From: Streptomyces venezuelae
GTDB taxonomy: Bacteria > Actinomycetota > Actinomycetes > Streptomycetales > Streptomycetaceae
NCBI RefSeq assembly: GCF_008642315.1
Contig: NZ_CP029192.1
Coordinates: 7,440,001-7,504,000, forward strand
Direction: 5' to 3'
Length of the DNA: 64,000 nucleotides
Positions 1 through 64,000 of the stretch are shown in pieces. The position numbers were made by a program, and so were the translations under genes. The number at the start of each line of letters is the position of its first letter. Within the stretch, counting starts at the first letter, position 1. Below the pieces are notes generated by a model that saw only the letters and a program-made list of their open reading frames with translations, ran no database searches and was not told the origin of the DNA.

Positions 1-1
1 C

Positions 2-838
2 GTGAAGATCGCCGCGCTCGTGCTCTTCTGCACCATCGGCTTCATGGGCTTCAAGTCCGGCAACTACTCGGACTTCATGCCGCTCGGCACGGCCGGTGTC
101 AGCGCCGCCGCCGCGAGCCTCTTCTTCTCCTACATCGGCTTCGACGCCGCCTCCACCGCGGGCGAAGAGGCCAAGAACCCGCAGCGCGACCTGCCCCGCG
201 CGATCATGCTGTCGCTGGTCATCGTCACCGCCCTCTACGTCCTGGTCGCCGCCGTCGCCGTCGGCGCCTGGAACTGGAAGGACTTCGAGGGCTCCGAGGC
301 CACGCTCGCCGCGATCATGAACGACGTCAGCGGCCAGCACATGTGGGGCACGATCCTCGCCGCGGGCGCGGTCATTTCCATCGCCTCCGTCGTCCTCACC
401 GTCCTCTACGGCCAGACCCGCGTCCTGTTCGCCATGTCCCGCGACGGACTGGTCCCCAAGGCGTTCGGCAGGGTCAGCAAGAAGACGGGCACGCCCCGCG
501 TGAACACCGTCATCGTGTCGCTGTTCTGCGGGGCGCTCGCCTCCGTCATCCCGCTCGGCAAGCTCGTCGACGCCACCAGCATCGGCACCCTGTTCGCCTT
601 CGGTCTGGTCAACATCGCCGTGGTCGTGCTGCGCAGGACCCGCCCGGACATGCCGCGCACCTTCCGGGTGCCGCTCGGCTGGCTCTTCCCCGTGCTCGGC
701 TTCGGCTTCTGCGCGTACAACATGTTCAGCCTCGACTCCGCCACCTGGAAGGTCTTCGGTGTCTGGATGGCCGTCGGCCTCGTGTTCTACTTCCTGTACG
801 GCATGAGCCGCTCCCGATTGGCCACAGCAGAGAAGTGA
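2..838 (+). CDS. APC-family amino acid permease, C-terminal part (5' end outside window)
   Basis: The reading frame enters from the left edge, so the true start is not visible. The 278 visible residues hold about seven hydrophobic membrane segments. They carry the cationic-amino-acid-transporter pattern FSYIGFDAAS..AEEAKNPQRDLP-like near residues 42-65, and then an R-V-L-F-A-M-S-R-D-G-L-V-P block near residue 140, both typical of the APC superfamily (YfnA/CAT type). Such proteins import amino acids across the plasma membrane. The gene ends 10 bases before an Lrp-type regulator on the same strand, and an amide-forming amino-acid oxygenase pathway follows 1.2 kb on. Supply of an amino acid such as lysine to that pathway is plausible but inferred. 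Confidence 0.85.
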   Translation: MKIAALVLFCTIGFMGFKSGNYSDFMPLGTAGVSAAAASLFFSYIGFDAASTAGEEAKNPQRDLPRAIMLSLVIVTALYVLVAAVAVGAWNWKDFEGSEATLAAIMNDVSGQHMWGTILAAGAVISIASVVLTVLYGQTRVLFAMSRDGLVPKAFGRVSKKTGTPRVNTVIVSLFCGALASVIPLGKLVDATSIGTLFAFGLVNIAVVVLRRTRPDMPRTFRVPLGWLFPVLGFGFCAYNMFSLDSATWKVFGVWMAVGLVFYFLYGMSRSRLATAEK

Positions 839-848
839 TCCACCCCCC

Positions 849-1304
849 GTGCGACTGAACGATCTCGACGAACGCATCGTGCACGCCCTCGCCGAGGACG
901 CCCGCCGCTCCTACGCCGACATCGGCCAGCTGGTCGGACTCTCCGCGCCCGCCGTGAAGCGGCGCGTGGACCGGCTGCGGGCCACCGGGGCCATCACCGG
1001 CTTCACGGTCCGCGTGGACCCGGCGGCCCTCGGCTGGGAGACCGAGGGGTTCATCGAGATCTACTGTCGCCGCAACACCTCACCGGAGGCGATCCAGCGA
1101 GGCCTGGAGCGCTACCCGGAGATCGCGTCCGCGTCCACCGTCACCGGTGACGCGGACGCGATCGTGCAGGTCTTCGCCGCGGACATGCGGCACTTCGAAC
1201 GGGTCCTCGAGCGCATCGCGGGGGAGCCGTTCGTGGAGCGGACGAAGTCCGTGCTCGTGCTCTCGCCCCTGATGCGCCGCTTCTCTTCGGGGTCTCCGGC
1301 CTAG
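849..1304 (+). CDS. Lrp/AsnC family transcriptional regulator
   Basis: This 151-residue protein has the usual Lrp/AsnC size and layout. An N-terminal winged helix-turn-helix (L-D-E-R-I-V-H-A-L-A, then Y-A-D-I-G-Q-L-V-G-L-S near residues 25-38) is followed by an alpha-beta RAM domain containing the V-T-G-D-A-D-A motif near residue 97. The GTG start at 849 lies 10 bases after the permease stop, which suggests co-transcription. The last four bases overlap the end of the convergent gene at 1301. Members bind amino acids and control amino-acid transport or catabolism, so the permease and the DavAB-like genes are the obvious candidate targets. The effector is unknown. Confidence 0.88.
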   Translation: MRLNDLDERIVHALAEDARRSYADIGQLVGLSAPAVKRRVDRLRATGAITGFTVRVDPAALGWETEGFIEIYCRRNTSPEAIQRGLERYPEIASASTVTGDADAIVQVFAADMRHFERVLERIAGEPFVERTKSVLVLSPLMRRFSSGSPA

Positions 1305-1745
1305 TTCCCGGCGTTCCCGGCTTCCTGCGGCTCCGGGTACGGGACCTTCCACGGGACGACGTCCGAGTCGCCCGTGCCCTTCCTGACCTTCTCGTAGGGG
1401 GCCGAGCTCGCGCACAGCGCCAGGGTGTCGGGTTGGCCCTGGGTGGCTCCGTAGGCCGCCCAGCTGTATCCGACGCGATCGTTGCGACCCCGGTCGTCGA
1501 CGGTGAAGCCGACGCGCTTGCCCTTCATCTTCTTGAAGTTGCCCTCGGTGATGATGCCGGTCGCCGTGGCGACCTTGCCGCCCGTCATCAGGCAGTCGAC
1601 ACGGCCCTTCGCCCAGCCGCCCTCGCCGCCCGGCCTGTCGAGGTGGACGAAGTGGAAGGTGCCGGTCGCCCCGCCGCCCCCACGGTCAGCAGCGACGCGG
1701 CGGCCACGGCGATGGCGCGGGGGTGCGGGGTGGCTGTGCGGATCA
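1301..1745 (-). pseudogene. Small secreted protein of unknown function, apparent single-base frameshift
   Basis: An ATG at 1745 is preceded by a strong ribosome binding site (GGAGG at 1753-1757, spacing 7). It opens a signal peptide that starts M-I-R-T-A-T-P-H and runs through A-I-A-V-A-A-A-S-L-L-T-V-G. That frame then becomes non-protein-like. The sensible mature part (G-T-F-H-F-V-H-L..., V-D-C-L-M-T-G-G, G-Y-S-W-A-A-Y-G) continues in another frame to the TAG at 1301. Adding one G to the G-rich run around 1670-1684 joins the two into one 148-residue exported protein. The mature region resembles small secreted actinomycete proteins of unknown role. Either the gene carries a real frameshift or there is a sequencing error in the homopolymer. 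It is convergent with the Lrp gene. Confidence 0.6.
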
Positions 1746-2070
1746 TGGAAAGCCTCCGTCTCGGAGTCCGTGCACCCGGTCCGTCCGGGCGTGATCACGT
1801 TCTCGCGGAAGGGGGTTCCGGCACGTCCGGCCACGGGCCCCACTCCTCTTCCACCGCGCGGCGGGGAGCCTCACCCGCACCCTGCGCCTGCAGGAAGACC
1901 CCCTTGATACCCGGGGCCCATGCCGACGCGCAACGAATCGCCGCGCACACCCCGCCACGCGCAACAGATCACGCAGCTGCCCGCAACGGTCGCGCCTTGT
2001 CCGGGCACAGCCGCCGACCGTACCGTCTTACCGACCCCGCCTTCCCCTTCGCACGCCCCGAGGATCCGCC
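1746..2070. other. Intergenic region, 325 bases, between divergent genes
   Basis: This region separates the secreted-protein gene (minus strand) from the amidase gene (plus strand). It holds the ribosome binding site of the former at 1753-1757 and a possible plus-strand promoter at 1997-2026, listed separately. I see no RNA gene or strong repeat in it. Confidence 0.5.
1997..2026 (+). promoter_or_regulatory. Candidate promoter for the davA/davB-like genes
   Basis: TTGTCC (1997-2002) and TACCGT (2021-2026) are separated by 18 bases and lie about 45 bases before the amidase start. The match to the housekeeping consensus is moderate, so this is only a candidate. Confidence 0.3.
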
Positions 2071-2868
2071 ATGCCTGCGCTGCGCACCGCCCTGCTCCAG
2101 AGCTCCGGGCAGCCCGGTTCCGTCGACGCGAACCTCGCGGCACTCGACGCGGCCGCCGGACGCGCCGCCGCGGCGGGCGCCGGGCTGCTCGTGGCGCCCG
2201 AGCTGTACCTCACGGGGTACGCGATCGGCGACGACATCGCCCGGCTCGCCGAGCCCGTCGACGGGGATTCCGCGAAGGCCGTCGCCGCGATCGCGGCCCG
2301 CCACGAGGTCGGCGTCGCCTACGGCTACCCGGAGCGCGAGGGCGACCTGGTCTTCAACTCCGTCCGGCTGATCGGCCCGGACGGGGCCCGCCTCGCGAAC
2401 TACCGCAAGACCCACCTCTTCGGCGGCTTCGAGCGCGACTCCTTCACCCCCGGCGAGCAGACCGTCGTCCAGGCCGAGCTCGGCGGCGTCCGCGTCGGCC
2501 TGATGATCTGCTACGACGTGGAGTTCCCGGAGAACGTCCGCGCGCACGCCCTCGCGGGCACCGACCTGCTCGTCGTGCCGACCGCGCAGATGCACCCCTT
2601 CCAGTTCGTCGCCGAGTCCCTCGTGCCGGTGCGCGCCTTCGAGAACCAGCTGTACGTCGCGTACGTCAACCGAGTCGGACCCGAGGGGGAGTTCGAGTTC
2701 GTCGGGCTCTCCACGCTGGTCGGTCCCGACGGTGTGGCGCGCGCCCGTGCGGGCCGCGGCGAGGAGCTCGTCCTCGGCGACGTCGACCCGGAGTTCCTGG
2801 GCTCCTCCCGCGAGAACAACCCGTACCTGCGCGACCGCCGCCCCGGCCTGTACGCGTCCCTCGTCTGA
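2071..2868 (+). CDS. davA: Nitrilase-superfamily amidase, DavA (5-aminovaleramidase)-like
   Basis: This 265-residue carbon-nitrogen hydrolase has all three catalytic residues: Glu44 in A-P-E-L-Y-L-T-G-Y, Lys113 in N-Y-R-K-T-H-L-F-G and Cys147 in I-C-Y-D-V-E-F-P-E-N. Length and motifs closely match my recollection of Pseudomonas putida DavA, which hydrolyses 5-aminovaleramide to 5-aminovalerate and ammonia. The next gene, 64 bases downstream on the same strand, encodes a DavB-like oxygenase that would make the amide substrate, which supports the assignment. The protein is cytoplasmic, with no signal sequence. The substrate could instead be the amide of another amino acid, for example indole-3-acetamide or phenylacetamide. 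Confidence 0.75.
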   Translation: MPALRTALLQSSGQPGSVDANLAALDAAAGRAAAAGAGLLVAPELYLTGYAIGDDIARLAEPVDGDSAKAVAAIAARHEVGVAYGYPEREGDLVFNSVRLIGPDGARLANYRKTHLFGGFERDSFTPGEQTVVQAELGGVRVGLMICYDVEFPENVRAHALAGTDLLVVPTAQMHPFQFVAESLVPVRAFENQLYVAYVNRVGPEGEFEFVGLSTLVGPDGVARARAGRGEELVLGDVDPEFLGSSRENNPYLRDRRPGLYASLV

Positions 2869-2932
2869 GCCCTCCCCCCCCCGCAGCCCCGCAGCCTTCT
2901 GCTTCAGTTCCCCCGCAAGGAGTCCGTACCCC

Positions 2933-4627
2933 ATGACGTCCACTGTGCCCACGGCCATCCAGCACACCGACGCCCAGCCGCCGATCACCATGTTCGGTCC
3001 GGACTTCCCTTACGCCTACGACGACTTCCTCGCCCACCCCGCGGGCCTCGGCCAGATACCCGCGACCGAGCACGGCACCGAGGTCGCCGTCATCGGCGGC
3101 GGTCTCTCCGGCATCATCGCCGCGTACGAGCTGATGAAGATGGGCCTCAAGCCCGTCGTCTACGAGGCCGACCAGATCGGCGGCCGGCTGCGTACCGTCG
3201 GCTTCGACGGATGCGACGCCGACCTGACCGCCGAGATGGGCGCGATGCGCTTCCCGCCGTCGTCGACGGCGCTGCAGCACTACATCGACCTGGTGGGCCT
3301 GAAGACCAGCGCGTTCCCCAATCCGCTCGCCGAGTCGACCCCCTCCACAGTCGTCGACCTCAAGGGCGAGTCGCACTACGCCGAGACGGTCGAGGACCTG
3401 CCGCAGGTCTACCGTGACGTCGCGAAGGCGTGGAACGACTGCCTCGAAGAGGGTGCGGACTTCTCCGACATGAACCGCGCCCTGCGCGAGCGCGACGTGC
3501 CGAAGATCCGCGAGATCTGGGCGAAGCTCGTCGAGAAGCTCGACAACCAGACGTTCTACGGCTTCCTCTGCGACTCCGAGGCGTTCAAGTCCTTCCGGCA
3601 CCGCGAGATCTTCGGCCAGGTCGGCTTCGGCACGGGAGGCTGGGACACGGACTTCCCGAACTCCATCCTGGAGATCCTGCGCGTCGTCTACACCGAGGCC
3701 GACGACCACCACCGCGGCATCGTCGGCGGCAGCCAGCAGCTGCCGCTGCGCCTGTGGGACCGCGAGCCGCAGAAGATCGTGCACTGGGAGCCGGGCACGT
3801 CCCTGTCGTCGCTGCACGAGGGCGGCGCGCCGAAGCCCGCCGTGACCCGTCTCAACCGCACCGCCGGGAACCGCGTGACGGTCACGGACGCCTCCGGCGA
3901 CATCCGCACCTTCCAGGCCGCGATCTTCACGGCCCAGTCGTGGCTGCTGCTCTCGAAGATCGAGTGCGACGACTCGCTCTTCCCCATCGACCACTGGACG
4001 GCGATGGAGCGCACCCACTACATGGAGAGCTCGAAGCTGTTCGTGCCGGTGGACCGGCCGTTCTGGCTGGACAAGGATGAGGAGACCGGCCGTGACGTCA
4101 TGTCGATGACGCTCACCGACCGGATGACGCGCGGCACCTACCTGCTGGACGACGGGCCGGACAAGCCCGCCGTCATCTGCCTCTCCTACACCTGGTGCGA
4201 CGACAGCCTGAAGTGGCTGCCGCTGTCGGCGAACGAGCGCATGGAGGTCATGCTCAAGTCGCTCGGCGAGATCTACCCGAAGGTCGACATCCGGAAGCAC
4301 ATCATCGGCAACCCGGTGACCGTGTCGTGGGAGAACGAGCCCTACTTCATGGGCGCGTTCAAGGCGAACCTGCCGGGCCACTACCGCTACCAGCGGCGTC
4401 TGTTCACCCACTTCATGCAGGAGTCGCTGCCCGAGGACAAGCGGGGCATCTTCCTCGCGGGCGATGACATCTCCTGGACGGCGGGGTGGGCCGAGGGTGC
4501 GGTGCAGACCGCTCTGAACGCGGTGTGGGGCGTCATGCACCACTTCGGTGGGGCGACGGACGCGACGAACCCCGGTCCGGGGGATGTGTACGACTCGATT
4601 GCTCCCGTCGAGCTGCCTGAGGACTGA
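2933..4627 (+). CDS. davB: Flavin-dependent L-amino acid 2-monooxygenase, DavB (lysine monooxygenase)-like
   Basis: This 564-residue FAD enzyme of the amine-oxidase family starts at ATG 2933 after a purine-rich AAGGAG. It has a Rossmann dinucleotide site (V-I-G-G-G-L-S-G, about residue 50), the E-M-G-A-M-R-F-P substrate/FAD motif near residue 105, and a C-terminal FAD motif (F-L-A-G-D-D-I-S-W-T...E-G-A-V-Q-T). The N-terminal M-F-G-P-D-F-P-Y block and the whole layout resemble P. putida lysine 2-monooxygenase, which oxidatively decarboxylates lysine to 5-aminovaleramide. The same subfamily includes tryptophan 2-monooxygenase (IaaM) and phenylalanine oxidase, so the substrate is not certain. 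It pairs with the DavA-like amidase upstream. No davT/davD genes are visible nearby. Confidence 0.75.
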   Translation: MTSTVPTAIQHTDAQPPITMFGPDFPYAYDDFLAHPAGLGQIPATEHGTEVAVIGGGLSGIIAAYELMKMGLKPVVYEADQIGGRLRTVGFDGCDADLTAEMGAMRFPPSSTALQHYIDLVGLKTSAFPNPLAESTPSTVVDLKGESHYAETVEDLPQVYRDVAKAWNDCLEEGADFSDMNRALRERDVPKIREIWAKLVEKLDNQTFYGFLCDSEAFKSFRHREIFGQVGFGTGGWDTDFPNSILEILRVVYTEADDHHRGIVGGSQQLPLRLWDREPQKIVHWEPGTSLSSLHEGGAPKPAVTRLNRTAGNRVTVTDASGDIRTFQAAIFTAQSWLLLSKIECDDSLFPIDHWTAMERTHYMESSKLFVPVDRPFWLDKDEETGRDVMSMTLTDRMTRGTYLLDDGPDKPAVICLSYTWCDDSLKWLPLSANERMEVMLKSLGEIYPKVDIRKHIIGNPVTVSWENEPYFMGAFKANLPGHYRYQRRLFTHFMQESLPEDKRGIFLAGDDISWTAGWAEGAVQTALNAVWGVMHHFGGATDATNPGPGDVYDSIAPVELPED

Positions 4628-4721
4628 GCACGCCGTTTCGCCCGGGGCGGTGGGCACCTGACGGCCCGTCGTGGCTGGTCGCGCCCACGCGGCGGAGCCG
4701 CAGACGACACAGCCCCGCGCC

Positions 4722-4789
4722 CGTGGGCCGGCCCCTGCGGGGCGGCCCACGCCTACGCCCCCAGCCCGCACCCCCGCGGGCTGGGGGCG
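4722..4789. terminator. Two GC-rich hairpins between convergent genes
   Basis: A perfect 14-base stem (4756-4769 with 4776-4789, six-base loop) follows a second, near-perfect hairpin (4722-4751). They lie between the ends of the davB-like gene and the convergent oxidoreductase gene and probably terminate both transcripts. Confidence 0.7.
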
Positions 4790-4793
4790 ACGT

Positions 4794-5726
4794 CTATACC
4801 CCTGCCGCCCTCACCGCCCCGTACACCTCCGCCGCCACGTCCCTCAGCTCCTCCGCGTCCCCCGTGCTGCCCGCCAGGTCGATGAGGATCTCGTCCACCG
4901 CGCCCGTGGACGCGTGCGCTGCGAGGTCCTCGACGATCTGGGCGACGTTGCCCTGGAAGGGGGCGCGTCGGGCGCCCTCGTGTGCCTTGGGGGTGTACCG
5001 CGTGTTGGCCCGCAGGACGGTGTGGAGCGGGCGCGTCCGGCCCCGCTCGGTGGCCAGTTCCTTCAGGGTCTTGGCCTGTTCGGCGAGGGCTTCGGGGCCC
5101 GCCGCCACCGGCATCCAGCCGTCCGCACGGTCCACCAGCCTGCGCAGGGCGCGGGGGCTGTTGGCGGGGAGCAGGACCGGGATCGGCCCGGCGGGCTTGG
5201 GTCCGACCACGGACGGCGCGATGGTGGTCAGCTCACCCTCGTACGCCACCGGGTCGGGGCCCCACACCGCACGGCAGACGTCGAGCAGCTCGTCCAGGAC
5301 CTTGCCGCGCCGCTCGTAGGGGGCGACGGAGGCGGCCGCGTACTCGTCGCGGGACCAGCCCGTGCCGAAGCCCGCGACGACCCGGCCGCCGCTCGCCGCG
5401 TCCAACGAGGCCAGCGAGCGCGCCAGTTGGAACGGGATGTGGAGCGGGGCGACCAGTACGCTGGTGCCGAGCCGGGCCCGTTCCGTGGCCGCCGCGGCGA
5501 GCGTCAGGGCGATCAGCGGGTCGGCGACCGAGCGGTACGCGTCGGGCCAGGGGCGGCCCGGGATTCCGTACAGGCCCTGTGTGGCGGGCTCGGGGTAGAG
5601 GATGCGCTCGTGGACCCACAGGCTTTCGTAGCCCATGTCCTCGGCGGCCCGTGCCACCGCGGGGACGTCGCGTCCGATGTCGTACTGACTGCCCTGGGGC
5701 AGGCCCAGTCCGAGAGGGGTCGCCAT
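4794..5726 (-). CDS. LLM-class (F420-dependent type) oxidoreductase
   Basis: This luciferase-like monooxygenase family protein of 310 residues takes the ATG at 5726, preceded by AAAGGAG with suitable spacing; the frame stays open 15 codons further upstream. Typical blocks are P-A-V-A-R-A-A-E-D-M-G-Y-E-S-L-W-V-H-E-R near residues 25-40, L-G-T-S-V-L-V-A-P, and V-V-A-G-F-G-T-G-W near residue 120. In actinomycetes such enzymes use F420H2 or FMNH2 to reduce or oxygenate varied substrates. The fold does not reveal the substrate, and the neighbours give no clue. Confidence 0.82.
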   Translation of the reverse strand: MATPLGLGLPQGSQYDIGRDVPAVARAAEDMGYESLWVHERILYPEPATQGLYGIPGRPWPDAYRSVADPLIALTLAAAATERARLGTSVLVAPLHIPFQLARSLASLDAASGGRVVAGFGTGWSRDEYAAASVAPYERRGKVLDELLDVCRAVWGPDPVAYEGELTTIAPSVVGPKPAGPIPVLLPANSPRALRRLVDRADGWMPVAAGPEALAEQAKTLKELATERGRTRPLHTVLRANTRYTPKAHEGARRAPFQGNVAQIVEDLAAHASTGAVDEILIDLAGSTGDAEELRDVAAEVYGAVRAAGV

Positions 5727-5787
5727 ACCGGTGCTCCTTTGCGTCGGGTACGCCGAGAACGGTCGTTTCAACGTACAACGATCGCTG

Positions 5788-6501
5788 TCAGTCCGGCAGC
5801 GGCGTCAGCAGGATCCGGCCCACCAGACCCACCGCCCCGTCCAGCCGCTCCCCGAACTCCTCCGCCACGCACGGCAGTTCCCGCAGCGCCCACAGTGCCC
5901 GCCCCGACGCCCAGGCGCCGTCCCTGGCCCGCTCCAGGCTCCAGGAACCGGCGAGGTGTGTCAGCGGGTCGCCGACCTGGAGGAGGTCGGGGCCCGGCAT
6001 CAGCTCCTCGCGGATGCGCTCCTCCAGGGAGACGAGCGAGTCGCCCACGCGGTCGAACTCGTCCTCCAGATCGGCCGGTTCGCACCCGAGTGCCCGGCAG
6101 CTGTCGACGACGGCCAGCGCGAGGTCGTGCCCGATGTGCGCGTTGATGCCGGCGAGCGCGAACTGCAGGGGGTGGATTCCGGGATGGCGGCGGTACTGGA
6201 ACAGCGGGCGCCAGCAGGCGGGCGGGCGGCGCCCCTCGGCCGCCGCGTCGACGGCCGCGAGGTACCGATGGGCGAAGCGGACGGCCAGGGTGCTCGCGGC
6301 GTGGGTGTCGGGGAAGGCGCCCCGGCCGAGGCGCCGGGCGACTTCGTCGGTCACCGTGAGGTAGACGCGGTTGAAGACGGCGACCCCGTCGCGCGGCGGC
6401 CAGTCGGCGCCGAGCGCCCGCATCCGCGCCAGCACGCCGTCGACGTCGTCGGCCCCTCGGGCCCGGGTCCTGAACTCTGCGAAACGCTCCACCTGCGCCA
6501 T
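5788..6501 (-). CDS. DUF5995 family protein
   Basis: This 237-residue cytoplasmic protein starts at ATG 6501. It contains H-P-G-I-H-P-L-Q-F-A-L-A-G-I-N-A-H-I-G-H-D-L near residue 110, which matches the conserved histidine-rich core I associate with DUF5995 proteins of actinobacteria. The clustered His and Asp residues suggest a metal site, but no activity is known to me. A much longer open frame continues upstream on this strand; it is only an artefact of high GC antisense to the transporter gene. Confidence 0.65.
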   Translation of the reverse strand: MAQVERFAEFRTRARGADDVDGVLARMRALGADWPPRDGVAVFNRVYLTVTDEVARRLGRGAFPDTHAASTLAVRFAHRYLAAVDAAAEGRRPPACWRPLFQYRRHPGIHPLQFALAGINAHIGHDLALAVVDSCRALGCEPADLEDEFDRVGDSLVSLEERIREELMPGPDLLQVGDPLTHLAGSWSLERARDGAWASGRALWALRELPCVAEEFGERLDGAVGLVGRILLTPLPD

Positions 6502-6589
6502 GGGGGCAGGGTCCCAGCCCCGGCCCGCCCCGGACGCCAGCGCACCGGGCACTTCCCCGAAACGAGGGAACGCACGGCGTGCGGGGCGG

Positions 6590-6627
6590 GCGGGGAGTGG
6601 ACGCGGCTCGGCGCGCCCACTCCCCGC
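6590..6627 (-). terminator. Hairpin downstream of CmlR-like transporter
   Basis: An 11-base perfect stem (6590-6600 with 6617-6627) lies 33 bases after the stop of the transporter gene at 6660 and before the DUF5995 gene. It is a likely terminator. Confidence 0.55.
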
Positions 6628-6659
6628 GCATGGCTGTGCACACCCTCTCCCGTGTACGC

Positions 6660-7868
6660 CTACGGGTGGGCGCGTGAGTCGGCCGGCTCCGGAGCCGCGA
6701 CCGAGGGCGGAACCTGCGCGGGACGCCGCTTGCCGAGCCCGAGCGCCGTACCCCCGATGACCAGCGCCGAAGCCACCAGCGCCGCGCTGAACCAGAGCGG
6801 CGCGCGGTAGCCGAGCCCGGCGGAGATCGCGAGGCCGCCGAGCCACGGGCCGAGCGCGGCGCCCACGTTGAACGCGGCCGTCGCGAACCCGCCCGCCAGG
6901 TGGGGCGCGTCGGCCGCGGCGTACAGCGCCCGCGCGATCAGCGTGGAGCCGACCCCGAACGACAGCGCGCCCTGGACGAGGACCAGGACGACCACCGCCG
7001 CCGGATGCGCCGCCGTCACCGCGAACAGGACCCACCCGGCGAGCAGCGCGAGCGAGCCGAACACGAGGACGGGCAGGGGCCTGACGTCGGCGAGGCGCCC
7101 GGCCGCGGCGACTCCGACGAAGGAGCCGACGCCGAACAGCGCGAGCATCGCGGGCACCCAGCCGGAGCCGAGACCGGCGACATGGGTGACGACGGGGGAG
7201 AGGTAGGTGAACGTGCAGAACGTCGCGCCGTTGACCAGCGCGCCGAGCAGCAGCGTCACCAGGAGCCGCGGACCGCGCAGCGCGCCCAGCTCCCCGAGCA
7301 CACCCGCTTTCCCGGCCTCGGGCGTCCCCGCGGGAACGGCCCGCGCGATGGCGAGCACGGCGGGCAGTGAGAGCAGGGCCACCGCCCAGAACGCGGAGCG
7401 CCAGCCCCACGCCTCGCCGAGCAGCGCGCCCGCGGGCACGCCCGCGACACAGGCGACGGTCACGCCGCCGAGCAGGGCGGACGTGGCGCGTCCCTTCGCG
7501 TCGGGCTCGACCATGCTCGTGGCGGTGACCAGTGCGACGGCGAGGAAGCCGGCGTTGGCGAGCGCGCCGACGACACGGGTCACCAGGAGCACAGCGAAGC
7601 TCGTGGTGAGCGCGCCGACGACATGGACGAGCAGGAAGGTGACGAGGAAGACGAGGAGCGCGCCGCGGCGCGAGAAGCGGCGGCTCAGAATGGCCATGAG
7701 CGGCGCGCCGACGATCATTCCCACGGCGAACGCCGAGGTCAGATGGCCCGCGGCCGGAACGGTGACGGACAGGTCGCGCGCGATGTCGGGGATCAGTCCC
7801 GACAGCATGAACTCGGAGGTTCCTTGCGCGAAGACGGCAAGCCCGAGGAGGTACAGGGCAAAGGGCAC
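6660..7868 (-). CDS. MFS drug exporter, Cmx/CmlR chloramphenicol-efflux family
   Basis: The protein has 402 residues and twelve predicted membrane helices. The start V(M)-P-F-A-L-Y-L-L-G-L-A-V-F-A-Q-G-T-S-E-F-M-L-S-G and the L-A-N-A-G-F-L-A-V-A-L block near residue 110 strongly recall CmlR/Cmx chloramphenicol exporters of Streptomyces and corynebacteria. I chose the GTG at 7868 because GGAG lies 8 bases upstream and the N-terminus then aligns with CmlR; a TTG at 7883 is the alternative. The natural substrate is unproven, since many genomes carry several paralogues. Confidence 0.8.
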   Translation of the reverse strand: MPFALYLLGLAVFAQGTSEFMLSGLIPDIARDLSVTVPAAGHLTSAFAVGMIVGAPLMAILSRRFSRRGALLVFLVTFLLVHVVGALTTSFAVLLVTRVVGALANAGFLAVALVTATSMVEPDAKGRATSALLGGVTVACVAGVPAGALLGEAWGWRSAFWAVALLSLPAVLAIARAVPAGTPEAGKAGVLGELGALRGPRLLVTLLLGALVNGATFCTFTYLSPVVTHVAGLGSGWVPAMLALFGVGSFVGVAAAGRLADVRPLPVLVFGSLALLAGWVLFAVTAAHPAAVVVLVLVQGALSFGVGSTLIARALYAAADAPHLAGGFATAAFNVGAALGPWLGGLAISAGLGYRAPLWFSAALVASALVIGGTALGLGKRRPAQVPPSVAAPEPADSRAHP

Positions 7869-7977
7869 AGCGGGACTCCGCAACCACGATGTGGATCGAC
7901 AGGATCAGGGCACGGGGCGGTGATCCGGTGGCGGCGGCGGCCCGTGGGCCGGCACGTCAGCGCTGTGGCGCGAGAAG

Positions 7978-7995
7978 CCACCGGACAACCGGTGG
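7978..7995. terminator. Short hairpin between transporter genes
   Basis: CCACCGG and CCGGTGG (7978-7984, 7989-7995) form a 7-base stem about 85 bases beyond the stop of the uracil permease gene, whose stop is at 8082, reading the minus strand. It is a weak terminator candidate. Confidence 0.35.
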
Positions 7996-8081
7996 CGTGA
8001 GTCTGTCGGACTCGGGAGTGGACATGGTGCGCACCCTAATCAGGCGTGACGCACCACGTCCAACGATTTGCGGACAGGCTG

Positions 8082-9470
8082 TCAGCCGCGCTCGCGGTCC
8101 TCTTCGTCGTAGGTGGACGTGCCCGAATCCAGGAGCGGTTCCTGGGACTTGAGGTGGGCGGGGGCGAAGGCGCGCAGCACGTGGTAGCCCGTGATGACGA
8201 CGATCGTGCCGAGCGCGATGCCGCTCAGCTGGAAGTTGTCGGTGAACTTCAGGGAGACGCCGCCGACGCCGATGATGATGCCCGCCGCGGCGGGCACCAG
8301 GTTCAGCGGATTGCGCAGGTCGACCTTGGCGTTGATCCAGATCTGGGCGCCGAGCAGGCCGATCATGCCGTACAGGATGACGGTGATGCCGCCGAGCACG
8401 CCGCCGGGGATCGCGGCCACGACCGCGCCGAACTTGGGGCAGAGCCCGAAGAGCAGGGCGAAGCAGGCCGCCGCCCAGTACGCGGCCGTCGAGTAGACGC
8501 GGGTCGCCGCCATCACCCCGATGTTCTCGGAGTACGTGGTGTTGGGCGGGCCGCCGACCGCGGTGGAGAGCACGGACGCGGCGCCGTCGGCGGAGATCGC
8601 CGTGCCGAGCTTGTCGTCGAGGTTGTCGCCGGTCATCTCGCCGACGGCCTTGACGTGGCCGGCGTTCTCGGCGATCAGCGCGATGACGACGGGCAGCGCC
8701 ACGAGGATCGCCGACCACTCGAAGCTCGGCGCGTGGAAGGACGGCAGGCCGATCCAGTCGGCGTGGCCGACGGCGGACAGGTCCAGGCGCCAGTGGTCGA
8801 CGACCTTGCCCGAGGCGTCCGCCGAGTGGATCTTGCCGAAGACCTGGTCGAAGACCCAGGAGATGCCGTAGCCGAAGATCAGGCCCAGGAAGATCGCGAC
8901 GCGCGACCAGAAGCCGCGCAGGCAGACCACGGCGAGGCCGGTGAACAGCATCACCAGGAGCGCCGTCCACTGGTCCTGCGGCCAGTACGTCGATGCCGTG
9001 ACCGGTGCCAGGTTGAAGCCGATCAGCATGACGACTGCGCCCGTCACGATCGGCGGCATCGCGGCGTGGATGATCCGTGCCCCGAACTTCTGCACGGCGA
9101 GGCCCACCAGGAACAGCGCGGCGCCGACGACGAGGACCGCGCCGGTCACCGTCGCGCTGGAGCCGCCCTGCGCGCGGATGACCGCGGCGACGCCCACGAA
9201 GGAGAGGGAACAGCCCAGATAGCTGGGCACCCGGCCGCGCGTGGCGAGCAGGAAGATGATGGTGGCGACGCCCGACATCATGATCGCGAGGTTCGGGTCG
9301 AGACCCATGAGCACGGGGGCCACGAAGGACGCGCCGAACATGGCGACCACGTGCTGGGCGCCGAGCCCGAAGGTGCGCGGCCAGGAGAGCCGCTCGTCGG
9401 GACGGACGACGGCTCCGGGCGCGGGGGTGCGCCCGTCGCCGTGCAGCTTCCAGCGCACGCCGAGATCCAT
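8082..9470 (-). CDS. NCS2-family uracil permease
   Basis: This 462-residue nucleobase:cation symporter-2 protein has about 13-14 membrane segments. The NCS2 signatures are present: I-A-E-N-A-G-H-V near residue 270 (substrate-binding Glu) and G-G-P-P-N-T-T-Y-S-E-N-I-G-V near residue 310. The A-E-N-x-G-H form fits the uracil branch (UraA/PyrP) better than the xanthine/urate branch. The cytoplasmic tail is acidic. The gene stands alone, with an ATG at 9470 and 140 bases of upstream DNA in which I found no clear pyrimidine-sensing element. Confidence 0.85.
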   Translation of the reverse strand: MDLGVRWKLHGDGRTPAPGAVVRPDERLSWPRTFGLGAQHVVAMFGASFVAPVLMGLDPNLAIMMSGVATIIFLLATRGRVPSYLGCSLSFVGVAAVIRAQGGSSATVTGAVLVVGAALFLVGLAVQKFGARIIHAAMPPIVTGAVVMLIGFNLAPVTASTYWPQDQWTALLVMLFTGLAVVCLRGFWSRVAIFLGLIFGYGISWVFDQVFGKIHSADASGKVVDHWRLDLSAVGHADWIGLPSFHAPSFEWSAILVALPVVIALIAENAGHVKAVGEMTGDNLDDKLGTAISADGAASVLSTAVGGPPNTTYSENIGVMAATRVYSTAAYWAAACFALLFGLCPKFGAVVAAIPGGVLGGITVILYGMIGLLGAQIWINAKVDLRNPLNLVPAAAGIIIGVGGVSLKFTDNFQLSGIALGTIVVITGYHVLRAFAPAHLKSQEPLLDSGTSTYDEEDRERG

Positions 9471-9612
9471 GGTGAGTTAGTCGCTTTCTGTGCGCCGAAC
9501 CGGGCCCGGTCTGGTGGCCGGAAATGATCGACGCCATGTTAATGCGACGTAAGTGCGGGTTCTCGCGTGTGCGCGGTGTTCCGGTCGGGATCGGGTCGGA
9601 CGACCTGGTGGG

Positions 9613-10824
9613 TCAGGACCTCGGTCCGTGGGCCGCCGTGTCCGCGGGCGCGCCCTGCGCCGCCTTGCGCCCGCCCGTGCGCAGGACGCCCGCGAAGACC
9701 GTGAGGCCGCAGGCGAGCAGCGTCACCAGGCCGAAGGAGGTCACGAGGCTCGTGGCCTCCGCGAGGGCGCCGATCGCGGAGGGGGCGATCAGGCTGGAGG
9801 TGTACGTGATGGTGGCGACGCCCGCGATGGCCTGACTGGGGTTGGGACCGCTGTGCCCGGCCGCGGCGAAGGCGAGCGGCACAACGACCGCGATGCCGAG
9901 GCCCATCAGCGCGAACCCGCCCATGGCCATCACGGGATGCGTGGCGAGGACGACGAGCAGGCCGCCGAGCGCCGCGAGGATGCCGCCGGCCCGCACCGTG
10001 CGCACCGCGCCGAACCGGTTGACCACCGCGTCGCCCACGAGCCGGGCGATGGCCATGGTGAGCGTGAAGCCGGTCGTGGAGGCGGCGGCGACACCGGCCG
10101 ACGTGTCCAGGACGTCCCGCAGGTAGACCGCCGACCAGTCCAGGCTCGCGCCCTCCGCGAAGACCGCGCAGAAGCCGACGGCGCCGATGAGCAGCGCCGA
10201 CTTGGGCGGCAGCGAGAACCGCGGCGGCGCCTCCTCCTCCGGCTCCGGCTGCAGGTCGAGGACGCCCTGGCAGGCGACGAGGCCGAGCGTCGTCAGCGCG
10301 GCGGCGGCGAGCACGTGGTGCAGGCGGGCGTCCGAGCCGAGGTGGGCGGCGACCGTGCCGGCCGCGGAGCCGATCAGGGCGCCGACGCTCCACATGCCGT
10401 GCAGCCCCGACATGATCGACTTCCGCATGCGGGTCTCGGTCTCGACGCCGAGCGCGTTCATCGCCACGTCGGACATGCCGGAGGTCGCGCCGTACACGAA
10501 GAGGGCCAGGCAGAGCGTGGGCAGGTTCGTTGCGAGGGACGGCAGGACCAGGGCGAGCGTCCACATGACGAGGAGGCCGCGCAGGGCGTTGCGGGCCCCG
10601 AAGCGGTGGCTGATGCGGCTCGCGAGCGGCATCGCGACGGACGCGCCGACCGCGGGGAAGGCGAGGGCGAGGCCGAGCATGCCCGCGCTGACGTCCGCGT
10701 GGTCCTGGATCCACGGCACCCGGGTCGCGAATGATCCGGCGACCGAACCGTGCACGCAGAACACGGCCGCGACGGCGAGCCGCGCCCGCTTCAACCGCTG
10801 TTCGTCGTAGACCACTTCACTCAT
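9613..10824 (-). CDS. MFS transporter, YbjJ-like
   Basis: This 403-residue membrane protein has twelve predicted helices. The N-terminal F-A-T-R-V-P-W-I-Q-D block and the G-M-S-D-V-A-M-N-A-L-G-V segment near residue 120 are characteristic of the YbjJ-like major facilitator group, often linked to sugars. It is divergent from a ROK regulator whose start is 96 bases away, and an inverted repeat lies between them, so it is probably controlled by that regulator. The substrate is unknown. Confidence 0.78.
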   Translation of the reverse strand: MSEVVYDEQRLKRARLAVAAVFCVHGSVAGSFATRVPWIQDHADVSAGMLGLALAFPAVGASVAMPLASRISHRFGARNALRGLLVMWTLALVLPSLATNLPTLCLALFVYGATSGMSDVAMNALGVETETRMRKSIMSGLHGMWSVGALIGSAAGTVAAHLGSDARLHHVLAAAALTTLGLVACQGVLDLQPEPEEEAPPRFSLPPKSALLIGAVGFCAVFAEGASLDWSAVYLRDVLDTSAGVAAASTTGFTLTMAIARLVGDAVVNRFGAVRTVRAGGILAALGGLLVVLATHPVMAMGGFALMGLGIAVVVPLAFAAAGHSGPNPSQAIAGVATITYTSSLIAPSAIGALAEATSLVTSFGLVTLLACGLTVFAGVLRTGGRKAAQGAPADTAAHGPRS

Positions 10825-10869
10825 CCGTTCCGCCCCTCCCGAGTGCTGTCTCGATCCGGCGACGTAAAC

Positions 10870-10890
10870 TATCAGGAACCCTGCCTGATA
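10870..10890. promoter_or_regulatory. Inverted repeat, candidate ROK operator
   Basis: TATCAGG (10870-10876) and CCTGATA (10884-10890) form a perfect 7+7 inverted repeat with a 7-base spacer. It sits 30 bases before the ROK start and 45 bases before the divergent transporter start. Position and symmetry suit autoregulation plus control of the transporter. Confidence 0.55.
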
Positions 10891-10920
10891 AATAGAAGAT
10901 TCCTGTGGGAGGATCCGGCC

Positions 10921-12096
10921 ATGCCTGTGTCGCCTGCCTCACCGAGTACCGCCCGAGCCATCAACGACCGGCTCGCGCTGGGGCTCCTGCAGAGCGAAGG
11001 GCCGCTCACCGCGAACCAGTTGAAGCAGCTCACCGGCCTGTCGCGGCCCTCGGTCGCCGATCTCGTCGAGCGGCTCCAGGGCTCCGGGCTCATCACGGTC
11101 GTCGGCGAGGCGGGTGCCCGGCGGCGCGGCCCGAATGCGCGCCTGTACGGGATAGTCGCCGACCGCGCCCACCTCGCGGCGCTCGACGTGCGCACCGAGA
11201 GCGTCTCCGTCGTCGTCACCGATCTGCTCGGCGCGGTGCTCGCCGAGGCGTCCGCGCCCATCGGCGGCGGAACCGGCACCGGCACCGCCGTCGAACAGGC
11301 CGTCGCCCTCGTCGAGCGCACGGCCGCGGAGGGCGGAGTGCAGCGCCTGCACACCGTCGGCATCGGCGCCCCGGGACTCATCGACCCGGCCACCGGCGAC
11401 CTGCACGACACGTCCTCGCTGCCCGCCTGGCACCGCCGCCTCGCCGGCGCCCTCCACGAGCGGCTCGGCGCGCGCGTCCTCGTGGAGAACGAGACCAACC
11501 TCGCGGCCCGCGCCGAACGCAGGGACGGCGCCGCGCACGACCGCGACACGTTCGTGCTGCTCTGGCTCGGCGACGGCGTCGGCGCGGCCGTCGTGCTCGA
11601 CGGCGTGCTGCGCAGGGGCGCCTCGGGCGGCACCGGCGAGATCGGCTTCCTGCCGGTGCCCGGCACGAGCACGCTGCCGTCGGCGACCGGCTGCGAGGGC
11701 GGCTTCCACTCGCTGGCCTGCGCGGCGGCCCTGCGCGAACTCGGCGCGGAGCACGGCATCCTGGAGCCCGGCGGGTCCGCCGCCGACGTGGTGCGGCACG
11801 CCGTCGAGACCGGCGAGTACGCCTTCCTGGACGCCGTCGCCGACCGGGTGGCCGTCGGCGCCGCGGCGATGGCCGCGATCCTCGACCCCGGTTGTGTGGT
11901 CCTCGGCGGCGAGGTGGGCCGCGCGGGCGGCTCCGAGCTCGCCGCCCGCGTCACGGACCGCGTCGCGGCCATGTCGCCCCTGCGCACGGAAGTGCGGGCC
12001 GGCACGCTCGGCGGGGCCGCGGTGCTGCGCGGGGCGCTGCTCGCGGCCCGCGACGCGGCGCAGGACGAGCTGTTCGGACCGCGGACGGGTCACTGA
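10921..12096 (+). CDS. ROK-family transcriptional regulator
   Basis: This 391-residue protein starts at ATG 10921 after GGGAGG. A winged helix-turn-helix (residues about 15-75, S-E-G-P-L-T-A-N-Q-L-K-Q-L-T-G-L-S) is joined to a ROK sugar-kinase-like domain with G-I-G-A-P-G-L-I-D near residue 145 and N-E-T-N-L-A-A-R near residue 190. ROK repressors usually respond to sugars or sugar phosphates. The usual ROK zinc-binding C-x-C-G-x-x-G-C block is reduced to a G-C-E-G-G motif, so the metal site looks partly lost. The divergent MFS gene is the probable target. Confidence 0.85.
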   Translation: MPVSPASPSTARAINDRLALGLLQSEGPLTANQLKQLTGLSRPSVADLVERLQGSGLITVVGEAGARRRGPNARLYGIVADRAHLAALDVRTESVSVVVTDLLGAVLAEASAPIGGGTGTGTAVEQAVALVERTAAEGGVQRLHTVGIGAPGLIDPATGDLHDTSSLPAWHRRLAGALHERLGARVLVENETNLAARAERRDGAAHDRDTFVLLWLGDGVGAAVVLDGVLRRGASGGTGEIGFLPVPGTSTLPSATGCEGGFHSLACAAALRELGAEHGILEPGGSAADVVRHAVETGEYAFLDAVADRVAVGAAAMAAILDPGCVVLGGEVGRAGGSELAARVTDRVAAMSPLRTEVRAGTLGGAAVLRGALLAARDAAQDELFGPRTGH

Positions 12097-12109
12097 CCGC
12101 GGCGCCGCC

Positions 12110-12859
12110 TCACTGGCCTGCGGCCCCGGACCGCACCGCCAGGTACTCCTCGAACGTCCGCTTGCCCACGGCCCGGTCCGGCGTCAGAAGGCCGCCCGCC
12201 CGTGCCGCACGGTAGGTGCGGCCCGCGAGCCGCACCGGCAGCACCCGGCGCCGCTTGCCGCTCGCCCGCAGGTAGGCGCGGGCCAGTTCGGGGAAGGTGC
12301 GGACCTCGGGGCCTCCCATGTCCTCGACGCGCCCCGCCGGAGGCGCCGCCGCCAGCTCCGCGAGGCGGTCCGCGACCTCACCGACCTCGATCGGCTGGTC
12401 GCTGACCCCGCCGGGCAGCAGCATGACCGGAAGCTTCGCCGAGGCCTCCATGATCTGCAGGACCAGGTCGTGGAACTGGGTGGCCCGCAGCACGGTCCAG
12501 CCGAGCCCGGACTCCTCGATGAGCCGCTCCACCGCGAGCTTCGTCTTGTAGTAGCCCATCGGCACCCGGTCGATGCCGACGATCGAGATGTAGACCAGAT
12601 GGGCGACGCCGGCCTTCTCGGCGGCCGCGATCAGATTGCGGGCGGCACGCTCGTCCCCGCCGCGCACACTGCTCGCGCAGTGCACGATCACGTCCACCCC
12701 GGTGACGGCCGCGTCCAGGCCCGTGCCCTCGCGCAGGTCGACGGCGTACGGCTGGGTGTGCCTGCTGAGCACCCGTACCTCGTGACCGTCCGCGCGCAGC
12801 CGCTCCGTCACCAGTCGGCCGAGGGTTCCCGTACCACCGGTCACCAGGATCGTGCTCAT
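12110..12859 (-). CDS. NAD(P)-binding SDR / NmrA-like protein
   Basis: This 249-residue protein has the atypical-SDR dinucleotide motif T-G-G-T-G-T-L-G-R at its N-terminus and a Y-Y-K-T-K-L sequence near residue 135 where the catalytic Tyr-x-x-x-Lys would lie. Similar proteins act as NAD(P)H-dependent reductases, isomerases or redox sensors. ATG 12859 is preceded by AAGGAG; a GTG one codon upstream is possible. It ends 13 bases from the convergent ROK gene. The substrate cannot be predicted. Confidence 0.8.
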   Translation of the reverse strand: MSTILVTGGTGTLGRLVTERLRADGHEVRVLSRHTQPYAVDLREGTGLDAAVTGVDVIVHCASSVRGGDERAARNLIAAAEKAGVAHLVYISIVGIDRVPMGYYKTKLAVERLIEESGLGWTVLRATQFHDLVLQIMEASAKLPVMLLPGGVSDQPIEVGEVADRLAELAAAPPAGRVEDMGGPEVRTFPELARAYLRASGKRRRVLPVRLAGRTYRAARAGGLLTPDRAVGKRTFEEYLAVRSGAAGQ

Positions 12860-12897
12860 CACAGGGCTCCTTCGTCGTCATGCGGCGCCCCCGCCCC

Positions 12898-12936
12898 GCT
12901 CACGCCCGTAGGCTGCCAGATCCTACGGGCGTGAGC
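12898..12936 (-). terminator. Strong terminator hairpin after chitinase gene
   Basis: A perfect 15-base stem (12898-12912 with 12922-12936, 9-base loop) begins 11 bases beyond the chitinase stop at 12948, reading the minus strand. Confidence 0.75.
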
Positions 12937-12947
12937 ACTTCGGACGG

Positions 12948-15284
12948 TCAGCAGGCGCCGAGATCCTGCCAGACGCCCCATTCGCCGCCGGCACCGGGCT
13001 CATCGCCCTTCGTCCACCACTTGGCCTTCCAGGTGTGGGACTTGTGGGACACGGTGGTCCCGCCGCCGTATTCGGTGCCCGAACCCCACGCGGGCGCCGT
13101 GCACTTGCCGGGCGTCGGCGGGTCGGTCGGGTCCGGCGGGTCGGTCGGGTTCGTGCCGCCGCCCGGCTCGACGACCGTGGTGCCGCGCGCCAGGTCACCG
13201 GCGAGCGCGTACGTCGTGCCGCTGATGTTCACCGTCCAGTTCCAGGGGGTGGACACCGGCAGGTAGTAGTTGAAGGAGAGGTCCACGGAGGCGCCGGGCG
13301 CGAGCGACTGCCAGGCCGGCAGCTTCAGCGAGACCCGGTGGAAGTCGCCCTTCAGGCCGCCGACGTTGCTGCCCGTGTGGTCGCTGCTGATCACCTTCGT
13401 ACCGAAGCCGGACTGGTCGGAGGCGTTGCCCGGGGCCGCGGTGGAGTAGTCGAACTGGAACTCGGTGCCGCCCGGCAACGCCGTCTTCGTGTTGTTGGTG
13501 ATCTTCACCTTGGGCGTGATCGGGTAGTTGGAGTCGCCCAGCTTGAAGTCGCCGAACTCCACACCGATGTCGACGGCCTTGGTGGGCAGCTCCTTGTTGG
13601 AGACCTTCGCGCCGTACGGCTTCGCGTTCTTGAACTTGTCGTGCATCAGCGAGGTGAGCGTGTCGCCCATCTCGTACTGGCCCTTGGTGGCGTTCCAGCG
13701 GTAGTCGCCCGCCATCTCCCAGATCATCGTGCCGCCGATGCCCCGGTCGACCACGTAGTCGGCCTTCTTCGCCACCGACTCCTCGTCCTCCGTGGACAGG
13801 AAGACCTTCTTGTCGGCGTTCCACAGCCACGGCGCGACGAGCGTGGAGCTGTACTTGCGGGCGTAGGTGCCGGTCAGCTTGGTGTCGGCGGGGAAGCCGT
13901 ACTTGGTGACGTAGTCGCCGACGATCCCCTTCTCCAGGTTCTTGGCGTGCCACATCGGGTTGGAGCCCGCCGGAGACTCCTTGCCGTTGTCGTCCTTGTC
14001 GTGCCAGAGGTTGTCGATGCCGACCGCGCCGTCACCGCACTTGGTCAGGCCGGACCCCGCCGGGCAGCTGGTCGCGGCCGCCTTGCCCCACAGTCCGTCG
14101 GTGCCGCCCTGCACGTTCTTGAAACCGCGGGTGTAGTACGGCAGGCCGATGTTGATGCGGCCTGCCGGCATCGAGCCGCGGAAGTAGTGGTAGGCCCAGT
14201 CGGTGTTGAGGTAGCCGATGCCGCCGTACTGGGAGCTGCCGTAGACGTTGGCGGCCGCGAGCTCGGCGTCCTTGCCGTCGTCGAAGAGCGAGGCGTTCGG
14301 GCCCACGTACTCGTTCCAGGCGCCGTGCAGGTCGTACGACATGATGTTGACGTAGTCCAGGTACTTCTGGACCTGGAAGGTCTCCATGCCGCGCAGCAGA
14401 TAGCCGGAGGAGGGGGCCGCCACCGTCAGCATGTAGTGCTTGCCGTCGGCCGCACCCGCCTTGTCGAGCTTCTGGCGCAGGGACTTCATGAGCGCCGCGT
14501 AGCCCTTGACGAGGCCGCCGCGGCGGGCGTTGGAGAGCGAGTAGTCGAGCGGGTTGCCCGCGTCCTTCATCGTCGTCGGGTACTCGTAGTCGATGTCGAC
14601 GCCGTTGAAGCCGTACTTCTTTATGAAGGAGACCGCCGAGTCGGCGAACGTGTCGATGCCCGCCTGGTTGACGGAGCCGTCCGCGTTGGTGGCCATCGAG
14701 TAGAAGCCGCCGGAGTTCACGCGCTTGCCGTCGTCACCGAAGTAGCCGCCGGTCTCGGCCCAGCCGCCCACCGAGATCAGCGTCTTGACGTCCGGGTGCT
14801 GCTTCTTGAACTTGGTGAGCTGGTTGAAGTGGCCCTTGTAGGGCAGCGCCGGGTCCATCTCGGCGCCCGCGACGCCCGGCCACGTCATGCCGGTGGCGGC
14901 GTTCTTCTCGCTGTCGGAGCCGACGGAGAGCTTGTTGTCCTTGTCGACGTGCGCGAAGGCGTAGTTGATGTGGGTGATCTTGTCCCACGGGATGTCCTTG
15001 GCGAGGTAGGCGGGCTCGCCGTTCTTGCCGGTGCGCCAGCCGGTGAAGTAGCCGATGGTGCGGCGCTTGTGGTCGGCGCCCATCTTCTCGCGGCCGTCGC
15101 TGTCGTAGACGGTGCAGTAGGGGACGTTCACCCCTGGCGTCTGGTAGAGGCCGTCGGGGCGACAGGACGCGTCGTCGGCGGCGGCGGCCGGGGCGGCGCC
15201 GCCGGAGACCAGACTGAGCAGCAGACCTGCGACGGCTGCGCCGGACGCGAGCAGCGTGGGTCTCGCGCGGTTGAGGGACGGCAA
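12948..15284 (-). CDS. Secreted multidomain GH18 chitinase with chitin-binding module
   Basis: This is a 778-residue exported enzyme. I chose the TTG at 15284 because AGGAGG lies 6 bases upstream and a clean Sec signal peptide follows (hydrophobic 11-30, cleavage near A-A-A-A-D). The GH18 barrel (about 75-600) has S-V-G-G-W near 171 and the catalytic D-x-D-x-E as Asp230, Asp232 and Glu234 in [10 protein letters not shown] beta-sandwich domain of about 130 residues follows, then a Pro/Thr/Asp/Gly linker, and a C-terminal CBM5/12-type chitin-binding module rich in Trp. It hydrolyses chitin outside the cell. The promoter carries DasR-like boxes. It could be the orthologue of a chitinase called ChiI in S. 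coelicolor; I am unsure of this. Confidence 0.9.
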
Positions 15285-15408
15285 GGGGAGCCTCCTGGGC
15301 GGGTGCGGAACACGAGCGGGGCGGAACAGCACAACTGGCACAGATGTGGATCGTTCTGGGGCCCCGGGCGTGCACGCCGTCGGCTCCTGCTCCTCGGAGG
15401 TGTCGGTG

Positions 15409-15451
15409 AGATTAAGAGGACTAGACCAGTGCGTCAATAGGTCTGGACCAA
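15409..15451 (-). promoter_or_regulatory. Chitinase promoter with DasR-like direct/inverted repeats
   Basis: On the minus strand TTGACG (15432-15437) and TAATCT (15409-15414) are 17 bases apart. Two copies of the chitinase repeat flank and overlap the -35: TTGGTCCAGACCT (15439-15451) and CACTGGTCTAGT (15420-15431). The TGGTCTAGACCA-type sequence is the known DasR site and classic Streptomyces chitinase repeat, linking expression to N-acetylglucosamine and chitin. Confidence 0.75.
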
Positions 15452-15556
15452 GTTGGTTGAATGTGATGTTGAATGGTCATGCTGTGAGTCAGCCCACACA
15501 CGTTCACCCATATGGCCCGCATCCGGTCATGGCACACTGGCCTCGTACCAGAAGCA

Positions 15557-15683
15557 GCGCACTCCGGGGTCGGTGTAATTCCGAACCGGCGGTTACAGTC
15601 CGCGACCCGGTCACCTCCAGTGACCGGTTGACCAGGTGAAATTCCTGGACCGACGGTGAAAGTCCGGATGGGAGGCAGTGCGC
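15557..15683 (+). ncRNA. FMN riboswitch (RFN element)
   Basis: The segment contains the conserved RFN blocks in order: C-C-G-G-G-G-T-C-G-G-T-G near 15563, ACCGGCGGTTACAGTC (15585-15600), a variable stem, then GGTGAAATTCCTGGACCGACGG (interrupted here for listing; about 15635-15657) and AAAGTCCGGATGGGAGG (15659-15675). The closing P1 helix is GCGCACT (15557-15563) with AGTGCGC (15677-15683). FMN binding should repress the riboflavin genes that start at 15867. The 180-base region after it contains a G/C-rich stem followed by TCGTTTT near 15710-15716 that could act as the off-state terminator. Confidence 0.95.
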
Positions 15684-15866
15684 GGCGGGCGGGCATCCGT
15701 GCACGCCGTCGTTTTGGCTCGTTCCCGGCCTCGGCCCGGAACGGTCTCCGGGTTTCCGGGGACAGGTGTCATCCGGCGCAGGCGTTGCCGCAGGTGTTCT
15801 CGTCCGTACGTTCTGTCGTTCTCGACAGCGCCCCGGAGTCCGTGCCCGAAGAGGCAGGAGGACCCG

Positions 15867-16952
15867 GTGGCCACCGCCGCAGCCGAAGCAACCGCCATGA
15901 GGCGCGCCATCACGCTGGCCGCCCGCGGCCTCGGCTCCACCAGCCCCAACCCCGTCGTCGGCTGTGTCGTCCTCGACGCCGCGGGTGAGCCCGTCGGCGA
16001 GGGCTGGCACCAGCGCGCGGGCGGCCCCCACGCCGAGGTCCACGCCCTGCGCGCGGCCGGCGAGCGGGCCCGCGGCGGCACCGCCCTCGTCACCCTCGAA
16101 CCCTGCAACCACACCGGCCGCACGGGACCGTGCGCCCAGGCCCTCGTCGACGCGGGCGTCACCCGCGTCGTCTACGCGGTGGCCGATCCCAACCCCGCGG
16201 CGACCGGCGGCGCGCAGACCCTGCGCGCGGCCGGGATCGAGGTCGAACAGGGCCTCCTGGAGGCCGAGGCCGCCGAGGGGAACGCCGCCTGGCTGACCTC
16301 GGTCCGGCTCGGCCGCCCGCACGTCACCTGGAAGTACGCCGCCACGCTCGACGGCCGCATCGCCGCCGCCGACGGCACCAGCCGCTGGATCACCTCCGCC
16401 GAGTCCCGCGCCGACGTGCACCGGCTGCGCGCCGAGTGCGACGCCGTCGTCGTCGGCTCCGGCACCCAGCGCGCCGACGATCCCCATCTGGCTGTGCGGG
16501 ACATCGAGAACGTCGTGCAGCCGCTGCGCGTCGTCGTCGACACCCGCGGCACCGCCGTCACGCCGGGCGCCCGCGTCCTGGACGACGCGGCACCCACCCT
16601 GATCGCCGTCGCCGACGACGCCGCCCCCGCCCACGAGGGCGAGACCGTCCGACTCCCGCGCGCGGAAGGCGGGTTGGACATCCGGACCCTCCTCGACGCG
16701 CTCCACGCGCGCGGCGTGCGCTCCGTCCTCCTCGAAGGCGGCCCGACCCTCGCCGGGGCCTTCGTCGCCGCCGGCTGCGTCGACCGCGTCGTCGGCTACC
16801 TCGCCCCTGTCCTCCTCGGCGCGGGCCCCGCCGCCCTGGACGGCGGCGGAATCACCACCATCGCCCAAGCGTTGCGGCTCGACGTGAGCGAGACCGTCCG
16901 CATCGGCCCCGACCTGCGCATCACCGCGACCCTCGTAGCGAAGGAGCACTGA
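15867..16952 (+). CDS. ribD: Bifunctional riboflavin deaminase/reductase RibD
   Basis: This 361-residue enzyme starts at GTG 15867 (GGAGG, 5-base spacing). The N-terminal deaminase has the zinc site His55-Ala-Glu57 and the P-C-N-H-T-G-R-T-G-P-C block with Cys80 and Cys89. The C-terminal reductase (from about residue 150) contains T-L-D-G-R-I-A and V-V-G-S-G-T. It carries out the second and third steps of riboflavin synthesis, deaminating and then reducing the pyrimidine intermediate. It is the first gene after the FMN riboswitch, and its stop codon abuts the start of ribE. Confidence 0.96.
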   Translation: MATAAAEATAMRRAITLAARGLGSTSPNPVVGCVVLDAAGEPVGEGWHQRAGGPHAEVHALRAAGERARGGTALVTLEPCNHTGRTGPCAQALVDAGVTRVVYAVADPNPAATGGAQTLRAAGIEVEQGLLEAEAAEGNAAWLTSVRLGRPHVTWKYAATLDGRIAAADGTSRWITSAESRADVHRLRAECDAVVVGSGTQRADDPHLAVRDIENVVQPLRVVVDTRGTAVTPGARVLDDAAPTLIAVADDAAPAHEGETVRLPRAEGGLDIRTLLDALHARGVRSVLLEGGPTLAGAFVAAGCVDRVVGYLAPVLLGAGPAALDGGGITTIAQALRLDVSETVRIGPDLRITATLVAKEH

Positions 16953-17567
16953 GTGTTCACCGGAATCGTCGAAGAGCTGGGCGAGATCACCGCCGTCGAG
17001 AACCTCCCCGACGCCTCCCGCTTCCGTCTGCGCGGCCCCGTCGTCACCGACGGTGCGAAGCACGGCGACTCCATCGCGGTCAACGGCGTCTGTCTGACGG
17101 TCGTGGAGCACGAGGGCGACGAATTCACCGCCGACGTCATGGCCGAGACCCTGAACCGCTCCAGCCTCGGCGCGCTCGCGGTCGGCTCCCGCGTCAACCT
17201 GGAGCGCCCCACCTCGGTCGGCGCCCGCCTCGGCGGACACATCGTGCAGGGACACGTCGACGGAACCGGCGAGATCGTCGAGCGCAAGCCGTCCGACAAC
17301 TGGGAGATCGTCAAGATCTCGCTCCCCGACGGCCTCGCCCGCTATGTCGTCGAGAAGGGCTCCATCACCGTCGACGGCGTCAGCCTCACGGTGGTCGACG
17401 CGGGCCCCGACTACTTCACCATCAGCCTCATCCCCACGACCCTCGCGCTGACCACGCTCGGCATCAAGCAGCCCGGCGACCCGGTCAACCTCGAGGTCGA
17501 CGTCATCGCCAAGTACGTCGAGCGCCTGCTCGGCGACCGCGCACACCAGCAGGGGGCCGCACAGTGA
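16953..17567 (+). CDS. ribE: Riboflavin synthase alpha subunit RibE
   Basis: This 204-residue protein begins [12 protein letters not shown]. It shows the duplicated lumazine-binding barrel, with [13 protein letters not shown] in the first half and [12 protein letters not shown] in the second. It dismutates two 6,7-dimethyl-8-ribityllumazine molecules to riboflavin. Its GTG follows the ribD stop without a gap, and its TGA overlaps the next gene's GTG, so translation is probably coupled. Confidence 0.96.
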
Positions 17568-18211
17568 ACTGGCTCAACTCCGAAGCCTTCACGGCCTTCG
17601 ACCAGCACATCCTCTGGTCCGACATGATCGGCAACACCGTCGGCCTGATCGCCCTCGCGCTCGGCTGGCGGCGCTCGATCTGGACCTGGCCCGCCCAGTT
17701 CCTGTCCGGCGTCATCCTCGTCGCCGCGTACGCGTCCGCGCAGCTCTCCGGCGGCGTCGGCAAGCAGCTCCTCGTCATCGGCGTCGCGCTGTGGGGCTGG
17801 CGGCAGTGGACGCGCGGCAGGCAGCAGGCGCAGGACGGCTCCATCGCCATCCGGTTCGCCACCTGGAAGGAGCGGGGCGTCCTCGTCGCGGGCACCGCGG
17901 TCGGCACCCTCGCCGTCGGCGCCCTGTTCAGCGCCGTCCCGGACCTGTCCTGGAACCCCTGGCCCGACGCGTACATCTTCGTCGGCACCCTCGCCGCGAT
18001 GGTCGCCCAGGCCCGCGGGCTCGTCGAGTTCTGGTTCGCCTGGCTGCTCGTCGACGTGGTCGGCGTGCCGCTCGCCTTCAGCAGCGGCCTCGCCTTCTCC
18101 GGACTCGTGTACGTCGTCTACCTCGCCCTCGTCCTCTGGGGCATGCGCGACTGGTGGCTGCGCTCCCGCACCGCCGCCTCGCAGCCCGTCATGGAAGGAG
18201 CCCCGGCATGA
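17564..18211 (+). CDS. ribM: PnuC-family vitamin transporter, probably riboflavin importer RibM
   Basis: This is a 215-residue integral membrane protein with about seven hydrophobic segments and the PnuC-type W-x-x-R-x-W pattern (G-W-R-Q-W, then F-A-W-L-L-V-D-V-V near residue 165). PnuC proteins move nicotinamide riboside, but relatives inside FMN-regulated riboflavin operons of actinobacteria (RibM of Streptomyces davawensis and Corynebacterium) import riboflavin. Its place between ribE and ribBA, with 4-base overlaps on both sides, makes the riboflavin role much more likely. Confidence 0.85.
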
Positions 18212-19506
18212 CTGTGGCACCCGTCTGGCACGGCACCGCCAGCGAAGAAGACACCCTCGACCTCTCCCTCGACCCCGTCGAGCAGGCCGTCCGCGACATC
18301 GCAGCGGGCCGCCCCGTCGTGGTCGTCGACGACGAGGACCGCGAGAACGAGGGCGACCTCGTCGTCGCCGCCGAGAAGGCGACCCCCGAGATCGTCGCGT
18401 TCATGATGAGCGAGTGCCGCGGCCTGATCTGCGCACCCATGGAGTCCGAGGAGCTCGACCGGCTCCGCCTCCCGCAGATGGTCGAGCACAACACCGAGTC
18501 GATGAGCACCGCCTTCACCGTCTCCGTCGACGCGTCCGGCGCGCACGGCGTGAGCACCGGCATCTCCGCCGACGACCGCGCCACCACGCTCCGGCTCCTC
18601 GCGGGCGGCGCCGCGAGCGCCGACGACTTCGTGCGCCCCGGGCACATCTTCCCGCTGCGCGCCAAGCCCGGCGGTGTGCTCTCCCGCAACGGCCACACCG
18701 AGGCCGCCGTCGACCTCGCCCGGCTCGCCGGACTGCGCCCCGCCGGGGCCATCGTGGAGATCGCCGGCGAGGACGGGAAGATGCTCCGCCTGCCCGAGCT
18801 GATCCCCTTCGCCCGCAAGCACGGCCTGACGATCATCTCCATCGAGGACCTCATCGCCTACCGCCGCTCCGAGGAGCCCACCGTCCGCAGGGAGGCCGAG
18901 GTCAGCCTGCCCACCGCCTTCGGCGAGTTCACGGCGCACGGCTACCGCTCCACCGTCGACGGCGTCGAGCACGTCGCCCTCGTCCACGGCGACCTCGGCG
19001 ACGGCGAGGACGTCCTGGTCCGCCTCCACTCCGAGTGCCTCACCGGCGACGTCTTCCACTCGCTGCGCTGCGACTGCGGCCCGCAGCTGGAGGCGTCCAT
19101 GCAGCGCATCACCGACGCGGGCCGCGGCGTCGTCGTCTATCTGCGCGGCCACGAGGGCCGCGGCATCGGCCTGCTCTCCAAGCTGCGCGCGTACGCCCTC
19201 CAGGAGCAGGGCAGCGACACCCTCGACGCCAACCTGGAGCTCGGCCTGCCCGCCGACGCCCGTGACTACGGCGCGGGCGCGCAGATCCTGCGCGACCTCG
19301 GCGTCCGCGGCGTCCGGCTGATGACCAACAACCCTGACAAGACCGACGCGGTCCAGCGGCACGGCCTGAAGGTCACCGGACGCGAGCCCATGCCCGTCGA
19401 GGCCGGCGAACACAATCTTCGGTACCTGCGCACCAAGCGGGACCGGATGGGGCACGACCTGCCCTGGCTGGACGCCACCGACGTGTCCGCCTGCGGCAAC
19501 CAGTAA
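18208..19506 (+). CDS. ribBA: Bifunctional DHBP synthase / GTP cyclohydrolase II
   Basis: This is a 432-residue fusion. The N-terminal half holds the 3,4-dihydroxy-2-butanone-4-phosphate synthase signature [12 protein letters not shown] and H-T-E-A-A-V-D-L-A. The C-terminal half is GTP cyclohydrolase II, with the zinc-binding H-S-E-C-L-T-G-D...R-C-D-C-G-P pattern and G-H-E-G-R-G-I-G-L. It supplies both committed precursors of riboflavin from ribulose 5-phosphate and GTP. The ATG at 18208 overlaps the ribM stop (ATGA). Both active-site sets look intact. Confidence 0.95.
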
Positions 19507-19532
19507 TTCAAGAACACCTTGAGGAGAAGCAC

Positions 19533-20018
19533 GTGAGCGGCAAGGGTGCACCCGAACTGAGTGTGAAGAACTGCGGCGACCTGCGGGTGGCGGTCATCGC
19601 GGCGCAGTGGCACGACAAGGTCATGGACGGCCTCGTCGACGGCGCCCTGCGCGCCCTGAACGAGCTCGGCATCAGCGAGCCGACCGTGCTGCGCGTCCCC
19701 GGCAGCTTCGAGCTGCCCGTCGTGGCCAAGGTCCTCGCCGGACGCGGATACGACGCGATCGTCGCGCTCGGCGTCGTCATCCGCGGCGGCACCCCGCACT
19801 TCGAGTACGTGTGCCAGGGCGTCACCCAGGGCCTCGTCCAGGTCTCCGTCGACACCGGCGTCCCGATCGGTTTCGGCGTGCTGACCTGCGACACCGAGGA
19901 GCAGGCGCTGGACCGCGCGGGCATCGAGGGCTCCAGCGAGGACAAGGGCCACGAAGCGGTCACCGCGGCCGTCGCCACCGCGACCACGCTCCGTACCGTC
20001 TCCGAACCCTGGCGCTGA
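19533..20018 (+). CDS. ribH: 6,7-dimethyl-8-ribityllumazine synthase
   Basis: This 161-residue protein has G-S-F-E-L-P near residue 58 and [10 protein letters not shown] near residue 85, where the His is the proton-transferring catalytic residue. It condenses the two pathway branches into lumazine, normally as an icosahedral shell. The GTG at 19533 follows GAGGAG and lies 26 bases after ribBA. It completes the riboflavin set in this operon. Confidence 0.96.
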
Positions 20019-20053
20019 GGGGGACCGCCCGGCCGCGTAGAGTGGCGACCATC

Positions 20054-20326
20054 ATGTCCAAGAAGACTTTCGAGGAGCTCTTCGCCGAGCTCCAGCACAA
20101 GGCCGCCAACGGCGACCCCGCGACCTCCCGCACTGCCGAGCTGGTCGACAAGGGCGTCCATGCCATCGGCAAGAAGGTCGTCGAAGAGGCCGCCGAGGTG
20201 TGGATGGCCGCCGAGCACGAGGGCAAGGAAGCCGCCGCCGAGGAGATCTCCCAGCTCCTGTACCACGTACAGGTGATGATGGTCGCCCGCGGCATCTCCC
20301 TCGACGACGTCTACGCCCACCTCTGA
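20054..20326 (+). CDS. hisE: Phosphoribosyl-ATP pyrophosphatase
   Basis: This 90-residue MazG-like alpha-helical protein has the metal-binding [10 protein letters not shown] motif and Y-H-V-Q-V-M-M near the C-terminus. It hydrolyses PR-ATP to PR-AMP, the second histidine-biosynthesis step. It lies 35 bases after ribH and 51 before hisG and is probably read through from the rib operon. Confidence 0.95.
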
Positions 20327-20377
20327 GCCGTACGCTCAACTCATCCCCGTAACCCACCAGTTAAGGAAGCTGACCTC

Positions 20378-21226
20378 ATGCTGCGCATCGCCGTCCCCAA
20401 CAAGGGTTCACTGTCCGGACCTGCGTCGGCGATGCTCCATGAGGCCGGCTACCAGCAGCGCAAGGAGTCGAAGGAGCTCGTCCTCGTCGACCCCGACAAC
20501 GAGGTCGAGTTCTTCTACCTGCGGCCCAAGGACATCGCGATCTACGTCGCGACCGGCAGGCTCGACATCGGCATCACGGGCGAGGACCTGCTGATCGACT
20601 CCGGAGCCGACGCCGAGGCGATCCTGCCGCTCGGCTTCGCCCGTTCCACCTTCCGCTTCGCCGCGAAGCCCGGCACGGCGAGCGACATCAAGGACCTCGC
20701 GGGCAAGACCGTCGCGACCTCCTACGAGGGCATCGTCGCCAAGCACCTCGCGGAGCAGGGCGTCGACGCCTCCGTCGTGCACCTGGACGGCGCCGTCGAG
20801 ACCGCCATCGAGCTGGGCGTCGCCCAGGTCATCGCGGACGTCGTCGAGACCGGCACCTCCCTGCGCAACGCCGGCCTCGAGGTCTTCGGCGACCCGATCA
20901 TGAAGTCCGAGGCCGTCGTGATCCGGCGCACCGGCGCCGACACCGACAACCCGAAGGTGCAGCAGTTCCTGCGCCGCCTCCAAGGCGTCCTCGTCGCCAG
21001 GTCGTACGTGATGATGGACTACGACTGCCGCGCCGAGCACCTGGAGCAGGCCGTCGCCCTCACCCCGGGTCTCGAGTCGCCGACGATCTCCCCGCTGCAC
21101 AACGAGGGCTGGGTCGCCGTCCGCTCGATGGTCCCCGCCAAGGAGGCCCAGCGGATCATGGACGACCTGTACGCCATCGGCGCGCGGGCCATCCTGACCA
21201 CGGCCATCCACGCCTGCCGCCTCTGA
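20378..21226 (+). CDS. hisG: ATP phosphoribosyltransferase, long form
   Basis: The 282-residue length fits the long, self-regulated HisG with a C-terminal histidine-binding domain, so no HisZ partner is needed. The start L-R-I-A-V-P-N-K-G-S-L-S and the D-V-V-E-T-G-T-S-L PRPP-binding loop near residue 155 are clear. It commits ATP and PRPP to histidine synthesis. The AAGGAAG ribosome binding site is well spaced before ATG 20378. Confidence 0.96.
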   Translation: MLRIAVPNKGSLSGPASAMLHEAGYQQRKESKELVLVDPDNEVEFFYLRPKDIAIYVATGRLDIGITGEDLLIDSGADAEAILPLGFARSTFRFAAKPGTASDIKDLAGKTVATSYEGIVAKHLAEQGVDASVVHLDGAVETAIELGVAQVIADVVETGTSLRNAGLEVFGDPIMKSEAVVIRRTGADTDNPKVQQFLRRLQGVLVARSYVMMDYDCRAEHLEQAVALTPGLESPTISPLHNEGWVAVRSMVPAKEAQRIMDDLYAIGARAILTTAIHACRL

Positions 21227-21257
21227 CCGGCCCCGACCCGGCAGGAGCACCCGCCGC

Positions 21258-21731
21258 ATGTCCGACACCCCCGACAGCCCCGCAGCCCCCGACCTGCCCG
21301 TCACCTTCCGGCCGACGCGCACCCGGGCCGTCCTGCTCACCGCGGGCGTCGCGATCTTCGTGGTCATCACGGCGATCGCGTTCCTGCTGCCCACGCTCAG
21401 CCCGGGGGAGCGGACCAGCTTCGTCTTCACCGGCTCGCTGCTGTGCGGCGTGCTCGTGCTGCTCAGCAGGCCCAAGGTCGTCGCCGACGAGTCCGGCGTC
21501 ACCGTCGTCAACATCGCGACCAGGCGCCGCCTCGCCTGGGCCGAGATCGTGCAGGTCAACCTCCGCCCCGGCGACCCCTGGGTGTTCCTGAACCTCAGCG
21601 ACGGCACCAGCCTGCCCGCATTGGGCATCCAGCCGGGCATCGCCAAGCAGCAGGCCATCGGCGACGCCCGCGCCCTGCGTGCCCTCGCGGACGCCCGCGC
21701 CACTGGACGTCCCGCGCCCGGTCTTGATTAA
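21258..21731 (+). CDS. PH-domain membrane protein
   Basis: The 157-residue protein has two adjacent membrane helices (about 18-42 and 52-68). A cytoplasmic beta-rich segment of bacterial PH type follows (V-V-A-D-E-S-G-V-T-V-V-N, then R-R-L-A-W-A-E-I-V-Q-V). Such proteins commonly follow hisG in Streptomyces. The function is unknown; membrane anchoring or sensing is a guess. It lies 31 bases after hisG and ends in a terminator. Confidence 0.75.
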   Translation: MSDTPDSPAAPDLPVTFRPTRTRAVLLTAGVAIFVVITAIAFLLPTLSPGERTSFVFTGSLLCGVLVLLSRPKVVADESGVTVVNIATRRRLAWAEIVQVNLRPGDPWVFLNLSDGTSLPALGIQPGIAKQQAIGDARALRALADARATGRPAPGLD

Positions 21732-21737
21732 TCTGGT

Positions 21738-21767
21738 GGCGGGGCGCACATGGAGTGTCGCCCCGCC
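21738..21767 (+). terminator. Terminator at the end of the rib-his operon
   Basis: GGCGGGGCG (21738-21746) and CGCCCCGCC (21759-21767) form a 9-base perfect stem, extended by partial pairing in the loop, 6 bases after the PH-domain gene stop. Confidence 0.65.
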
Positions 21768-21905
21768 CCTGACGGGCCCGCCCGGCTCCCAGGGGCTCCT
21801 GCTACCCGAGGAGTGACTCCCTCCGGCGATGGACGGATCGTCCTGTAGTACCTGCGCCGCCCCCTCCCGACATACCGGGACCGGCACGACCGGAGAGGCG
21901 GCGGC

Positions 21906-23249
21906 ATGACAGTGCCCCTGCTGCTTCTCGGGGCGGCATTCCTGCTGATTCTCGCCAACGGCTTCTTCGTGGCGGCCGAGTTCGGCCTCGTCACCGTCGA
22001 GCGGCCGGACGCGGAGAAGGCCGCGGCGGACGGCGACCGAAGGGCCCGTACGGTCGTCGACGCCCTCAAGGAGCTGTCCTTCCAGCTCTCCGGCACCCAG
22101 CTCGGCATCACCATCACCTCGCTCGTCGTCGGCATGCTCGCCGAACCGGCCCTCGCGCACCTGCTCGCGGGCCCGTTCACGGCCGTCGGCGTCCCCGAGG
22201 GAGCCGTCGGCGGTGTCTCCGTGGTGGTCGGCATGCTGCTCGCGTCCGCCGTGCAGATGGTGGTCGGCGAGCTCGTGCCCAAGAACTGGGCCGTGTCGAG
22301 GCCGCTGCAGGTCGCGCGGTTCGTCGCGGGCCCGCAGCACGTCTTCGCGCGGCTCTTCCGGCCCGTGATCGCGCTCCTGAACGCCGTGGCCAACCGTCTG
22401 GTGCGCACGCTCGGCGTCGAACCCGCCGAGGAGCTGGCCTCGGCCCGCACCCCCGGCGAACTGGTCTCCCTGGCCAGGCATTCGGCCCAGGCCGGTGCCC
22501 TGGAACAGGACACCGCCGACCTGTTCGTACGCACCCTCTCCCTCGGGGAGCTGACCGCACAGCACGTGATGACCCCGCGGGTGAAGGTCAGCGCGCTGCA
22601 ATCGTCGGCGACCGCCGAGGACGTCGTGAACCTGACCCGCGCCACCGGTCTGTCCCGCTTCCCGGTCTACACCGAGCGGATCGACGAGATCATCGGCATG
22701 GTCCACCTCAAGGACGCCCTCGCGGTGCCCGCCCACGCACGCCTCAGGACGCCCGTGGGCCGGATCGCGAAGTCCCCGCTGCTCGTCCCGGAGACGCTGC
22801 CCGTGCAGCCCCTCCTGGAACGGCTGCGCAGCGAGCAGCCCATCGCCGTCGTCGTCGACGAGTACGGCGGCACGGCGGGCGTCGTCACCCTGGAAGACAT
22901 CGTGGAGGAACTCGTCGGCGAGGTCCGCGACGAGCACGACCACCTCGATCTGCCCGAGCTCTGCCCCGCGCCGGCCGAGGACGGCCACGCGGCGTGGGAC
23001 GCCGACGGCAGCTGCCGCGTCGACACGCTCCGGCGCATGGGCCTCGACGTGCCCGAGGGGCCGTACGAGACCGTGGCCGGACTCGTCGCCGACCTGCTCG
23101 GCCGCATCCCGGCACCCGGTGACCGGGCCGAACTCCCGGGCTTGCGGCTCTCGGTGCGCCAGGTGGGGCACTACCGAGCGGAGCGGGTGCGGATCGTGCG
23201 CACCCAGGAGGCGTTCGCCGTCATGGAAACCGCGGAGGCATTCCGATGA
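21906..23249 (+). CDS. CNNM/CorC-type membrane protein (DUF21, CBS pair, CorC_HlyC)
   Basis: The 447-residue protein starts at ATG 21906 after GGAGAGG. Domains in order are a DUF21 membrane region (about 1-190) beginning with A-N-G-F-F-V-A-A-E-F-G-L and containing V-G-E-L-V-P-K-N, two CBS motifs (about 205-340, with V-M-T-P-R and V-D-E-Y-G-G-T-A-G-V-V-T-L-E-D), and a C-terminal CorC/HlyC domain. These proteins are historically called hemolysins, but relatives are magnesium exporters. The gene overlaps its paralogue by four bases, so the two may form a hetero-oligomer. Confidence 0.85.
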   Translation: MTVPLLLLGAAFLLILANGFFVAAEFGLVTVERPDAEKAAADGDRRARTVVDALKELSFQLSGTQLGITITSLVVGMLAEPALAHLLAGPFTAVGVPEGAVGGVSVVVGMLLASAVQMVVGELVPKNWAVSRPLQVARFVAGPQHVFARLFRPVIALLNAVANRLVRTLGVEPAEELASARTPGELVSLARHSAQAGALEQDTADLFVRTLSLGELTAQHVMTPRVKVSALQSSATAEDVVNLTRATGLSRFPVYTERIDEIIGMVHLKDALAVPAHARLRTPVGRIAKSPLLVPETLPVQPLLERLRSEQPIAVVVDEYGGTAGVVTLEDIVEELVGEVRDEHDHLDLPELCPAPAEDGHAAWDADGSCRVDTLRRMGLDVPEGPYETVAGLVADLLGRIPAPGDRAELPGLRLSVRQVGHYRAERVRIVRTQEAFAVMETAEAFR

Positions 23250-24331
23250 GCATGTTGCAGCTCCTCTTCGCCCTCCTCCTCGTGCTCGCCAACGGCTTCT
23301 TCGTGGGGGCCGAGTTCGCGCTCGTGTCCGTGCGCCGCAGCCAGATCGAGCCCCTGGACACCAAGCGCTCCCGCCAGGTCCTGTACGGCCTGGAGCACCT
23401 GCCGCAGATGATGGCGGCCGCCCAGTTCGGCATCACCGTCTGCTCGCTGACGCTCGGCGCGGTCGCCGAGCCGACCGTGGCCCACCTCCTGGAGCCGGTC
23501 TTCGAGGCGGTCCACCTGCCGGAGGGCATGATCCACCCCCTCGGCTACGTGATCGCGCTCGCCGTCGTCGTCTTCCTCCACCTCGTCATCGGCGAGATGG
23601 TCCCGAAGAACCTCGCGATGGCGGCGCCCGAGAGGACCGCCCTCTGGTTCAGCCCCGGCCTGGTCGCCTTCGCGCGGCTGTGCCGCCCGGTGACCGTGGC
23701 CCTCGGCGCGTGCGCGCGGGTCGTGCTCCGGCTCTTCAGGGTGGAGCCCAAGGACGAGGTCGAGGCGGTGTTCACCAGTGTGCAGCTGGGCCGTCTCGTC
23801 GAGGACTCCGGCCAGGCGGGACTGCTCGACCCCGTCGAGCAGGAGCGCCTGGAGGACGCCCTGGAGCTGGGCTCGCGCCCGGTCACCGACGTCCTGCTCG
23901 ATCCGGTGTCGCTGATCACCGTCGGCCCCTCGGTCACCCCCGCCGGGGTCATCGAGCTCACCGGCCGCACGGGCTACTCCCGTTTCCCCGTCCGCGCGGA
24001 GAACGGCGCGTTCATGGGCTACCTCCACGTCAAGGACGTACTGGACCTGGAGGAGACCGAGCGTGCCGTGCCGCAGCAGGTGTGGCGGCCGATGACGATG
24101 CTGGGCGCCGAGCTCCCGCTGGACGACGCCCTGACCGTGATGCGCCGCGCCGCGACGCACCTGGCGCAGGTCGCCGACGCGTCGGGGAAGGTGCTCGGCC
24201 TGGTGGCCCTGGAGGACGTCCTCGAACTCCTGGTGGGGGAGGTCCGTGACCCGGCGCACCGGGTCACGGTGCCGAGGACCCCGCCGGAGGGCGCAAGGGA
24301 TCCCGCGCTCGCCGTCAGCGGCGCGGGCTGA
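23246..24331 (+). CDS. CNNM-type membrane protein (DUF21, CBS), paralogue lacking CorC domain
   Basis: This 361-residue partner of the preceding gene begins with the same A-N-G-F-F-V-G-A-E-F-A-L block, has V-I-G-E-M-V-P-K-N, and carries a CBS region (about 200-330). It stops soon after V-A-L-E-D-V-L-E-L-L-V-G-E-V, so the C-terminal CorC module seen in its partner is missing. The ATGA overlap with the upstream stop indicates coupled translation. Ion (possibly Mg2+) transport is the family-level expectation. Confidence 0.83.
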   Translation: MSMLQLLFALLLVLANGFFVGAEFALVSVRRSQIEPLDTKRSRQVLYGLEHLPQMMAAAQFGITVCSLTLGAVAEPTVAHLLEPVFEAVHLPEGMIHPLGYVIALAVVVFLHLVIGEMVPKNLAMAAPERTALWFSPGLVAFARLCRPVTVALGACARVVLRLFRVEPKDEVEAVFTSVQLGRLVEDSGQAGLLDPVEQERLEDALELGSRPVTDVLLDPVSLITVGPSVTPAGVIELTGRTGYSRFPVRAENGAFMGYLHVKDVLDLEETERAVPQQVWRPMTMLGAELPLDDALTVMRRAATHLAQVADASGKVLGLVALEDVLELLVGEVRDPAHRVTVPRTPPEGARDPALAVSGAG

Positions 24332-24357
24332 TCCGGGCCAGGATGCCCCGGGGGTCG

Positions 24358-26313
24358 TCAGATCCCCGGGGCGTCCTGCGGTCCGCGGCCCGAGAGGACT
24401 TCGCCGTACGCCTGCATCAGGTCGGGCAGCCGCAGGGTCGACAGGTCGTCGCGGCCCGGCTCGCCGGGGTAGCCGGAGAGCCGCAGGTCGCGGTAGGCGC
24501 AGCTCTTCTCGTACAGCGTACGCAGGAAGCGGCCGTTGCCGAGCTCGTCGATCCAGGACTGGTCGACGACGTGCCCGGCGATGGAGCGCAGCTCTTCGAG
24601 CGCCTCCTCGTCCCACACGTCGCCGTTGTCGGCCGCGAGGACCTCGCCGATGGCGGTGAGTTCGAGCGGACGGTACGAGGGGAAGTCGACGCGCGTCGTG
24701 AAGCGGGAGGACAGACCGGGGTTGGCGGCGAGGAGCCGGTCCATGCCCTCGGGGTATCCGGCGAGGATCACGACGAGGTGGTCGCGGTTGTCCTCGGCGC
24801 GCTTGAGGAGGACTTGCAGGGCCTCGTCGCCGTACGCGTCGCCCTTGCCGTAGCCGGAGTTGGAGAGCGAGTACGCCTCGTCGACGAAGAGGACCCCGCC
24901 GATCGCCGAGTCGATCAGTTCGTTGGCCTTCACGGCGGTCTGGCCCAGGTACTCGCCGACGAGGTCGGCGCGCTGCGCCTCCACGAGGTGGTCGCCGCCG
25001 AGCAGCCCGAGCGCGTAGAAGACCCGGCCGAGGATGCGGGCCACGGTGGTCTTGCCGGTGCCCGAGGGGCCGGAGAAGACGAAGTGTCGTTTCGGCGGCT
25101 GCACCGGAAGCCCTTGCGCCGCCCGCAGACGGGCCATGTTCAGCTGCGCCGACAGCGCCTTGACCTGCCGTTTCACCGGCTCCATGCCCACCATGCCCTC
25201 CAGTTCGGAGAGCGCGGCCTCCAGGAGCGCGGGGTCGGTGGGGCCCGGGGGCAGCTGCGGCGGGCCCGCCTTGATGGGGATGATCGCCTTCTCGCGGACG
25301 GCCTCGGGGTCGGCAGGCACCGAGGACCCGGAGGCTCCCGGGGAGCCCGCGGGGCCGGTGGTGCCCGGGGGCGCGCCGGGACCGTTGGGGGCCGAGGGGC
25401 CGGCGTTCGAGGGGAGGTCGGGTCCGGTGACCTTCACGTCACGTCCCTCGGGGCCGAACAGCACGTCGATGCCGTCGGGACCCTCCAGCACGTCCTGGCC
25501 CGCCCCGGTGAGGCTGATCGCGGCGGCGAGGTCGGCCGCCTCGTCGTACCCGTCGCCCTCGGAGATCGCGGCGAGCCGCGCGGAGGTGTCCATGAAGGAG
25601 GCGTCGACCCGGTGCACCGCGCGGTACAGCGGCAGGGCCGCGGCCGAGCGGCCCGTGCCCTCGTGCGCGCGGGCCAGCCAGTAGCGCAGCTCCTTGCGCT
25701 GCGGCTGTTCGCTGCGGCAGCGCATGAGCGCGGCGGAGAGCAGGGGCTCCGCCTGGCCGTACGTCTCCAGGCGGACCCGCGCCATGCCGCCGAAGAGTCC
25801 GGCCTCGATGCCCAGCATCGGGTCGTCGATCAGCGGGTCCGTGTGCCGCACCAGCTGCTCCCAGTCCTTGACCAGGTAGGAGCGGCAGGCGTGCAGGAAG
25901 CGCACCTGCGGGTCCGCGTCGACCGGCGGAAGGCCCGCCAGCGCCCGGTCGAGCTCGGGGACATGGCGGCCGTCGAGCCAGTGCGAGGCGTGCGCGAGCA
26001 GCAGGTCGCGCGTGCTCTCCAGGACGGGCTGCACCCACCAGCCAAGCCAGTACCAGGAGTTGAGGGCGCGGCCGTGCCGGGTGCGCTGTTCGCCGAACCG
26101 GTCCCGGTGCTGGAACATCCGCAGCAGCGCCGTCGTCGTGTCGATGCGCAGCGCGTGCAGCCCGAGCCAGCCGTCGGCCATCCCGGGGTCCATCCGTACC
26201 GCCGTCCGGAATTCGTCCTCCGCCTGCGGATATGCGCCCATCGTGTAGGCGTCGACGCCCCTCAGCCAGGCGAGGTCGGCCGGGGCGGGTGAGCCCACCG
26301 CGTCGAAGTCCAT
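24358..26313 (-). CDS. EccA/CbxX-type AAA ATPase with N-terminal TPR region
   Basis: The protein is 651 residues from ATG 26313. Residues 1-270 are helical repeats, TPR-like as in the N-terminal half of mycobacterial EccA. A Pro/Gly/Ser linker of about 60 residues follows (298-360). The AAA module has Walker A G-P-S-G-T-G-K-T (415-422, Lys421) and Walker B V-L-F-V-D-E-A-Y near 470. EccA assists substrate handling in type VII secretion, but no esx, eccB, eccC or mycP gene is visible here, so the role may differ. Cytoplasmic. Confidence 0.8.
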   Translation of the reverse strand: MDFDAVGSPAPADLAWLRGVDAYTMGAYPQAEDEFRTAVRMDPGMADGWLGLHALRIDTTTALLRMFQHRDRFGEQRTRHGRALNSWYWLGWWVQPVLESTRDLLLAHASHWLDGRHVPELDRALAGLPPVDADPQVRFLHACRSYLVKDWEQLVRHTDPLIDDPMLGIEAGLFGGMARVRLETYGQAEPLLSAALMRCRSEQPQRKELRYWLARAHEGTGRSAAALPLYRAVHRVDASFMDTSARLAAISEGDGYDEAADLAAAISLTGAGQDVLEGPDGIDVLFGPEGRDVKVTGPDLPSNAGPSAPNGPGAPPGTTGPAGSPGASGSSVPADPEAVREKAIIPIKAGPPQLPPGPTDPALLEAALSELEGMVGMEPVKRQVKALSAQLNMARLRAAQGLPVQPPKRHFVFSGPSGTGKTTVARILGRVFYALGLLGGDHLVEAQRADLVGEYLGQTAVKANELIDSAIGGVLFVDEAYSLSNSGYGKGDAYGDEALQVLLKRAEDNRDHLVVILAGYPEGMDRLLAANPGLSSRFTTRVDFPSYRPLELTAIGEVLAADNGDVWDEEALEELRSIAGHVVDQSWIDELGNGRFLRTLYEKSCAYRDLRLSGYPGEPGRDDLSTLRLPDLMQAYGEVLSGRGPQDAPGI

Positions 26314-26796
26314 CAGGTCCCCCACAAACCGTGCCCCCGTTTGCGTACCGCCGGACCGGTGCCCGCCGGCGACTGCGCTGAACCATCGTGCTGCGGACGG
26401 CAGTTGTTCCGATGCGCAGAGCACTCGTCCGAAAAGGCGCACCGAGATGCATCGTACCTGCGGGGGAGCGGTCGGCCGTAGGGTGCCGCACCGGACGATC
26501 GGCCGGAAAGCGACGGTGAGGGATCCACCCGTTGGTGACCGACGGTGAGCGGACGGGGGCGCGCAGCGGCCGGAATTGGGGCCAGGAAGGCAGAACGAAG
26601 CCCCCGATCACGGGGGAACAACCGGGGGCTTCGCGTCTGCGGGCGGTATCGCAAGACCGCACATTCAGAACGTAAGTCCTGTACGGGCCCTGGGTCAAGC
26701 AGAGTTGAGGCACTCGACAAAACTCGTCGGGCCCAGTGGAAGCGAGTTTCCGGAGGTTCAGCGGACCGCCGATGATCGCTCACTCAGCGTGATGAT
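26314..26796. other. Intergenic region, 483 bases
   Basis: This region lies between two minus-strand genes. It contains the strong hairpin at 26596-26633 that ends the kinase-like gene, and upstream leader and promoter sequence of the AAA ATPase gene (a TACGAT at 26451-26456 on the minus strand could be a -10). No conserved RNA family was recognised. The 160 bases between the hairpin and the kinase stop are lower in GC than their surroundings. Confidence 0.5.
26596..26633 (-). terminator. Strong hairpin terminator
   Basis: CGAAGCCCCCG (26596-26606) pairs perfectly with CGGGGGCTTCG (26623-26633), a stem of 11. A C5/G5 alternative pairing lies inside the loop. On the minus strand it is followed by TTCTG, consistent with an intrinsic terminator. 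Confidence 0.65.
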
Positions 26797-27405
26797 TCAG
26801 GCCTCTGTAAGTGTCACATCGGGCCCCGGAAGTACCTCGTACCCCTCCGGACACTGGCGCACCAAAAGGTGCGCGAAGGGCCGGGAGGGGTCCCCGGTGA
26901 AGTGCTGGAGTTCCTCCGGTTCCCAGCCGTCCCAGAAATCACGCTGGACCGCTCCGTCCCTTCGGCGTCCCCGCTGCCACGCCTCCTCGTGCGGCACGTC
27001 CATCCACAGCACGGCGGCGAGGTGCGGGCGCAGCGCGAGGCGGCCGGCGCCGACGCCCTCGACGATCACCACGGGGGCGGGCGGCAGCGGCCGGTCGGTG
27101 GGGCCGAAGCGGCGCGCGTGCCAGTCGTACGCCGCGTAGTGCGCGCTCTCGCCGCGGGAGAGGGGTTCGAGGACCTGCTCCCGCAGCCGCTGCGTCCAGT
27201 CGAAGAGCCGGTCGTGGCTCGCGATGTCGTCGAGGCGCAGGACGGGCGCGCCGCCGAGCGCCTCGGCCAGGCGGGCGGCGAACGTCGACTTGCCGGAGCC
27301 CGCGTGCCCGTCGACGGCGACGAGCCGGACGGGGCCGCAGGAGGGCGGCAGGCGGCGCAGGGTGTCGGCGAGGCGGGGGAGCGGGGTGTGCGGGTGTGCG
27401 GTCAT
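26797..27405 (-). CDS. Uridine-kinase-like P-loop NTPase
   Basis: The 202-residue cytoplasmic protein has Walker A G-H-A-G-S-G-K-S-T near residue 35 and a V-V-I-V-E-G-V-G-A Walker-B-like strand near residue 112. The core D-D-I-A-S-H-D-R-L-F-D-W resembles the substrate loop of uridine/cytidine kinases. It probably phosphorylates a small molecule, nucleoside or otherwise. ATG 27405 was chosen; a GTG seven codons upstream is equally open. The gene is isolated. Confidence 0.75.
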   Translation of the reverse strand: MTAHPHTPLPRLADTLRRLPPSCGPVRLVAVDGHAGSGKSTFAARLAEALGGAPVLRLDDIASHDRLFDWTQRLREQVLEPLSRGESAHYAAYDWHARRFGPTDRPLPPAPVVIVEGVGAGRLALRPHLAAVLWMDVPHEEAWQRGRRRDGAVQRDFWDGWEPEELQHFTGDPSRPFAHLLVRQCPEGYEVLPGPDVTLTEA

Positions 27406-27610
27406 CACGGCAAGGGTACGGCTCACGGAACGATGTGTTCCGCGCGCCGTCGCAGGTCATGCCATTGGTTGAGGCCAATATTGATGCGTACGGCAGTGCC
27501 CGAAGCGCTGGCAGAAGTCGGCGGGGACCGGCCATAGTTGGCCCACTTCCGTGCACCTGACCCGACTTTCCGGATCCCGCCGGAAACCATGTCGACTGGG
27601 GGTCCCCTCC

Positions 27611-29053
27611 ATGGACCGAGCTGACCGAACCGACCGCACCGGACAGACCGACCGCACCGGCCGCACCGACCGACCGCAGCGATCAGACCGAGCTGATGAC
27701 ATGTCCCGCAGAACCGTGCTCGCCACCGCGGCCGCGGCAGCCGCCCTCGCGGCCACCGCCGCCGCGCCCGCCCTGGCCGCCACCGGCTCCGCGGCCCGCG
27801 GGCCCAAGGCGGACCGTCTCGTGGACAACCGCTTCTGGACCTCGCACAAGGACTGGAGCTCCGGCACCCACCAGGGCACGTCCGTCGTCGCGGGAGCCCG
27901 CCCCGGCCTGCGGATCGCGAAGCCCGCGGGCCGCACCGACTACGCGGACCCGCACACCGGCAAGACCGCCACCTGGGAGTACGCCCGCTGGACCACGCCG
28001 ACGCACCGCTCCACCGTCCCCGCCACGGAGCTGATCGCGTCCTGGAACGCACGCACCCCGACCGGCACCTGGCTCCAGGTCGAGCTGCGCGGCACGTACT
28101 CGGACGACACGAAGACGCCGTGGTACGTGATGGGCCGCTGGACCTCGGGGGACGACAAGGAGGCCGACATCAGGCGGACCTCGGTCGACGACCAGACCGA
28201 CGACAAGTCCACGGTCTGGACCGACACGCTCTCCCTCGACGACACGACCACGGGCCTGCGCGTCGTCTCGTACCAGCTGCGCCTGACCCTCTACCGCAAG
28301 CCCGGCTCCGCCCATACCCCCACGGTGTGGCGGATCGGCGCGATGGCCTCCGCGGTCCCCGACCGCTTCACGGTCCCGGCGTCGAAGCCGGGCCTGGCCA
28401 AGGAGCTGGCCGTCCCGCGGTACTCGCAGGAGATCCACGCGGGCCAGTACCCGGAGTACGACAACGGGGGCGAGGCCTGGTGCAGCCCCACGTCGTCACA
28501 GATGATCATCGAGTTCTGGGGACGCGAGCCGACGGCGGACGACCTGTCCTGGGTCGACCCCTCCTACGAGGACCCGCAGGTGTGCCACGCGGCCCGGTAC
28601 ACGTTCGACTACCAGTACAACGGCTGCGGCAACTGGCCCTTCAACGCCGCGTACGCCTCGACGTACAAGGACCTCCAGGGCGTGGTGACCCGCCTCGCCT
28701 CGCTCACGGAGCTGGAGGCCCTGATCGCGGCGGGCCTGCCGGCCATAACGTCCCAGTCGTTCCTCAAGGAGGAGCTGACCGGCGCGGGCTACGGCACGGC
28801 GGGCCACCTGATGACCGTCATCGGGTTCACCGCGGACGGCGACGTGATCGCCAACGACCCGGCGTCGTCGAGCAACGAGGCGGTGCGACGCGTCTACAAG
28901 CGGCGCGAGTGGGAGAACATCTGGCTGCGGACGAAGCGCTACAACGCCTCGGGCAAGGTCGTCTCGGGCACGGGTGGCGTCTGCTACCTGTACTTCCCGA
29001 CGAAACTCTCCGAGCGTCAGCGCGCCGCGCTGGCCGCGGTCGGGATCCGCTGA
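27611..29053 (+). CDS. Tat-exported C39-like peptidase
   Basis: The frame from ATG 27611 codes for 480 residues. A short charged stretch rich in T-D-R-T-G repeats precedes a twin-arginine signal (M-S-R-R-T-V-L-A-T-A then an Ala-rich core and A-L-A-A). The ATG at 27701, just before the twin arginines, is the alternative start. Residues 60-270 look beta-rich and non-catalytic. The C-terminal 200 residues are a papain-like peptidase_C39_2 domain with E-A-W-C-S-P-T-S, G-H-L-M-T-V-I-G-F and N-D-P-A. The domain suggests folded export followed by extracellular peptide cleavage or transpeptidation. Substrate unknown. Confidence 0.78.
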   Translation: MDRADRTDRTGQTDRTGRTDRPQRSDRADDMSRRTVLATAAAAAALAATAAAPALAATGSAARGPKADRLVDNRFWTSHKDWSSGTHQGTSVVAGARPGLRIAKPAGRTDYADPHTGKTATWEYARWTTPTHRSTVPATELIASWNARTPTGTWLQVELRGTYSDDTKTPWYVMGRWTSGDDKEADIRRTSVDDQTDDKSTVWTDTLSLDDTTTGLRVVSYQLRLTLYRKPGSAHTPTVWRIGAMASAVPDRFTVPASKPGLAKELAVPRYSQEIHAGQYPEYDNGGEAWCSPTSSQMIIEFWGREPTADDLSWVDPSYEDPQVCHAARYTFDYQYNGCGNWPFNAAYASTYKDLQGVVTRLASLTELEALIAAGLPAITSQSFLKEELTGAGYGTAGHLMTVIGFTADGDVIANDPASSSNEAVRRVYKRREWENIWLRTKRYNASGKVVSGTGGVCYLYFPTKLSERQRAALAAVGIR

Positions 29054-29054
29054 C

Positions 29055-29073
29055 CGCCCGGTCGTGCCGGGCG
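29055..29073. terminator. Hairpin between convergent genes
   Basis: CGCCCGG (29055-29061) and CCGGGCG (29067-29073) enclose a 5-base loop between the stops at 29053 and 29080. Confidence 0.45.
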
Positions 29074-29079
29074 CGTCCG

Positions 29080-29637
29080 TCAGAGGGCGTTCGTGCTCAG
29101 CGGTGGCGGCTGGTGCGGGCGGACCTCGCCCGGCCGGTACCGCATCATCACGAACATGGCGTCGATCGTGGGAAGGGGGCTCGCGGCCGTTGCGGTGACC
29201 CAACCGGGGCCCTTCGTCGGGTGGTTGACCTGCCGCACGACGCCGTCGGGGTGCAGGGGGTGGGAGCTCGCGGTCGCCAGATAGATGGGCCCCGCGAGCG
29301 GATCGCTCCGCACGTCGCTCGCCAGGTCGATGAGCGCCGGGTCGGCCGGGTGGTTCGTGACGGCCCGCCGCAGGGCCGGGCAGGCGCCGCGCGCCCAGTC
29401 CTCGGTCCAGTTCATCAGGACGTCGTGGCGGGCCCGGTCGTCCAGGAGCATCCACCGCATGATGTTGGACGGCGGTCTGCCGTCCGGGATGAGCGCTCTG
29501 AACTCGTCGTTGCACGCCACGACGTTCCAGTGCTTGTCGGCGAGGTAGGCCATTGAACCGGTGACTCCCTCGACGACCGTCCGCCAGACCGCACCCATCG
29601 GCGTCCAACCATCCAAGTCCCGCTCGTCCGGCTGCAC
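29080..29637 (-). CDS. MmyB-like ligand-binding domain protein lacking a helix-turn-helix
   Basis: This 185-residue protein from GTG 29637 resembles the C-terminal PAS-like domain of MmyB-type XRE regulators. It shows A-Y-L-A-D-K-H-W-N-V-V-A-C-N near residue 25, then R-W-M-L-L-D near 55 and A-R-G-A-C-P-A-L-R near 80. In full-length relatives an N-terminal helix-turn-helix of about 80 residues comes first, and none is encoded here in any sensible upstream frame. It may be a stand-alone sensor or a partner of a separate DNA-binding protein. The start is uncertain; the open frame continues to 29790. Confidence 0.65.
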   Translation of the reverse strand: MQPDERDLDGWTPMGAVWRTVVEGVTGSMAYLADKHWNVVACNDEFRALIPDGRPPSNIMRWMLLDDRARHDVLMNWTEDWARGACPALRRAVTNHPADPALIDLASDVRSDPLAGPIYLATASSHPLHPDGVVRQVNHPTKGPGWVTATAASPLPTIDAMFVMMRYRPGEVRPHQPPPLSTNAL

Positions 29638-29796
29638 TTGCCCGTCCCCTTCGTGTCGCCCGCAGGTCGGCCCCAACGCGATCACCACTCGTGACGCAAG
29701 CCTAACCAGCGTTCGTACGGAGGTGGCCGGTGCCCTGACGCGCTCTCCACCGCGTCTGTAGGGCATGTGGAGTCGCCCTGGATCGCACACGTGTGA

Positions 29797-29820
29797 GCCC
29801 GCCCCCTCGTGGGGGCGGGC
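29797..29820 (-). terminator. Terminator after csbD-like gene
   Basis: GCCCGCCCCC (29797-29806) and GGGGGCGGGC (29811-29820) form a perfect 10-base stem with a TCGT loop, 14 bases past the stop of the CsbD gene. Confidence 0.7.
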
Positions 29821-29833
29821 ACACGGCGTGGGG

Positions 29834-30019
29834 TCAGCGGTCCTCGCGGAACGAGTCGCGCATGCCCTCGGCCTTGTCGCGCATGCCGTCCGCGGCGTCC
29901 TTCGCCTTGCCCTTGGCCTGATCGGTCTTGCCCTCGGCCGCCATGCGGTCGTTGCCGGAGGCCTTGCCCATCATCTCTTTGGCCTTGCCCTTTGCCTTGT
30001 CCATGGCGTTCTCGCCCAT
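29834..30019 (-). CDS. CsbD-family stress protein
   Basis: This 61-residue, very hydrophilic helical protein consists largely of K-A-K-G-K-A/E repeats (M-D-K-A-K-G-K-A-K-E-M-M-G-K-A and D-Q-A-K-G-K-A-K-D). CsbD proteins are abundant general-stress proteins of unclear function. GGAGTTG lies before ATG 30019. A strong terminator follows, so it is probably a monocistronic, highly expressed gene. Confidence 0.88.
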   Translation of the reverse strand: MGENAMDKAKGKAKEMMGKASGNDRMAAEGKTDQAKGKAKDAADGMRDKAEGMRDSFREDR

Positions 30020-30093
30020 GACAACTCCTTCGGTAGGAATGCCTCCACGCTATGAGCGGGGGACGAAGGGCGCATCTCGGGCGACATGCGGGG

Positions 30094-31575
30094 TCACGCG
30101 GCCGGATCCACCACCCAGTCGGGGTGCCCGGGCATCGGCGGCGTCCTGCTGCCGTACAGCCAGGGGTGCAGGAAGCCCTCCAGGTCCTCGCCCGCCACCT
30201 TCGACGCGAGGTCGACGAACTGCCGCGTGCTCGCCGTGCGTCCCTTGAACCCGCTCACCCAGGCACGTTCGATCTTCTGGAACGTCGTGTCGCCGACCTT
30301 CTCGCGCAGCGCGTACAGGACCAGGGCCGAACCGTCGTACCGCATGCGCTTGAAGAGGTTCGGCTCGGTCGGCTCGGCGGGGGCGCCGTAGTCCCTGCGC
30401 CACTGGTCGTGGGCCTGGTAGGCGGTCTTCATGGCGGCCTCGAAGCTGTCGCCGCCGTGCTGCTCGGAGTACTCCCTCTCGTAGAAGCGGGCGTGCCCCT
30501 CGCTCAGCCACAGGTCGGACCAGCTGTCGAGGGCCACGCTGTCGCCGAACCACTGGTGGGTCAGTTCGTGCACCATGTTCCGCTCGGCGTCGACCTTCGT
30601 GCCGAGCAGGTCCGCCTTCGGGACGAGCGACAGCGTCTGCGTCTCCAGCGCCACCCCCAGGTCGGTGTCGCCGACCAGCAGGCCGTAGCGGTTGAAGGGG
30701 TACGGGCCGAGCTTGTCCTGCAGCCACTTCAGGTGGTCCGGGGTGAGCTTGCGGTACGCGGCCGTCGGCTCGACCAGCGCGTCCGGGACGACGTCGCGCA
30801 GCGGGATGCCGCCGGGGCCCTCGCCGTCGACCAGCTGGAACTTGCCGACGGCCAGCTGCACCAGCTGCGTGGAGAGCGGCTGTTCCGAGTCGTACGTCCA
30901 GCGCACCCGGCCGTCGGGGCGCTCCGCGCGCGAGACCAGCTTCCCGTTGGCGACGGCCGTGCGGTCGGCCGGCGTCGTGATCCGGAAGGTGATCGGCGCC
31001 CGCTGACTGGGGTGGTCGTTGGCCGGGAAGATCAGCCGCGCGCCGTTCGGCTGCGGATAGACCACCGTGCCGTCGGGCGTGGGTATCCAGCCGTAGTCCT
31101 CGATCGCGTCGTCGCGGTGCCGGGTCTGGGTCGGGTCGGCGGTGTAGGTGACCTTGACGGTGAAGGAACGTCCCTTGGCGATCGGCGCCTTGGGGGTGAC
31201 CGTCAGCTCGTCGCCCTCGCGCGACGCAGCCGCCGCGGAGCCGTCGACGGTGACCTTGTGCAGGGTGTTGCCGCCGAAGTCCAGGTTGAAACGCGAGAGC
31301 GCCTGGGTGGACCGGGCCTTGATCGTCGTCGTCGCCTCGAAGGGGGTCTTCGGTGCCTGCCAGTCGAAGTCCAGGTAGTAGCGCTCCACCTGGTATCCGC
31401 CGTTCCCGTCCAGCGGGAACATCGGGTCGCCGAGTCCCGGCGCACCCGGCGTCGGCTTCTCCGCGGGGGACTGGGCGGCCTGCGAGACCGGGGCGCTGAG
31501 GGCGACCGTCGCGGTGATCGCGGCGGCGAGGGCGAGCCGCGCCCTGCGGCGGGGCATCGTCCGGTTCGTGCTCAT
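30094..31575 (-). CDS. Secreted M1-family metallopeptidase
   Basis: This 493-residue exported protein starts at ATG 31575 (GAGAGG upstream). It has a signal peptide with an R-R-R-A-R n-region and a hydrophobic core (13-33). The zinc site is H-E-L-T-H at 336-340 with the third ligand Glu in W-L-S-E-G-H-A about 20 residues on. The usual G-A-M-E-N exopeptidase motif is replaced by V-A-L-E-T-Q-T near 308-314, the form typical of secreted actinobacterial M1 peptidases. It probably trims peptides outside the cell. Confidence 0.86.
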   Translation of the reverse strand: MSTNRTMPRRRARLALAAAITATVALSAPVSQAAQSPAEKPTPGAPGLGDPMFPLDGNGGYQVERYYLDFDWQAPKTPFEATTTIKARSTQALSRFNLDFGGNTLHKVTVDGSAAAASREGDELTVTPKAPIAKGRSFTVKVTYTADPTQTRHRDDAIEDYGWIPTPDGTVVYPQPNGARLIFPANDHPSQRAPITFRITTPADRTAVANGKLVSRAERPDGRVRWTYDSEQPLSTQLVQLAVGKFQLVDGEGPGGIPLRDVVPDALVEPTAAYRKLTPDHLKWLQDKLGPYPFNRYGLLVGDTDLGVALETQTLSLVPKADLLGTKVDAERNMVHELTHQWFGDSVALDSWSDLWLSEGHARFYEREYSEQHGGDSFEAAMKTAYQAHDQWRRDYGAPAEPTEPNLFKRMRYDGSALVLYALREKVGDTTFQKIERAWVSGFKGRTASTRQFVDLASKVAGEDLEGFLHPWLYGSRTPPMPGHPDWVVDPAA

Positions 31576-31801
31576 CGGGAACCTCTCGGTCGTACGGTGC
31601 ACGGGCGGACGGACAGGGGGACACCCCGCCGTCGGTACTTAGACGCGCGGCGCGACGGCGGAGTTGTGGGGCGGGCCGGGGTGACCAAGGTCTCGCCCGC
31701 GAGGGCGCTTTCTGCTGGCAAGGTAGAGGGGTCCCGTGGGGTGGAATCGTCACCGGGGCCTCGTGGGGGAGCCATGCCGGACGAACGTCAGTGAGAAGGA
31801 C

Positions 31802-31948
31802 ATGACCGCGACCTCTGCCACCGCCATCCGCGCGAAGGCCCGCACCGGCGGCCCCGAGGACGACGGGCCGAACCTGTTGGAGCACTTCGCCGGCTGGGCC
31901 CTCGTCGTCGTCCTCGCGATGCTCGTCACGCAGACCGGTCTGTTGTGA
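31802..31948 (+). CDS. Small single-pass membrane protein, 48 residues
   Basis: From ATG 31802 (AGAAGGA just upstream) the frame encodes a soluble N-terminus with D-G-P-N-L-L-E-H-F followed by one membrane helix (A-G-W-A-L-V-V-V-L-A-M-L-V-T) and a stop at 31946. The last 23 bases overlap the convergent membrane-protein gene. Codon use is typical of the genome. Function unknown. Confidence 0.5.
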   Translation: MTATSATAIRAKARTGGPEDDGPNLLEHFAGWALVVVLAMLVTQTGLL

Positions 31949-32840
31949 CGCCCGTCTCCTGATCGCGGCCGGTCTCCTCGAGGCCGGCCCGCCAGTGCCG
32001 CCCCGGCACGCCCACCAGGCCGTACAGCCACCGCACCGGCGAGCGCCCGTGCAGCAGCGTCAGGCCCGCCACGACCGCGAACAGCGGGAGCCCGAGCCAC
32101 CCGCCGACCAGCCGCACCAGGACGCTCGCGAAGAGCGCGCCCACGAACGGCAGGCCGTACACCCCCGCCCCCGCGATGGCGACGGCGAGCAGCCGCGGCA
32201 CCTTGCGGTCCTCGTCCGCGCCGGGCAGCGACCAGCCCTCCATGAGCCAGCCGATCTCCGTCATCAGCATGACGCCGATCACGGCGGCGCCGAAGAGCAG
32301 CAGCGCGAGGAACGTCCCGGATGTCACGAAGTCCAGGACGTGGTTGACGACGCTGTCCCGCCGCCAGTCCGCGAAGTCCCCGGTGCCGGACGAGAAGAGG
32401 CGCTCGTACCCCCTGCCGTCCCACCCGTGGATCAGCGTCCCGAACAGCAGGAAGTACCCTCCGACGCAGTTCAGGTACGCCCAGTAGCCGGCGCCCACGA
32501 GCATGAGGCCCTGCGCCACGAGGAACCCGAGGATCGCGGCCACGGGGATCCCGCCCGCGTAGAAGAGGACGAACCCCGCCCACACGCCGTCGTGGCCGTC
32601 CGCCACGTGCATGGTCGACCAGGACGGGTTCTGCCACAGCAGGAAGAGCCCCGTCGGCACCATGAGGACGGAGGCGAAGAGCGCCGTGAGCGCCAGGTAC
32701 GGGTTGGCGGCTCGGCTGCGGGTGCGCGGGCCCTCGCCCGCGTTGATCCGCTCCCACACCTGGAGCTGCCGCCCGGCGGAGAGGGCGAACGTCGCGCCGA
32801 TCGCGTACGCCCAGAACAGCGCCGCCTGGATCTGGATCAC
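31926..32840 (-). CDS. Polytopic membrane protein of unknown function
   Basis: This 304-residue protein has seven or eight hydrophobic segments, with R-Q-L-Q-V-W-E-R-I-N near residue 25 and a 40-residue extramembrane loop (H-G-W-D-G-R-G-Y-E-R-L-F) in the middle. I do not recognise a family. It lies 28 bases downstream of the DUF6114 gene on the same strand and may be in one operon with the DUF6230/DUF6114 pair. Confidence 0.7.
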   Translation of the reverse strand: MIQIQAALFWAYAIGATFALSAGRQLQVWERINAGEGPRTRSRAANPYLALTALFASVLMVPTGLFLLWQNPSWSTMHVADGHDGVWAGFVLFYAGGIPVAAILGFLVAQGLMLVGAGYWAYLNCVGGYFLLFGTLIHGWDGRGYERLFSSGTGDFADWRRDSVVNHVLDFVTSGTFLALLLFGAAVIGVMLMTEIGWLMEGWSLPGADEDRKVPRLLAVAIAGAGVYGLPFVGALFASVLVRLVGGWLGLPLFAVVAGLTLLHGRSPVRWLYGLVGVPGRHWRAGLEETGRDQETGVTTDRSA

Positions 32841-32868
32841 CCGATGCCCCCCGGGTGGCGCGCGCCCT

Positions 32869-33864
32869 TCACGCCGACGCCCGCAGACTGAGACCGCCCG
32901 CCACGATCGAGTCCGACGTGACCAGCGCCTGCTCGGCGCTCACGTCCGTCATGAAGACGAAGGGCGGCACCACGGGCGGCACCGGCAGCTTGTCGGGCGT
33001 GAAGGTCAGACAGAGGATGCCCTCCAGGCATCCCCGGAACTTGGTCAGGTACAGGGTGACCTCGCCGCTGAGGTCCAACGTGTCGGCGCCGAGGGCCAGT
33101 TCGTTGCTGCCGTCGCGGGTCTTCAGCCGGTAGTCGGTGAGCGAGGCGGCCTTCATCCGCAGCACCATCACCTTCAGCGGCCCGTCCGCGGTCGGGATCT
33201 CCCGGACCCCGGCCAGGAGGAAGCCCTGCGGCGCGAAGAGCGTCGTGGTGACGGTCGGCGGCACGCGCGGCGCCACGATCGCGTCCGCGGCGGCCGCGTC
33301 CGCCGGGACCGCCTCCGCCCGGCCGCCGTGCGAGACGAGCCCGGCGGCCAACGCCACGGGCAGCAGGACGGCCAGCGTCCGCGTGCCCTGCCCGTCGCGC
33401 ACCCTGGGCCGCGCCGGATCCTCCTCGGCGTCCCGCGGCACCGGAGTCCAGGCGAACCCCATGGCGCTGCCCGCGATGCCGAGCAGCATGCCGACGAGGA
33501 ACCCGCCGAGGTTGGTGGCCGCGAACGAGAGCACCGAGAGGATCATGGCGTTGACGCTCACGTAGTGGTGCGTGTGCGGCAGCAGCCAGAGGAAGAGGCC
33601 CGCCACGACCAGCGCGATCCCGATGCCGAGGGCCGCGATGCCGCCGAGCCCCAGGCTGACGAGCACGGTCAGCGGGGAGAGGGGGATGAGGAGCAGCTCG
33701 GCGCCGCCGAGGAGCAGCAGCAGCCCGGCCCAGAACGGCCGGGTGCGCCGCCATCTGCGGACGACGCGGCGCTGGTCGGGCCACGGCAGCCGCCGGTCGA
33801 GCCAGCCGCCGCCGTCCGTACGGAACGGTCGGACGCCGCTCCTGCCGCCGCCGGTCAGAAGCAC
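32869..33864 (-). CDS. DUF6114 family membrane protein
   Basis: The 331-residue protein has an N-terminal block of about four membrane helices (residues 40-140, with R-P-F-W-A-G-L-L-L-L-L-G-G-A-E-L). A further hydrophobic segment near 165-185 is followed by a long extracytoplasmic C-terminus. DUF6114 genes commonly sit next to DUF6230 genes in Streptomyces, as here. The GTG at 33864 lies inside the end of the DUF6230 frame (10-base overlap), so translation is probably coupled. Function unknown. Confidence 0.78.
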   Translation of the reverse strand: MLLTGGGRSGVRPFRTDGGGWLDRRLPWPDQRRVVRRWRRTRPFWAGLLLLLGGAELLLIPLSPLTVLVSLGLGGIAALGIGIALVVAGLFLWLLPHTHHYVSVNAMILSVLSFAATNLGGFLVGMLLGIAGSAMGFAWTPVPRDAEEDPARPRVRDGQGTRTLAVLLPVALAAGLVSHGGRAEAVPADAAAADAIVAPRVPPTVTTTLFAPQGFLLAGVREIPTADGPLKVMVLRMKAASLTDYRLKTRDGSNELALGADTLDLSGEVTLYLTKFRGCLEGILCLTFTPDKLPVPPVVPPFVFMTDVSAEQALVTSDSIVAGGLSLRASA

Positions 33865-34469
33865 TTCTTGCCACCCAGGCTGACATCGAGGCGCATGCCC
33901 TTGAGCCGGAAGTTGCCGCCGGTCGCCGACCAGGCGTGCGACTTCACCCCGGAGACCGTGATGTCCCCGGCCTGCAGTCCGAACTTGCCCCGCTCGCCCT
34001 TGACGCCCGGCACCTCGTCGAGCGTCGAGGCGTCCCGGCCGATCTGTGCGGTGCCGAAGCGGGCGTCGCCCACCAGGTCCTCGCCGTCGATGATGAGGTT
34101 GCTCGCGGTGACGTTGCCCGCGTCGCCGCCCGCGGTCAGCTTGAAGACGACTGTGCCCACCGGGGTCTTGACCTCGGCGGCCTGGCAGATGTCGGAGAGG
34201 GTCGCGTCACCGATCCCGAGGAGCGCCACCGGGTGCCCCTTGCCGTCGATGTCCCGGTCCGTCTGTACGTAGGAGGAGAGGCCCTGGCTGGTCAGTTTTC
34301 CGGAGGACACCTGGAAGCTGGTCCCGGAGACCGCGAAGGACGCGGCGAGCGCGCCCTCGGCCATCACGGAGGCCATCACACCGACGGCCAGGACGGCCGG
34401 CAGGGCCATCGCGGCCGTCTTCTTCCAGGACGTTCTGCCTTCGCGTAACGCGGTGCGTGCTGCGCTCAC
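33855..34469 (-). CDS. DUF6230 family secreted/membrane-anchored protein
   Basis: The 204-residue protein has an N-terminal hydrophobic segment (about 20-42, A-M-A-L-P-A-V-L-A-V-G-V-M-A-S-V-M). The extracytoplasmic beta-rich domain contains V-S-G-T-S-F-Q-V and two Cys, one of them the second-to-last residue (G-G-K-K-C-F). Homologues are sometimes labelled cholesterol esterase without good reason. It pairs with DUF6114 and is divergent from a TetR gene 141 bases away, which may regulate it. Confidence 0.8.
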   Translation of the reverse strand: MSAARTALREGRTSWKKTAAMALPAVLAVGVMASVMAEGALAASFAVSGTSFQVSSGKLTSQGLSSYVQTDRDIDGKGHPVALLGIGDATLSDICQAAEVKTPVGTVVFKLTAGGDAGNVTASNLIIDGEDLVGDARFGTAQIGRDASTLDEVPGVKGERGKFGLQAGDITVSGVKSHAWSATGGNFRLKGMRLDVSLGGKKCF

Positions 34470-34610
34470 TGTCTTCCTCCCGTACGTCGTTCCGCGTCGC
34501 CAAGCGTGCGTAAGGGGAGTGCGTGAAGAGCCGTCGGAGGGCGGCCGGAGGGTGGCACCGTTCTGCCATACTGCGGACGATTCCGAGGCAGTTGGAGACT
34601 AGGGCTCAAA

Positions 34611-35234
34611 TTGAATAATAGTCAACAGCGCGGCACCGACCGCTCGGCGGCGCGCCGTGCCGAACTCATCGCCATCGGACGGAAGTTGTTCGCCGACACG
34701 TCCTACGACGCGCTGTCGATGGACGACATCGCCAAGCACGCGGGCGTCGCCAAGGGGCTGATCTACTACTACTTCAAGTCCAAGCGCGGCTATTACCTGG
34801 CGATCATCGAGGACTCCGTCGCCGACCTGGTGGCCCGTGCGGGCCGGCACGACGACCTGCCGCCCGTGGAGCGGGTGCAGCGCACCGTCGACGGCTACCT
34901 CCGCTACGCCGAGCACCACCAGGCCGCGTACCGCACCATCATCAGCGGCGGTGTCGGCTTCGACGCCGAGGTGCACGCGATACGGGACGGTGTGCGCGAG
35001 GCGCTGATCGGTGCGATCGCCGAGGGGGCGTACGGCCGCAAGGACATCCCGCAGCTGGCGCGCACGGCGCTGATCGGCTGGCTGTGCAGCGTGGAGGGCA
35101 TCACGCTGGACTGGATCGACCGCCCCGGCCTGACGCGGGAGACGGTCGGCTGCCTCCTGGTGCGGACGCTCGGGGACACGCTGCGGGTGATCGAGGACTT
35201 CGAGCCGTCGTACCCGGCGCCCGCCAGGCCCTGA
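34611..35234 (+). CDS. TetR/AcrR family transcriptional regulator
   Basis: The 207-residue repressor starts at TTG 34611. The N-terminal helix-turn-helix (residues about 15-60) shows Y-D-A-L-S-M-D-D-I-A-K-H-A-G-V and the Y-Y-Y-F-K-S-K-R-G-Y-Y motif. The C-terminal ligand domain is all-helical and specific to the subgroup. It is divergent from the DUF6230/DUF6114 genes, the likely targets. The effector is unknown, although this subgroup often senses fatty acyl compounds. Confidence 0.85.
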   Translation: MNNSQQRGTDRSAARRAELIAIGRKLFADTSYDALSMDDIAKHAGVAKGLIYYYFKSKRGYYLAIIEDSVADLVARAGRHDDLPPVERVQRTVDGYLRYAEHHQAAYRTIISGGVGFDAEVHAIRDGVREALIGAIAEGAYGRKDIPQLARTALIGWLCSVEGITLDWIDRPGLTRETVGCLLVRTLGDTLRVIEDFEPSYPAPARP

Positions 35235-35291
35235 ACGGGCTCATGCGGCGGGGCTTGCGTGGCGGGGCGTGCGTGGCAGGGCGTACGCGAA

Positions 35292-35320
35292 GGGGCGGGA
35301 GCCGCATCGGCTCCCGCCCC
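35292..35320. terminator. Perfect bidirectional terminator hairpin
   Basis: A 13-base stem (35292-35304 with 35308-35320) with a 3-base CAT loop separates the convergent TetR and chitinase genes. Confidence 0.75.
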
Positions 35321-35339
35321 GACCCGCGCGTGCGGAACG

Positions 35340-36584
<1,245 letters not shown>

Positions 36585-36679
36585 CGTGACTCCTCGTGGG
36601 GGGAAACCGGGAGGGGGAAAGTGCTGCTGTGGACCTGCGAAGTGCGACTTGGCATGAACGCGTTAAGACGTTCGGGGGA

Positions 36680-36723
36680 ACAGTAGGAGGACTAGACCAG
36701 TGCGGTCAATGGTTCGTACCAAT
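36680..36723 (-). promoter_or_regulatory. Chitinase promoter with DasR-like repeat
   Basis: On the minus strand TTGACC (36704-36709) and TACTGT (36680-36685) are 18 bases apart. CACTGGTCTAGTCC (36689-36702) sits between them, and a degenerate second copy, TTGGTACGAACCA (36711-36723), lies just upstream. The layout matches the promoter at 15409-15451. Confidence 0.7.
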
Positions 36724-36811
36724 CAGCCGTACCCGTCGGCCCGCCCCGGCCGCGGCCGTCGGCGGTCACCGGCGATCTTCAGCTATCTTTCGAGTAAGCG
36801 GTCGTTAACTA

Positions 36812-36840
36812 GTGACGGGTCGCCGCCGATCGGGCATACT
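36812..36840 (+). promoter_or_regulatory. Candidate promoter of acyl-CoA dehydrogenase
   Basis: GTGACG (36812-36817) and CATACT (36835-36840) are 17 bases apart, giving a leader of about 120 bases before ATG 36970. Moderate consensus match only. Confidence 0.3.
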
Positions 36841-36969
36841 CAACGCGCCGGAGCCGCTGGTCAGCTGCTTTCGTGACCCGGAAGACCACCACGGCTCGGC
36901 ACGTTTCCCGGCGGCGCCGCCCCTACCCAGCGCGGGCGTCCGCCGCAGCCCCACAGGGAGGAGAGCGTC

Positions 36970-38142
36970 ATGCCCGACCACATCACGCAGTCGGTGGAGC
37001 GTCAGCTGCCCACGGATGAGGCCAGGGATCTGCTCTCGCTGGTCCGGGACATCGCCCAGCGCGAGATCGTCCCGAAGGCGGCGGAGGAAGAGGACGCCGG
37101 GCGCTTCCCCCGCGAGCTCTTCACGCTGCTCTCCGAGTCGGGCCTGCTCGGACTGCCCTACGACTCCGAGTTCGGCGGCGGCGACCAGCCGTACGAGGTC
37201 TATCTCCAGGTCCTGGAGGAGCTCGCCGCCGCACGTCTCACCGTCGGTCTCGGCGTCAGCGTCCACTCCCTCTCCTGTCACGCCCTCGCCGGGTACGGCA
37301 CCAAGGAGCAGCGGAAGGACCACCTGCCCGCCATGCTCGGCGGCGGTCTCCTCGGCGCGTACTGCCTCTCCGAGCCCGCGGCCGGATCGGACGCGGCGTC
37401 GCTGCGCACCAAGGCTGTCCGTGACGGCGACGACTGGGTGATCAGCGGCACCAAGGCCTGGATCACGCACGGCGGCGTCGCCGACTTCTACACCGTGCTG
37501 GCCCGCACGGGCGCGGACGGCGCCCGCGGCATCACGGCCTTCCTGGTGCCGGGCGACGCGAAGGGGCTGAGCGCCGCGGTGCCCGAGAAGAAGATGGGCA
37601 TGAAGGGCTCGCCCACCGCCCAGATCAACTTCGACGGCGTACGCATTCCCGACTCCCGTCGCCTCGGGGACGAGGGCCAGGGCTTTGCCATCGCTCTCTC
37701 CGCGCTCGACTCGGGCCGCCTCGGCATAGCGGCCTGCGCGATCGGGGTGGCCCAGGCGGCTCTCGACGAGGCCGTCGGGTACGCGACCGAGCGCAGGCAG
37801 TTCGGCAGGCCCATCGCGGACTTCCAGGGCCTGCGCTTCATGCTCGCGGACATGGCGACGCAGATCGAGGCGGGCCGGGCGCTCTACCTCTCCGCGGCCC
37901 GGCTCCGGGACGCGGGACGGCCCTTCGCCAAGCAGGCGGCCATGGCCAAGCTGCTGTGCACGGACGCCGCGATGAAGGTGACGACGGACGCCGTGCAGGT
38001 CCTCGGCGGGTACGGCTACACGGCGGACTTCCCGGTGGAGCGCCTCATGCGCGAGGCCAAGGTGCTGCAGATCGTCGAGGGCACGAATCAGATCCAGCGC
38101 ATGGTCATCGCACGTCACCTCGCGGGTCCCGACTCGCGCTGA
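36970..38142 (+). CDS. Acyl-CoA dehydrogenase
   Basis: This 390-residue flavoenzyme starts at ATG 36970 (GGGAGGAG upstream). It has Y-C-L-S-E-P-A-A-G-S-D near 135, G-R-L-G-I-A-A near 255, R-R-Q-F-G-R-P-I and a C-terminal Q-I-V-E-G-T-N-Q-I-Q-R whose Glu (about 370) is in the catalytic-base position. It catalyses alpha-beta dehydrogenation of an acyl-CoA, likely short- or branched-chain. Its last 38 bases overlap the convergent His/Gln-rich gene. Confidence 0.9.
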   Translation: MPDHITQSVERQLPTDEARDLLSLVRDIAQREIVPKAAEEEDAGRFPRELFTLLSESGLLGLPYDSEFGGGDQPYEVYLQVLEELAAARLTVGLGVSVHSLSCHALAGYGTKEQRKDHLPAMLGGGLLGAYCLSEPAAGSDAASLRTKAVRDGDDWVISGTKAWITHGGVADFYTVLARTGADGARGITAFLVPGDAKGLSAAVPEKKMGMKGSPTAQINFDGVRIPDSRRLGDEGQGFAIALSALDSGRLGIAACAIGVAQAALDEAVGYATERRQFGRPIADFQGLRFMLADMATQIEAGRALYLSAARLRDAGRPFAKQAAMAKLLCTDAAMKVTTDAVQVLGGYGYTADFPVERLMREAKVLQIVEGTNQIQRMVIARHLAGPDSR

Positions 38143-38599
38143 ACTGGCCGTGCCGCACCGGCGGCGCCACGAGCCTGACCCACTCGGCGTCGTGGTGCCC
38201 CGGCAGCGTGCGGCCCCGGTCCGCCCAGTGGCGGATCAGGGCGCGGTAGATCGGCGGGTCCTGGACGTGGGGCTGCTGGTAGGGCGCGGGCGGCTGCTGG
38301 TACGGCTGCGCGTAGGCCTGGTGCGGCTGCTGTTGCTGGTGATGTGCATGCTGCTGGTGCGCGTGTTGCGGGTGGTGTGCGTACGGGTACGGAGCCTGGT
38401 GCTGCTGGGGCTCCTGAGGTCTCTGGGAGTTCTGGGGAACCGATTCTGCGGAGGCGGGCACCGTCACGAGGGTGCGCCGTCGATGTCCGGTGGGGAAGTG
38501 CGCCGGTCCCATGTCCGTGGGGGTCATACAGGGGCAACGCCCCTCACCCCCCACAGGACACCGCCGCGAGGAATCGTGCGTCTGTTCCGGGTCTGACAT
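38105..38599 (-). CDS. His/Gln/Pro-rich low-complexity protein with conserved C-terminus
   Basis: The frame from ATG 38599 (GGAG 8 bases upstream) gives 164 residues; ATG 38527 is an alternative. The middle (about 65-115) is almost entirely His, Gln, Pro, Ala and Tyr (A-H-H-P-Q-H-A-H-Q-Q-H-A-H-H). The last 50 residues are ordinary and include Y-R-A-L-I-R-H-W-A-D-R-G-R-T-L-P-G near 118-134. It overlaps the dehydrogenase gene end. I do not know the function. His-rich stretches can bind metals, but that is speculation. Confidence 0.55.
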   Translation of the reverse strand: MSDPEQTHDSSRRCPVGGEGRCPCMTPTDMGPAHFPTGHRRRTLVTVPASAESVPQNSQRPQEPQQHQAPYPYAHHPQHAHQQHAHHQQQQPHQAYAQPYQQPPAPYQQPHVQDPPIYRALIRHWADRGRTLPGHHDAEWVRLVAPPVRHGQFSASRDPRGDVR

Positions 38600-38701
38600 G
38601 TGTCTGGCTCCGCCTCGCGAACTGACGTACCGTCAACTCCGCGCCGGAGGGTCACCTGCCTCCCGCCACCCTGAACTGCCGTGCGACCAGGGAGGTTTGC
38701 C

Positions 38702-39829
38702 GTGGCAGACGACCGTCCGGTCCCGCTCGACGAGTACCCCGTGCACCAGGTCCCCCTCTCCATGAAGTACGTCGCGACGGGCGACCGCAACGCCTACGAC
38801 CGGTGCATCTTCCACCTCTTCGACCACCAGGGCCGCGCCCTGCTCATTCTCGGGCTCGGCGTCTATCCGAACCTCGGCGTCATCGACGCGTACGCCACCC
38901 TGCGCATCGGGGACACGCTCCATGCCGTACGCGCCAGCGACGCCCTGGGCGAGGACCGGATGGACCTCGGCGTCGGCCCGCTGCGCATCACCGTCGACGA
39001 GCCGCTGCACCGCATCCGCCTTTCGTGCGCCGCCGACCCGGACGACCCCGCGTCCCTCTCGTACGACCTGACCTGGACCGCCGACTTCCCCGCCCTGTGG
39101 GAGCCGCACCACGTCCAGCGCCGCGGCGACCGGCTCACCCTCGAAGGGCGCCGCTTCGTGCAGGCGGGCCGGCCCGCCGGAGTGATCCGGGCGGGCGGCG
39201 AGGAGATCGCCGTGACGGCGGGGGAGTGGACCGCGACCCGCGACCGCAGCTGGGGCGTACGACCAGTACCCGGCGAGGAACGCGGGCGTCTGGAGGAGGA
39301 GTTCGCCACCGAGGGCTTCCACTGGATCTGGTGCCCGGTCCACTTCGAGGACCGCTTCCTCATGGTCATCGCCCAGGAGGACGCGGACGGCTACCGCACC
39401 CTCAACGACGCCACCCTCGTCCGTCCCGGCCGGCCCGACCGCCAACTCGGCTGGCCCCGCACCGATATCACCTACCGCTCCGGCACCCGCCACCCCGACC
39501 ACGCCGTCATCCACCTCACCGACCCGGACGGCCACAAGCCCGTGGAGGTCGGCGTGCAGGTGCTCGCCTCGCTGCCCCTGGCCGTGGGCGCCGGATACCC
39601 GCCCGCCGACGACTGGCAGCACGGCACCTGGCGCGGCCGCGAGTGGACCGACCGGCGCAGCTACGACCTGTCGGACCCCGCGGCCCACCCCCTCGCCGCG
39701 TACGGCGTCATCGACCACGCCGCACGCTTCACCCTCGAAGGCCGCACCGGCTACGGCATCTTCGAGCACGGCAGCTTCGGCCGCCACGACCCGAGCGGCT
39801 TCACCGGATTCGACTCCGTGGCGCCCTGA
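38702..39829 (+). CDS. AttH/CrtC-type lipocalin-like protein of unknown function
   Basis: The protein is 375 residues from GTG 38702 (GGGAGG, 6-7 base spacing). It is beta-rich, with no signal peptide or membrane helix. The T-R-D-R-S-W-G-V-R motif near residue 183 is characteristic of the AttH/CrtC hydratase-like double-lipocalin fold. H-W-I-W-C-P-V-H-F near 205 and a second G-R-T-G-Y-G-I-F-E-H-G motif near the end also fit it. Homologues occur beside APH-type phosphotransferases, as here (33-base gap). Substrate unknown, perhaps a lipid or terpenoid. Confidence 0.55.
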   Translation: MADDRPVPLDEYPVHQVPLSMKYVATGDRNAYDRCIFHLFDHQGRALLILGLGVYPNLGVIDAYATLRIGDTLHAVRASDALGEDRMDLGVGPLRITVDEPLHRIRLSCAADPDDPASLSYDLTWTADFPALWEPHHVQRRGDRLTLEGRRFVQAGRPAGVIRAGGEEIAVTAGEWTATRDRSWGVRPVPGEERGRLEEEFATEGFHWIWCPVHFEDRFLMVIAQEDADGYRTLNDATLVRPGRPDRQLGWPRTDITYRSGTRHPDHAVIHLTDPDGHKPVEVGVQVLASLPLAVGAGYPPADDWQHGTWRGREWTDRRSYDLSDPAAHPLAAYGVIDHAARFTLEGRTGYGIFEHGSFGRHDPSGFTGFDSVAP

Positions 39830-39862
39830 GAGCGCGGCCTGCCCGGAGGAAGGAGCACGGAC

Positions 39863-40963
39863 ATGGCAACGGCACCCCGCCCCCGCACCACCACGCGCGA
39901 CCCGGAAGACCTCGCCCGCCGCCTCAGCACCTGGCTCGACGCCCGGCTGCCCGGCGCGAAGGCGGCCGACATGACCGTCCCAGAGTCCAACGGCATGTCC
40001 AGCGAGACCCTGCTCTTCACCGTCGAACACCCCGAACCGCCGCTCGGCAAGTGCGCGTTGCGGCTCGCGGCCGACCCCGCGGCGTACACGATCTTCCCTG
40101 TCTACGACATGCCGCGTCAGTACCGCACGATGCGGCTCGTCGCCGAACACACCGACGTGCCGGTGCCGCGGGTGCTGTGGCTCGAGGAGGACCCGGGTCC
40201 GCTCGGGGCGCCGTTCTTCGTCATGGAACGGATCGAGGGCCGCGTACCGCCGGACGTCATGCCCTATACGTATGACGGCAATTGGCTGCACGCGGCGTCG
40301 GACGCCGAACGGGCGCGCCTCGAAGAGGCCTCGGTCCGCGTCCTCGCCCACCTGCACGACCAAGCACCACCGGAGACCGCCGCCTTCCTCGCGCTGCCGG
40401 GCGAAGGCAGCCCGCTGCGACGCCATGTGGCCGCCCAACGCGCCTACTACGCCTGGGTGGTGGACGGACTGCCCCGCTCACCACTCATCGAGAGCGCCTT
40501 CGACCGTCTCGAGGAGATGTGGCCCCGTCACGAGGGCGACGCCGTGCTCAACTGGGGCGACGCACGCATCGGGAACATCATCTACGACGGCTTCGAACCC
40601 GCGGCCGTCCTGGACTGGGAGATGGCGGCGCTCGCCCCGCGCGAGGTCGACCTCGGCTGGACGGTCTACCTCCACCGCTTCTTCCAGGACCTGACGGTGA
40701 GCTTCGGTCAGCCGGGGCTGCCCGAGTTCCAGCGCCGAGACCGCGTCGAGGCGGCGTACGCCGGGCTCACCGGGCACACGCCGCGCGACATGGACTTCTA
40801 CACGCTCTACGCGGCCCTGCGGCACGCGATCGTCATGCTGCGCGTCGCCTACCGGCAGGTCCACTTCGGGGAGGCGGCTGTTCCGGCGGACGAGAAGGCC
40901 GCGGACACGCTGATCCTGCACCACGACAGCCTGGCCGCCATGGTGCAGGGCACCTACTGGTGA
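39863..40963 (+). CDS. APH-family phosphotransferase
   Basis: The 366-residue protein has the aminoglycoside-phosphotransferase/kinase fold. V-M-E-R-I-E-G is the hinge near residue 120, the catalytic loop is L-N-W-G-D-A-R-I-G-N-I near 230 (Asp in the Brenner motif, with Trp-Gly where classical enzymes have His-Gly), and A-V-L-D-W-E-M-A-A follows near 250. This branch resembles acyl-CoA-dehydrogenase-associated (ACAD10-like) kinases more than resistance enzymes, so resistance should not be assumed. It forms a probable operon with the lipocalin-like gene. Confidence 0.75.
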   Translation: MATAPRPRTTTRDPEDLARRLSTWLDARLPGAKAADMTVPESNGMSSETLLFTVEHPEPPLGKCALRLAADPAAYTIFPVYDMPRQYRTMRLVAEHTDVPVPRVLWLEEDPGPLGAPFFVMERIEGRVPPDVMPYTYDGNWLHAASDAERARLEEASVRVLAHLHDQAPPETAAFLALPGEGSPLRRHVAAQRAYYAWVVDGLPRSPLIESAFDRLEEMWPRHEGDAVLNWGDARIGNIIYDGFEPAAVLDWEMAALAPREVDLGWTVYLHRFFQDLTVSFGQPGLPEFQRRDRVEAAYAGLTGHTPRDMDFYTLYAALRHAIVMLRVAYRQVHFGEAAVPADEKAADTLILHHDSLAAMVQGTYW

Positions 40964-40964
40964 A

Positions 40965-41393
40965 TCAGGCGGCGGGCCGGTGCTGTTGCGGCACCCGGAT
41001 GGGGCGCGAGCCGGGACCGCCCACGTGCGAGAAGGGCTGCGTCCGCCAGTCGAGGCCCTGAGGGAGCGTCAGGAGCAGGGCGGTGTCCTGCTCCTGAGCC
41101 TCCATCGACTCGTCGGCGGGCACGGCGTCGGTGGCCGCGCGGCCGGTGCCCACACAGACCGTGAGCCCGAACGGGTTCCAGGGCGTGGGGCACAGTGCGT
41201 GCTCGGGCAGCACGTCCTCGTCCGCGAGGAGCGCGATGGGCTGCCCGCAGTCGGGGCAGTTCACCCGGTACATCTCGAAAGTGTCGTAGGAGTCGAGAAA
41301 GGCGTCAGCCGGTTCGACGCCCTCCGGCTCGGGCTCGGCGACCGGCTGCTGCTTGGCGCGGGCAGACCGGCCGGGGCGCTTCAAATTCTGCAT
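40965..41393 (-). CDS. Conserved hypothetical protein with a C-x-x-C motif
   Basis: This 142-residue soluble protein starts at ATG 41393 after GGGGGAG. A basic N-terminus (L-K-R-P-G-R-S-A-R-A-K) and an acidic stretch precede V-N-C-P-D-C-G-Q near residue 45-52 and two further Cys (A-L-C-P-T-P-W, T-V-C-V-G), which could form a zinc knuckle. No family is recognised. It ends 2 bases from the convergent phosphotransferase stop. Confidence 0.65.
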   Translation of the reverse strand: MQNLKRPGRSARAKQQPVAEPEPEGVEPADAFLDSYDTFEMYRVNCPDCGQPIALLADEDVLPEHALCPTPWNPFGLTVCVGTGRAATDAVPADESMEAQEQDTALLLTLPQGLDWRTQPFSHVGGPGSRPIRVPQQHRPAA

Positions 41394-41598
41394 GGGAATC
41401 TCCCCCTCGGGTGGGCCGACAAGGCGCTGCGGCCTCGACCACAGCAAGCACTTCCCGTCCCGTCGTGGAGGTAATCGTTGCATCCCGTCGGACACGGCCA
41501 CAGGGGTGTGTCGTTCGTCACATGCCAAATAAAGTTGCCCCCGAGCGGGGAGACGAGTCGGCTACCCGAACGGATCAAGAGCCCTGTAGGTTCGGCGC

Positions 41599-42039
41599 AT
41601 GGAGGAGCTGGACCGACAGATCGTGCAGCTGCTCGTCAAGGACGGGCGGATGAGCTACACCGACCTGGGCAAGGCCACGGGCCTGTCCACCTCGGCCGTG
41701 CACCAGCGCGTGCGCAGGCTGGAGCAGCGGGGTGTCATCCGCGGCTATGCCGCGGTGGTCGACCCCGAGGCCGTCGGGCTGCCGCTCACGGCCTTCATCT
41801 CGGTGAAACCGTTCGACCCCAGTGCCCCCGACGACATCGCCGACCGCCTCGCGGGCGTCCCGGAGATCGAGGCGTGCCACAGCGTCGCCGGCGACGAGAA
41901 CTACATCCTCAAGGTCCGGGTGGCCACCCCGCTGGAGCTGGAGCACCTGCTCAGCCGCCTGCGGGCGCTCGCCGGTGTCTCCACGCGCACGACCGTCGTC
42001 CTCTCCACTCCGTACGAGGCGCGCCCGCCCCAGGTGTGA
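41599..42039 (+). CDS. Lrp/AsnC family transcriptional regulator
   Basis: The 146-residue protein begins M-E-E-L-D-R-Q-I-V-Q-L-L-V-K-D-G-R. It has the winged helix-turn-helix (Y-T-D-L-G-K-A-T-G-L-S) and a RAM domain with V-A-G-D-E-N-Y near residue 97. TAGGTT at 41587-41592 lies only 6 bases before the ATG, so the transcript may be leaderless. It is followed 42 bases later by an amidohydrolase gene that it may control. Confidence 0.87.
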   Translation: MEELDRQIVQLLVKDGRMSYTDLGKATGLSTSAVHQRVRRLEQRGVIRGYAAVVDPEAVGLPLTAFISVKPFDPSAPDDIADRLAGVPEIEACHSVAGDENYILKVRVATPLELEHLLSRLRALAGVSTRTTVVLSTPYEARPPQV

Positions 42040-42081
42040 CCCCCGCGCCGGCCGCCCGCCGGCAGGGGCGAGACTGGTCCC

Positions 42082-43725
42082 ATGAGCCAGAGCACCGCCC
42101 CCGGGAACGACCCCCAGGATCCATCGAACCACCGCACCGTGCTGCTGCGCGGCGGCGACGTCCACAGCCCCGCCGACCCGTTCGCCACCGCAATGGTCGT
42201 CGAGCGCGGACATGTCGCCTGGGTCGGCTCCGAGGGCGCTGCCGACGCCTTCGCCGACGGTGTCGACGACGTGGTCGACCTCGAAGGTGCCCTGGTCACC
42301 CCGGCGTTCACCGATGCCCATGTGCACACCACGGCCACCGGCCTCGCCCTGACGGGCCTGGACCTCACGGGGGCCCGCTCGCTGGCCGACGCACTCGTTC
42401 TCGTACGCGAACACGCCACCGCGCGGCCGCACGACACCGTCCTCCTCGGCCACGGCTGGGACGCGGCCCGCTGGCCCGGCGGCCGCCCGCCCACGCGCGC
42501 GGAACTCGACGAGGCGGCCGGCGGCAGGCCCCTCTACCTCTCCCGCATCGACGTCCACTCGGCGGTCGTCACGACCGCGCTGCTCGACCTGGTGCCCGGC
42601 GTCACCGACCGTGCCGGATACCACCCGGAAGCCCCGCTGACCGCCGACGCCCACCACGGCGTGCGCGCCGCGGCGCTCGGCGCGATCACCCCGCAGCAGC
42701 GCACGGAGGCCCAGCGCGCCGCGCTCCGCCACGCCGTCTCGCTCGGCATCGGCTCCGTCCACGAGTGCGCGGGCCCCGAGATCTCCGACGAGGACGACTT
42801 CACCGGGCTGCTGCGGCTCGCCGCCGACGAGCCCGGCCCGCGCGTCGTCGGCTACTGGGCCGAGCAGGACGTGCGCCGCGCGAAGGAACTCGGCGCGGTC
42901 GGCGCCGCCGGTGACCTCTTCGTCGACGGCGCCCTCGGCTCGCACACGGCCTGCCTGCACGAGCCGTACGCCGACGCGGCGCACACCGGCACCGCGTACC
43001 TGGACGCCGCGGCCGTCGCCGCCCACGTCGTGGCGTGCACGGAGGAAGGCCTCCAGGCGGGCTTCCACGCCATCGGGGACGCCGCGGTGGCCTCCGTGGT
43101 CGACGGCATGCGCCAGGCTGCCGAGAAGGTCGGTGCGGCCCGCGTCCGCGCCGCACGGCACCGCGTCGAGCACGCCGAGATGCTCGCCCCGGAGACGATC
43201 GCCGCCTTCGCCGAGTTCGGCCTCACCGCGTCCGTCCAGCCGGCCTTCGACGCGCTGTGGGGCGGCGAGGACGGCATGTACGCCCAGCGCCTCGGCGTCG
43301 AGCGCGCGCGCACCCTCAATCCGTACGCGGCCCTCCTGCGCGCCGGTGTGCCGCTGGCCTTCGGCTCCGACAGCCCCGTCACGCCCCTCGACCCGTGGGG
43401 CACCGTCCGCGCCGCCGCCTTCCACCGGACGCCGGAACACCGGGTCTCCGTACGGGCCGCGTTCACCGCCCACACCCGCGGCGGCTGGCGGGCCGTCGGC
43501 AGGGACGACGCGGGCATCCTGGTGCCGGGCGCACCCGCGGACTACGCCGTATGGCGCACCTCCGATCTGGTGGTGCAGGCCCCGGACGACCGCGTGGCCC
43601 GCTGGTCGACCGATCCGCGGTCCGGCACGCCCGGCCTGCCGGACCTCTCGCCGGGGGCCGAACTCCCCGTCTGTCTGCGCACGGTGGTGGGCGGAAGGGC
43701 CGTGTTCGTGGGGCCGGACGAGTGA
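42082..43725 (+). CDS. Amidohydrolase family protein (YtcJ-like)
   Basis: The 547-residue metal-dependent hydrolase shows the N-terminal F-T-D-A-H-V-H-T-T metal motif near residue 75, G-F-H-A-I-G-D-A-A near 325, H-R-V-E-H-A-E near 360 and G-S-D-S-P-V near 430, all standard for the amidohydrolase_3 (YtcJ) group. No reaction can be assigned. There is no signal peptide. It is probably co-transcribed with the upstream Lrp-type regulator. Confidence 0.85.
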   Translation: MSQSTAPGNDPQDPSNHRTVLLRGGDVHSPADPFATAMVVERGHVAWVGSEGAADAFADGVDDVVDLEGALVTPAFTDAHVHTTATGLALTGLDLTGARSLADALVLVREHATARPHDTVLLGHGWDAARWPGGRPPTRAELDEAAGGRPLYLSRIDVHSAVVTTALLDLVPGVTDRAGYHPEAPLTADAHHGVRAAALGAITPQQRTEAQRAALRHAVSLGIGSVHECAGPEISDEDDFTGLLRLAADEPGPRVVGYWAEQDVRRAKELGAVGAAGDLFVDGALGSHTACLHEPYADAAHTGTAYLDAAAVAAHVVACTEEGLQAGFHAIGDAAVASVVDGMRQAAEKVGAARVRAARHRVEHAEMLAPETIAAFAEFGLTASVQPAFDALWGGEDGMYAQRLGVERARTLNPYAALLRAGVPLAFGSDSPVTPLDPWGTVRAAAFHRTPEHRVSVRAAFTAHTRGGWRAVGRDDAGILVPGAPADYAVWRTSDLVVQAPDDRVARWSTDPRSGTPGLPDLSPGAELPVCLRTVVGGRAVFVGPDE

Positions 43726-44205
43726 TGTCCCGGCGGTGCGCGCAGCCGATCGTGGCCGGTCACGGCTCCGTACGACCTGGGAATCCTCTGCACTGACCTG
43801 GCGGTCCGTTAAGTCGCCGCAGCTCAGCCGGGTATTGACAGAGAGCCGCCGTGGGCCGGTAGGTTCGGCCGGGTCCACCACAGGACGTCCGACCGGCGAA
43901 CCTCCACGCAGTCGTCGAACGCCGCTGGGTCACGGGTGGTGTGCCGCACCGGCGCACCACCACTGGGAGCCAGGTCCAGCGCCCGCGACGCGGAGGCGAG
44001 GGAACGTATCAGCCGACTCGGCAGGTGTGACCCGGGTGGGGCCCGGACGCTCAGTAGACAACGGCTTTCGGTCGATCCGCAGCCAGCGGGTCCCGGGCCG
44101 GCCCGAAGGGCGCCGGGCCCCGATCCGCAGTACGTCCCGTGCCGTCGCGGCGTCGCAGGCAGCGGCCATTATGGTGGTCCTCTGCGTACGAACGAAGGGG
44201 CATTA
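43726..44205. other. Intergenic region, 480 bases, upstream of ppm1
   Basis: No convincing gene is present in either strand. TTGACA (43835-43840) with TAGGTT (43860-43865), 19 bases apart, is a possible plus-strand promoter that would give ppm1 a leader of about 340 bases. The leader is GC-rich with several possible stems but no RNA family I recognise. Confidence 0.45.
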
Positions 44206-45006
44206 GTGAACGACGGCGGCGGGGTCTCCGAAGCAGGGGACCAGGGGAGGCAGTTCGGCTCGCTCGGCACGGCCTTGGTGATCATTCCGACCTACAACGA
44301 GGCGGAGAACATCCAGGCCATCGTCGGCCGGGTGCGCGCCTCCGTGCCGGACGCGCACATTCTGGTCGCCGACGACAACAGCCCCGACGGCACCGGCAAG
44401 ATCGCCGACGAGCTCTCGGCAGAGGACGAGCAGGTCCACGTCCTGCACCGCAAGGGCAAGGAGGGGCTCGGCGCGGCCTATCTCGCGGGCTTCCGCTGGG
44501 GCCTGGAGAACGACTACGGCGTGCTCGTCGAGATGGACGCGGACGGCTCCCACCAGCCGGAGGAGCTGCCCCGGCTGCTCACCGCCCTGAAGGGCGCCGA
44601 CCTCGTGCTCGGCTCGCGCTGGGTGCCGGGCGGACGGGTGGTCAACTGGCCCAAGCACCGCGAGTTCATCTCCCGCGGCGGCAGCACGTACTCGCGCCTC
44701 CTGCTCGACGTGCCGATCCGCGACGTGACGGGCGGCTACCGCGCCTTCCGCCGCGAGACCCTCGAAGGCCTCGGACTCGGCGAGGTCGAGTCACAGGGGT
44801 ACTGCTTCCAGGTCGACCTGGCCCGACGCGCGGTCAAGGCGGGCTACCACGTCGTCGAGGTGCCCATCACCTTCGTCGAGCGGGAGCTCGGCGACAGCAA
44901 GATGAGCCAGAACATCGTCGTCGAGGCGCTGTGGCGGGTCACCGCCTGGGGCGTGGGCGAGCGGGTCGGCAAGGTCGGCAAGGCCATCGGGCGCAAGCAG
45001 GACTGA
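44206..45006 (+). CDS. ppm1: Polyprenol monophosphomannose synthase
   Basis: This 266-residue GT2 glycosyltransferase starts at GTG 44206 (AAGGGG upstream). It carries I-P-T-Y-N-E-A-E-N-I, A-D-D-N-S-P-D-G-T, the M-D-A-D-G-S-H metal motif near 110 and the T-G-G-Y-R-A-F segment. It transfers mannose from GDP-mannose to polyprenyl phosphate, feeding protein O-mannosylation and lipoglycans. Unlike the mycobacterial two-domain enzyme there is no fused Lnt domain and no C-terminal membrane anchor. It resembles SCO1423, needed for O-mannosylation and phage phiC31 infection in S. coelicolor (from memory). Confidence 0.9.
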   Translation: MNDGGGVSEAGDQGRQFGSLGTALVIIPTYNEAENIQAIVGRVRASVPDAHILVADDNSPDGTGKIADELSAEDEQVHVLHRKGKEGLGAAYLAGFRWGLENDYGVLVEMDADGSHQPEELPRLLTALKGADLVLGSRWVPGGRVVNWPKHREFISRGGSTYSRLLLDVPIRDVTGGYRAFRRETLEGLGLGEVESQGYCFQVDLARRAVKAGYHVVEVPITFVERELGDSKMSQNIVVEALWRVTAWGVGERVGKVGKAIGRKQD

Positions 45007-45105
45007 GCGTGGGGTCCGGTGGCGGCCGTCCGCCGGGACCGGGCCGGGCGCCGTCTTGATCATCCCCTTATGCCGGACTGAGGCGGGCCCAGGCACACTG
45101 GGAGC

Positions 45106-45681
45106 ATGACGACTGGCGCACCGCCTCCCATCCGACCCGCCCGGCCCCGGCGCTCCGGGCCCCTGAGGTTCCTGCCGCTCGGCATCGCCGCGTGGCTGGT
45201 CCTGGAAATCTGGCTGCTGACCGTCGTGGCGGGAGCCACGAGCGGGCTCGTGGTCTTCCTGCTCCTGGTGGGCGGCCTGCTGCTCGGCTCCGCGGTGATC
45301 AAGCGCGCGGGGCGCCGGGCGTTCCGCAAGCTCAGCGAGGCGGTGCAACAGCAGCAGCGCGGCGAGACGCCCGCCCGGGAGACCGGGGGAGGCAGCGCCC
45401 TGACGATGCTGGGCGGCCTGCTGATCATCCTGCCGGGGCTCATCTCGGACGCCCTGGGGCTGATCCTGCTGGTCCCGCCGGTGCAGAAGGCGCTGAGCAG
45501 GTATGCGGAGCGGACCTTCGAGCGCAAGGTGCGCGAGGCGACGCCCGGCGGGCTGGGCGACGCCTATCAGCAGGCGCGGATGCACCGCCCCGACGGCAAG
45601 GTCGTGCAGGGCGAGGTCATCAGGGACGACGAGCCGCCGAGGCGCGACCCGCGTCGGGACGACCCGCAGCTCCCGCACTGA
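45106..45681 (+). CDS. fxsA: FxsA-family membrane protein
   Basis: The 191-residue protein has two or three N-terminal membrane helices (residues about 15-65, then 98-125 with G-G-L-L-I-I-L-P-G-L-I-S-D-A-L-G). A hydrophilic C-terminal tail rich in Arg/Asp/Pro follows. The L-P-G-L-I-S-D block is diagnostic of FxsA, a cytoplasmic-membrane protein whose overproduction affects phage F exclusion in E. coli. The physiological role is unknown. Confidence 0.88.
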   Translation: MTTGAPPPIRPARPRRSGPLRFLPLGIAAWLVLEIWLLTVVAGATSGLVVFLLLVGGLLLGSAVIKRAGRRAFRKLSEAVQQQQRGETPARETGGGSALTMLGGLLIILPGLISDALGLILLVPPVQKALSRYAERTFERKVREATPGGLGDAYQQARMHRPDGKVVQGEVIRDDEPPRRDPRRDDPQLPH

Positions 45682-45713
45682 GAGCGGGACGAGACACGGG
45701 GACGGGACGAGAC

Positions 45714-45760
45714 ACAAAAGGGCCGGGGCCACTGCTGAGCAGTGGCCCCGGCCCTTTTGT
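45714..45760. terminator. Perfect 23-base-arm bidirectional terminator
   Basis: Bases 45714-45736 are the exact reverse complement of 45738-45760 around a single central G. Each arm ends in an A4/T4 tract, so the hairpin terminates fxsA on the plus strand and rbpA on the minus strand. Confidence 0.9.
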
Positions 45761-45810
45761 ACTGCGTTGCGCTGTGTACTGCGTTGTGCGGTGTGCCGCA
45801 GCGTTCGCCG

Positions 45811-46185
45811 TCAGGCGGACTTGCGGCTGTCACGCGGGTGCACCGCGATGTTCATGGCACCGGACCGGAGAACCGCGAGACGCTCCTCGAGGACCTCTTC
45901 GAGCTCCTCTCGGGTGCGGCGCTCCATGAGCATGTCCCAGTGCGTACGCGCCGGCTTGCCCTTCTTCTCCTCAGGTCCGTCGCCGTCCACGAGGAGTGCC
46001 TGGGCCCCGCAGACCTTGCACTCCCACTCCGGCGGGATCTCCGCCTCGACCGAGAACGGCATCTCGAAACGATGTCCGTTCTGGCATGCGTACTCCACGG
46101 CCTGGCGAGGTGCCAGGTCGATGCCGCGGTCGGTCTCGTAGCTTGTCACCACGAGGCGCGTGCCGCGAAGAGCTCGCTCACTCAT
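45811..46185 (-). CDS. rbpA: RNA polymerase-binding protein RbpA
   Basis: The 124-residue actinobacterial transcription factor has zinc ligands Cys34, His38, Cys56 and Cys59 (Y-A-C-Q-N-G-H and W-E-C-K-V-C-G). The sigma-interaction helix is R-T-H-W-D-M-L-M-E-R-R-T-R-E-E-L at 80-95. RbpA binds the beta subunit and group 1/2 sigma factors, stabilises the open complex and supports growth under oxidative stress and rifampicin. A SigR-type promoter lies 60-90 bases upstream. Confidence 0.96.
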   Translation of the reverse strand: MSERALRGTRLVVTSYETDRGIDLAPRQAVEYACQNGHRFEMPFSVEAEIPPEWECKVCGAQALLVDGDGPEEKKGKPARTHWDMLMERRTREELEEVLEERLAVLRSGAMNIAVHPRDSRKSA

Positions 46186-46246
46186 GAATCGTGCCTCCCG
46201 GGCTTGTCGCCCACAGGACAGGTGTCGCTGTCGTCGTCATCCGGTC

Positions 46247-46273
46247 AACGTCCGGTCGGCGGTAAAGATTCCC
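46247..46273 (-). promoter_or_regulatory. SigR-type promoter of rbpA
   Basis: On the minus strand GGGAAT (46268-46273) is followed after exactly 18 bases by GTT (46247-46249), the consensus GGGAAT-N18-GTT of the disulfide-stress sigma factor SigR. rbpA is a known SigR target in S. coelicolor. Confidence 0.85.
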
Positions 46274-46404
46274 GTTCAGGGTTATGCGTCGCCGTCGTAT
46301 GCCGCCCCTTGTTGTACCCACCAGTGCCCGGTTTGTCACATCTGGCAGCAGATGTCACCCAGCGTTTCTGATTCTTCAGCTCGCAGTAACGGTCCGCCTG
46401 GCAG

Positions 46405-46433
46405 GCCAAAGGCGTACACTACCGGCCTTTGGC
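46405..46433 (-). terminator. Hairpin after UMF1 transporter gene
   Basis: GCCAAAGGC (46405-46413) and GCCTTTGGC (46425-46433) lie just beyond the stop at 46442 on the minus strand and before the rbpA promoter. Confidence 0.6.
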
Positions 46434-46441
46434 TTCAGTTG

Positions 46442-47803
46442 CTAAATCCTGTCGGGTACGGGATTTCCCGCGTCGCGCACCGCACGCCGTACGGGTACCC
46501 GTACGAGCAGGGCGAAACCGAGCAAAAAGAACGCCACGAGCGACACGATGGCGTCCCGGTAGCTGCCCGTGAGCTGGTAGGTGAGGCCGAAGATCAACGG
46601 TCCCAGCCACGCCATCCCGCGGTCACTGATCTCGTACGCGGAGAAGTACTCGGCCTCCTTGCCGTGCGGCACCAGGTGCGAGAAGAGCGAACGGGACAGG
46701 GCCTGGGTGCCGCCGAGGACCAGGCCGATCCCCGCGGCCAGGACGAAGAACCACGCGGGCGCGCCGGCGGGCAGGAAGTACCCGGCCCCGATCGTCACCG
46801 TCCAGGCCACGAGCGACCCGAGAATGGTCCGCTTGGCGCCGTACGTCCGGGCGAGGCGCCCCATGGCGAGGGCGCCCGCGACCGCCAGCACCTGGACCAG
46901 CAGGACCGCGACGATCAGCGTGGACTGACCGAGGCCCAGCTCTTCGGAGCCGTAGACGGAGGCCTGGGAGATCACCGTCTGGACGCCGTCGTTGTAGACC
47001 AGGTAGGCGAGCAGGAACGCGAGCGTGTGGGGGTGGCGCCGCATGTCCCGCACGGTCGACCGCAGCTGCTGCCACCCGCCACGGGGTGCCGTGCCGGCCT
47101 CGTGCGCGGGCGTCCCGCGGTCCCGCAGCCGCTTCAGGGGGACGAGGGTGAAGGCGCCCCACCAGAGCCCCGCCGACGCCAGACAGATGCGGACCGCGGT
47201 CGACTCGGAGACGCCGAAGCTGTCGTGCGCGAGGAAGAGGACGAGGTTCGCCACCAGAACCAGGGCGCCCGACGCGTATCCGAAGGCCCAGCCGCGCGAG
47301 GAGACCGCGTCACGCTCCTGAGGAGGCGCGATCTGCGGCAGGTAGGAGTTGTAGAGCACCATCGAGACGGCGAGCGAGGCGTTGGCGACAATCAGCAGGA
47401 GACCGCCGAGGAGATACCGCTCGCCCTCCAGGAAGAACATGCCCGCCGTGGCCGCAGCCCCCAGGTACGCGGCGACGGCGAGGAGCGGCTTCTTGCGGCC
47501 CGTCCGGTCGGCGGCGGCAGCCGCCAGCGGCATGACGAAGACCGACACGAGCACCGACAAGGAGACCGTGTACGCGAAGAACGAGCCCGCGCGGACCGGG
47601 AGGCCCAGCGGATGCACATGACCCTCGGGATCCGCGGCCGCCTTCGCGATCTCGGTCAGATAGGGCCCCAGGAACACGGTCAGAACGCTCGTCGAATAGA
47701 CCGAGCACGCCCAGTCGTAGACGTACCAGCCCCGCTGCTCGCGCCGCCGTTCCGCGGCGTCGGAGTCGTCGGACGCTGTTCTCCTCACGGTGTCGGTGCT
47801 CAC
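46442..47803 (-). CDS. MFS transporter, UMF1/Atg22-like
   Basis: The 453-residue protein has twelve predicted helices. It begins with a hydrophilic R-R-R-E-Q-R-G-W-Y-V-Y-D-W-A block; the W-x-x-Y-D-W-A pattern is typical of the UMF1 (Atg22-like) family. S-Y-L-P-Q-I-A-P-P-Q-E-R near 155 and V-Y-N-D-G-V-Q-T near 290 also fit. Substrates of bacterial members are unknown; yeast Atg22 exports amino acids from the vacuole. Monocistronic, ending in the hairpin upstream of rbpA. Confidence 0.82.
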   Translation of the reverse strand: MSTDTVRRTASDDSDAAERRREQRGWYVYDWACSVYSTSVLTVFLGPYLTEIAKAAADPEGHVHPLGLPVRAGSFFAYTVSLSVLVSVFVMPLAAAAADRTGRKKPLLAVAAYLGAAATAGMFFLEGERYLLGGLLLIVANASLAVSMVLYNSYLPQIAPPQERDAVSSRGWAFGYASGALVLVANLVLFLAHDSFGVSESTAVRICLASAGLWWGAFTLVPLKRLRDRGTPAHEAGTAPRGGWQQLRSTVRDMRRHPHTLAFLLAYLVYNDGVQTVISQASVYGSEELGLGQSTLIVAVLLVQVLAVAGALAMGRLARTYGAKRTILGSLVAWTVTIGAGYFLPAGAPAWFFVLAAGIGLVLGGTQALSRSLFSHLVPHGKEAEYFSAYEISDRGMAWLGPLIFGLTYQLTGSYRDAIVSLVAFFLLGFALLVRVPVRRAVRDAGNPVPDRI

Positions 47804-47848
47804 CCGTGACCTCGCTGTTCCCCGTGGTGCGGCGCCGACCCGGAGCGG

Positions 47849-48616
47849 TCAGACCCAGGTCCCCCGGTCCTTCAGCACCCCGCGCAGCGTCTCGATGTGA
47901 TCGGAAACTATGCCATCCACCCCGAGGTCGAGCAGGGCGCTCATCCGGTCCGCGTCATTGACCGTCCACACGTGGACCTGCAGTCCGCGCGCGTGGGCGG
48001 CGCGCACGAAGCGGTGGTCCACCACCCTGATCCTGCCGTGCGTCTCGGGCACCTGGGCGCAGACCGCGGAACGGCGCAGGGCGGCGGGCACTCCGTAGGA
48101 CAGCATCCGCAGCGCCGCCACGCCCCGGGTGCCCAGGGAGGTGGCCAGGCGCGGGCCTCCGAGGCGCTGGGCCCTGGCCACGCGCGCCTCGGAGAACGAG
48201 CCGACACAGACGCGGTCCCAGGAGTTGGTGCGGCGGATCAGGTCGAGCAGCGGCAGCAGAGCGGGCTCCGCCTTCACGTCCACGTTCCAGCGCACGTCGG
48301 GGAAGGCTTCGAGGCACTCCTCGAAGAGGGGCACCGGTTCGCTGCCCGCCACGCGCGCGTGGCGCACCTCGCTCCACGGGAGGTCGATGATGCGTCCCGC
48401 CGCGTCCGTCACCCGGTCCAGCGTCGTGTCGTGGAAGGCGACGAGGCGGCCGTCGGCGGTGGCGTGCACATCGGTCTCGATGTAGCGGTAGCCGAGGTCG
48501 ACGGCGCGCCGGAAGGCCGCCGCGGTGTTCTCCAGGCCGTCCGCCGCGCCGCCTCGGTGGGCGAGGGCGAGCGGGCCGGGGTGATCGAGGTAGGGGTGGC
48601 GTACGCGCGTGGTCAC
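47849..48616 (-). CDS. Glycerophosphodiester phosphodiesterase
   Basis: The 255-residue cytoplasmic enzyme starts at GTG 48616. The catalytic A-H-R-G-G...E-N-T motif is at about 17-28, E-T-D-V-H and F-H-D-T-T-L-D-R near 45-65, V-K-A-E near 105, and V-W-T-V-N-D near 220. It hydrolyses glycerophosphodiesters to glycerol 3-phosphate and alcohol in phospholipid turnover. The start overlaps the stop of the upstream YczE-like gene by four bases. Confidence 0.88.
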   Translation of the reverse strand: MTTRVRHPYLDHPGPLALAHRGGAADGLENTAAAFRRAVDLGYRYIETDVHATADGRLVAFHDTTLDRVTDAAGRIIDLPWSEVRHARVAGSEPVPLFEECLEAFPDVRWNVDVKAEPALLPLLDLIRRTNSWDRVCVGSFSEARVARAQRLGGPRLATSLGTRGVAALRMLSYGVPAALRRSAVCAQVPETHGRIRVVDHRFVRAAHARGLQVHVWTVNDADRMSALLDLGVDGIVSDHIETLRGVLKDRGTWV

Positions 48617-49308
48617 GGCTGCAGTATCGCCTGCTCCGGCGGGCCGCCGGAGGCCACGACGCCACCTGTGGCGGTCGCGGGGACGGCGAACCGGCGCAGG
48701 AAGAACTGGGCGAGCGGGCCGATGGCCAACGCGTAGAGGACCGTGCCGACCCCCACGGTGCCGCCGAGCGCGAAGCCGGTCACGACCACCGCCACCTCGA
48801 TGAGCGTCCGCATCAGCCGGATGGAGCGCCCGGTCCGCTGGTGCAGGCCCGTCATCAGTCCGTCCCGGGGGCCGGGCCCGAACGCGGCCGCGATGTACAG
48901 GCCGGTCGCCGCGCCGTTCAGGACGATCCCGCACACCATCAGCGGGATGCGCACGGCCCAGCCCTCGGCGTCCGGGAGCAGCGCCAGCGCGGCGTCCATC
49001 GCCAGGCCGACGACGAAGACGTTGGAGACCGTGCCGAGGCCGGGACGCTGCCTCAGCGGGATCCACAGGAGCAGGACCGCGGCGCCCACGACGATGGACA
49101 CGGCGCCGATCGACAGACCGGTGAGCTCGGCGAGCCCCTGGTGCAGCACGTTCCACGGCTCCAGGCCGAGGCCGGACACCACGAGGAGCGCGGAGCTCAC
49201 GCCGTACAGGGTGAGGCCCGCGTAGAGCTGCGTGAGTCTCCGCGGCAGTCGCCGCCGGATCGCCCGCGGTGCCGTGCCGGGCGTCGCCCCGGATGCCGTG
49301 CCGGACAA
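48613..49308 (-). CDS. YczE/YitT-like membrane protein
   Basis: The 231-residue protein has five or six membrane helices and G-L-G-L-E-P-W-N-V-L-H-Q-G near residue 48, the hallmark of YczE-type proteins. I chose TTG 49308 because no ATG or GTG fits and a G-rich site lies about 10 bases upstream. It is divergent from a MocR regulator 102 bases away; YczE-MocR pairs are recurrent in actinobacteria. The transported compound is unknown, perhaps a vitamin-B6-related or amino compound. Confidence 0.8.
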   Translation of the reverse strand: MSGTASGATPGTAPRAIRRRLPRRLTQLYAGLTLYGVSSALLVVSGLGLEPWNVLHQGLAELTGLSIGAVSIVVGAAVLLLWIPLRQRPGLGTVSNVFVVGLAMDAALALLPDAEGWAVRIPLMVCGIVLNGAATGLYIAAAFGPGPRDGLMTGLHQRTGRSIRLMRTLIEVAVVVTGFALGGTVGVGTVLYALAIGPLAQFFLRRFAVPATATGGVVASGGPPEQAILQP

Positions 49309-49350
49309 GAGGTGCCCCCGTCGGTGGTGGTAGTGGCCTGACGCATGACA

Positions 49351-49369
49351 CTCTGTGGCTTGTACAGAG
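49351..49369. promoter_or_regulatory. Inverted repeat between yczE-like and mocR-like genes
   Basis: CTCTGT (49351-49356) and ACAGAG (49364-49369), 7 bases apart, lie in the 102-base divergent region 42 bases before the MocR start. It is a candidate MocR operator. Confidence 0.4.
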
Positions 49370-49410
49370 CAGCCAACCATGGCCAATCCGGGGAAGGTGG
49401 ACTGGGAATC

Positions 49411-50910
49411 ATGGCTCAGTGGACTTCGGCGATGGGGTCGACGCAGCTCGCCCGTCTCCTCGCCTCCCAGCAGGACCGCCCCCTCGGCACGGGCTCGCGC
49501 CGCCCGCCCGCCTACCGCGCCCTCGCCGACGGCATCCGGCTCCTCGTCCTCGAAGGGCGCGTCCCGGTCGCCGCGCGCCTGCCCGCCGAGCGCGAACTCG
49601 CCCTCGCCCTCGCCGTCAGCCGCACCACCGTCGCCGCCGCCTACGAAGCGCTGCGCACCGAAGGGTTCCTGGAGTCCCGCAGGGGAGCGGGCAGCTGGAC
49701 CGCCGTCCCCGCCGGAAACCCCCTCCCCGCGCGCGGGCTCGAACCGCTGCCCCCCGAGGCGCTCGGTTCCATGATCGACCTCGGCTGCGCCGCGCTGCCC
49801 GCGCCCGAACCCTGGCTCACCCGCGCCGTCCAGGGCGCCCTGGAAGCCCTCCCGCCGTACGCCCACACGCACGGCGACTATCCCGCGGGCCTGCCCGCCC
49901 TGCGCGAGATGCTCGCCGAGCGCTACACCGCGCGCGGGATCCCCACCATGCCCGAACAGATCATGGTGACCACCGGCGCGATGGGCGCCATCGACGCCAT
50001 CTGTCACCTCTTCGCGGGCCGCGGCGAACGCATCGCCGTGGAGTCGCCGTCGTACGCCAACATCCTCCAGCTGATGCGCGAGGCGGGCGCCCGCCTCGTC
50101 CCCGTCGCCATGGACGAAGGCCTCAGGGGCTGGGACATGGACCGCTGGCGCCAGGTCCTGCGCGACGCCGCGCCCCGGCTCGCCTATGTCGTCGCCGACT
50201 TCCACAATCCCACGGGCGCGCTCGCCGACGAGGACCAGCGCAGGCAGCTCGTCGAGGCGGCCCGCTCCGCGGGCACGGTCCTCGTCGTCGACGAGACGAT
50301 GAGCGAGCTGGGCCTCGACGAGGACCTGGCCATGCCGCGCCCGGTCTGCGGCTTCGACCCGGCGGGATCGACCGTCATCACCGTCGGCTCCGCCAGCAAG
50401 GCCTTCTGGGCCGGCATGCGCATCGGCTGGGTGCGGGCCGCCCCCGACGTGATCCGCAGCCTGGTCGCCGCGCGCGCGTACGCCGACCTCGGCACCCCGG
50501 TCCTCGAACAGCTCGCCGTGAACTGGCTCCTGAACACCGGCGGCTGGCAGGCCGCCGTGGACGTGCGCAGGGAGCAGGCCAGGGAGAACCGTGACGCGCT
50601 GGTCGCCGCGGTCCGCCGCGAGCTGCCCGACTGGGAGTTCGAGGTGCCGCGCGGCGGCCTCACCCTGTGGGTGCGCACCGGGGGCGTGTCCGGGTCGCGG
50701 CTCGCCGAGGTGGGCGAGCGGGTGGGCGTCCGGGTCCCCTCCGGGCCGCGCTTCGGAGTGGACGGAGCCTTCGAGGGGTACGTGCGGCTGCCGTTCACCG
50801 TGGGGGGCGCGCTCGCCGACGAGGCGGCGGTGCGCCTCGCGGCCGCGGCCCGGCTGGTCGAGACGGGCGTCGGCGCGGGCGCGCAGGCAGCGCACCCGTT
50901 CGTCGCCTGA
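49411..50910 (+). CDS. MocR-type GntR/aminotransferase regulator
   Basis: The 499-residue fusion has a GntR winged helix (residues about 30-95, A-A-R-L-P-A-E-R-E-L-A and S-R-T-T-V-A-A-A-Y). A class-I aminotransferase-like domain follows, with the D-F-H-N-P-T-G motif at 263-269, V-V-D-E-T near 292 and the PLP-binding lysine Lys330 in G-S-A-S-K-A-F. MocR proteins usually act as PLP-dependent regulators rather than transaminases. ATG 49411 gives a normal N-terminus, though the upstream site is weak. Probable target: the divergent yczE-like gene and the GDPD gene linked to it. Confidence 0.86.
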   Translation: MAQWTSAMGSTQLARLLASQQDRPLGTGSRRPPAYRALADGIRLLVLEGRVPVAARLPAERELALALAVSRTTVAAAYEALRTEGFLESRRGAGSWTAVPAGNPLPARGLEPLPPEALGSMIDLGCAALPAPEPWLTRAVQGALEALPPYAHTHGDYPAGLPALREMLAERYTARGIPTMPEQIMVTTGAMGAIDAICHLFAGRGERIAVESPSYANILQLMREAGARLVPVAMDEGLRGWDMDRWRQVLRDAAPRLAYVVADFHNPTGALADEDQRRQLVEAARSAGTVLVVDETMSELGLDEDLAMPRPVCGFDPAGSTVITVGSASKAFWAGMRIGWVRAAPDVIRSLVAARAYADLGTPVLEQLAVNWLLNTGGWQAAVDVRREQARENRDALVAAVRRELPDWEFEVPRGGLTLWVRTGGVSGSRLAEVGERVGVRVPSGPRFGVDGAFEGYVRLPFTVGGALADEAAVRLAAAARLVETGVGAGAQAAHPFVA

Positions 50911-50953
50911 CGCGCCTCTCCGTAGTCGGGCACCGGCTCCCCAAGGGCGGCGG

Positions 50954-52531
50954 TCAGTTTTCGGCGGGGACCGGCTCCGCCTCCGTGGCCTCCGGGGCGG
51001 CGGCCTCCGTCTCGTCAGGCGGAGTGCTCCGCTCCGGCAGCAGCTCCATGACGGCCGTGCGGTGTGCCTCGCTGGTCGCGTCGTCGTACGGATCGGGGGT
51101 CGCGGGCACCTGGAGGCGGTGCACCTGACCCGCGCCGAGCCTGGCGTAGCCGCGGCCGGGCGGCACGTCCGTCGTGGGCGTCGTGTGGGGAGGCGCCCCG
51201 AGGACGTCCTCCAACTGGTCGACCGTGGCGTACCCCAGCACCACGCGCGCGCGGGTGTGCTGGTGCACGGCTTCGCTCAGCGCGTCGAGGCCGTCCAGCT
51301 GGTCGGCGACCACGACCGTCACGTTCGCCGCCCTGCCGTGCCGCAGCGGGACCTGCAGCAGCGACTGGGGGTCCGTGCGGCCGTCGGCCGCGGCGAGGTG
51401 ACCGAGCGCGCTCGGCCGGTCGAGGAGGAGCCACAGGGGGCGCTTGGTGTCCTCCGGCGGCGGGTGGCCCGCCTGCCGCGCGCGGTTCGCCGCGATGAGC
51501 CTGCGTTCGGTCTCGTGCGCCGCCCATTCGAGGCTCGCGAGCGCCCCGGTGAGCCCGCACTCGATGGCGAGGACCCCGTCGCGCCCGGTCAGGCAGGCGT
51601 AGTCGCCGGTGCCGCTGCCCTCGACGATGAGCACATCGCCGTACTGCAGCGCCTGGAGGGCGATGGAGCGCAGCAGTGTCGTCGTGCCGCTGCCCGGCTG
51701 ACCGGCGATCAGCAGGTGGGGCTCGGTGGAGCGGATGCCGGTGCGCCACACGACGGGGGGTACGTCGCGCTGTTCCGCGCCGTCGGACAGCGGCAGGGTG
51801 CGCTGGACGCCGGTCTCGTCGGTGAAGCCGAGGACGGTCTCTCCCGGGGCGGTGACGAAACGCTGGGCCGCGATGTCGGTGGGGAGCGGGGAGAGCACCG
51901 TGACGGTGAGCTGGTTGCCCTCCTCGTCCCACAGGAAGTGGTACTCGCGGCCGCGACCCGCCTTGGCGTGCAGCAGTTGCTCGATCCGCGCGCGGGACTC
52001 GGCCTCGCCGTCCGTGAAGTACGCGGGGTAGCGCACCACGAGCCGGGAGATCCGCCCGGTGTCGTCGAAGTCGTGCTCGACGAACGCCTTGTCCCATTCA
52101 CCGCCGTGCGCGAAGAGCGGGGCGGGGTCCTCGGGGACCGAGAAGTACGGGACGAGCGCTTCGTAGAGGGACTGAAGTCGCTGTACCTGTGCCTCGTCCG
52201 GTCCTGTCGGCTCCGGAGCGGTGCGCTCGCGGCCCGTCCAGGCCGCCGCCGCCATCAGGGAGATGAGGGCGAGCAGCGGTCCGAACGGCACGAGCGCCAC
52301 GACCAGGACCACGGAGGCCGCAAGGAACAGCAGCGGCCCGCGCTTGTCCTTGGGGGTGTCGGCCCACCTGCGCCGTCCGGCGGCGGCCAGCCGGCGCAGT
52401 CCGCGGGTGATCGTGATCAGCGGATGGAGGACATCCGTGGCGCTGTCGGCCGCCGACCGTGCCAGCTCCCTGCTCCGGGCGATGGATGCGGTGCCGTTGC
52501 TCAGAATGCGGGGGAGTGGGCGCCTGGCCAC
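50954..52531 (-). CDS. sffA: SpoIIIE/FtsK-like septal protein SffA
   Basis: The 525-residue protein has a membrane hairpin at about 66-98 and a C-terminal ATPase-like domain. The P-loop reads G-Q-P-G-S-G-T-T-T-L at 277-286, with Thr283 where the Walker A lysine should be, and the Walker B strand W-L-L-L-D-R lacks a following acidic pair. The immediately upstream gene is smeA. The smeA-sffA pair in S. coelicolor is sporulation-specific: SmeA targets SffA to sporulation septa, and their loss disturbs chromosome segregation and spore maturation. The C-terminal tail is acidic and Ala/Pro/Glu-rich. Confidence 0.85.
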   Translation of the reverse strand: MARRPLPRILSNGTASIARSRELARSAADSATDVLHPLITITRGLRRLAAAGRRRWADTPKDKRGPLLFLAASVVLVVALVPFGPLLALISLMAAAAWTGRERTAPEPTGPDEAQVQRLQSLYEALVPYFSVPEDPAPLFAHGGEWDKAFVEHDFDDTGRISRLVVRYPAYFTDGEAESRARIEQLLHAKAGRGREYHFLWDEEGNQLTVTVLSPLPTDIAAQRFVTAPGETVLGFTDETGVQRTLPLSDGAEQRDVPPVVWRTGIRSTEPHLLIAGQPGSGTTTLLRSIALQALQYGDVLIVEGSGTGDYACLTGRDGVLAIECGLTGALASLEWAAHETERRLIAANRARQAGHPPPEDTKRPLWLLLDRPSALGHLAAADGRTDPQSLLQVPLRHGRAANVTVVVADQLDGLDALSEAVHQHTRARVVLGYATVDQLEDVLGAPPHTTPTTDVPPGRGYARLGAGQVHRLQVPATPDPYDDATSEAHRTAVMELLPERSTPPDETEAAAPEATEAEPVPAEN

Positions 52532-52567
52532 GTCTGTCTCCTGGAGGTGCGTACGAAAGCGGGACGG

Positions 52568-52762
52568 TCAGAACTTGATCCCGCCGAGGAGGCTCGCCAG
52601 GCTCGCGCTGCCGGCCTTGATGCTCGGGGCGATCGCCGTGCCCGCCATGAAGAAGCCGAAGAGGGCGCAGACCAGCGCGTGCGACGCCTTGAGTCCGTCC
52701 TTGCGGAAGAAGAGGAAGACGATGATTCCGAGCAGTACGACGCCCGAGATGGAAAGGACCAT
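52568..52762 (-). CDS. smeA: Small membrane protein SmeA
   Basis: The 64-residue protein has two membrane helices (about 2-20 and 28-46), beginning M-V-L-S-I-S-G-V-V-L-L-G and ending L-L-G-G-I-K-F. ATG 52762 has an excellent AGGAGAA site. Size and sequence fit SmeA, the developmental small membrane protein that recruits SffA to septa. It precedes sffA by 36 bases on the same strand. Confidence 0.88.
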   Translation of the reverse strand: MVLSISGVVLLGIIVFLFFRKDGLKASHALVCALFGFFMAGTAIAPSIKAGSASLASLLGGIKF

Positions 52763-52823
52763 GACGGTTCTCCTGGTTTGGTGGGGACAGTCACCATGAG
52801 TTCTTCCAGGTTCACAGCATGTA

Positions 52824-52853
52824 TCCATACGATAAAAGGTGCAAATGGGTCAA
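52824..52853 (-). promoter_or_regulatory. Candidate smeA-sffA promoter
   Basis: Minus strand TTGACC (52848-52853) and TATGGA (52824-52829) are 18 bases apart, about 60 bases before smeA, in an unusually AT-rich stretch. Confidence 0.5.
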
Positions 52854-53055
52854 TTTCTTGAGATTTCCCTCTAACGGTGGAGTCCGGTTGGGCCATGACG
52901 GACGCCTCGGGGAGACCTCCGCGCCTCTGCGTGATCTTTGCCTCGGGCGGTCCGGGTCATGTGCCCGGCGGGGCAGTACCCTGTCGATTCACTCGTACGG
53001 CTGCACAGGCAGACGCACTCGGATAACCAGCAAGCCAGAAAGGCGGAACGCCCCC

Positions 53056-53448
53056 ATGAGCGAAGCCCCCGACCCCGAGGTCGTGGAGCTGGCGACCAAG
53101 ATCTTCGATCTGGCACGTCAGGGCGACGCCGCGGCGCTCGCCGCCTACGTGGACGCGGGCGTCCCCGCGAACCTCACGAACGACAGCGGCGACTCGCTGG
53201 TGATGCTGGCGGCCTACCACGGGCACGCCGACGCGGTCCGCTCCCTCGTGGAGCGCGGCGCCGACACCAACCGCGCCAACGACCGGGGCCAGACCCCGCT
53301 CGCCGGAGCCGTCTTCAAGGGCGAGGACGCGGTGATCCGGGCCCTCCTCGACGGTGGTGCGGATCCCGCCGCGGGCACTCCCTCGGCGGTCGACACGGCC
53401 CGCATGTTCGGAAAGGCGGAGCTGCTGCAGCTGTTCGGGGCCGCCTGA
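53056..53448 (+). CDS. Ankyrin-repeat protein
   Basis: The 130-residue soluble protein consists of about three ankyrin repeats (S-L-V-M-L-A-A-Y-H-G-H-A-D-A-V-R-S-L-V-E-R-G-A near 46-68 and T-P-L-A-G-A-V-F-K-G near 79-88). Ankyrin modules bind other proteins; the partner is unknown. It is divergent from smeA. Confidence 0.82.
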   Translation: MSEAPDPEVVELATKIFDLARQGDAAALAAYVDAGVPANLTNDSGDSLVMLAAYHGHADAVRSLVERGADTNRANDRGQTPLAGAVFKGEDAVIRALLDGGADPAAGTPSAVDTARMFGKAELLQLFGAA

Positions 53449-53749
53449 ACCGGGTACCTGACCAGCAACAACGGGGGCGCTGGAAATGTGGTCGCGGCGG
53501 ACCTGACCGCCGGGTCATCATGACGACGTGATTCACGGACGCGACGGTGGGGCAGATGTTGCCGCACCGCGTGGACCGTGAGCGGCCCGCCCCCGGACCT
53601 CCCGTCCGGGAACCCTCGGGCCACCGACGAGAGGCAGAGGAAGATGGTCTTCGACAAGCAAAAGACGGCGGGCGGCCCGACGTGTTGGCGCACGGCCAGG
53701 TAATGCGTGATTCCCGGTTGCGTCGACGCTTGATGTGAGGCTGTTTCCC
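53449..53749. other. Intergenic region, 301 bases
   Basis: This lies between the ankyrin and HEAT-like genes. No gene or strong structure is visible. TGAGG at 53735-53739 is the likely ribosome binding site for the start at 53750. Confidence 0.4.
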
Positions 53750-55165
53750 ATGTTCGATCCGGTCATAGCGCCCAGCGGTACGCTGCTCGGCCTGCTGCAG
53801 AGGGGCCGCGGCGACGGCACCCTGCACGCGCTCACCGCCCCACGGTCCGAGGCGCTCACCGCCCTCGACCACTGCGTGCTCAACGATCCCCGCCACGACT
53901 GGCAGGTGGAGAACCGTTCGCTGTACTACGCCCGGCTCTACCTCGACCTGCACGGCGGGCTCGGCGAGATCGAGCGCCACCTCTTCGATGCCGAGGACGT
54001 CCTGAACACGGACGACTCGCGCACCGGACTCGCCCTCGCTGTCCTCGGGCACCTCGCCTCGTACGGCAGGCAGGACGCCCTCGAACTCCTGCGGAGGTAC
54101 GCGGCGTTCGGCTCCAACTGGGCATGGGCCCTCGACGAGCTGGCGCTGCGCGACGACGACGCGGGCCTGCGGGCCCTCGCGGCCCCCGTGCTCGCCAGGT
54201 TCGGCCCCGACGCGGAGGGCGAGGCCGAGCTGGCCGCCGCCGTCCGCGACGCCTACGAACCGCGGCCCTGGCGCCTCTGGGAGGAGGACCCCCGCGCCGA
54301 CATCGGCGCCCGCGTGCGAGCCGCGCGGGAACAGGGCTCCTTCGACCGGTGGCAGCGCCAGATGCGGCCCTCGGGGCCGCGCCCCGGCTGGAGCGTCCAG
54401 GCCGTCTTCGCCTGGGCGCAGGAGGGCCTCGAACGGGGCACCGTCCTGTACGTGCCCGCCGCCCGCTGCCTGACCGCGGTCGCCGGACCCGAGGACCGCG
54501 CCGAGATCGTCGAGGCCGCCCGCAACGGTTCGGACGGGGCGCGCGGCACTGCCCTGCGCTACCTCGCGGACACCCACGACCCCGCCGCCCTCGACCTCAT
54601 CGAGTTCGCCGCGGAAGGCCTCTCACGGACCGTGACGGACGCCGCCATCGACGCCTTCGAACGGATGCGCAGCGTCGCCGCCGTCGAGCGCGCCCGACGC
54701 TGGGCCTACCGGCCCGACGACCTGGGTGCCGCCGCCGGACGCATGCTCGCCTGCCGGGGCGGCGCGCAGGACAGCAAGCTGGTCCTCGCCGCCCTTCGCG
54801 AGGCCGTCCGCGGCGAGGGCCCGGACGCGCCGACGCTGTGGACCCTCGTCGACGGCGCGGGACGCCTAGGCATCGCCTGCGCCGCCCCCGTGCTGCGGCA
54901 CGTCTACAGAGAGACCGCCTCCTCCCATCTCCGCGGCCGCGCGGCACGCGCGCTGGCCGCCACCGATCCCTCCTTCGCCTCCGGCTTCGCCGTCGAGTGC
55001 CTCTGGGACTGCGAGGAGTCCACCCGCGAAGTCGCCGCACGGCACGCAGAGACCGGTGACGCCCGCGTCGTCAACCGCCTCAGGAGGCTCGCCGCGGACC
55101 CCGCCGAGGAGGACGAGGTACAGACCGCGGTGCGCAGCAGGATCGGCCCGGACGCGGCCGTGTAG
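53750..55165 (+). CDS. HEAT-like repeat protein
   Basis: The 471-residue soluble protein is made largely of Ala/Leu/Arg/Asp-rich helical repeats (for example G-T-A-L-R-Y-L-A-D-T-H-D-P-A-A-L-D-L-I near 265-283 and L-R-G-R-A-A-R-A-L-A-A-T-D-P near 390) with HEAT-repeat spacing. It is probably a protein-binding scaffold. ATG 53750 is preceded by TGAGG; the GTG five codons upstream is possible. It ends 8 bases from the convergent pxpC. Confidence 0.7.
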   Translation: MFDPVIAPSGTLLGLLQRGRGDGTLHALTAPRSEALTALDHCVLNDPRHDWQVENRSLYYARLYLDLHGGLGEIERHLFDAEDVLNTDDSRTGLALAVLGHLASYGRQDALELLRRYAAFGSNWAWALDELALRDDDAGLRALAAPVLARFGPDAEGEAELAAAVRDAYEPRPWRLWEEDPRADIGARVRAAREQGSFDRWQRQMRPSGPRPGWSVQAVFAWAQEGLERGTVLYVPAARCLTAVAGPEDRAEIVEAARNGSDGARGTALRYLADTHDPAALDLIEFAAEGLSRTVTDAAIDAFERMRSVAAVERARRWAYRPDDLGAAAGRMLACRGGAQDSKLVLAALREAVRGEGPDAPTLWTLVDGAGRLGIACAAPVLRHVYRETASSHLRGRAARALAATDPSFASGFAVECLWDCEESTREVAARHAETGDARVVNRLRRLAADPAEEDEVQTAVRSRIGPDAAV

Positions 55166-55173
55166 CGGGCGGC

Positions 55174-56061
55174 CTACGGACTCGGCCGGGGTTGCCGCCG
55201 CGTGGCGGCGACGAAACGCACCGGCGTTCCCGGCCGGGCCTGGGCCGCCGCGGCCAGGTCGCTCTCGCGGACCACGGCGACCACCGGGTAGCCCCCGGTG
55301 GTCGGGTGGTCGGCCAGGAAGACGACGGGCCGGCCGTCCGGCGGGACCTGCACGGCGCCGAGCACCATGCCTTCGCTGGGCAGCTCCCCTTCGAACGCCC
55401 GCTCCAGCGCCGGGCCCTCGGTGCGCAGGCCGATCCGGTTGCTCGCCGAGAACACCGTGTACGCGCGCGTGGTGAACGTGTCCAGCGCGGCCGCCGTGAA
55501 CCAGTCCGCGCGCGGCCCGAGCGTCACCCGGAGCACCAGCTCCCGGGGCGGCGCGGGCTGCGGGACGACGTCCACGCGTGCGTGGATGCCGCCTGGCCGG
55601 CCCAGGGGAAGGACGGCGCCGGTCGCGAGCGGGGGCGGGCCGAGGCCGGAGAGCAGATCCGTTGAGCGGCTGCCGAGCACCGGGTCGACGCTCACGCCGC
55701 CGTCGAACGCGACGTAGCAACGTACTCCGGAGACAGCCGATCCGATGTCGACAAGGGCGCCCGCGGGCACGCGCACCGGCGCTCCCCAGGGCGCGGGCCT
55801 GCCGTCGACGGCCACGGGGCAGGGGGCGCCGCCGACGGCGACCGTCACGGTCCTGCGCGGCCGCACGGCACAGCCGTCGAGAGTGGTCTCCAGGACGGCA
55901 GCGTCGGACGGATTGCCCACCAGGCGGTTGACCAGGCGGGCGGCGGGCGGGTCGAGGGCGCCGGAGCGGGGCACCCCGAGGTGGGCGTGCCCGGGGCGCC
56001 CGAGGTCCTGCACGGTGGTCAGGGCTCCGGCGCGCACGACGGCGAGGGCGTGGTCGGTCAT
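55174..56061 (-). CDS. pxpC: 5-oxoprolinase subunit C (biotin-dependent carboxyltransferase family)
   Basis: The 295-residue protein has T-V-Q-D-L-G-R-P-G-H near residue 15 and P-R-S-G-A-L-D near 30, typical of PxpC/KipA. S-N-R-I-G-L-R-T-E-G near 210 and G-G-Y-P-V-V-A-V near 265 also fit. With PxpA and PxpB it forms the ATP-dependent 5-oxoprolinase that opens pyroglutamate to glutamate. The ATG overlaps the pxpB stop by one base. It is the last gene of the operon. Confidence 0.92.
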   Translation of the reverse strand: MTDHALAVVRAGALTTVQDLGRPGHAHLGVPRSGALDPPAARLVNRLVGNPSDAAVLETTLDGCAVRPRRTVTVAVGGAPCPVAVDGRPAPWGAPVRVPAGALVDIGSAVSGVRCYVAFDGGVSVDPVLGSRSTDLLSGLGPPPLATGAVLPLGRPGGIHARVDVVPQPAPPRELVLRVTLGPRADWFTAAALDTFTTRAYTVFSASNRIGLRTEGPALERAFEGELPSEGMVLGAVQVPPDGRPVVFLADHPTTGGYPVVAVVRESDLAAAAQARPGTPVRFVAATRRQPRPSP

Positions 56062-56684
56062 CACGTCCCCACTACCGGACGGGGCACGAAGCGGACGCGG
56101 ACGCCGGGGGAGAGCAGCGCGGCGGGCACGCGCGCGTGGTCCCACAGCACGGCGTCCGTGGAGCCGATGAGCTGCCAGCCGCCGGGCGACGCACGCGGGT
56201 AGACGCCCGTGTACGGGCCCGCCAGGGCGACGCTGCCCGCGGGGACGCCGGTGCGGGGCGTGGCCCGGCGCGGCACCTCGTAGCGCTCGGGCAGGCCGGT
56301 GAGATAGCCGAAGCCGGGTGCGAAGCCGCAGAAGGCGACGCGGAATTCGGCGGCGGAGTGGATGCGCGCCACCTCGGCCACGGGCACGCCCCAGTGCGCC
56401 GCCACGTCCGCGAGGTCCGGTCCGTCGTACCTCACCGGGATCTCCACGACGTCTCCCGCGCGCGGGGGCAGCGGCGGGATCTCCCAGCCGGGCAGCTCCG
56501 CTCCGACGCGGCCGGGCTCGTCGAGACCGTCGAGGAGCACCGTACGGGCCGCGGGAACGATCTCCCGGACCCGCAGGGCGCCCGACGCGCGGCGGCGCAG
56601 CAGCTCCGCGTGGAGGGCCTGGGCCTCGGTGCCGTCGGAGAGCTCGACGAGCAGGGCCCGCTCGCCGACCGGCAGGGCCCTCAT
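56061..56684 (-). CDS. pxpB: 5-oxoprolinase subunit B
   Basis: The 207-residue KipI-like protein begins M-R-A-L-P-V-G-E-R-A-L-L-V-E. It contains the family signature F-C-G-F-A-P-G-F-G-Y-L near residue 118 and P-G-G-W-Q-L-I-G near 167. It binds PxpC in the 5-oxoprolinase complex. Four-base overlap with pxpA upstream and one-base overlap with pxpC downstream. Confidence 0.93.
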   Translation of the reverse strand: MRALPVGERALLVELSDGTEAQALHAELLRRRASGALRVREIVPAARTVLLDGLDEPGRVGAELPGWEIPPLPPRAGDVVEIPVRYDGPDLADVAAHWGVPVAEVARIHSAAEFRVAFCGFAPGFGYLTGLPERYEVPRRATPRTGVPAGSVALAGPYTGVYPRASPGGWQLIGSTDAVLWDHARVPAALLSPGVRVRFVPRPVVGT

Positions 56685-57445
56685 GCGAACGCCGCCACGC
56701 GCACGCCCGCCGCCGCCAGCTCGGCCCGCACCCGACGGGCCAGCTCCACCGCGCCCGGGGTGTCGCCGTGCAGACACAGCGACCGCGCGCGGACCTCGAT
56801 CTGGCGGCCCCCGAGGGTGGTGACGACACCGGAGCGGGCCATTTTGACGGACCGCGAGACGACGGAGTCCGCGTCCGTGACGACCGCCCCTTCCTGGGTG
56901 CGTGGAACCAGAGTGCCCTCGTCGGTGTAGGCGCGGTCCGCGAACGCCTCGGTGACGACGGGCAGCCCGGCCTTGTCCGCGGTCTTCAGGAGAGACGATC
57001 CGGGCAGCCCCAGGACGGGCAGCGCGGCGTCGGCGAGCAGTACGCCCTCGACGACCGCGCGGGCCTGTTCCTCGTCGTGGACGGCGCGGTTGTAGAGCGC
57101 GCCGTGCGGTTTCACGTACGACACGCGCGTGCCCGCCGCGCGGGCGAACACCTCCAAGGCGCCGATCTGGTACGCCACTTCGGCCGCCAGCTCCGCGGCG
57201 GGCACGTCCATGGCACGCCGCCCGAAGCCCGCCAGGTCCCGGTAGGACACCTGCGCACCGATCCGCACCCCGCGCTCGGCGGCGCGGTCGCACACCCGGC
57301 GCATGGTGGCCGGGTCCCCGGCGTGGAACCCACAGGCCACGTTGGCGCTGGTGACGACGGACAGCAGTTCCTCGTCGTCGGTCAGGTGCCAGCGGCCGAA
57401 GCCCTCGCCGAGGTCGGCGTTGAGATCGATCAGGGGCGCGTTCAT
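56681..57445 (-). CDS. pxpA: 5-oxoprolinase subunit A (LamB/YcsF family)
   Basis: The 254-residue protein has D-L-N-A-D-L-G-E-G-F-G near the N-terminus, N-V-A-C-G-F-H-A-G-D near 35, and V-K-P-H-G-A-L-Y-N near 112, all diagnostic of LamB/YcsF. ATG 57445 has a GGAGG site that sits inside a 20-base tandem duplication. It is the catalytic component for ring opening of 5-oxoproline, together with PxpBC. Confidence 0.93.
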   Translation of the reverse strand: MNAPLIDLNADLGEGFGRWHLTDDEELLSVVTSANVACGFHAGDPATMRRVCDRAAERGVRIGAQVSYRDLAGFGRRAMDVPAAELAAEVAYQIGALEVFARAAGTRVSYVKPHGALYNRAVHDEEQARAVVEGVLLADAALPVLGLPGSSLLKTADKAGLPVVTEAFADRAYTDEGTLVPRTQEGAVVTDADSVVSRSVKMARSGVVTTLGGRQIEVRARSLCLHGDTPGAVELARRVRAELAAAGVRVAAFA

Positions 57446-57447
57446 GG

Positions 57448-57485
57448 CGTAAGCCTCCAGTGCTTGACGTAAGCCTCCAATGCTT
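57448..57485 (-). repeat. Tandem duplication of the pxpA ribosome binding site
   Basis: Two 18-base copies (57448-57465 and 57468-57485, period 20, one mismatch) each contain the GGAGG core on the minus strand. The repeat fills the 47 bases between the upstream stop and pxpA. Confidence 0.85.
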
Positions 57486-57492
57486 TCGGCGG

Positions 57493-58293
57493 TCACACCA
57501 CGCGGTACTGCTCGTCCCGGGCGTCGGTGACGAACATCCGGCCCGGCGCGTGGGTGATCGCGAAGGGCGGCCGTGATGCCATCACCGCCGCCTGAGGGGT
57601 CACCCCGCACGCCCAGAACACCGGGATGTCGTCGGGCTCGACGGTCACCGCGTCGCCGAAGTCGGGGCGGTCCAGGTGCTGGATGCCGAGCCCGCCGGGG
57701 TCGCCGCAGTGCACCGGGCTGCCGTGCACCGCGGGCATCAGCGAGCTCTCCCTGATGGCGTCCGCGAGCCTCCCCGGCGGCACGGGGCGCATCGACACCA
57801 CCATCGGGCCGTGCAGGCGGCCTGCGGGGCGGCAGGGGCGGTCGGTGACGTACATCGGGACGTTGCGGCCCTGCTCGATGTGGCGCAGCGGGACGCCGGC
57901 GTCGGCGAGCGCCCACTCGAAGGTGAAACTGCAGCCGATGAGGAACGTCACCAGGTCGTCGCGCCAGTGGTCGACCACGTCCGTGGGCTCGGCGGTCATC
58001 TCGCCGTGCTCCCACACACGGTAGAGCGGCAGATCGGTGCGGAGATCGGCGCCCGGGGCGAGCGGAGTGGCCCAGGAGCCCGCGTCCGTGACGTCGAGGA
58101 CCGGGCAGGGCTTCGGGTTGCGCTGGCAGAACAGGAGCATCTCGTAGGCCCAGTCGGCGGGCACCGAGATGAGGTTGGCCTGCGTGAAGCCCGCGGCCCA
58201 CCCCGAGGTGGGGCTGGTGTCGCCCGCGCGGAAGGCGGCGCGCGCCTTCTTGGCGCTGCGGATCGACGGCGTGGCGCGCGTCTCGCGGTTCAC
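57493..58293 (-). CDS. D-glutamate cyclase-like / DUF1445 family putative hydro-lyase
   Basis: The 266-residue protein from GTG 58293 has the DUF1445 features [13 protein letters not shown] near residue 28, C-S-F-T-F-E-W-A-L near 121, and W-A-C-G-V-T-P-Q near 228. The family is often annotated as hydro-lyase, but the mitochondrial relative DGLUCY converts D-glutamate and 5-oxo-D-proline. Its place directly before the 5-oxoprolinase genes fits that chemistry. The start overlaps the transporter stop by four bases. Confidence 0.82.
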
Positions 58294-59594
58294 AGGAGTT
58301 CCCTTCCGCGCGTCTCCGGCAGACCGAGGAGTGCCAGGACGGCAAGTCCGTAACCGATGGCTCCGAAGACCAGCGCTCCGCCGACGCCCCAGCTGTCGGC
58401 GAGGAATCCGACCATGGTGGGGAAGACGGCACCGATCGCGCGTCCCGTGTTGTACGTGAAGCCCTGCCCTGTGCCGCGGACGGCGGCCGGGTACAACTCG
58501 CTGAGGAACGAGCCGAAGCCGCTGAAAATCGCCGACATACAGAAGCCCAGCGGAAAACCGAGCACAAGGAGAAGGCCGTTGGCGCCGTCCGGGATGTTCG
58601 TGTACGCGAGGATGCTGGCCGCCGAGAGGAAGGCGAAGAGCGTGATGTTCCGCTTCCTGCCGAGCTTGTCGGTGAGATAGCCGCCGGTCAGATAGCCGAT
58701 GAAGGCGCCGGAGATCAGGAAGGTCAGATAGCCGCCGGTGCCGACGACCGTGAGCCCGCGATCGCTCTTGAGATACGTGGGCACCCAGGTGGCCAGTGTG
58801 TAGTAGCCACCCTGCACGCCGGTGGACAGGAGCACCGCGAAGAACGTGGTGCGCAGCAGGCCCGGCTTGAAGATGGCCGTGAAGGATCCCTTGTCCGCGC
58901 TCTTGCGCCGTTCCTCGGCGGCCTCGGGCGCGTCGTGCACGTTGCGCCGTACGTAGATCACGAGGAGTGCGGGCAGCGCACCGGTCCAGAACATCACGCG
59001 CCAGGCGACGTCGTCGTCCAGGAACTGGAACACCAGGGTGTAGACGATCACCGCGAGCCCCCAGCCCACGGCCCAGGAGCTCTGGATCGCGCCCAGGGTG
59101 CGACCGCGGTTCTTGGCGGTGGCGTACTCGGCGACGAGGATCGCGCCGACCGCCCACTCGCCGCCGAATCCGAGCCCCTGGAGGGCACGGAAAACGAGCA
59201 GCGTCTCGTAGTTGGGTGCGAAACCGCACGCGACCGTGAAGACCGCGTACGTGACGACCGTGATCATCAGGGCCTTGACGCGGCCGATCCGGTCGGCGAC
59301 CACCCCCGCGATGGCGCCGCCCACGGCGGAGACGACGAGGGTGACGGTGGTGAAGAGCCCGGTCTGGCCGCTGTCGAGGCCGAAGTACGCGGCGAGCGCG
59401 ACCATGCTCAGTGGCAGCGTGAAGTAGTCGTAGGAGTCGAGGGCGTAGCCCCCGAAGGCGCCGGCGAAGGCGCGGCGTCCGCGGGGTCCGAGGGCGCGCA
59501 GCCAGCCGAACGCACCGCTGTCGTCAAAGGGTTCGACGTGTTCGGAGGGTGGCCCTGCCGGTGCGGCCGTGTCGGGCGGTGGGGTCGTGCTCAT
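58290..59594 (-). CDS. MFS transporter, probable 5-oxoproline or related carboxylate importer
   Basis: The 434-residue transporter has twelve helices and the sugar/aromatic-acid symporter motifs D-R-I-G-R-V-K near residue 102 and G-F-G-G-E-W-A-V-G near 142. It is the first gene of the operon with the D-glutamate-cyclase-like and pxpABC genes, so uptake of 5-oxoproline or D-glutamate is inferred. Its promoter contains the GntR-type operator. Confidence 0.8.
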
Positions 59595-59693
59595 GGGCAC
59601 CTCACAGGTGAGGGACGGAGGGTGCTGGAGCGGGCGTGGTGCGGTCGTGCGGTGGGGGGACGGGGAGGGGTGGAGCGGTGAGCCGTGCCCGAC

Positions 59694-59723
59694 AACGTAG
59701 AGGATCGTTGAACGATCCCTCAA
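59694..59723 (-). promoter_or_regulatory. Promoter of the 5-oxoproline operon with embedded GntR operator
   Basis: Minus strand TTGAGG (59718-59723) and TACGTT (59694-59699) are 18 bases apart. The spacer holds GGATCGTT-G-AACGATCC (59702-59718), a perfect 8+8 palindrome that matches the FadR/GntR operator form TNGTNNNACNA. A bound repressor would block RNA polymerase directly. Confidence 0.75.
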
Positions 59724-59787
59724 TACCCCTGTTGTTTCGTTCTTGCATCTGCGATTGAATCCGGGCATGGCGGAGGGGATGGGTGAC

Positions 59788-60474
59788 GTGAACGGACTGG
59801 CCGACGACCGCGCGCTCCTGGGGCGCACGAGCACGGCGGAGCGGGTCTCGGACATCCTGCGGAGCCGCATCGCCGCGGGCTTCTTCCCGCCCGGGACTCG
59901 GCTCTCCGAGGACAGCATCGGCGGCGCGCTCGGCGTCTCCCGCAACACGCTCCGGGAGGCGTTCCGGCTGCTCACGCACGAGCGGCTCCTTGAGCACCAG
60001 CTCAATCGCGGGGTGTTCGTGCGGATGCTGACCGATGAGGATGTGGGGGACATCTACCGCACCCGTGCCCTCGTCGAGTGCGCGGTCGTACGCGGGCTCG
60101 GGGAACCGCCGTACGCCGTGGACGGGCTGGCCGACGCCGTATCCGACGGGCGGCGGGCCGCGCGGGCGGGCGACTGGAAAGGTGTGTCCACCGCCAACAT
60201 CGACTTCCACCGGGAGCTCGTCGCTCTCGCGGGGAGCGAGCGCACCGACGAGCTGATGCGCAGCGTCTTCGCCGAACTGCGCCTCGCCTTCCACGTGGTG
60301 GACGACCCCCGGCGGCTCCACGAGCCCTACATCGCCCGCAACGGACAGATCCTGGAGGCGCTCCGGGAAGGCCGGCGCGACGACGCGGAGACGCTGCTCG
60401 TCGAGTACCTGGACGACTCGCGTCGGCGGGTGGTCGACGCGTACGGACAGCGGGCGGCGGGCGACCACGGCTGA
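59788..60474 (+). CDS. GntR/FadR-family transcriptional regulator
   Basis: The protein has 228 residues from GTG 59788, chosen because GGAGGGG lies about 9 bases upstream; ATG 59767 and 59779 are in frame. The winged helix (about 15-75) has P-P-G-T-R-L-S-E-D-S-I-G and S-R-N-T-L-R-E-A-F-R. The C-terminal FCD-type helical domain has the metal/ligand residues D-F-H-R-E-L near 140 and the N-G-Q-I-L-E-A-L segment near 190. It is divergent from the 5-oxoproline operon and almost certainly its repressor. Confidence 0.86.
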   Translation: MNGLADDRALLGRTSTAERVSDILRSRIAAGFFPPGTRLSEDSIGGALGVSRNTLREAFRLLTHERLLEHQLNRGVFVRMLTDEDVGDIYRTRALVECAVVRGLGEPPYAVDGLADAVSDGRRAARAGDWKGVSTANIDFHRELVALAGSERTDELMRSVFAELRLAFHVVDDPRRLHEPYIARNGQILEALREGRRDDAETLLVEYLDDSRRRVVDAYGQRAAGDHG

Positions 60475-60537
60475 GCGGGTGCTGTCAGGTCTGCGCCGTT
60501 TCGACCGTTGTCAGACCGAGGATCTAGTCTGTGCACC

Positions 60538-62064
60538 GTGACTTCGCCTGCCGTTACGGACTCCGCTCCGCCCCAGCTCAGCGCGGGGCCGCGGCCCGCT
60601 CTGGGCCCGGCCGCCGACGAGGGCCTGGCGCGCCGCCTGCGCGCCCTCGCCTGCACGGCTCCGCTGCACGACCTCGACGTGCGCAAGGCCAACCTCGCGG
60701 GTGAGTACTCGGTGTACGCGATGGCGGAGGTGGCCCTGTCCGCCATCGACCTCGTCACGCTCAACATGGACTTCGACACCGGCGCCGACCACGAGCAGAT
60801 CGTCGGCCGGCTCCTCCCGCGCGTCGCCGCCCAGGCGCCCGCGCGCCCGGCCGCCGAGCACGAGCGCGTGGCCCGCTGGGTCCTGGAGAACCTGATCAAC
60901 GTGGGCAGCGTCGACCGCGGCTTTCGCGCCGTGTACGGCACCTTCGCCCCGGACGGGACGTATGTCCGCAGGGACTACGACTTCAAGCTCCTCGAAGAGG
61001 TCCCCGGCCACGGCGGCAGTGTCTACCTGCGGACGACCGACGAAGCGGTCAACGTCCTGGTGGGCGCCCTCGACACCGACGTCACCAGCGCGCAGATCGC
61101 CGCCGAGGTGAAGCTCGAGGTGCTGATCAGCCGCGGCAGGCTCGCCGACGCCCAGCTCGCCGCGGAGCAGGCCCGCTACCGCACCGTCCAGTACTCGGAA
61201 ACCCTGCGCAAGGCCCTCGACGCGACCCGGCGCAACGTCCGCGCGGTGGACTGGCTCAAGGCCGTCCCCGACATGATCGCCGAAGCACTCGACCACGTAG
61301 CGGACCGGTACCGCCACGAGAACGCCATCCTGACCAACATCCGCAAGGCCCGCGACGAGTCCGAGGACCCCGAGCAGAAGCGCCGCGCCGCCGAGCTGGT
61401 CGACATCGTCAAGGACTGCATCCGCCGCCACACCCAGCTGCAGTCCCGCCTCCTGGAGGCCGGCCCCCTCTTCCGCGCCGAACAGGACCGGCAGGCCTTC
61501 GCCACTCCCACCGCACGCGCGGGCCTCGACCTGTACGGCCAGCTGGTCGCACCCCTCCTGCCGCTCCCGGCCGAACAGGCGATCCGCGTGACGGATGCCT
61601 ACTTCACCCGCGGCACCGGACTGCGCACCCCCGTCTCCGTCCGCGTCGGCGACCTCGTCGACATACTGCTCACGCCGCCCATGGAGCGCGAGCACCTCGG
61701 CGCGGAGATGCCCGAGCCCGACCTCATCGCCACCCCGGACGACAGCCGCTTCAGCGAGGAGCAGCTCGCGAGCGCCATGGAACTGCTCGATCTGCCCTCC
61801 GACGCGCCGCGCAGGCTCTCCGGCCTTCTTGCCGACGCCCGGCGCCGCGACCCCGAACTGCCCTACCTGGTCGCCCTGCTGGCCGTGCACGCGGCCAGCC
61901 CGCCGGTCGGCACCGCCTACCGCCAGGGCGAGGAGAAGCTCCTCTTCGCCGTGGACGACGGCACCGAACTCGACGACGAGGAGTTCGGCGGCGCGGACCT
62001 CGTCGTCGGCACCGCGCTCCTGGACGCCGTCGGCATGGCGGCCGACCGGACGGAGGCGGCGTGA
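60538..62064 (+). CDS. Putative kleisin subunit of a MukF/MksF/JetA-like condensin
   Basis: This 508-residue protein starts at GTG 60538. TAGTCT at 60525-60530 lies only 7 bases upstream, so the mRNA may be leaderless. The N-terminal 130 residues look like a winged-helix domain (V-A-R-W-V-L-E-N-L-I-N). A long helical middle (about 180-330, with E-V-L-I-S-R-G-R-L-A-D-A-Q-L-A-A-E-Q-A-R-Y and K-R-R-A-A-E-L-V-D-I-V-K) and a small C-terminal domain follow. This is the layout of MksF/JetA kleisins. The next two genes give the KITE-like and SMC-like partners in the usual order. The family call is by layout and context, not by a search. Confidence 0.6.
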   Translation: MTSPAVTDSAPPQLSAGPRPALGPAADEGLARRLRALACTAPLHDLDVRKANLAGEYSVYAMAEVALSAIDLVTLNMDFDTGADHEQIVGRLLPRVAAQAPARPAAEHERVARWVLENLINVGSVDRGFRAVYGTFAPDGTYVRRDYDFKLLEEVPGHGGSVYLRTTDEAVNVLVGALDTDVTSAQIAAEVKLEVLISRGRLADAQLAAEQARYRTVQYSETLRKALDATRRNVRAVDWLKAVPDMIAEALDHVADRYRHENAILTNIRKARDESEDPEQKRRAAELVDIVKDCIRRHTQLQSRLLEAGPLFRAEQDRQAFATPTARAGLDLYGQLVAPLLPLPAEQAIRVTDAYFTRGTGLRTPVSVRVGDLVDILLTPPMEREHLGAEMPEPDLIATPDDSRFSEEQLASAMELLDLPSDAPRRLSGLLADARRRDPELPYLVALLAVHAASPPVGTAYRQGEEKLLFAVDDGTELDDEEFGGADLVVGTALLDAVGMAADRTEAA

Positions 62065-62110
62065 CCATGACCCACCCCCACTCCCACCTCTTCCTCAAGG
62101 AGCACACGCC

Positions 62111-63004
62111 GTGACCGACCACCCCGCAGAGCACGCCGCGTGGGGCGAGCCGGACTCCACGGCGGCGCCCGCCGCCCCCGCGCCCGTCACCCCGGCCGAC
62201 GCCGCCGACGCCGCGCGGCTCGTCGCCTTCGGGCTGCAGCCCAAGCTGCAGCCCGCCCGCGACCAGGAGTACGCCGAACTGCTCCGCCGCTACCGCGAGG
62301 ACCCGCCCTTCGCCCGGCTCGCCGACGCCGTCGCCACCGGGCTCGGGCTCGTCGTCCTTGAGGTGTCCCCGCGCGCGGGCATGGCCGTGACCGCCGCGGA
62401 GGACTCCGTCTTCGCCGTCCGCATGGGGGACTACGCACGCCGCGCGGCCACCGACTCCACCGACCGCTTCCTGCACGGCCTCGCACACCTCGCCATCGCG
62501 GCCATGGCGTTCCCGCGCCCCGAGGACCTCGCCGACGACGGCTACATCGGCCGGGTCACCGTCAACGGAGTGGACGCGTTCGTGCGCCAGGCCTGCCACC
62601 GCCTGGAGGAGCGCGCCGAGGAACACGGCGACAACACCGACCCCGCGACGGACGCCCCGGGCCTCGAGGCCGCCTGGCGGATCTGGGCCCGCCGCAGCTC
62701 GACCGGCGCCACCAAGGACGCCCGCCGCCTGGCAGGCTCCACCACCGGCATCGTCGGCAAGGCGGCCGCCTTCCTCACCGACTCGGGGTTCCTGCAGCGC
62801 ACGGGTGACGACTCCGGAGGCACGTACCGCACCACGGCCCGCTACCAGCTCCAGGTCCGCGACATGGCGGGCACCGCGGCCATGGCGGAGCTCCTCGAAC
62901 TCGGCGTCGTCCCGGTCACGGACGGCTCGGCGACGCTGCTGCCGCCCGAAGAGACCGACGACCTGGAGCTGGCCGCCGACGCGGGGCTGCCGTTCCACTC
63001 CTGA
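62111..63004 (+). CDS. Putative KITE subunit of a MukE/MksE/JetB-like condensin
   Basis: The 297-residue protein starts at GTG 62111 with AAGGAG upstream, 46 bases after the kleisin-like gene. After an Ala/Pro-rich N-terminus (1-40) it has two winged-helix-like halves: R-F-L-H-G-L-A-H-L-A-I-A-A-M-A-F near 118 and, after a linker, G-K-A-A-A-F-L-T-D-S-G-F-L-Q-R-T-G near 217 with a beta wing (T-Y-R-T-T-A-R-Y-Q-L-Q-V). Tandem winged helices beside an SMC gene fit a KITE protein, which would bind the kleisin. No catalytic motif. Confidence 0.58.
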   Translation: MTDHPAEHAAWGEPDSTAAPAAPAPVTPADAADAARLVAFGLQPKLQPARDQEYAELLRRYREDPPFARLADAVATGLGLVVLEVSPRAGMAVTAAEDSVFAVRMGDYARRAATDSTDRFLHGLAHLAIAAMAFPRPEDLADDGYIGRVTVNGVDAFVRQACHRLEERAEEHGDNTDPATDAPGLEAAWRIWARRSSTGATKDARRLAGSTTGIVGKAAAFLTDSGFLQRTGDDSGGTYRTTARYQLQVRDMAGTAAMAELLELGVVPVTDGSATLLPPEETDDLELAADAGLPFHS

Positions 63005-63103
63005 CGCGCCGCTCCTGACGCGGCCCCGCCCGGCCGCCGGGCTCCGGCCCCCCGCCCCCACCTTCCTTGCCGTCCCCACGACTTACGACGAGAGTCCGCC
63101 GCC

Positions 63104-64000
63104 ATGTACGAGCTGTCCCGGATCCGCCTCTACTCCATCGGGCCGGCCGGTGCGCGCTACGCCGACACTGTGCTCGACCTGCGCGGCGTCGGCGCGGAGG
63201 TGCCCGACCCCGCGCCCACCCAGGCGGAGTTCTTCGAGGACGAGCCCGTGGGCCCGCCGCGCCGCCCCGCCCCCGCCGGCGTGCTCTTCCTGGAGAACGG
63301 CGGCGGCAAGTCCGTCCTGCTCAAGCTGATCTTCTCGGTCATGCTGCCCGGCCACCGGAACACGCTCGGCGGCGCCAGCTCCGGTGTGCTGCGCAAGTTC
63401 CTGCTCGCCGACGACTGCGGGCACGTCGCCCTGGAGTGGCAGCACACCCTGACCGGCGAGTGCGTGGTCGTCGGCAAGGTCAGCGAGTGGCGCGGCCGAC
63501 AGGTCTCCAACGACCCGCGGAAGTTCGCCGAGGCCTGGTACTCCTTCCGGCCGGGCCCGGGCCTGAGCCTGGACTCGCTGCCCGTCGCCGAGTCCACCGC
63601 CGTGCGCCCTTCGGTGGAGGGCGCGTCCGGCGCCCAGGGGCGGCGGCGCACCATGAAGGGCTTCCGCGACGCCATGACCGAGGCGGTCAAGGCGTACCCG
63701 CACCTCGAAGTGCACTGGGAAGAGATCCACGACCGCTGGAACGAACACCTCGGCGACCTCGGCCTGGACCCCGAACTCTTCCGCTACCAGCGGGAGATGA
63801 ACGCCGACGAGGGCGAGGCCGCAGGCCTCTTCGCCGTCAAGAAGGACTCCGACTTCACCGACCTGCTGCTGCGCGCCGTCACCGACACGCGCGACACGGA
63901 CGGCCTCGCCGACCTCGTCCACGGCTTCGGCAACAAGCTGGGCCGTCGCGCCGAGCTGATGGCCGAACGCGACTTCACCGCGGGCTCCGTGGACCTGCTG
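63104..64000 (+). CDS. Putative SMC-like ATPase (MukB/MksB/JetC-like), 5' part only
   Basis: The window ends inside this gene after 299 codons from ATG 63104. The N-terminus reads R-I-R-L-Y-S-I-G-P-A-G-A-R-Y-A-D-T-V-L-D-L, like the first strands of an SMC head. The P-loop follows at 63-70 as L-E-N-G-G-G-K-S. Asn65, Gly66, Gly68, Lys69 and Ser70 match the SMC form GxNGxGKS, but the first glycine is leucine. Residues 180-290 are helical and charged and lead toward an expected coiled coil. It would power DNA loading or extrusion with the two preceding proteins. Confidence 0.65.
   Translation, partial: MYELSRIRLYSIGPAGARYADTVLDLRGVGAEVPDPAPTQAEFFEDEPVGPPRRPAPAGVLFLENGGGKSVLLKLIFSVMLPGHRNTLGGASSGVLRKFLLADDCGHVALEWQHTLTGECVVVGKVSEWRGRQVSNDPRKFAEAWYSFRPGPGLSLDSLPVAESTAVRPSVEGASGAQGRRRTMKGFRDAMTEAVKAYPHLEVHWEEIHDRWNEHLGDLGLDPELFRYQREMNADEGEAAGLFAVKKDSDFTDLLLRAVTDTRDTDGLADLVHGFGNKLGRRAELMAERDFTAGSVDLL

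Follow-up and report, generated by a model that had tools for sequence, protein, structure and literature searches.

Wadjet systems of type III and condensins of the MksBEF type are among the closest described counterparts of the jetABC locus analysed here, which lies at the edge of a 64-kb stretch of DNA (hereafter the window; C1:7440001-7504000 of an 8.94 Mb single-contig genome). MksBEF, for example that of P. aeruginosa, is a JetD-less chromosomal condensin and serves as a precedent for the reading favoured below. MksBEFG/EptABCD of Corynebacterium and Mycobacterium is a type I Wadjet, and RecN and Smc5/6 are damage-linked SMC-type proteins. The locus resembles type III Wadjet in its JetA3 and JetC3 profile matches, its A-B-C gene order and its ATPase motifs, and differs in having no JetD, either adjoining or genome-wide, and in being core and family-wide where type III Wadjet is patchy. 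With MksBEF it shares the kleisin-KITE-SMC order without a nuclease, assigned here by PADLOC names, but jetABC belongs to another sequence lineage (JetC3/DUF3584) and lies behind a RecA-NDp promoter, and its chromosome role is putative. RecN and Smc5/6 are likewise ATPases of the SMC type whose control or function is tied to damage, although the resemblance is one of role only and the families are other than those of jetABC. To the RecA-NDp/PafBC regulon the locus is tied by promoter sequence, leaderless spacing and the company of recA, uvrA, uvrB and radA, although an SMC complex is not among the members named in the available portions of the regulon literature. The actinobacterial MksBEFG/EptABCD complexes have the same layout, but they keep the nuclease MksG/JetD according to the available part of PMC10123090, and the JetA and JetB profiles showed no detectable similarity to their type I counterparts.

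Subunits of the JetABC complex

Three same-strand open reading frames had been predicted in the window (508, 297 and at least 299 aa), and their coordinates, PADLOC matches and conserved order bear them out (Table 1). JetA matched the PADLOC JetA3 profile with E=9.5e-187 and full-length JetC the JetC3 profile with E=0. Orthologues of jetABC are clustered in the same order in 13 core Streptomyces loci (18-20 kb) and in 16/16 loci from other Streptomycetaceae genera; because of these matches and the conserved order, the frames are not chance products. JetB had no direct family match in profile searches and is 49% identical to the JetB of a complete Wadjet III in locus L033, which itself matched PADLOC JetB3 weakly (E=7.6e-4). 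The structure model of JetB is of low confidence, and its neighbours are winged-helix proteins. Judged by these matches, the locus encodes an SMC complex that falls in the lineage of type III Wadjet, with presumed kleisin and KITE roles.

Table 1. Coordinates of the jetABC promoter and genes within the window
Feature	Position	Strand	Details
RecA-NDp/PafBC-type promoter	60508..60530	+	TTGTCAGAC at 60508-60516, 8 nt spacer, TAGTCT at 60525-60530
jetA (JetA3, 508 aa; kleisin-type by PADLOC name and gene order)	60538..62064	+	PADLOC PDLC00567
jetB (JetB3-like, 297 aa; presumed KITE subunit)	62111..63004	+	49% identity to JetB of L033
jetC 5' part (JetC3 SMC ATPase, DUF3584 type)	63104..64000, 299 aa in window	+	PADLOC PDLC00588

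As anticipated, the SMC-like gene runs past the window edge, and the DNA beyond 64000 completes an SMC of 1554 aa with ATPase motifs; its frame closes at L002:12769, which corresponds to position 67768 in window numbering. The full product carries Walker A at residue 64, the signature FSGGQ at 1409 and LFLDNPIG at 1444; it went unmatched in Pfam up to E=0.1 and in the PDB up to E=0.01. Counted over stop-to-stop frames, all three ATPase motifs (the two Walker motifs and the ABC signature) occur together in one frame in 89/91 stop-terminated jetC frames. The Walker B of JetC has D-N in place of D-E, a trait of most jetD-bearing copies as well, so that ATP hydrolysis by JetC is only predicted, a point counted against the preferred reading below. 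Two single loci (L090 and L096) have a broken or shortened look.

The assignment to MukFEB, MksFEB or Wadjet in the original prediction thus holds for the JetABC/MksFEB layout, with type III Wadjet indicated by PADLOC, and is not supported for a plasmid-cleaving Wadjet, which would include jetD. A JetD-like gene had been considered as a possible fourth member after 64000; the next gene is instead convergent with jetC (L002:12762-13901, minus strand), and jetD is neither adjoining nor matched in the genome. The proposed second SMC complex beside an existing Smc was correct, with the canonical Smc encoded at C1:2660941-2664504. The suggestion of a divergent or undescribed branch survives in part: the type III lineage is already in PADLOC, and the core form without jetD seems undescribed. 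The convergent neighbour encodes a Rieske-type oxygenase by eye. A kinase gene paired with a roadblock-like one, by eye a conservon, recurs downstream in several loci and is treated as synteny only.

Family-wide retention without jetD

JetA was matched in 147/150 Streptomyces genomes and in 148/150 Streptomycetaceae genomes (one match weak in each set), and jetABC is a near-universal core operon of the Streptomycetaceae, not a defence island. Purifying selection acts on all three genes, with dN/dS of 0.06-0.21 (8 pairs per gene). In the genome analysed, jetABC has no jetD neighbour, and PF09983, PF09664 and the JetD3 profile were all unmatched genome-wide. The nuclease gene was likewise absent from 91 loci with a complete jetC and a JetA identity of at least 56% (89 of them with at least 1.5 kb downstream) and from 16 loci of other Streptomycetaceae genera. 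PF09983 is too blunt a tool by itself, having missed the JetD3 of genome G007 that locus reading and a home-made profile recovered. JetD3 was found in 11/150 Streptomyces genomes, every one with more than one JetA match, and 139/150 gave no JetD3 match. A conserved neighbour as a substitute for JetD was rejected, for among the flanking genes listed none is present in all loci.

Copies with and without jetD are separated by the JetA tree, in which the jetD-less loci form a single clade (96/96), a pattern that fits a single loss of the nuclease. JetA identity alone was rejected as a divider, since L184 (58%) and L185 (56%) carry JetD. A sister clade lies in a second family, presumed to be the Frankiaceae. 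Members of the Frankiaceae are also filamentous and spore-forming.

A DNA-damage type of promoter

The promoter of jetABC (C1:7500508-7500530), a match in a genome pattern search, lies 7 nt before the GTG of jetA, and the jetA transcript is therefore probably leaderless. Its motif, which we take to be of the RecA-NDp/PafBC type, was tested as TTGTCRG-N10-TAnnnT shortly before a start codon, in a strict and a relaxed form. Upstream of jetA in the Streptomycetaceae the relaxed form occurs in 136/140 loci and the strict form in 102/140. In the set of 91 loci the corresponding counts are 89 and 65, against 0.6 and 0.2 in crude shuffles, and the gap between motif and start is exactly 7 nt in 87/89 loci. 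A conserved promoter block, the most conserved element there, emerged from 86 jetA upstream regions.

The genome itself holds 35 motif sites, compared with 5 for the reversed pattern, including sites upstream of recA, uvrA, uvrB, radA, dnaX and others. Among 27 scanned genes behind such sites, 16 belong to repair, replication or recombination or are thyX, and 11 are non-repair genes or without family; a PD-(D/E)XK nuclease gene (L221) also lies behind the motif. The genome encodes pafB-pafC, a WYL/WCX protein and an HTH_PafC protein, behind the Pup ligase gene; next come tatA, tatC and a helicase gene that carries the motif. By its motif, jetABC is placed under a DNA-damage type of promoter. 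None of the 11 sister loci of the presumed Frankiaceae has the motif within 800 nt upstream, so control by damage does not extend to the jetD-less clade as a whole; nor is it specific to the jetD-less form, since 2 to 5 of 15 jetD-bearing copies have it. Neither the core status nor this promoter had been foreseen.

The name RecA-NDp is supported by the available parts of PMC5087735 and PMC6789036. An initial search described in the available part of PMC9380542 found the M. smegmatis PafBC motif not conserved in S. venezuelae. The RecA-NDp motif before recA, uvrA and uvrB here bears on this open point, and its position upstream of repair genes makes a PafBC-type response in Streptomyces directly testable.

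Proposed function and competing explanations

Considering that a near-universal, nuclease-less operon carries the promoter type of DNA-repair genes, the data suggest that a motor once used in defence now serves DNA repair or chromosome care. The reading we favour, and hold to be somewhat probable, is that JetABC derives from Wadjet III, lost JetD, became a core operon of the Streptomycetaceae and serves as a damage-induced motor on the cell's own DNA. The part of this reading drawn from sequence comprises the JetA3 and JetC3 matches, the ATPase motifs, the missing JetD, purifying selection, near-universality and the promoter common to repair genes. Against it count the 11 motif-bearing genes without a repair assignment, the motif-free sister loci, the jetD-bearing copies with the motif and the S. 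venezuelae search of PMC9380542. Upon DNA damage, PafBC would switch on jetABC, and JetABC, driven by ATP, would extrude loops from the cell's own DNA. It may compact or tether damaged chromosomes in multi-genome hyphae and so let recombination and segregation proceed alongside Smc-ScpAB, and would not be expected to cleave plasmids. A bolder version is tentative and possible rather than probable: a plasmid-restriction SMC was turned, across the family, into a PafBC-controlled, damage-induced, loop-extruding repair complex on broken chromosomes, with the nuclease lost once, next to Smc-ScpAB and perhaps silencing circular DNA, as a functional counterpart of Smc5/6. In this locus one can trace how an SMC complex of defence loses its weapon and becomes household equipment, and relatives from within the genus that keep the nuclease serve for comparison. 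The reading also predicts a second condensin-like, damage-induced complex in Streptomyces.

JetABC may instead still act against plasmids or phages without cutting, by extruding, holding or silencing small circular DNA, with the damage promoter arming it on entry of foreign DNA. Its close JetD-bearing relatives are Wadjet III systems, some of which share the promoter motif, and the available part of PMC11804915 reports single-stranded DNA as the trigger of PafBC. However, the consulted portion of the review PMC10586767 treats JetD as the effector, and near-universal retention in the genus is unlike that of the patchy jetD-bearing copies (11/150), which makes a non-cutting defence rather unlikely. 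A general second condensin of the MksBEF kind for growth and sporulation, with the damage promoter as one layer of control, would fit the core status in the Streptomycetaceae and the presumed Frankiaceae sister clade without the damage motif. The little vegetative effect of smc mutants in S. coelicolor, given in the accessible part of PMC4255298, also agrees with it, and the second complex predicted here could help explain this mild phenotype. We nevertheless consider this quite unlikely, as the element most conserved upstream of jetA is a damage promoter common to recA, uvrA and uvrB.

It is very improbable that jetABC acts as a Wadjet sensor and draws its nuclease, a distant JetD or an unrelated enzyme, from elsewhere in the genome. 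JetD3 is divergent enough for PF09983 to miss the G007 copy, and the PD-(D/E)XK gene shares the promoter motif; yet supply of JetD in trans was rejected, since all three JetD searches drew a blank in this genome, as did JetD3 in 139/150 of the genus. Decay into a Wadjet relic, to which the lost nuclease gene and the appearance of L090 and L096 could point, is hardly credible and was rejected, being largely refuted by the dN/dS of 0.06-0.21 and the 147/150 retention, together with the three ATPase motifs kept in frame in 89/91 jetC genes.

A jetABC locus without its nuclease gene

The three genes at the window edge belong to the type III Wadjet lineage, and the original prediction had raised a JetD-like nuclease gene as their possible downstream partner. 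Reading of the DNA past position 64000 revealed no such gene; the next gene after jetC is convergent and, by eye, encodes a Rieske-type oxygenase. Profile searches of the whole S. venezuelae genome gave no match to JetD_C (PF09983), DUF2399 (PF09664), or a profile of the type III form JetD3 (A1) built from four loci of extra, jetD-bearing copies. Among 150 Streptomyces genomes, the same kind of search matched PF09983 in 18 and JetD3 in 11, and all 11 of the latter lie within the 13 genomes having more than one JetA match. The other two are G128 and G119; the fetched contig of G119 (L100) contains only a jetD-less, core-type jetABC whose jetA is split in two.

Per locus, jetD was counted in 97 loci with a complete JetC by ORF call, some genomes being present twice. 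JetD was found in none of the 91 with a JetA identity of at least 56%, 89 of which have at least 1.5 kb downstream, and in all six with an identity below 56%. Nine of ten more extra-copy loci also carried JetD, the tenth (L187) being fetched too short. Within the 3.6–5.4 kb read after jetC, JetD was absent from all 16 loci of 15 other Streptomycetaceae genera. All five JetDs tested matched the JetD3 of PADLOC.

Distribution, descent, and constraint

JetA was matched by profile search in 147 of 150 Streptomyces genomes; two of the three without a match are 78–82% complete and one (G073) 98%, and the match of G121, one of the 147, is far weaker than the rest (E=5.3e-70). Across Streptomycetaceae, JetA was matched in 148/150 genomes and 17/17 genera, with a weak match in the genus of G395 (E=5.7e-17). 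A class-wide draw, in which the best six candidates per genome were scored, returned JetA in 33/246 genomes, of which 22 belong to Streptomyces and 11 to a single other family, where it was matched in 19/35 genomes. This family is presumably Frankiaceae, because JetB relatives at 59–61% identity are named Frankia and Parafrankia; among its 11 fetched loci, L094 and L097 are cut by contig ends before the jetD position.

In a JetA tree of 40 rows, with L101 (jetC cut off) excluded from the branch count, the jetD-less rows (13 Streptomyces and 11 presumed Frankiaceae) fell on one side of a branch versus 15 jetD-bearing rows on the other (96/96, one change). With the tree rooted on a distant jetD-bearing row, the phylogeny indicates that jetD was lost a single time. 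Since the root branch is long, this direction rests also on the presence of JetD in all known Wadjet types.

The dN/dS values (Nei-Gojobori, eight pairs) were 0.059–0.128 for JetA, 0.072–0.172 for JetB, and 0.112–0.213 for JetC. All three ATPase motifs stand in a single frame in 89 of 91 stop-terminated jetD-less JetC ORFs, the exceptions being L104, which is cut short, and L090, whose frame is broken; eight further jetD-less ORFs run into the locus end mid-gene and lie outside the 91. The Walker B motif of the jetD-less clade, LDNPIG, is shared exactly or with little change by most jetD-bearing copies and is therefore a property of type III, where Asn occupies the position of the catalytic Glu of canonical SMC ATPases. 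In the presumed Frankiaceae, the jetC of L096 has an open frame of ~1180 aa rather than the usual ~1550, and that of L090 has its Walker A part in a different frame.

The promoter before jetA and genes sharing it

An alignment of 86 upstream regions displayed a conserved block reaching right to the jetA start, which we take to be a RecA-NDp promoter (TTGTCRGTG-N8-TAnnnT). Sought at two stringencies, this motif precedes jetA in 102 (strict) and 136 (relaxed) of 140 Streptomycetaceae loci, some genomes being present twice. In 91 longer loci, it was found in 65 (strict) and 89 (relaxed), compared with 0.2 and 0.6 from a crude shuffle, and the gap to the jetA start is exactly 7 nt in 87/89. When both strands of 80 named loci (3.16 Mb) were searched, 60 of the 64 strict matches were the jetA promoter. 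The relaxed motif occurs in 12/16 loci of other Streptomycetaceae genera; in three of the remaining four, a putative weaker version with 2–3 mismatches lies 7–8 nt before a GTG. The motif was found in 0/11 presumed Frankiaceae loci. The jetD-bearing copies contain it in 2/15 (strict; L102 and L192) or, under the relaxed pattern, in 5/15, where one match falls within the ORF; L189 and L191 are relaxed matches upstream of jetA. A strict motif also lies upstream of jetA in L101.

The S. venezuelae genome has 35 strict sites versus five for the reversed pattern. Thirty were examined as loci (L197-L226), taking the longest ORF starting within 260 nt, and 27 ORFs were family-scanned, leaving out L197, L214, and JetA itself. 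Sixteen of the 27 are repair, replication, or recombination genes or thyX: a YoaA/DinG-type helicase, recA, thyX, ligA, pcrA, radA, dnaX, a uvrA relative, an SCO1167-family helicase, uvrB, uvrA, a RecD2-HHH protein, a PD-(D/E)XK nuclease, a DEAD/DSHCT helicase, ruvA, and rarA/MgsA. Some of these 16 ORFs end at the locus edge and score below curated cut-offs. The remaining 11 have other functions or no family. The motif lies 7 nt from recA, radA, dnaX, uvrB, and rarA, the same as for jetA, and 202 nt from the start taken for ligA.

RecA-NDp promoters were described upstream of numerous DNA-damage genes in Actinomycetales and demonstrated for S. coelicolor recA (PMC5087735), and PafBC is reported to work via this promoter (PMC6789036). 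The S. venezuelae genome encodes both PafB and PafC, between the Pup ligase gene and tatA-tatC; a helicase gene carrying the motif lies further downstream. An initial search described in PMC9380542 indicated no conservation of the M. smegmatis motif in S. venezuelae, and the matter was not settled there. The present genome does have the RecA-NDp motif, and its 35 strict sites, many of them ahead of repair genes, supply candidate members of a Streptomyces PafBC regulon that bear on this matter.

Proposed function and chromosomal setting

As judged from sequence, the locus encodes a strongly constrained type III JetABC without a nuclease behind a damage-type promoter. PafBC would induce jetABC, and the complex may act on the damaged chromosome by ATP-driven loop extrusion beside Smc, the canonical SMC encoded in the same genome. 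The nearest precedent for this reading is MksBEF of P. aeruginosa. Cleavage by JetABC is not expected, because plasmid cutting is assigned to JetD in the account given by a review (PMC10586767).

Wadjet is described as enriched toward Streptomyces chromosome ends (PMC10482375); for the S. venezuelae jetABC locus, the distance to the closer end is 1.44 Mb. The jetD matches of three Streptomyces genomes (G090, G049, and G129) lie within ~15–40 kb of both ends of the chromosome contig C1, as if in terminal inverted repeats. A kinase-like and roadblock-like ORF pair downstream of jetC, as in locus L046, is also present in several other core loci.

Features of the jetABC locus and its surroundings (L002, locus extending past the window edge)
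Feature	Position	Remark
jetA	window 60538..62064	
jetB	window 62111..63004	
jetC	window 63104 to window edge	whole gene, L002:8105-12769
GntR/FadR-like regulator; transporter and oxoprolinase-like cluster	window 59743-60474 and 55174-60053	one flank, by eye
Betaine-type catabolic cluster	L002:12762-19823	other flank, by eye
Large sensor-kinase-like ORF, then roadblock-like ORF	L046, 8-11.6 kb past jetA start	in another core locus; conservon by eye
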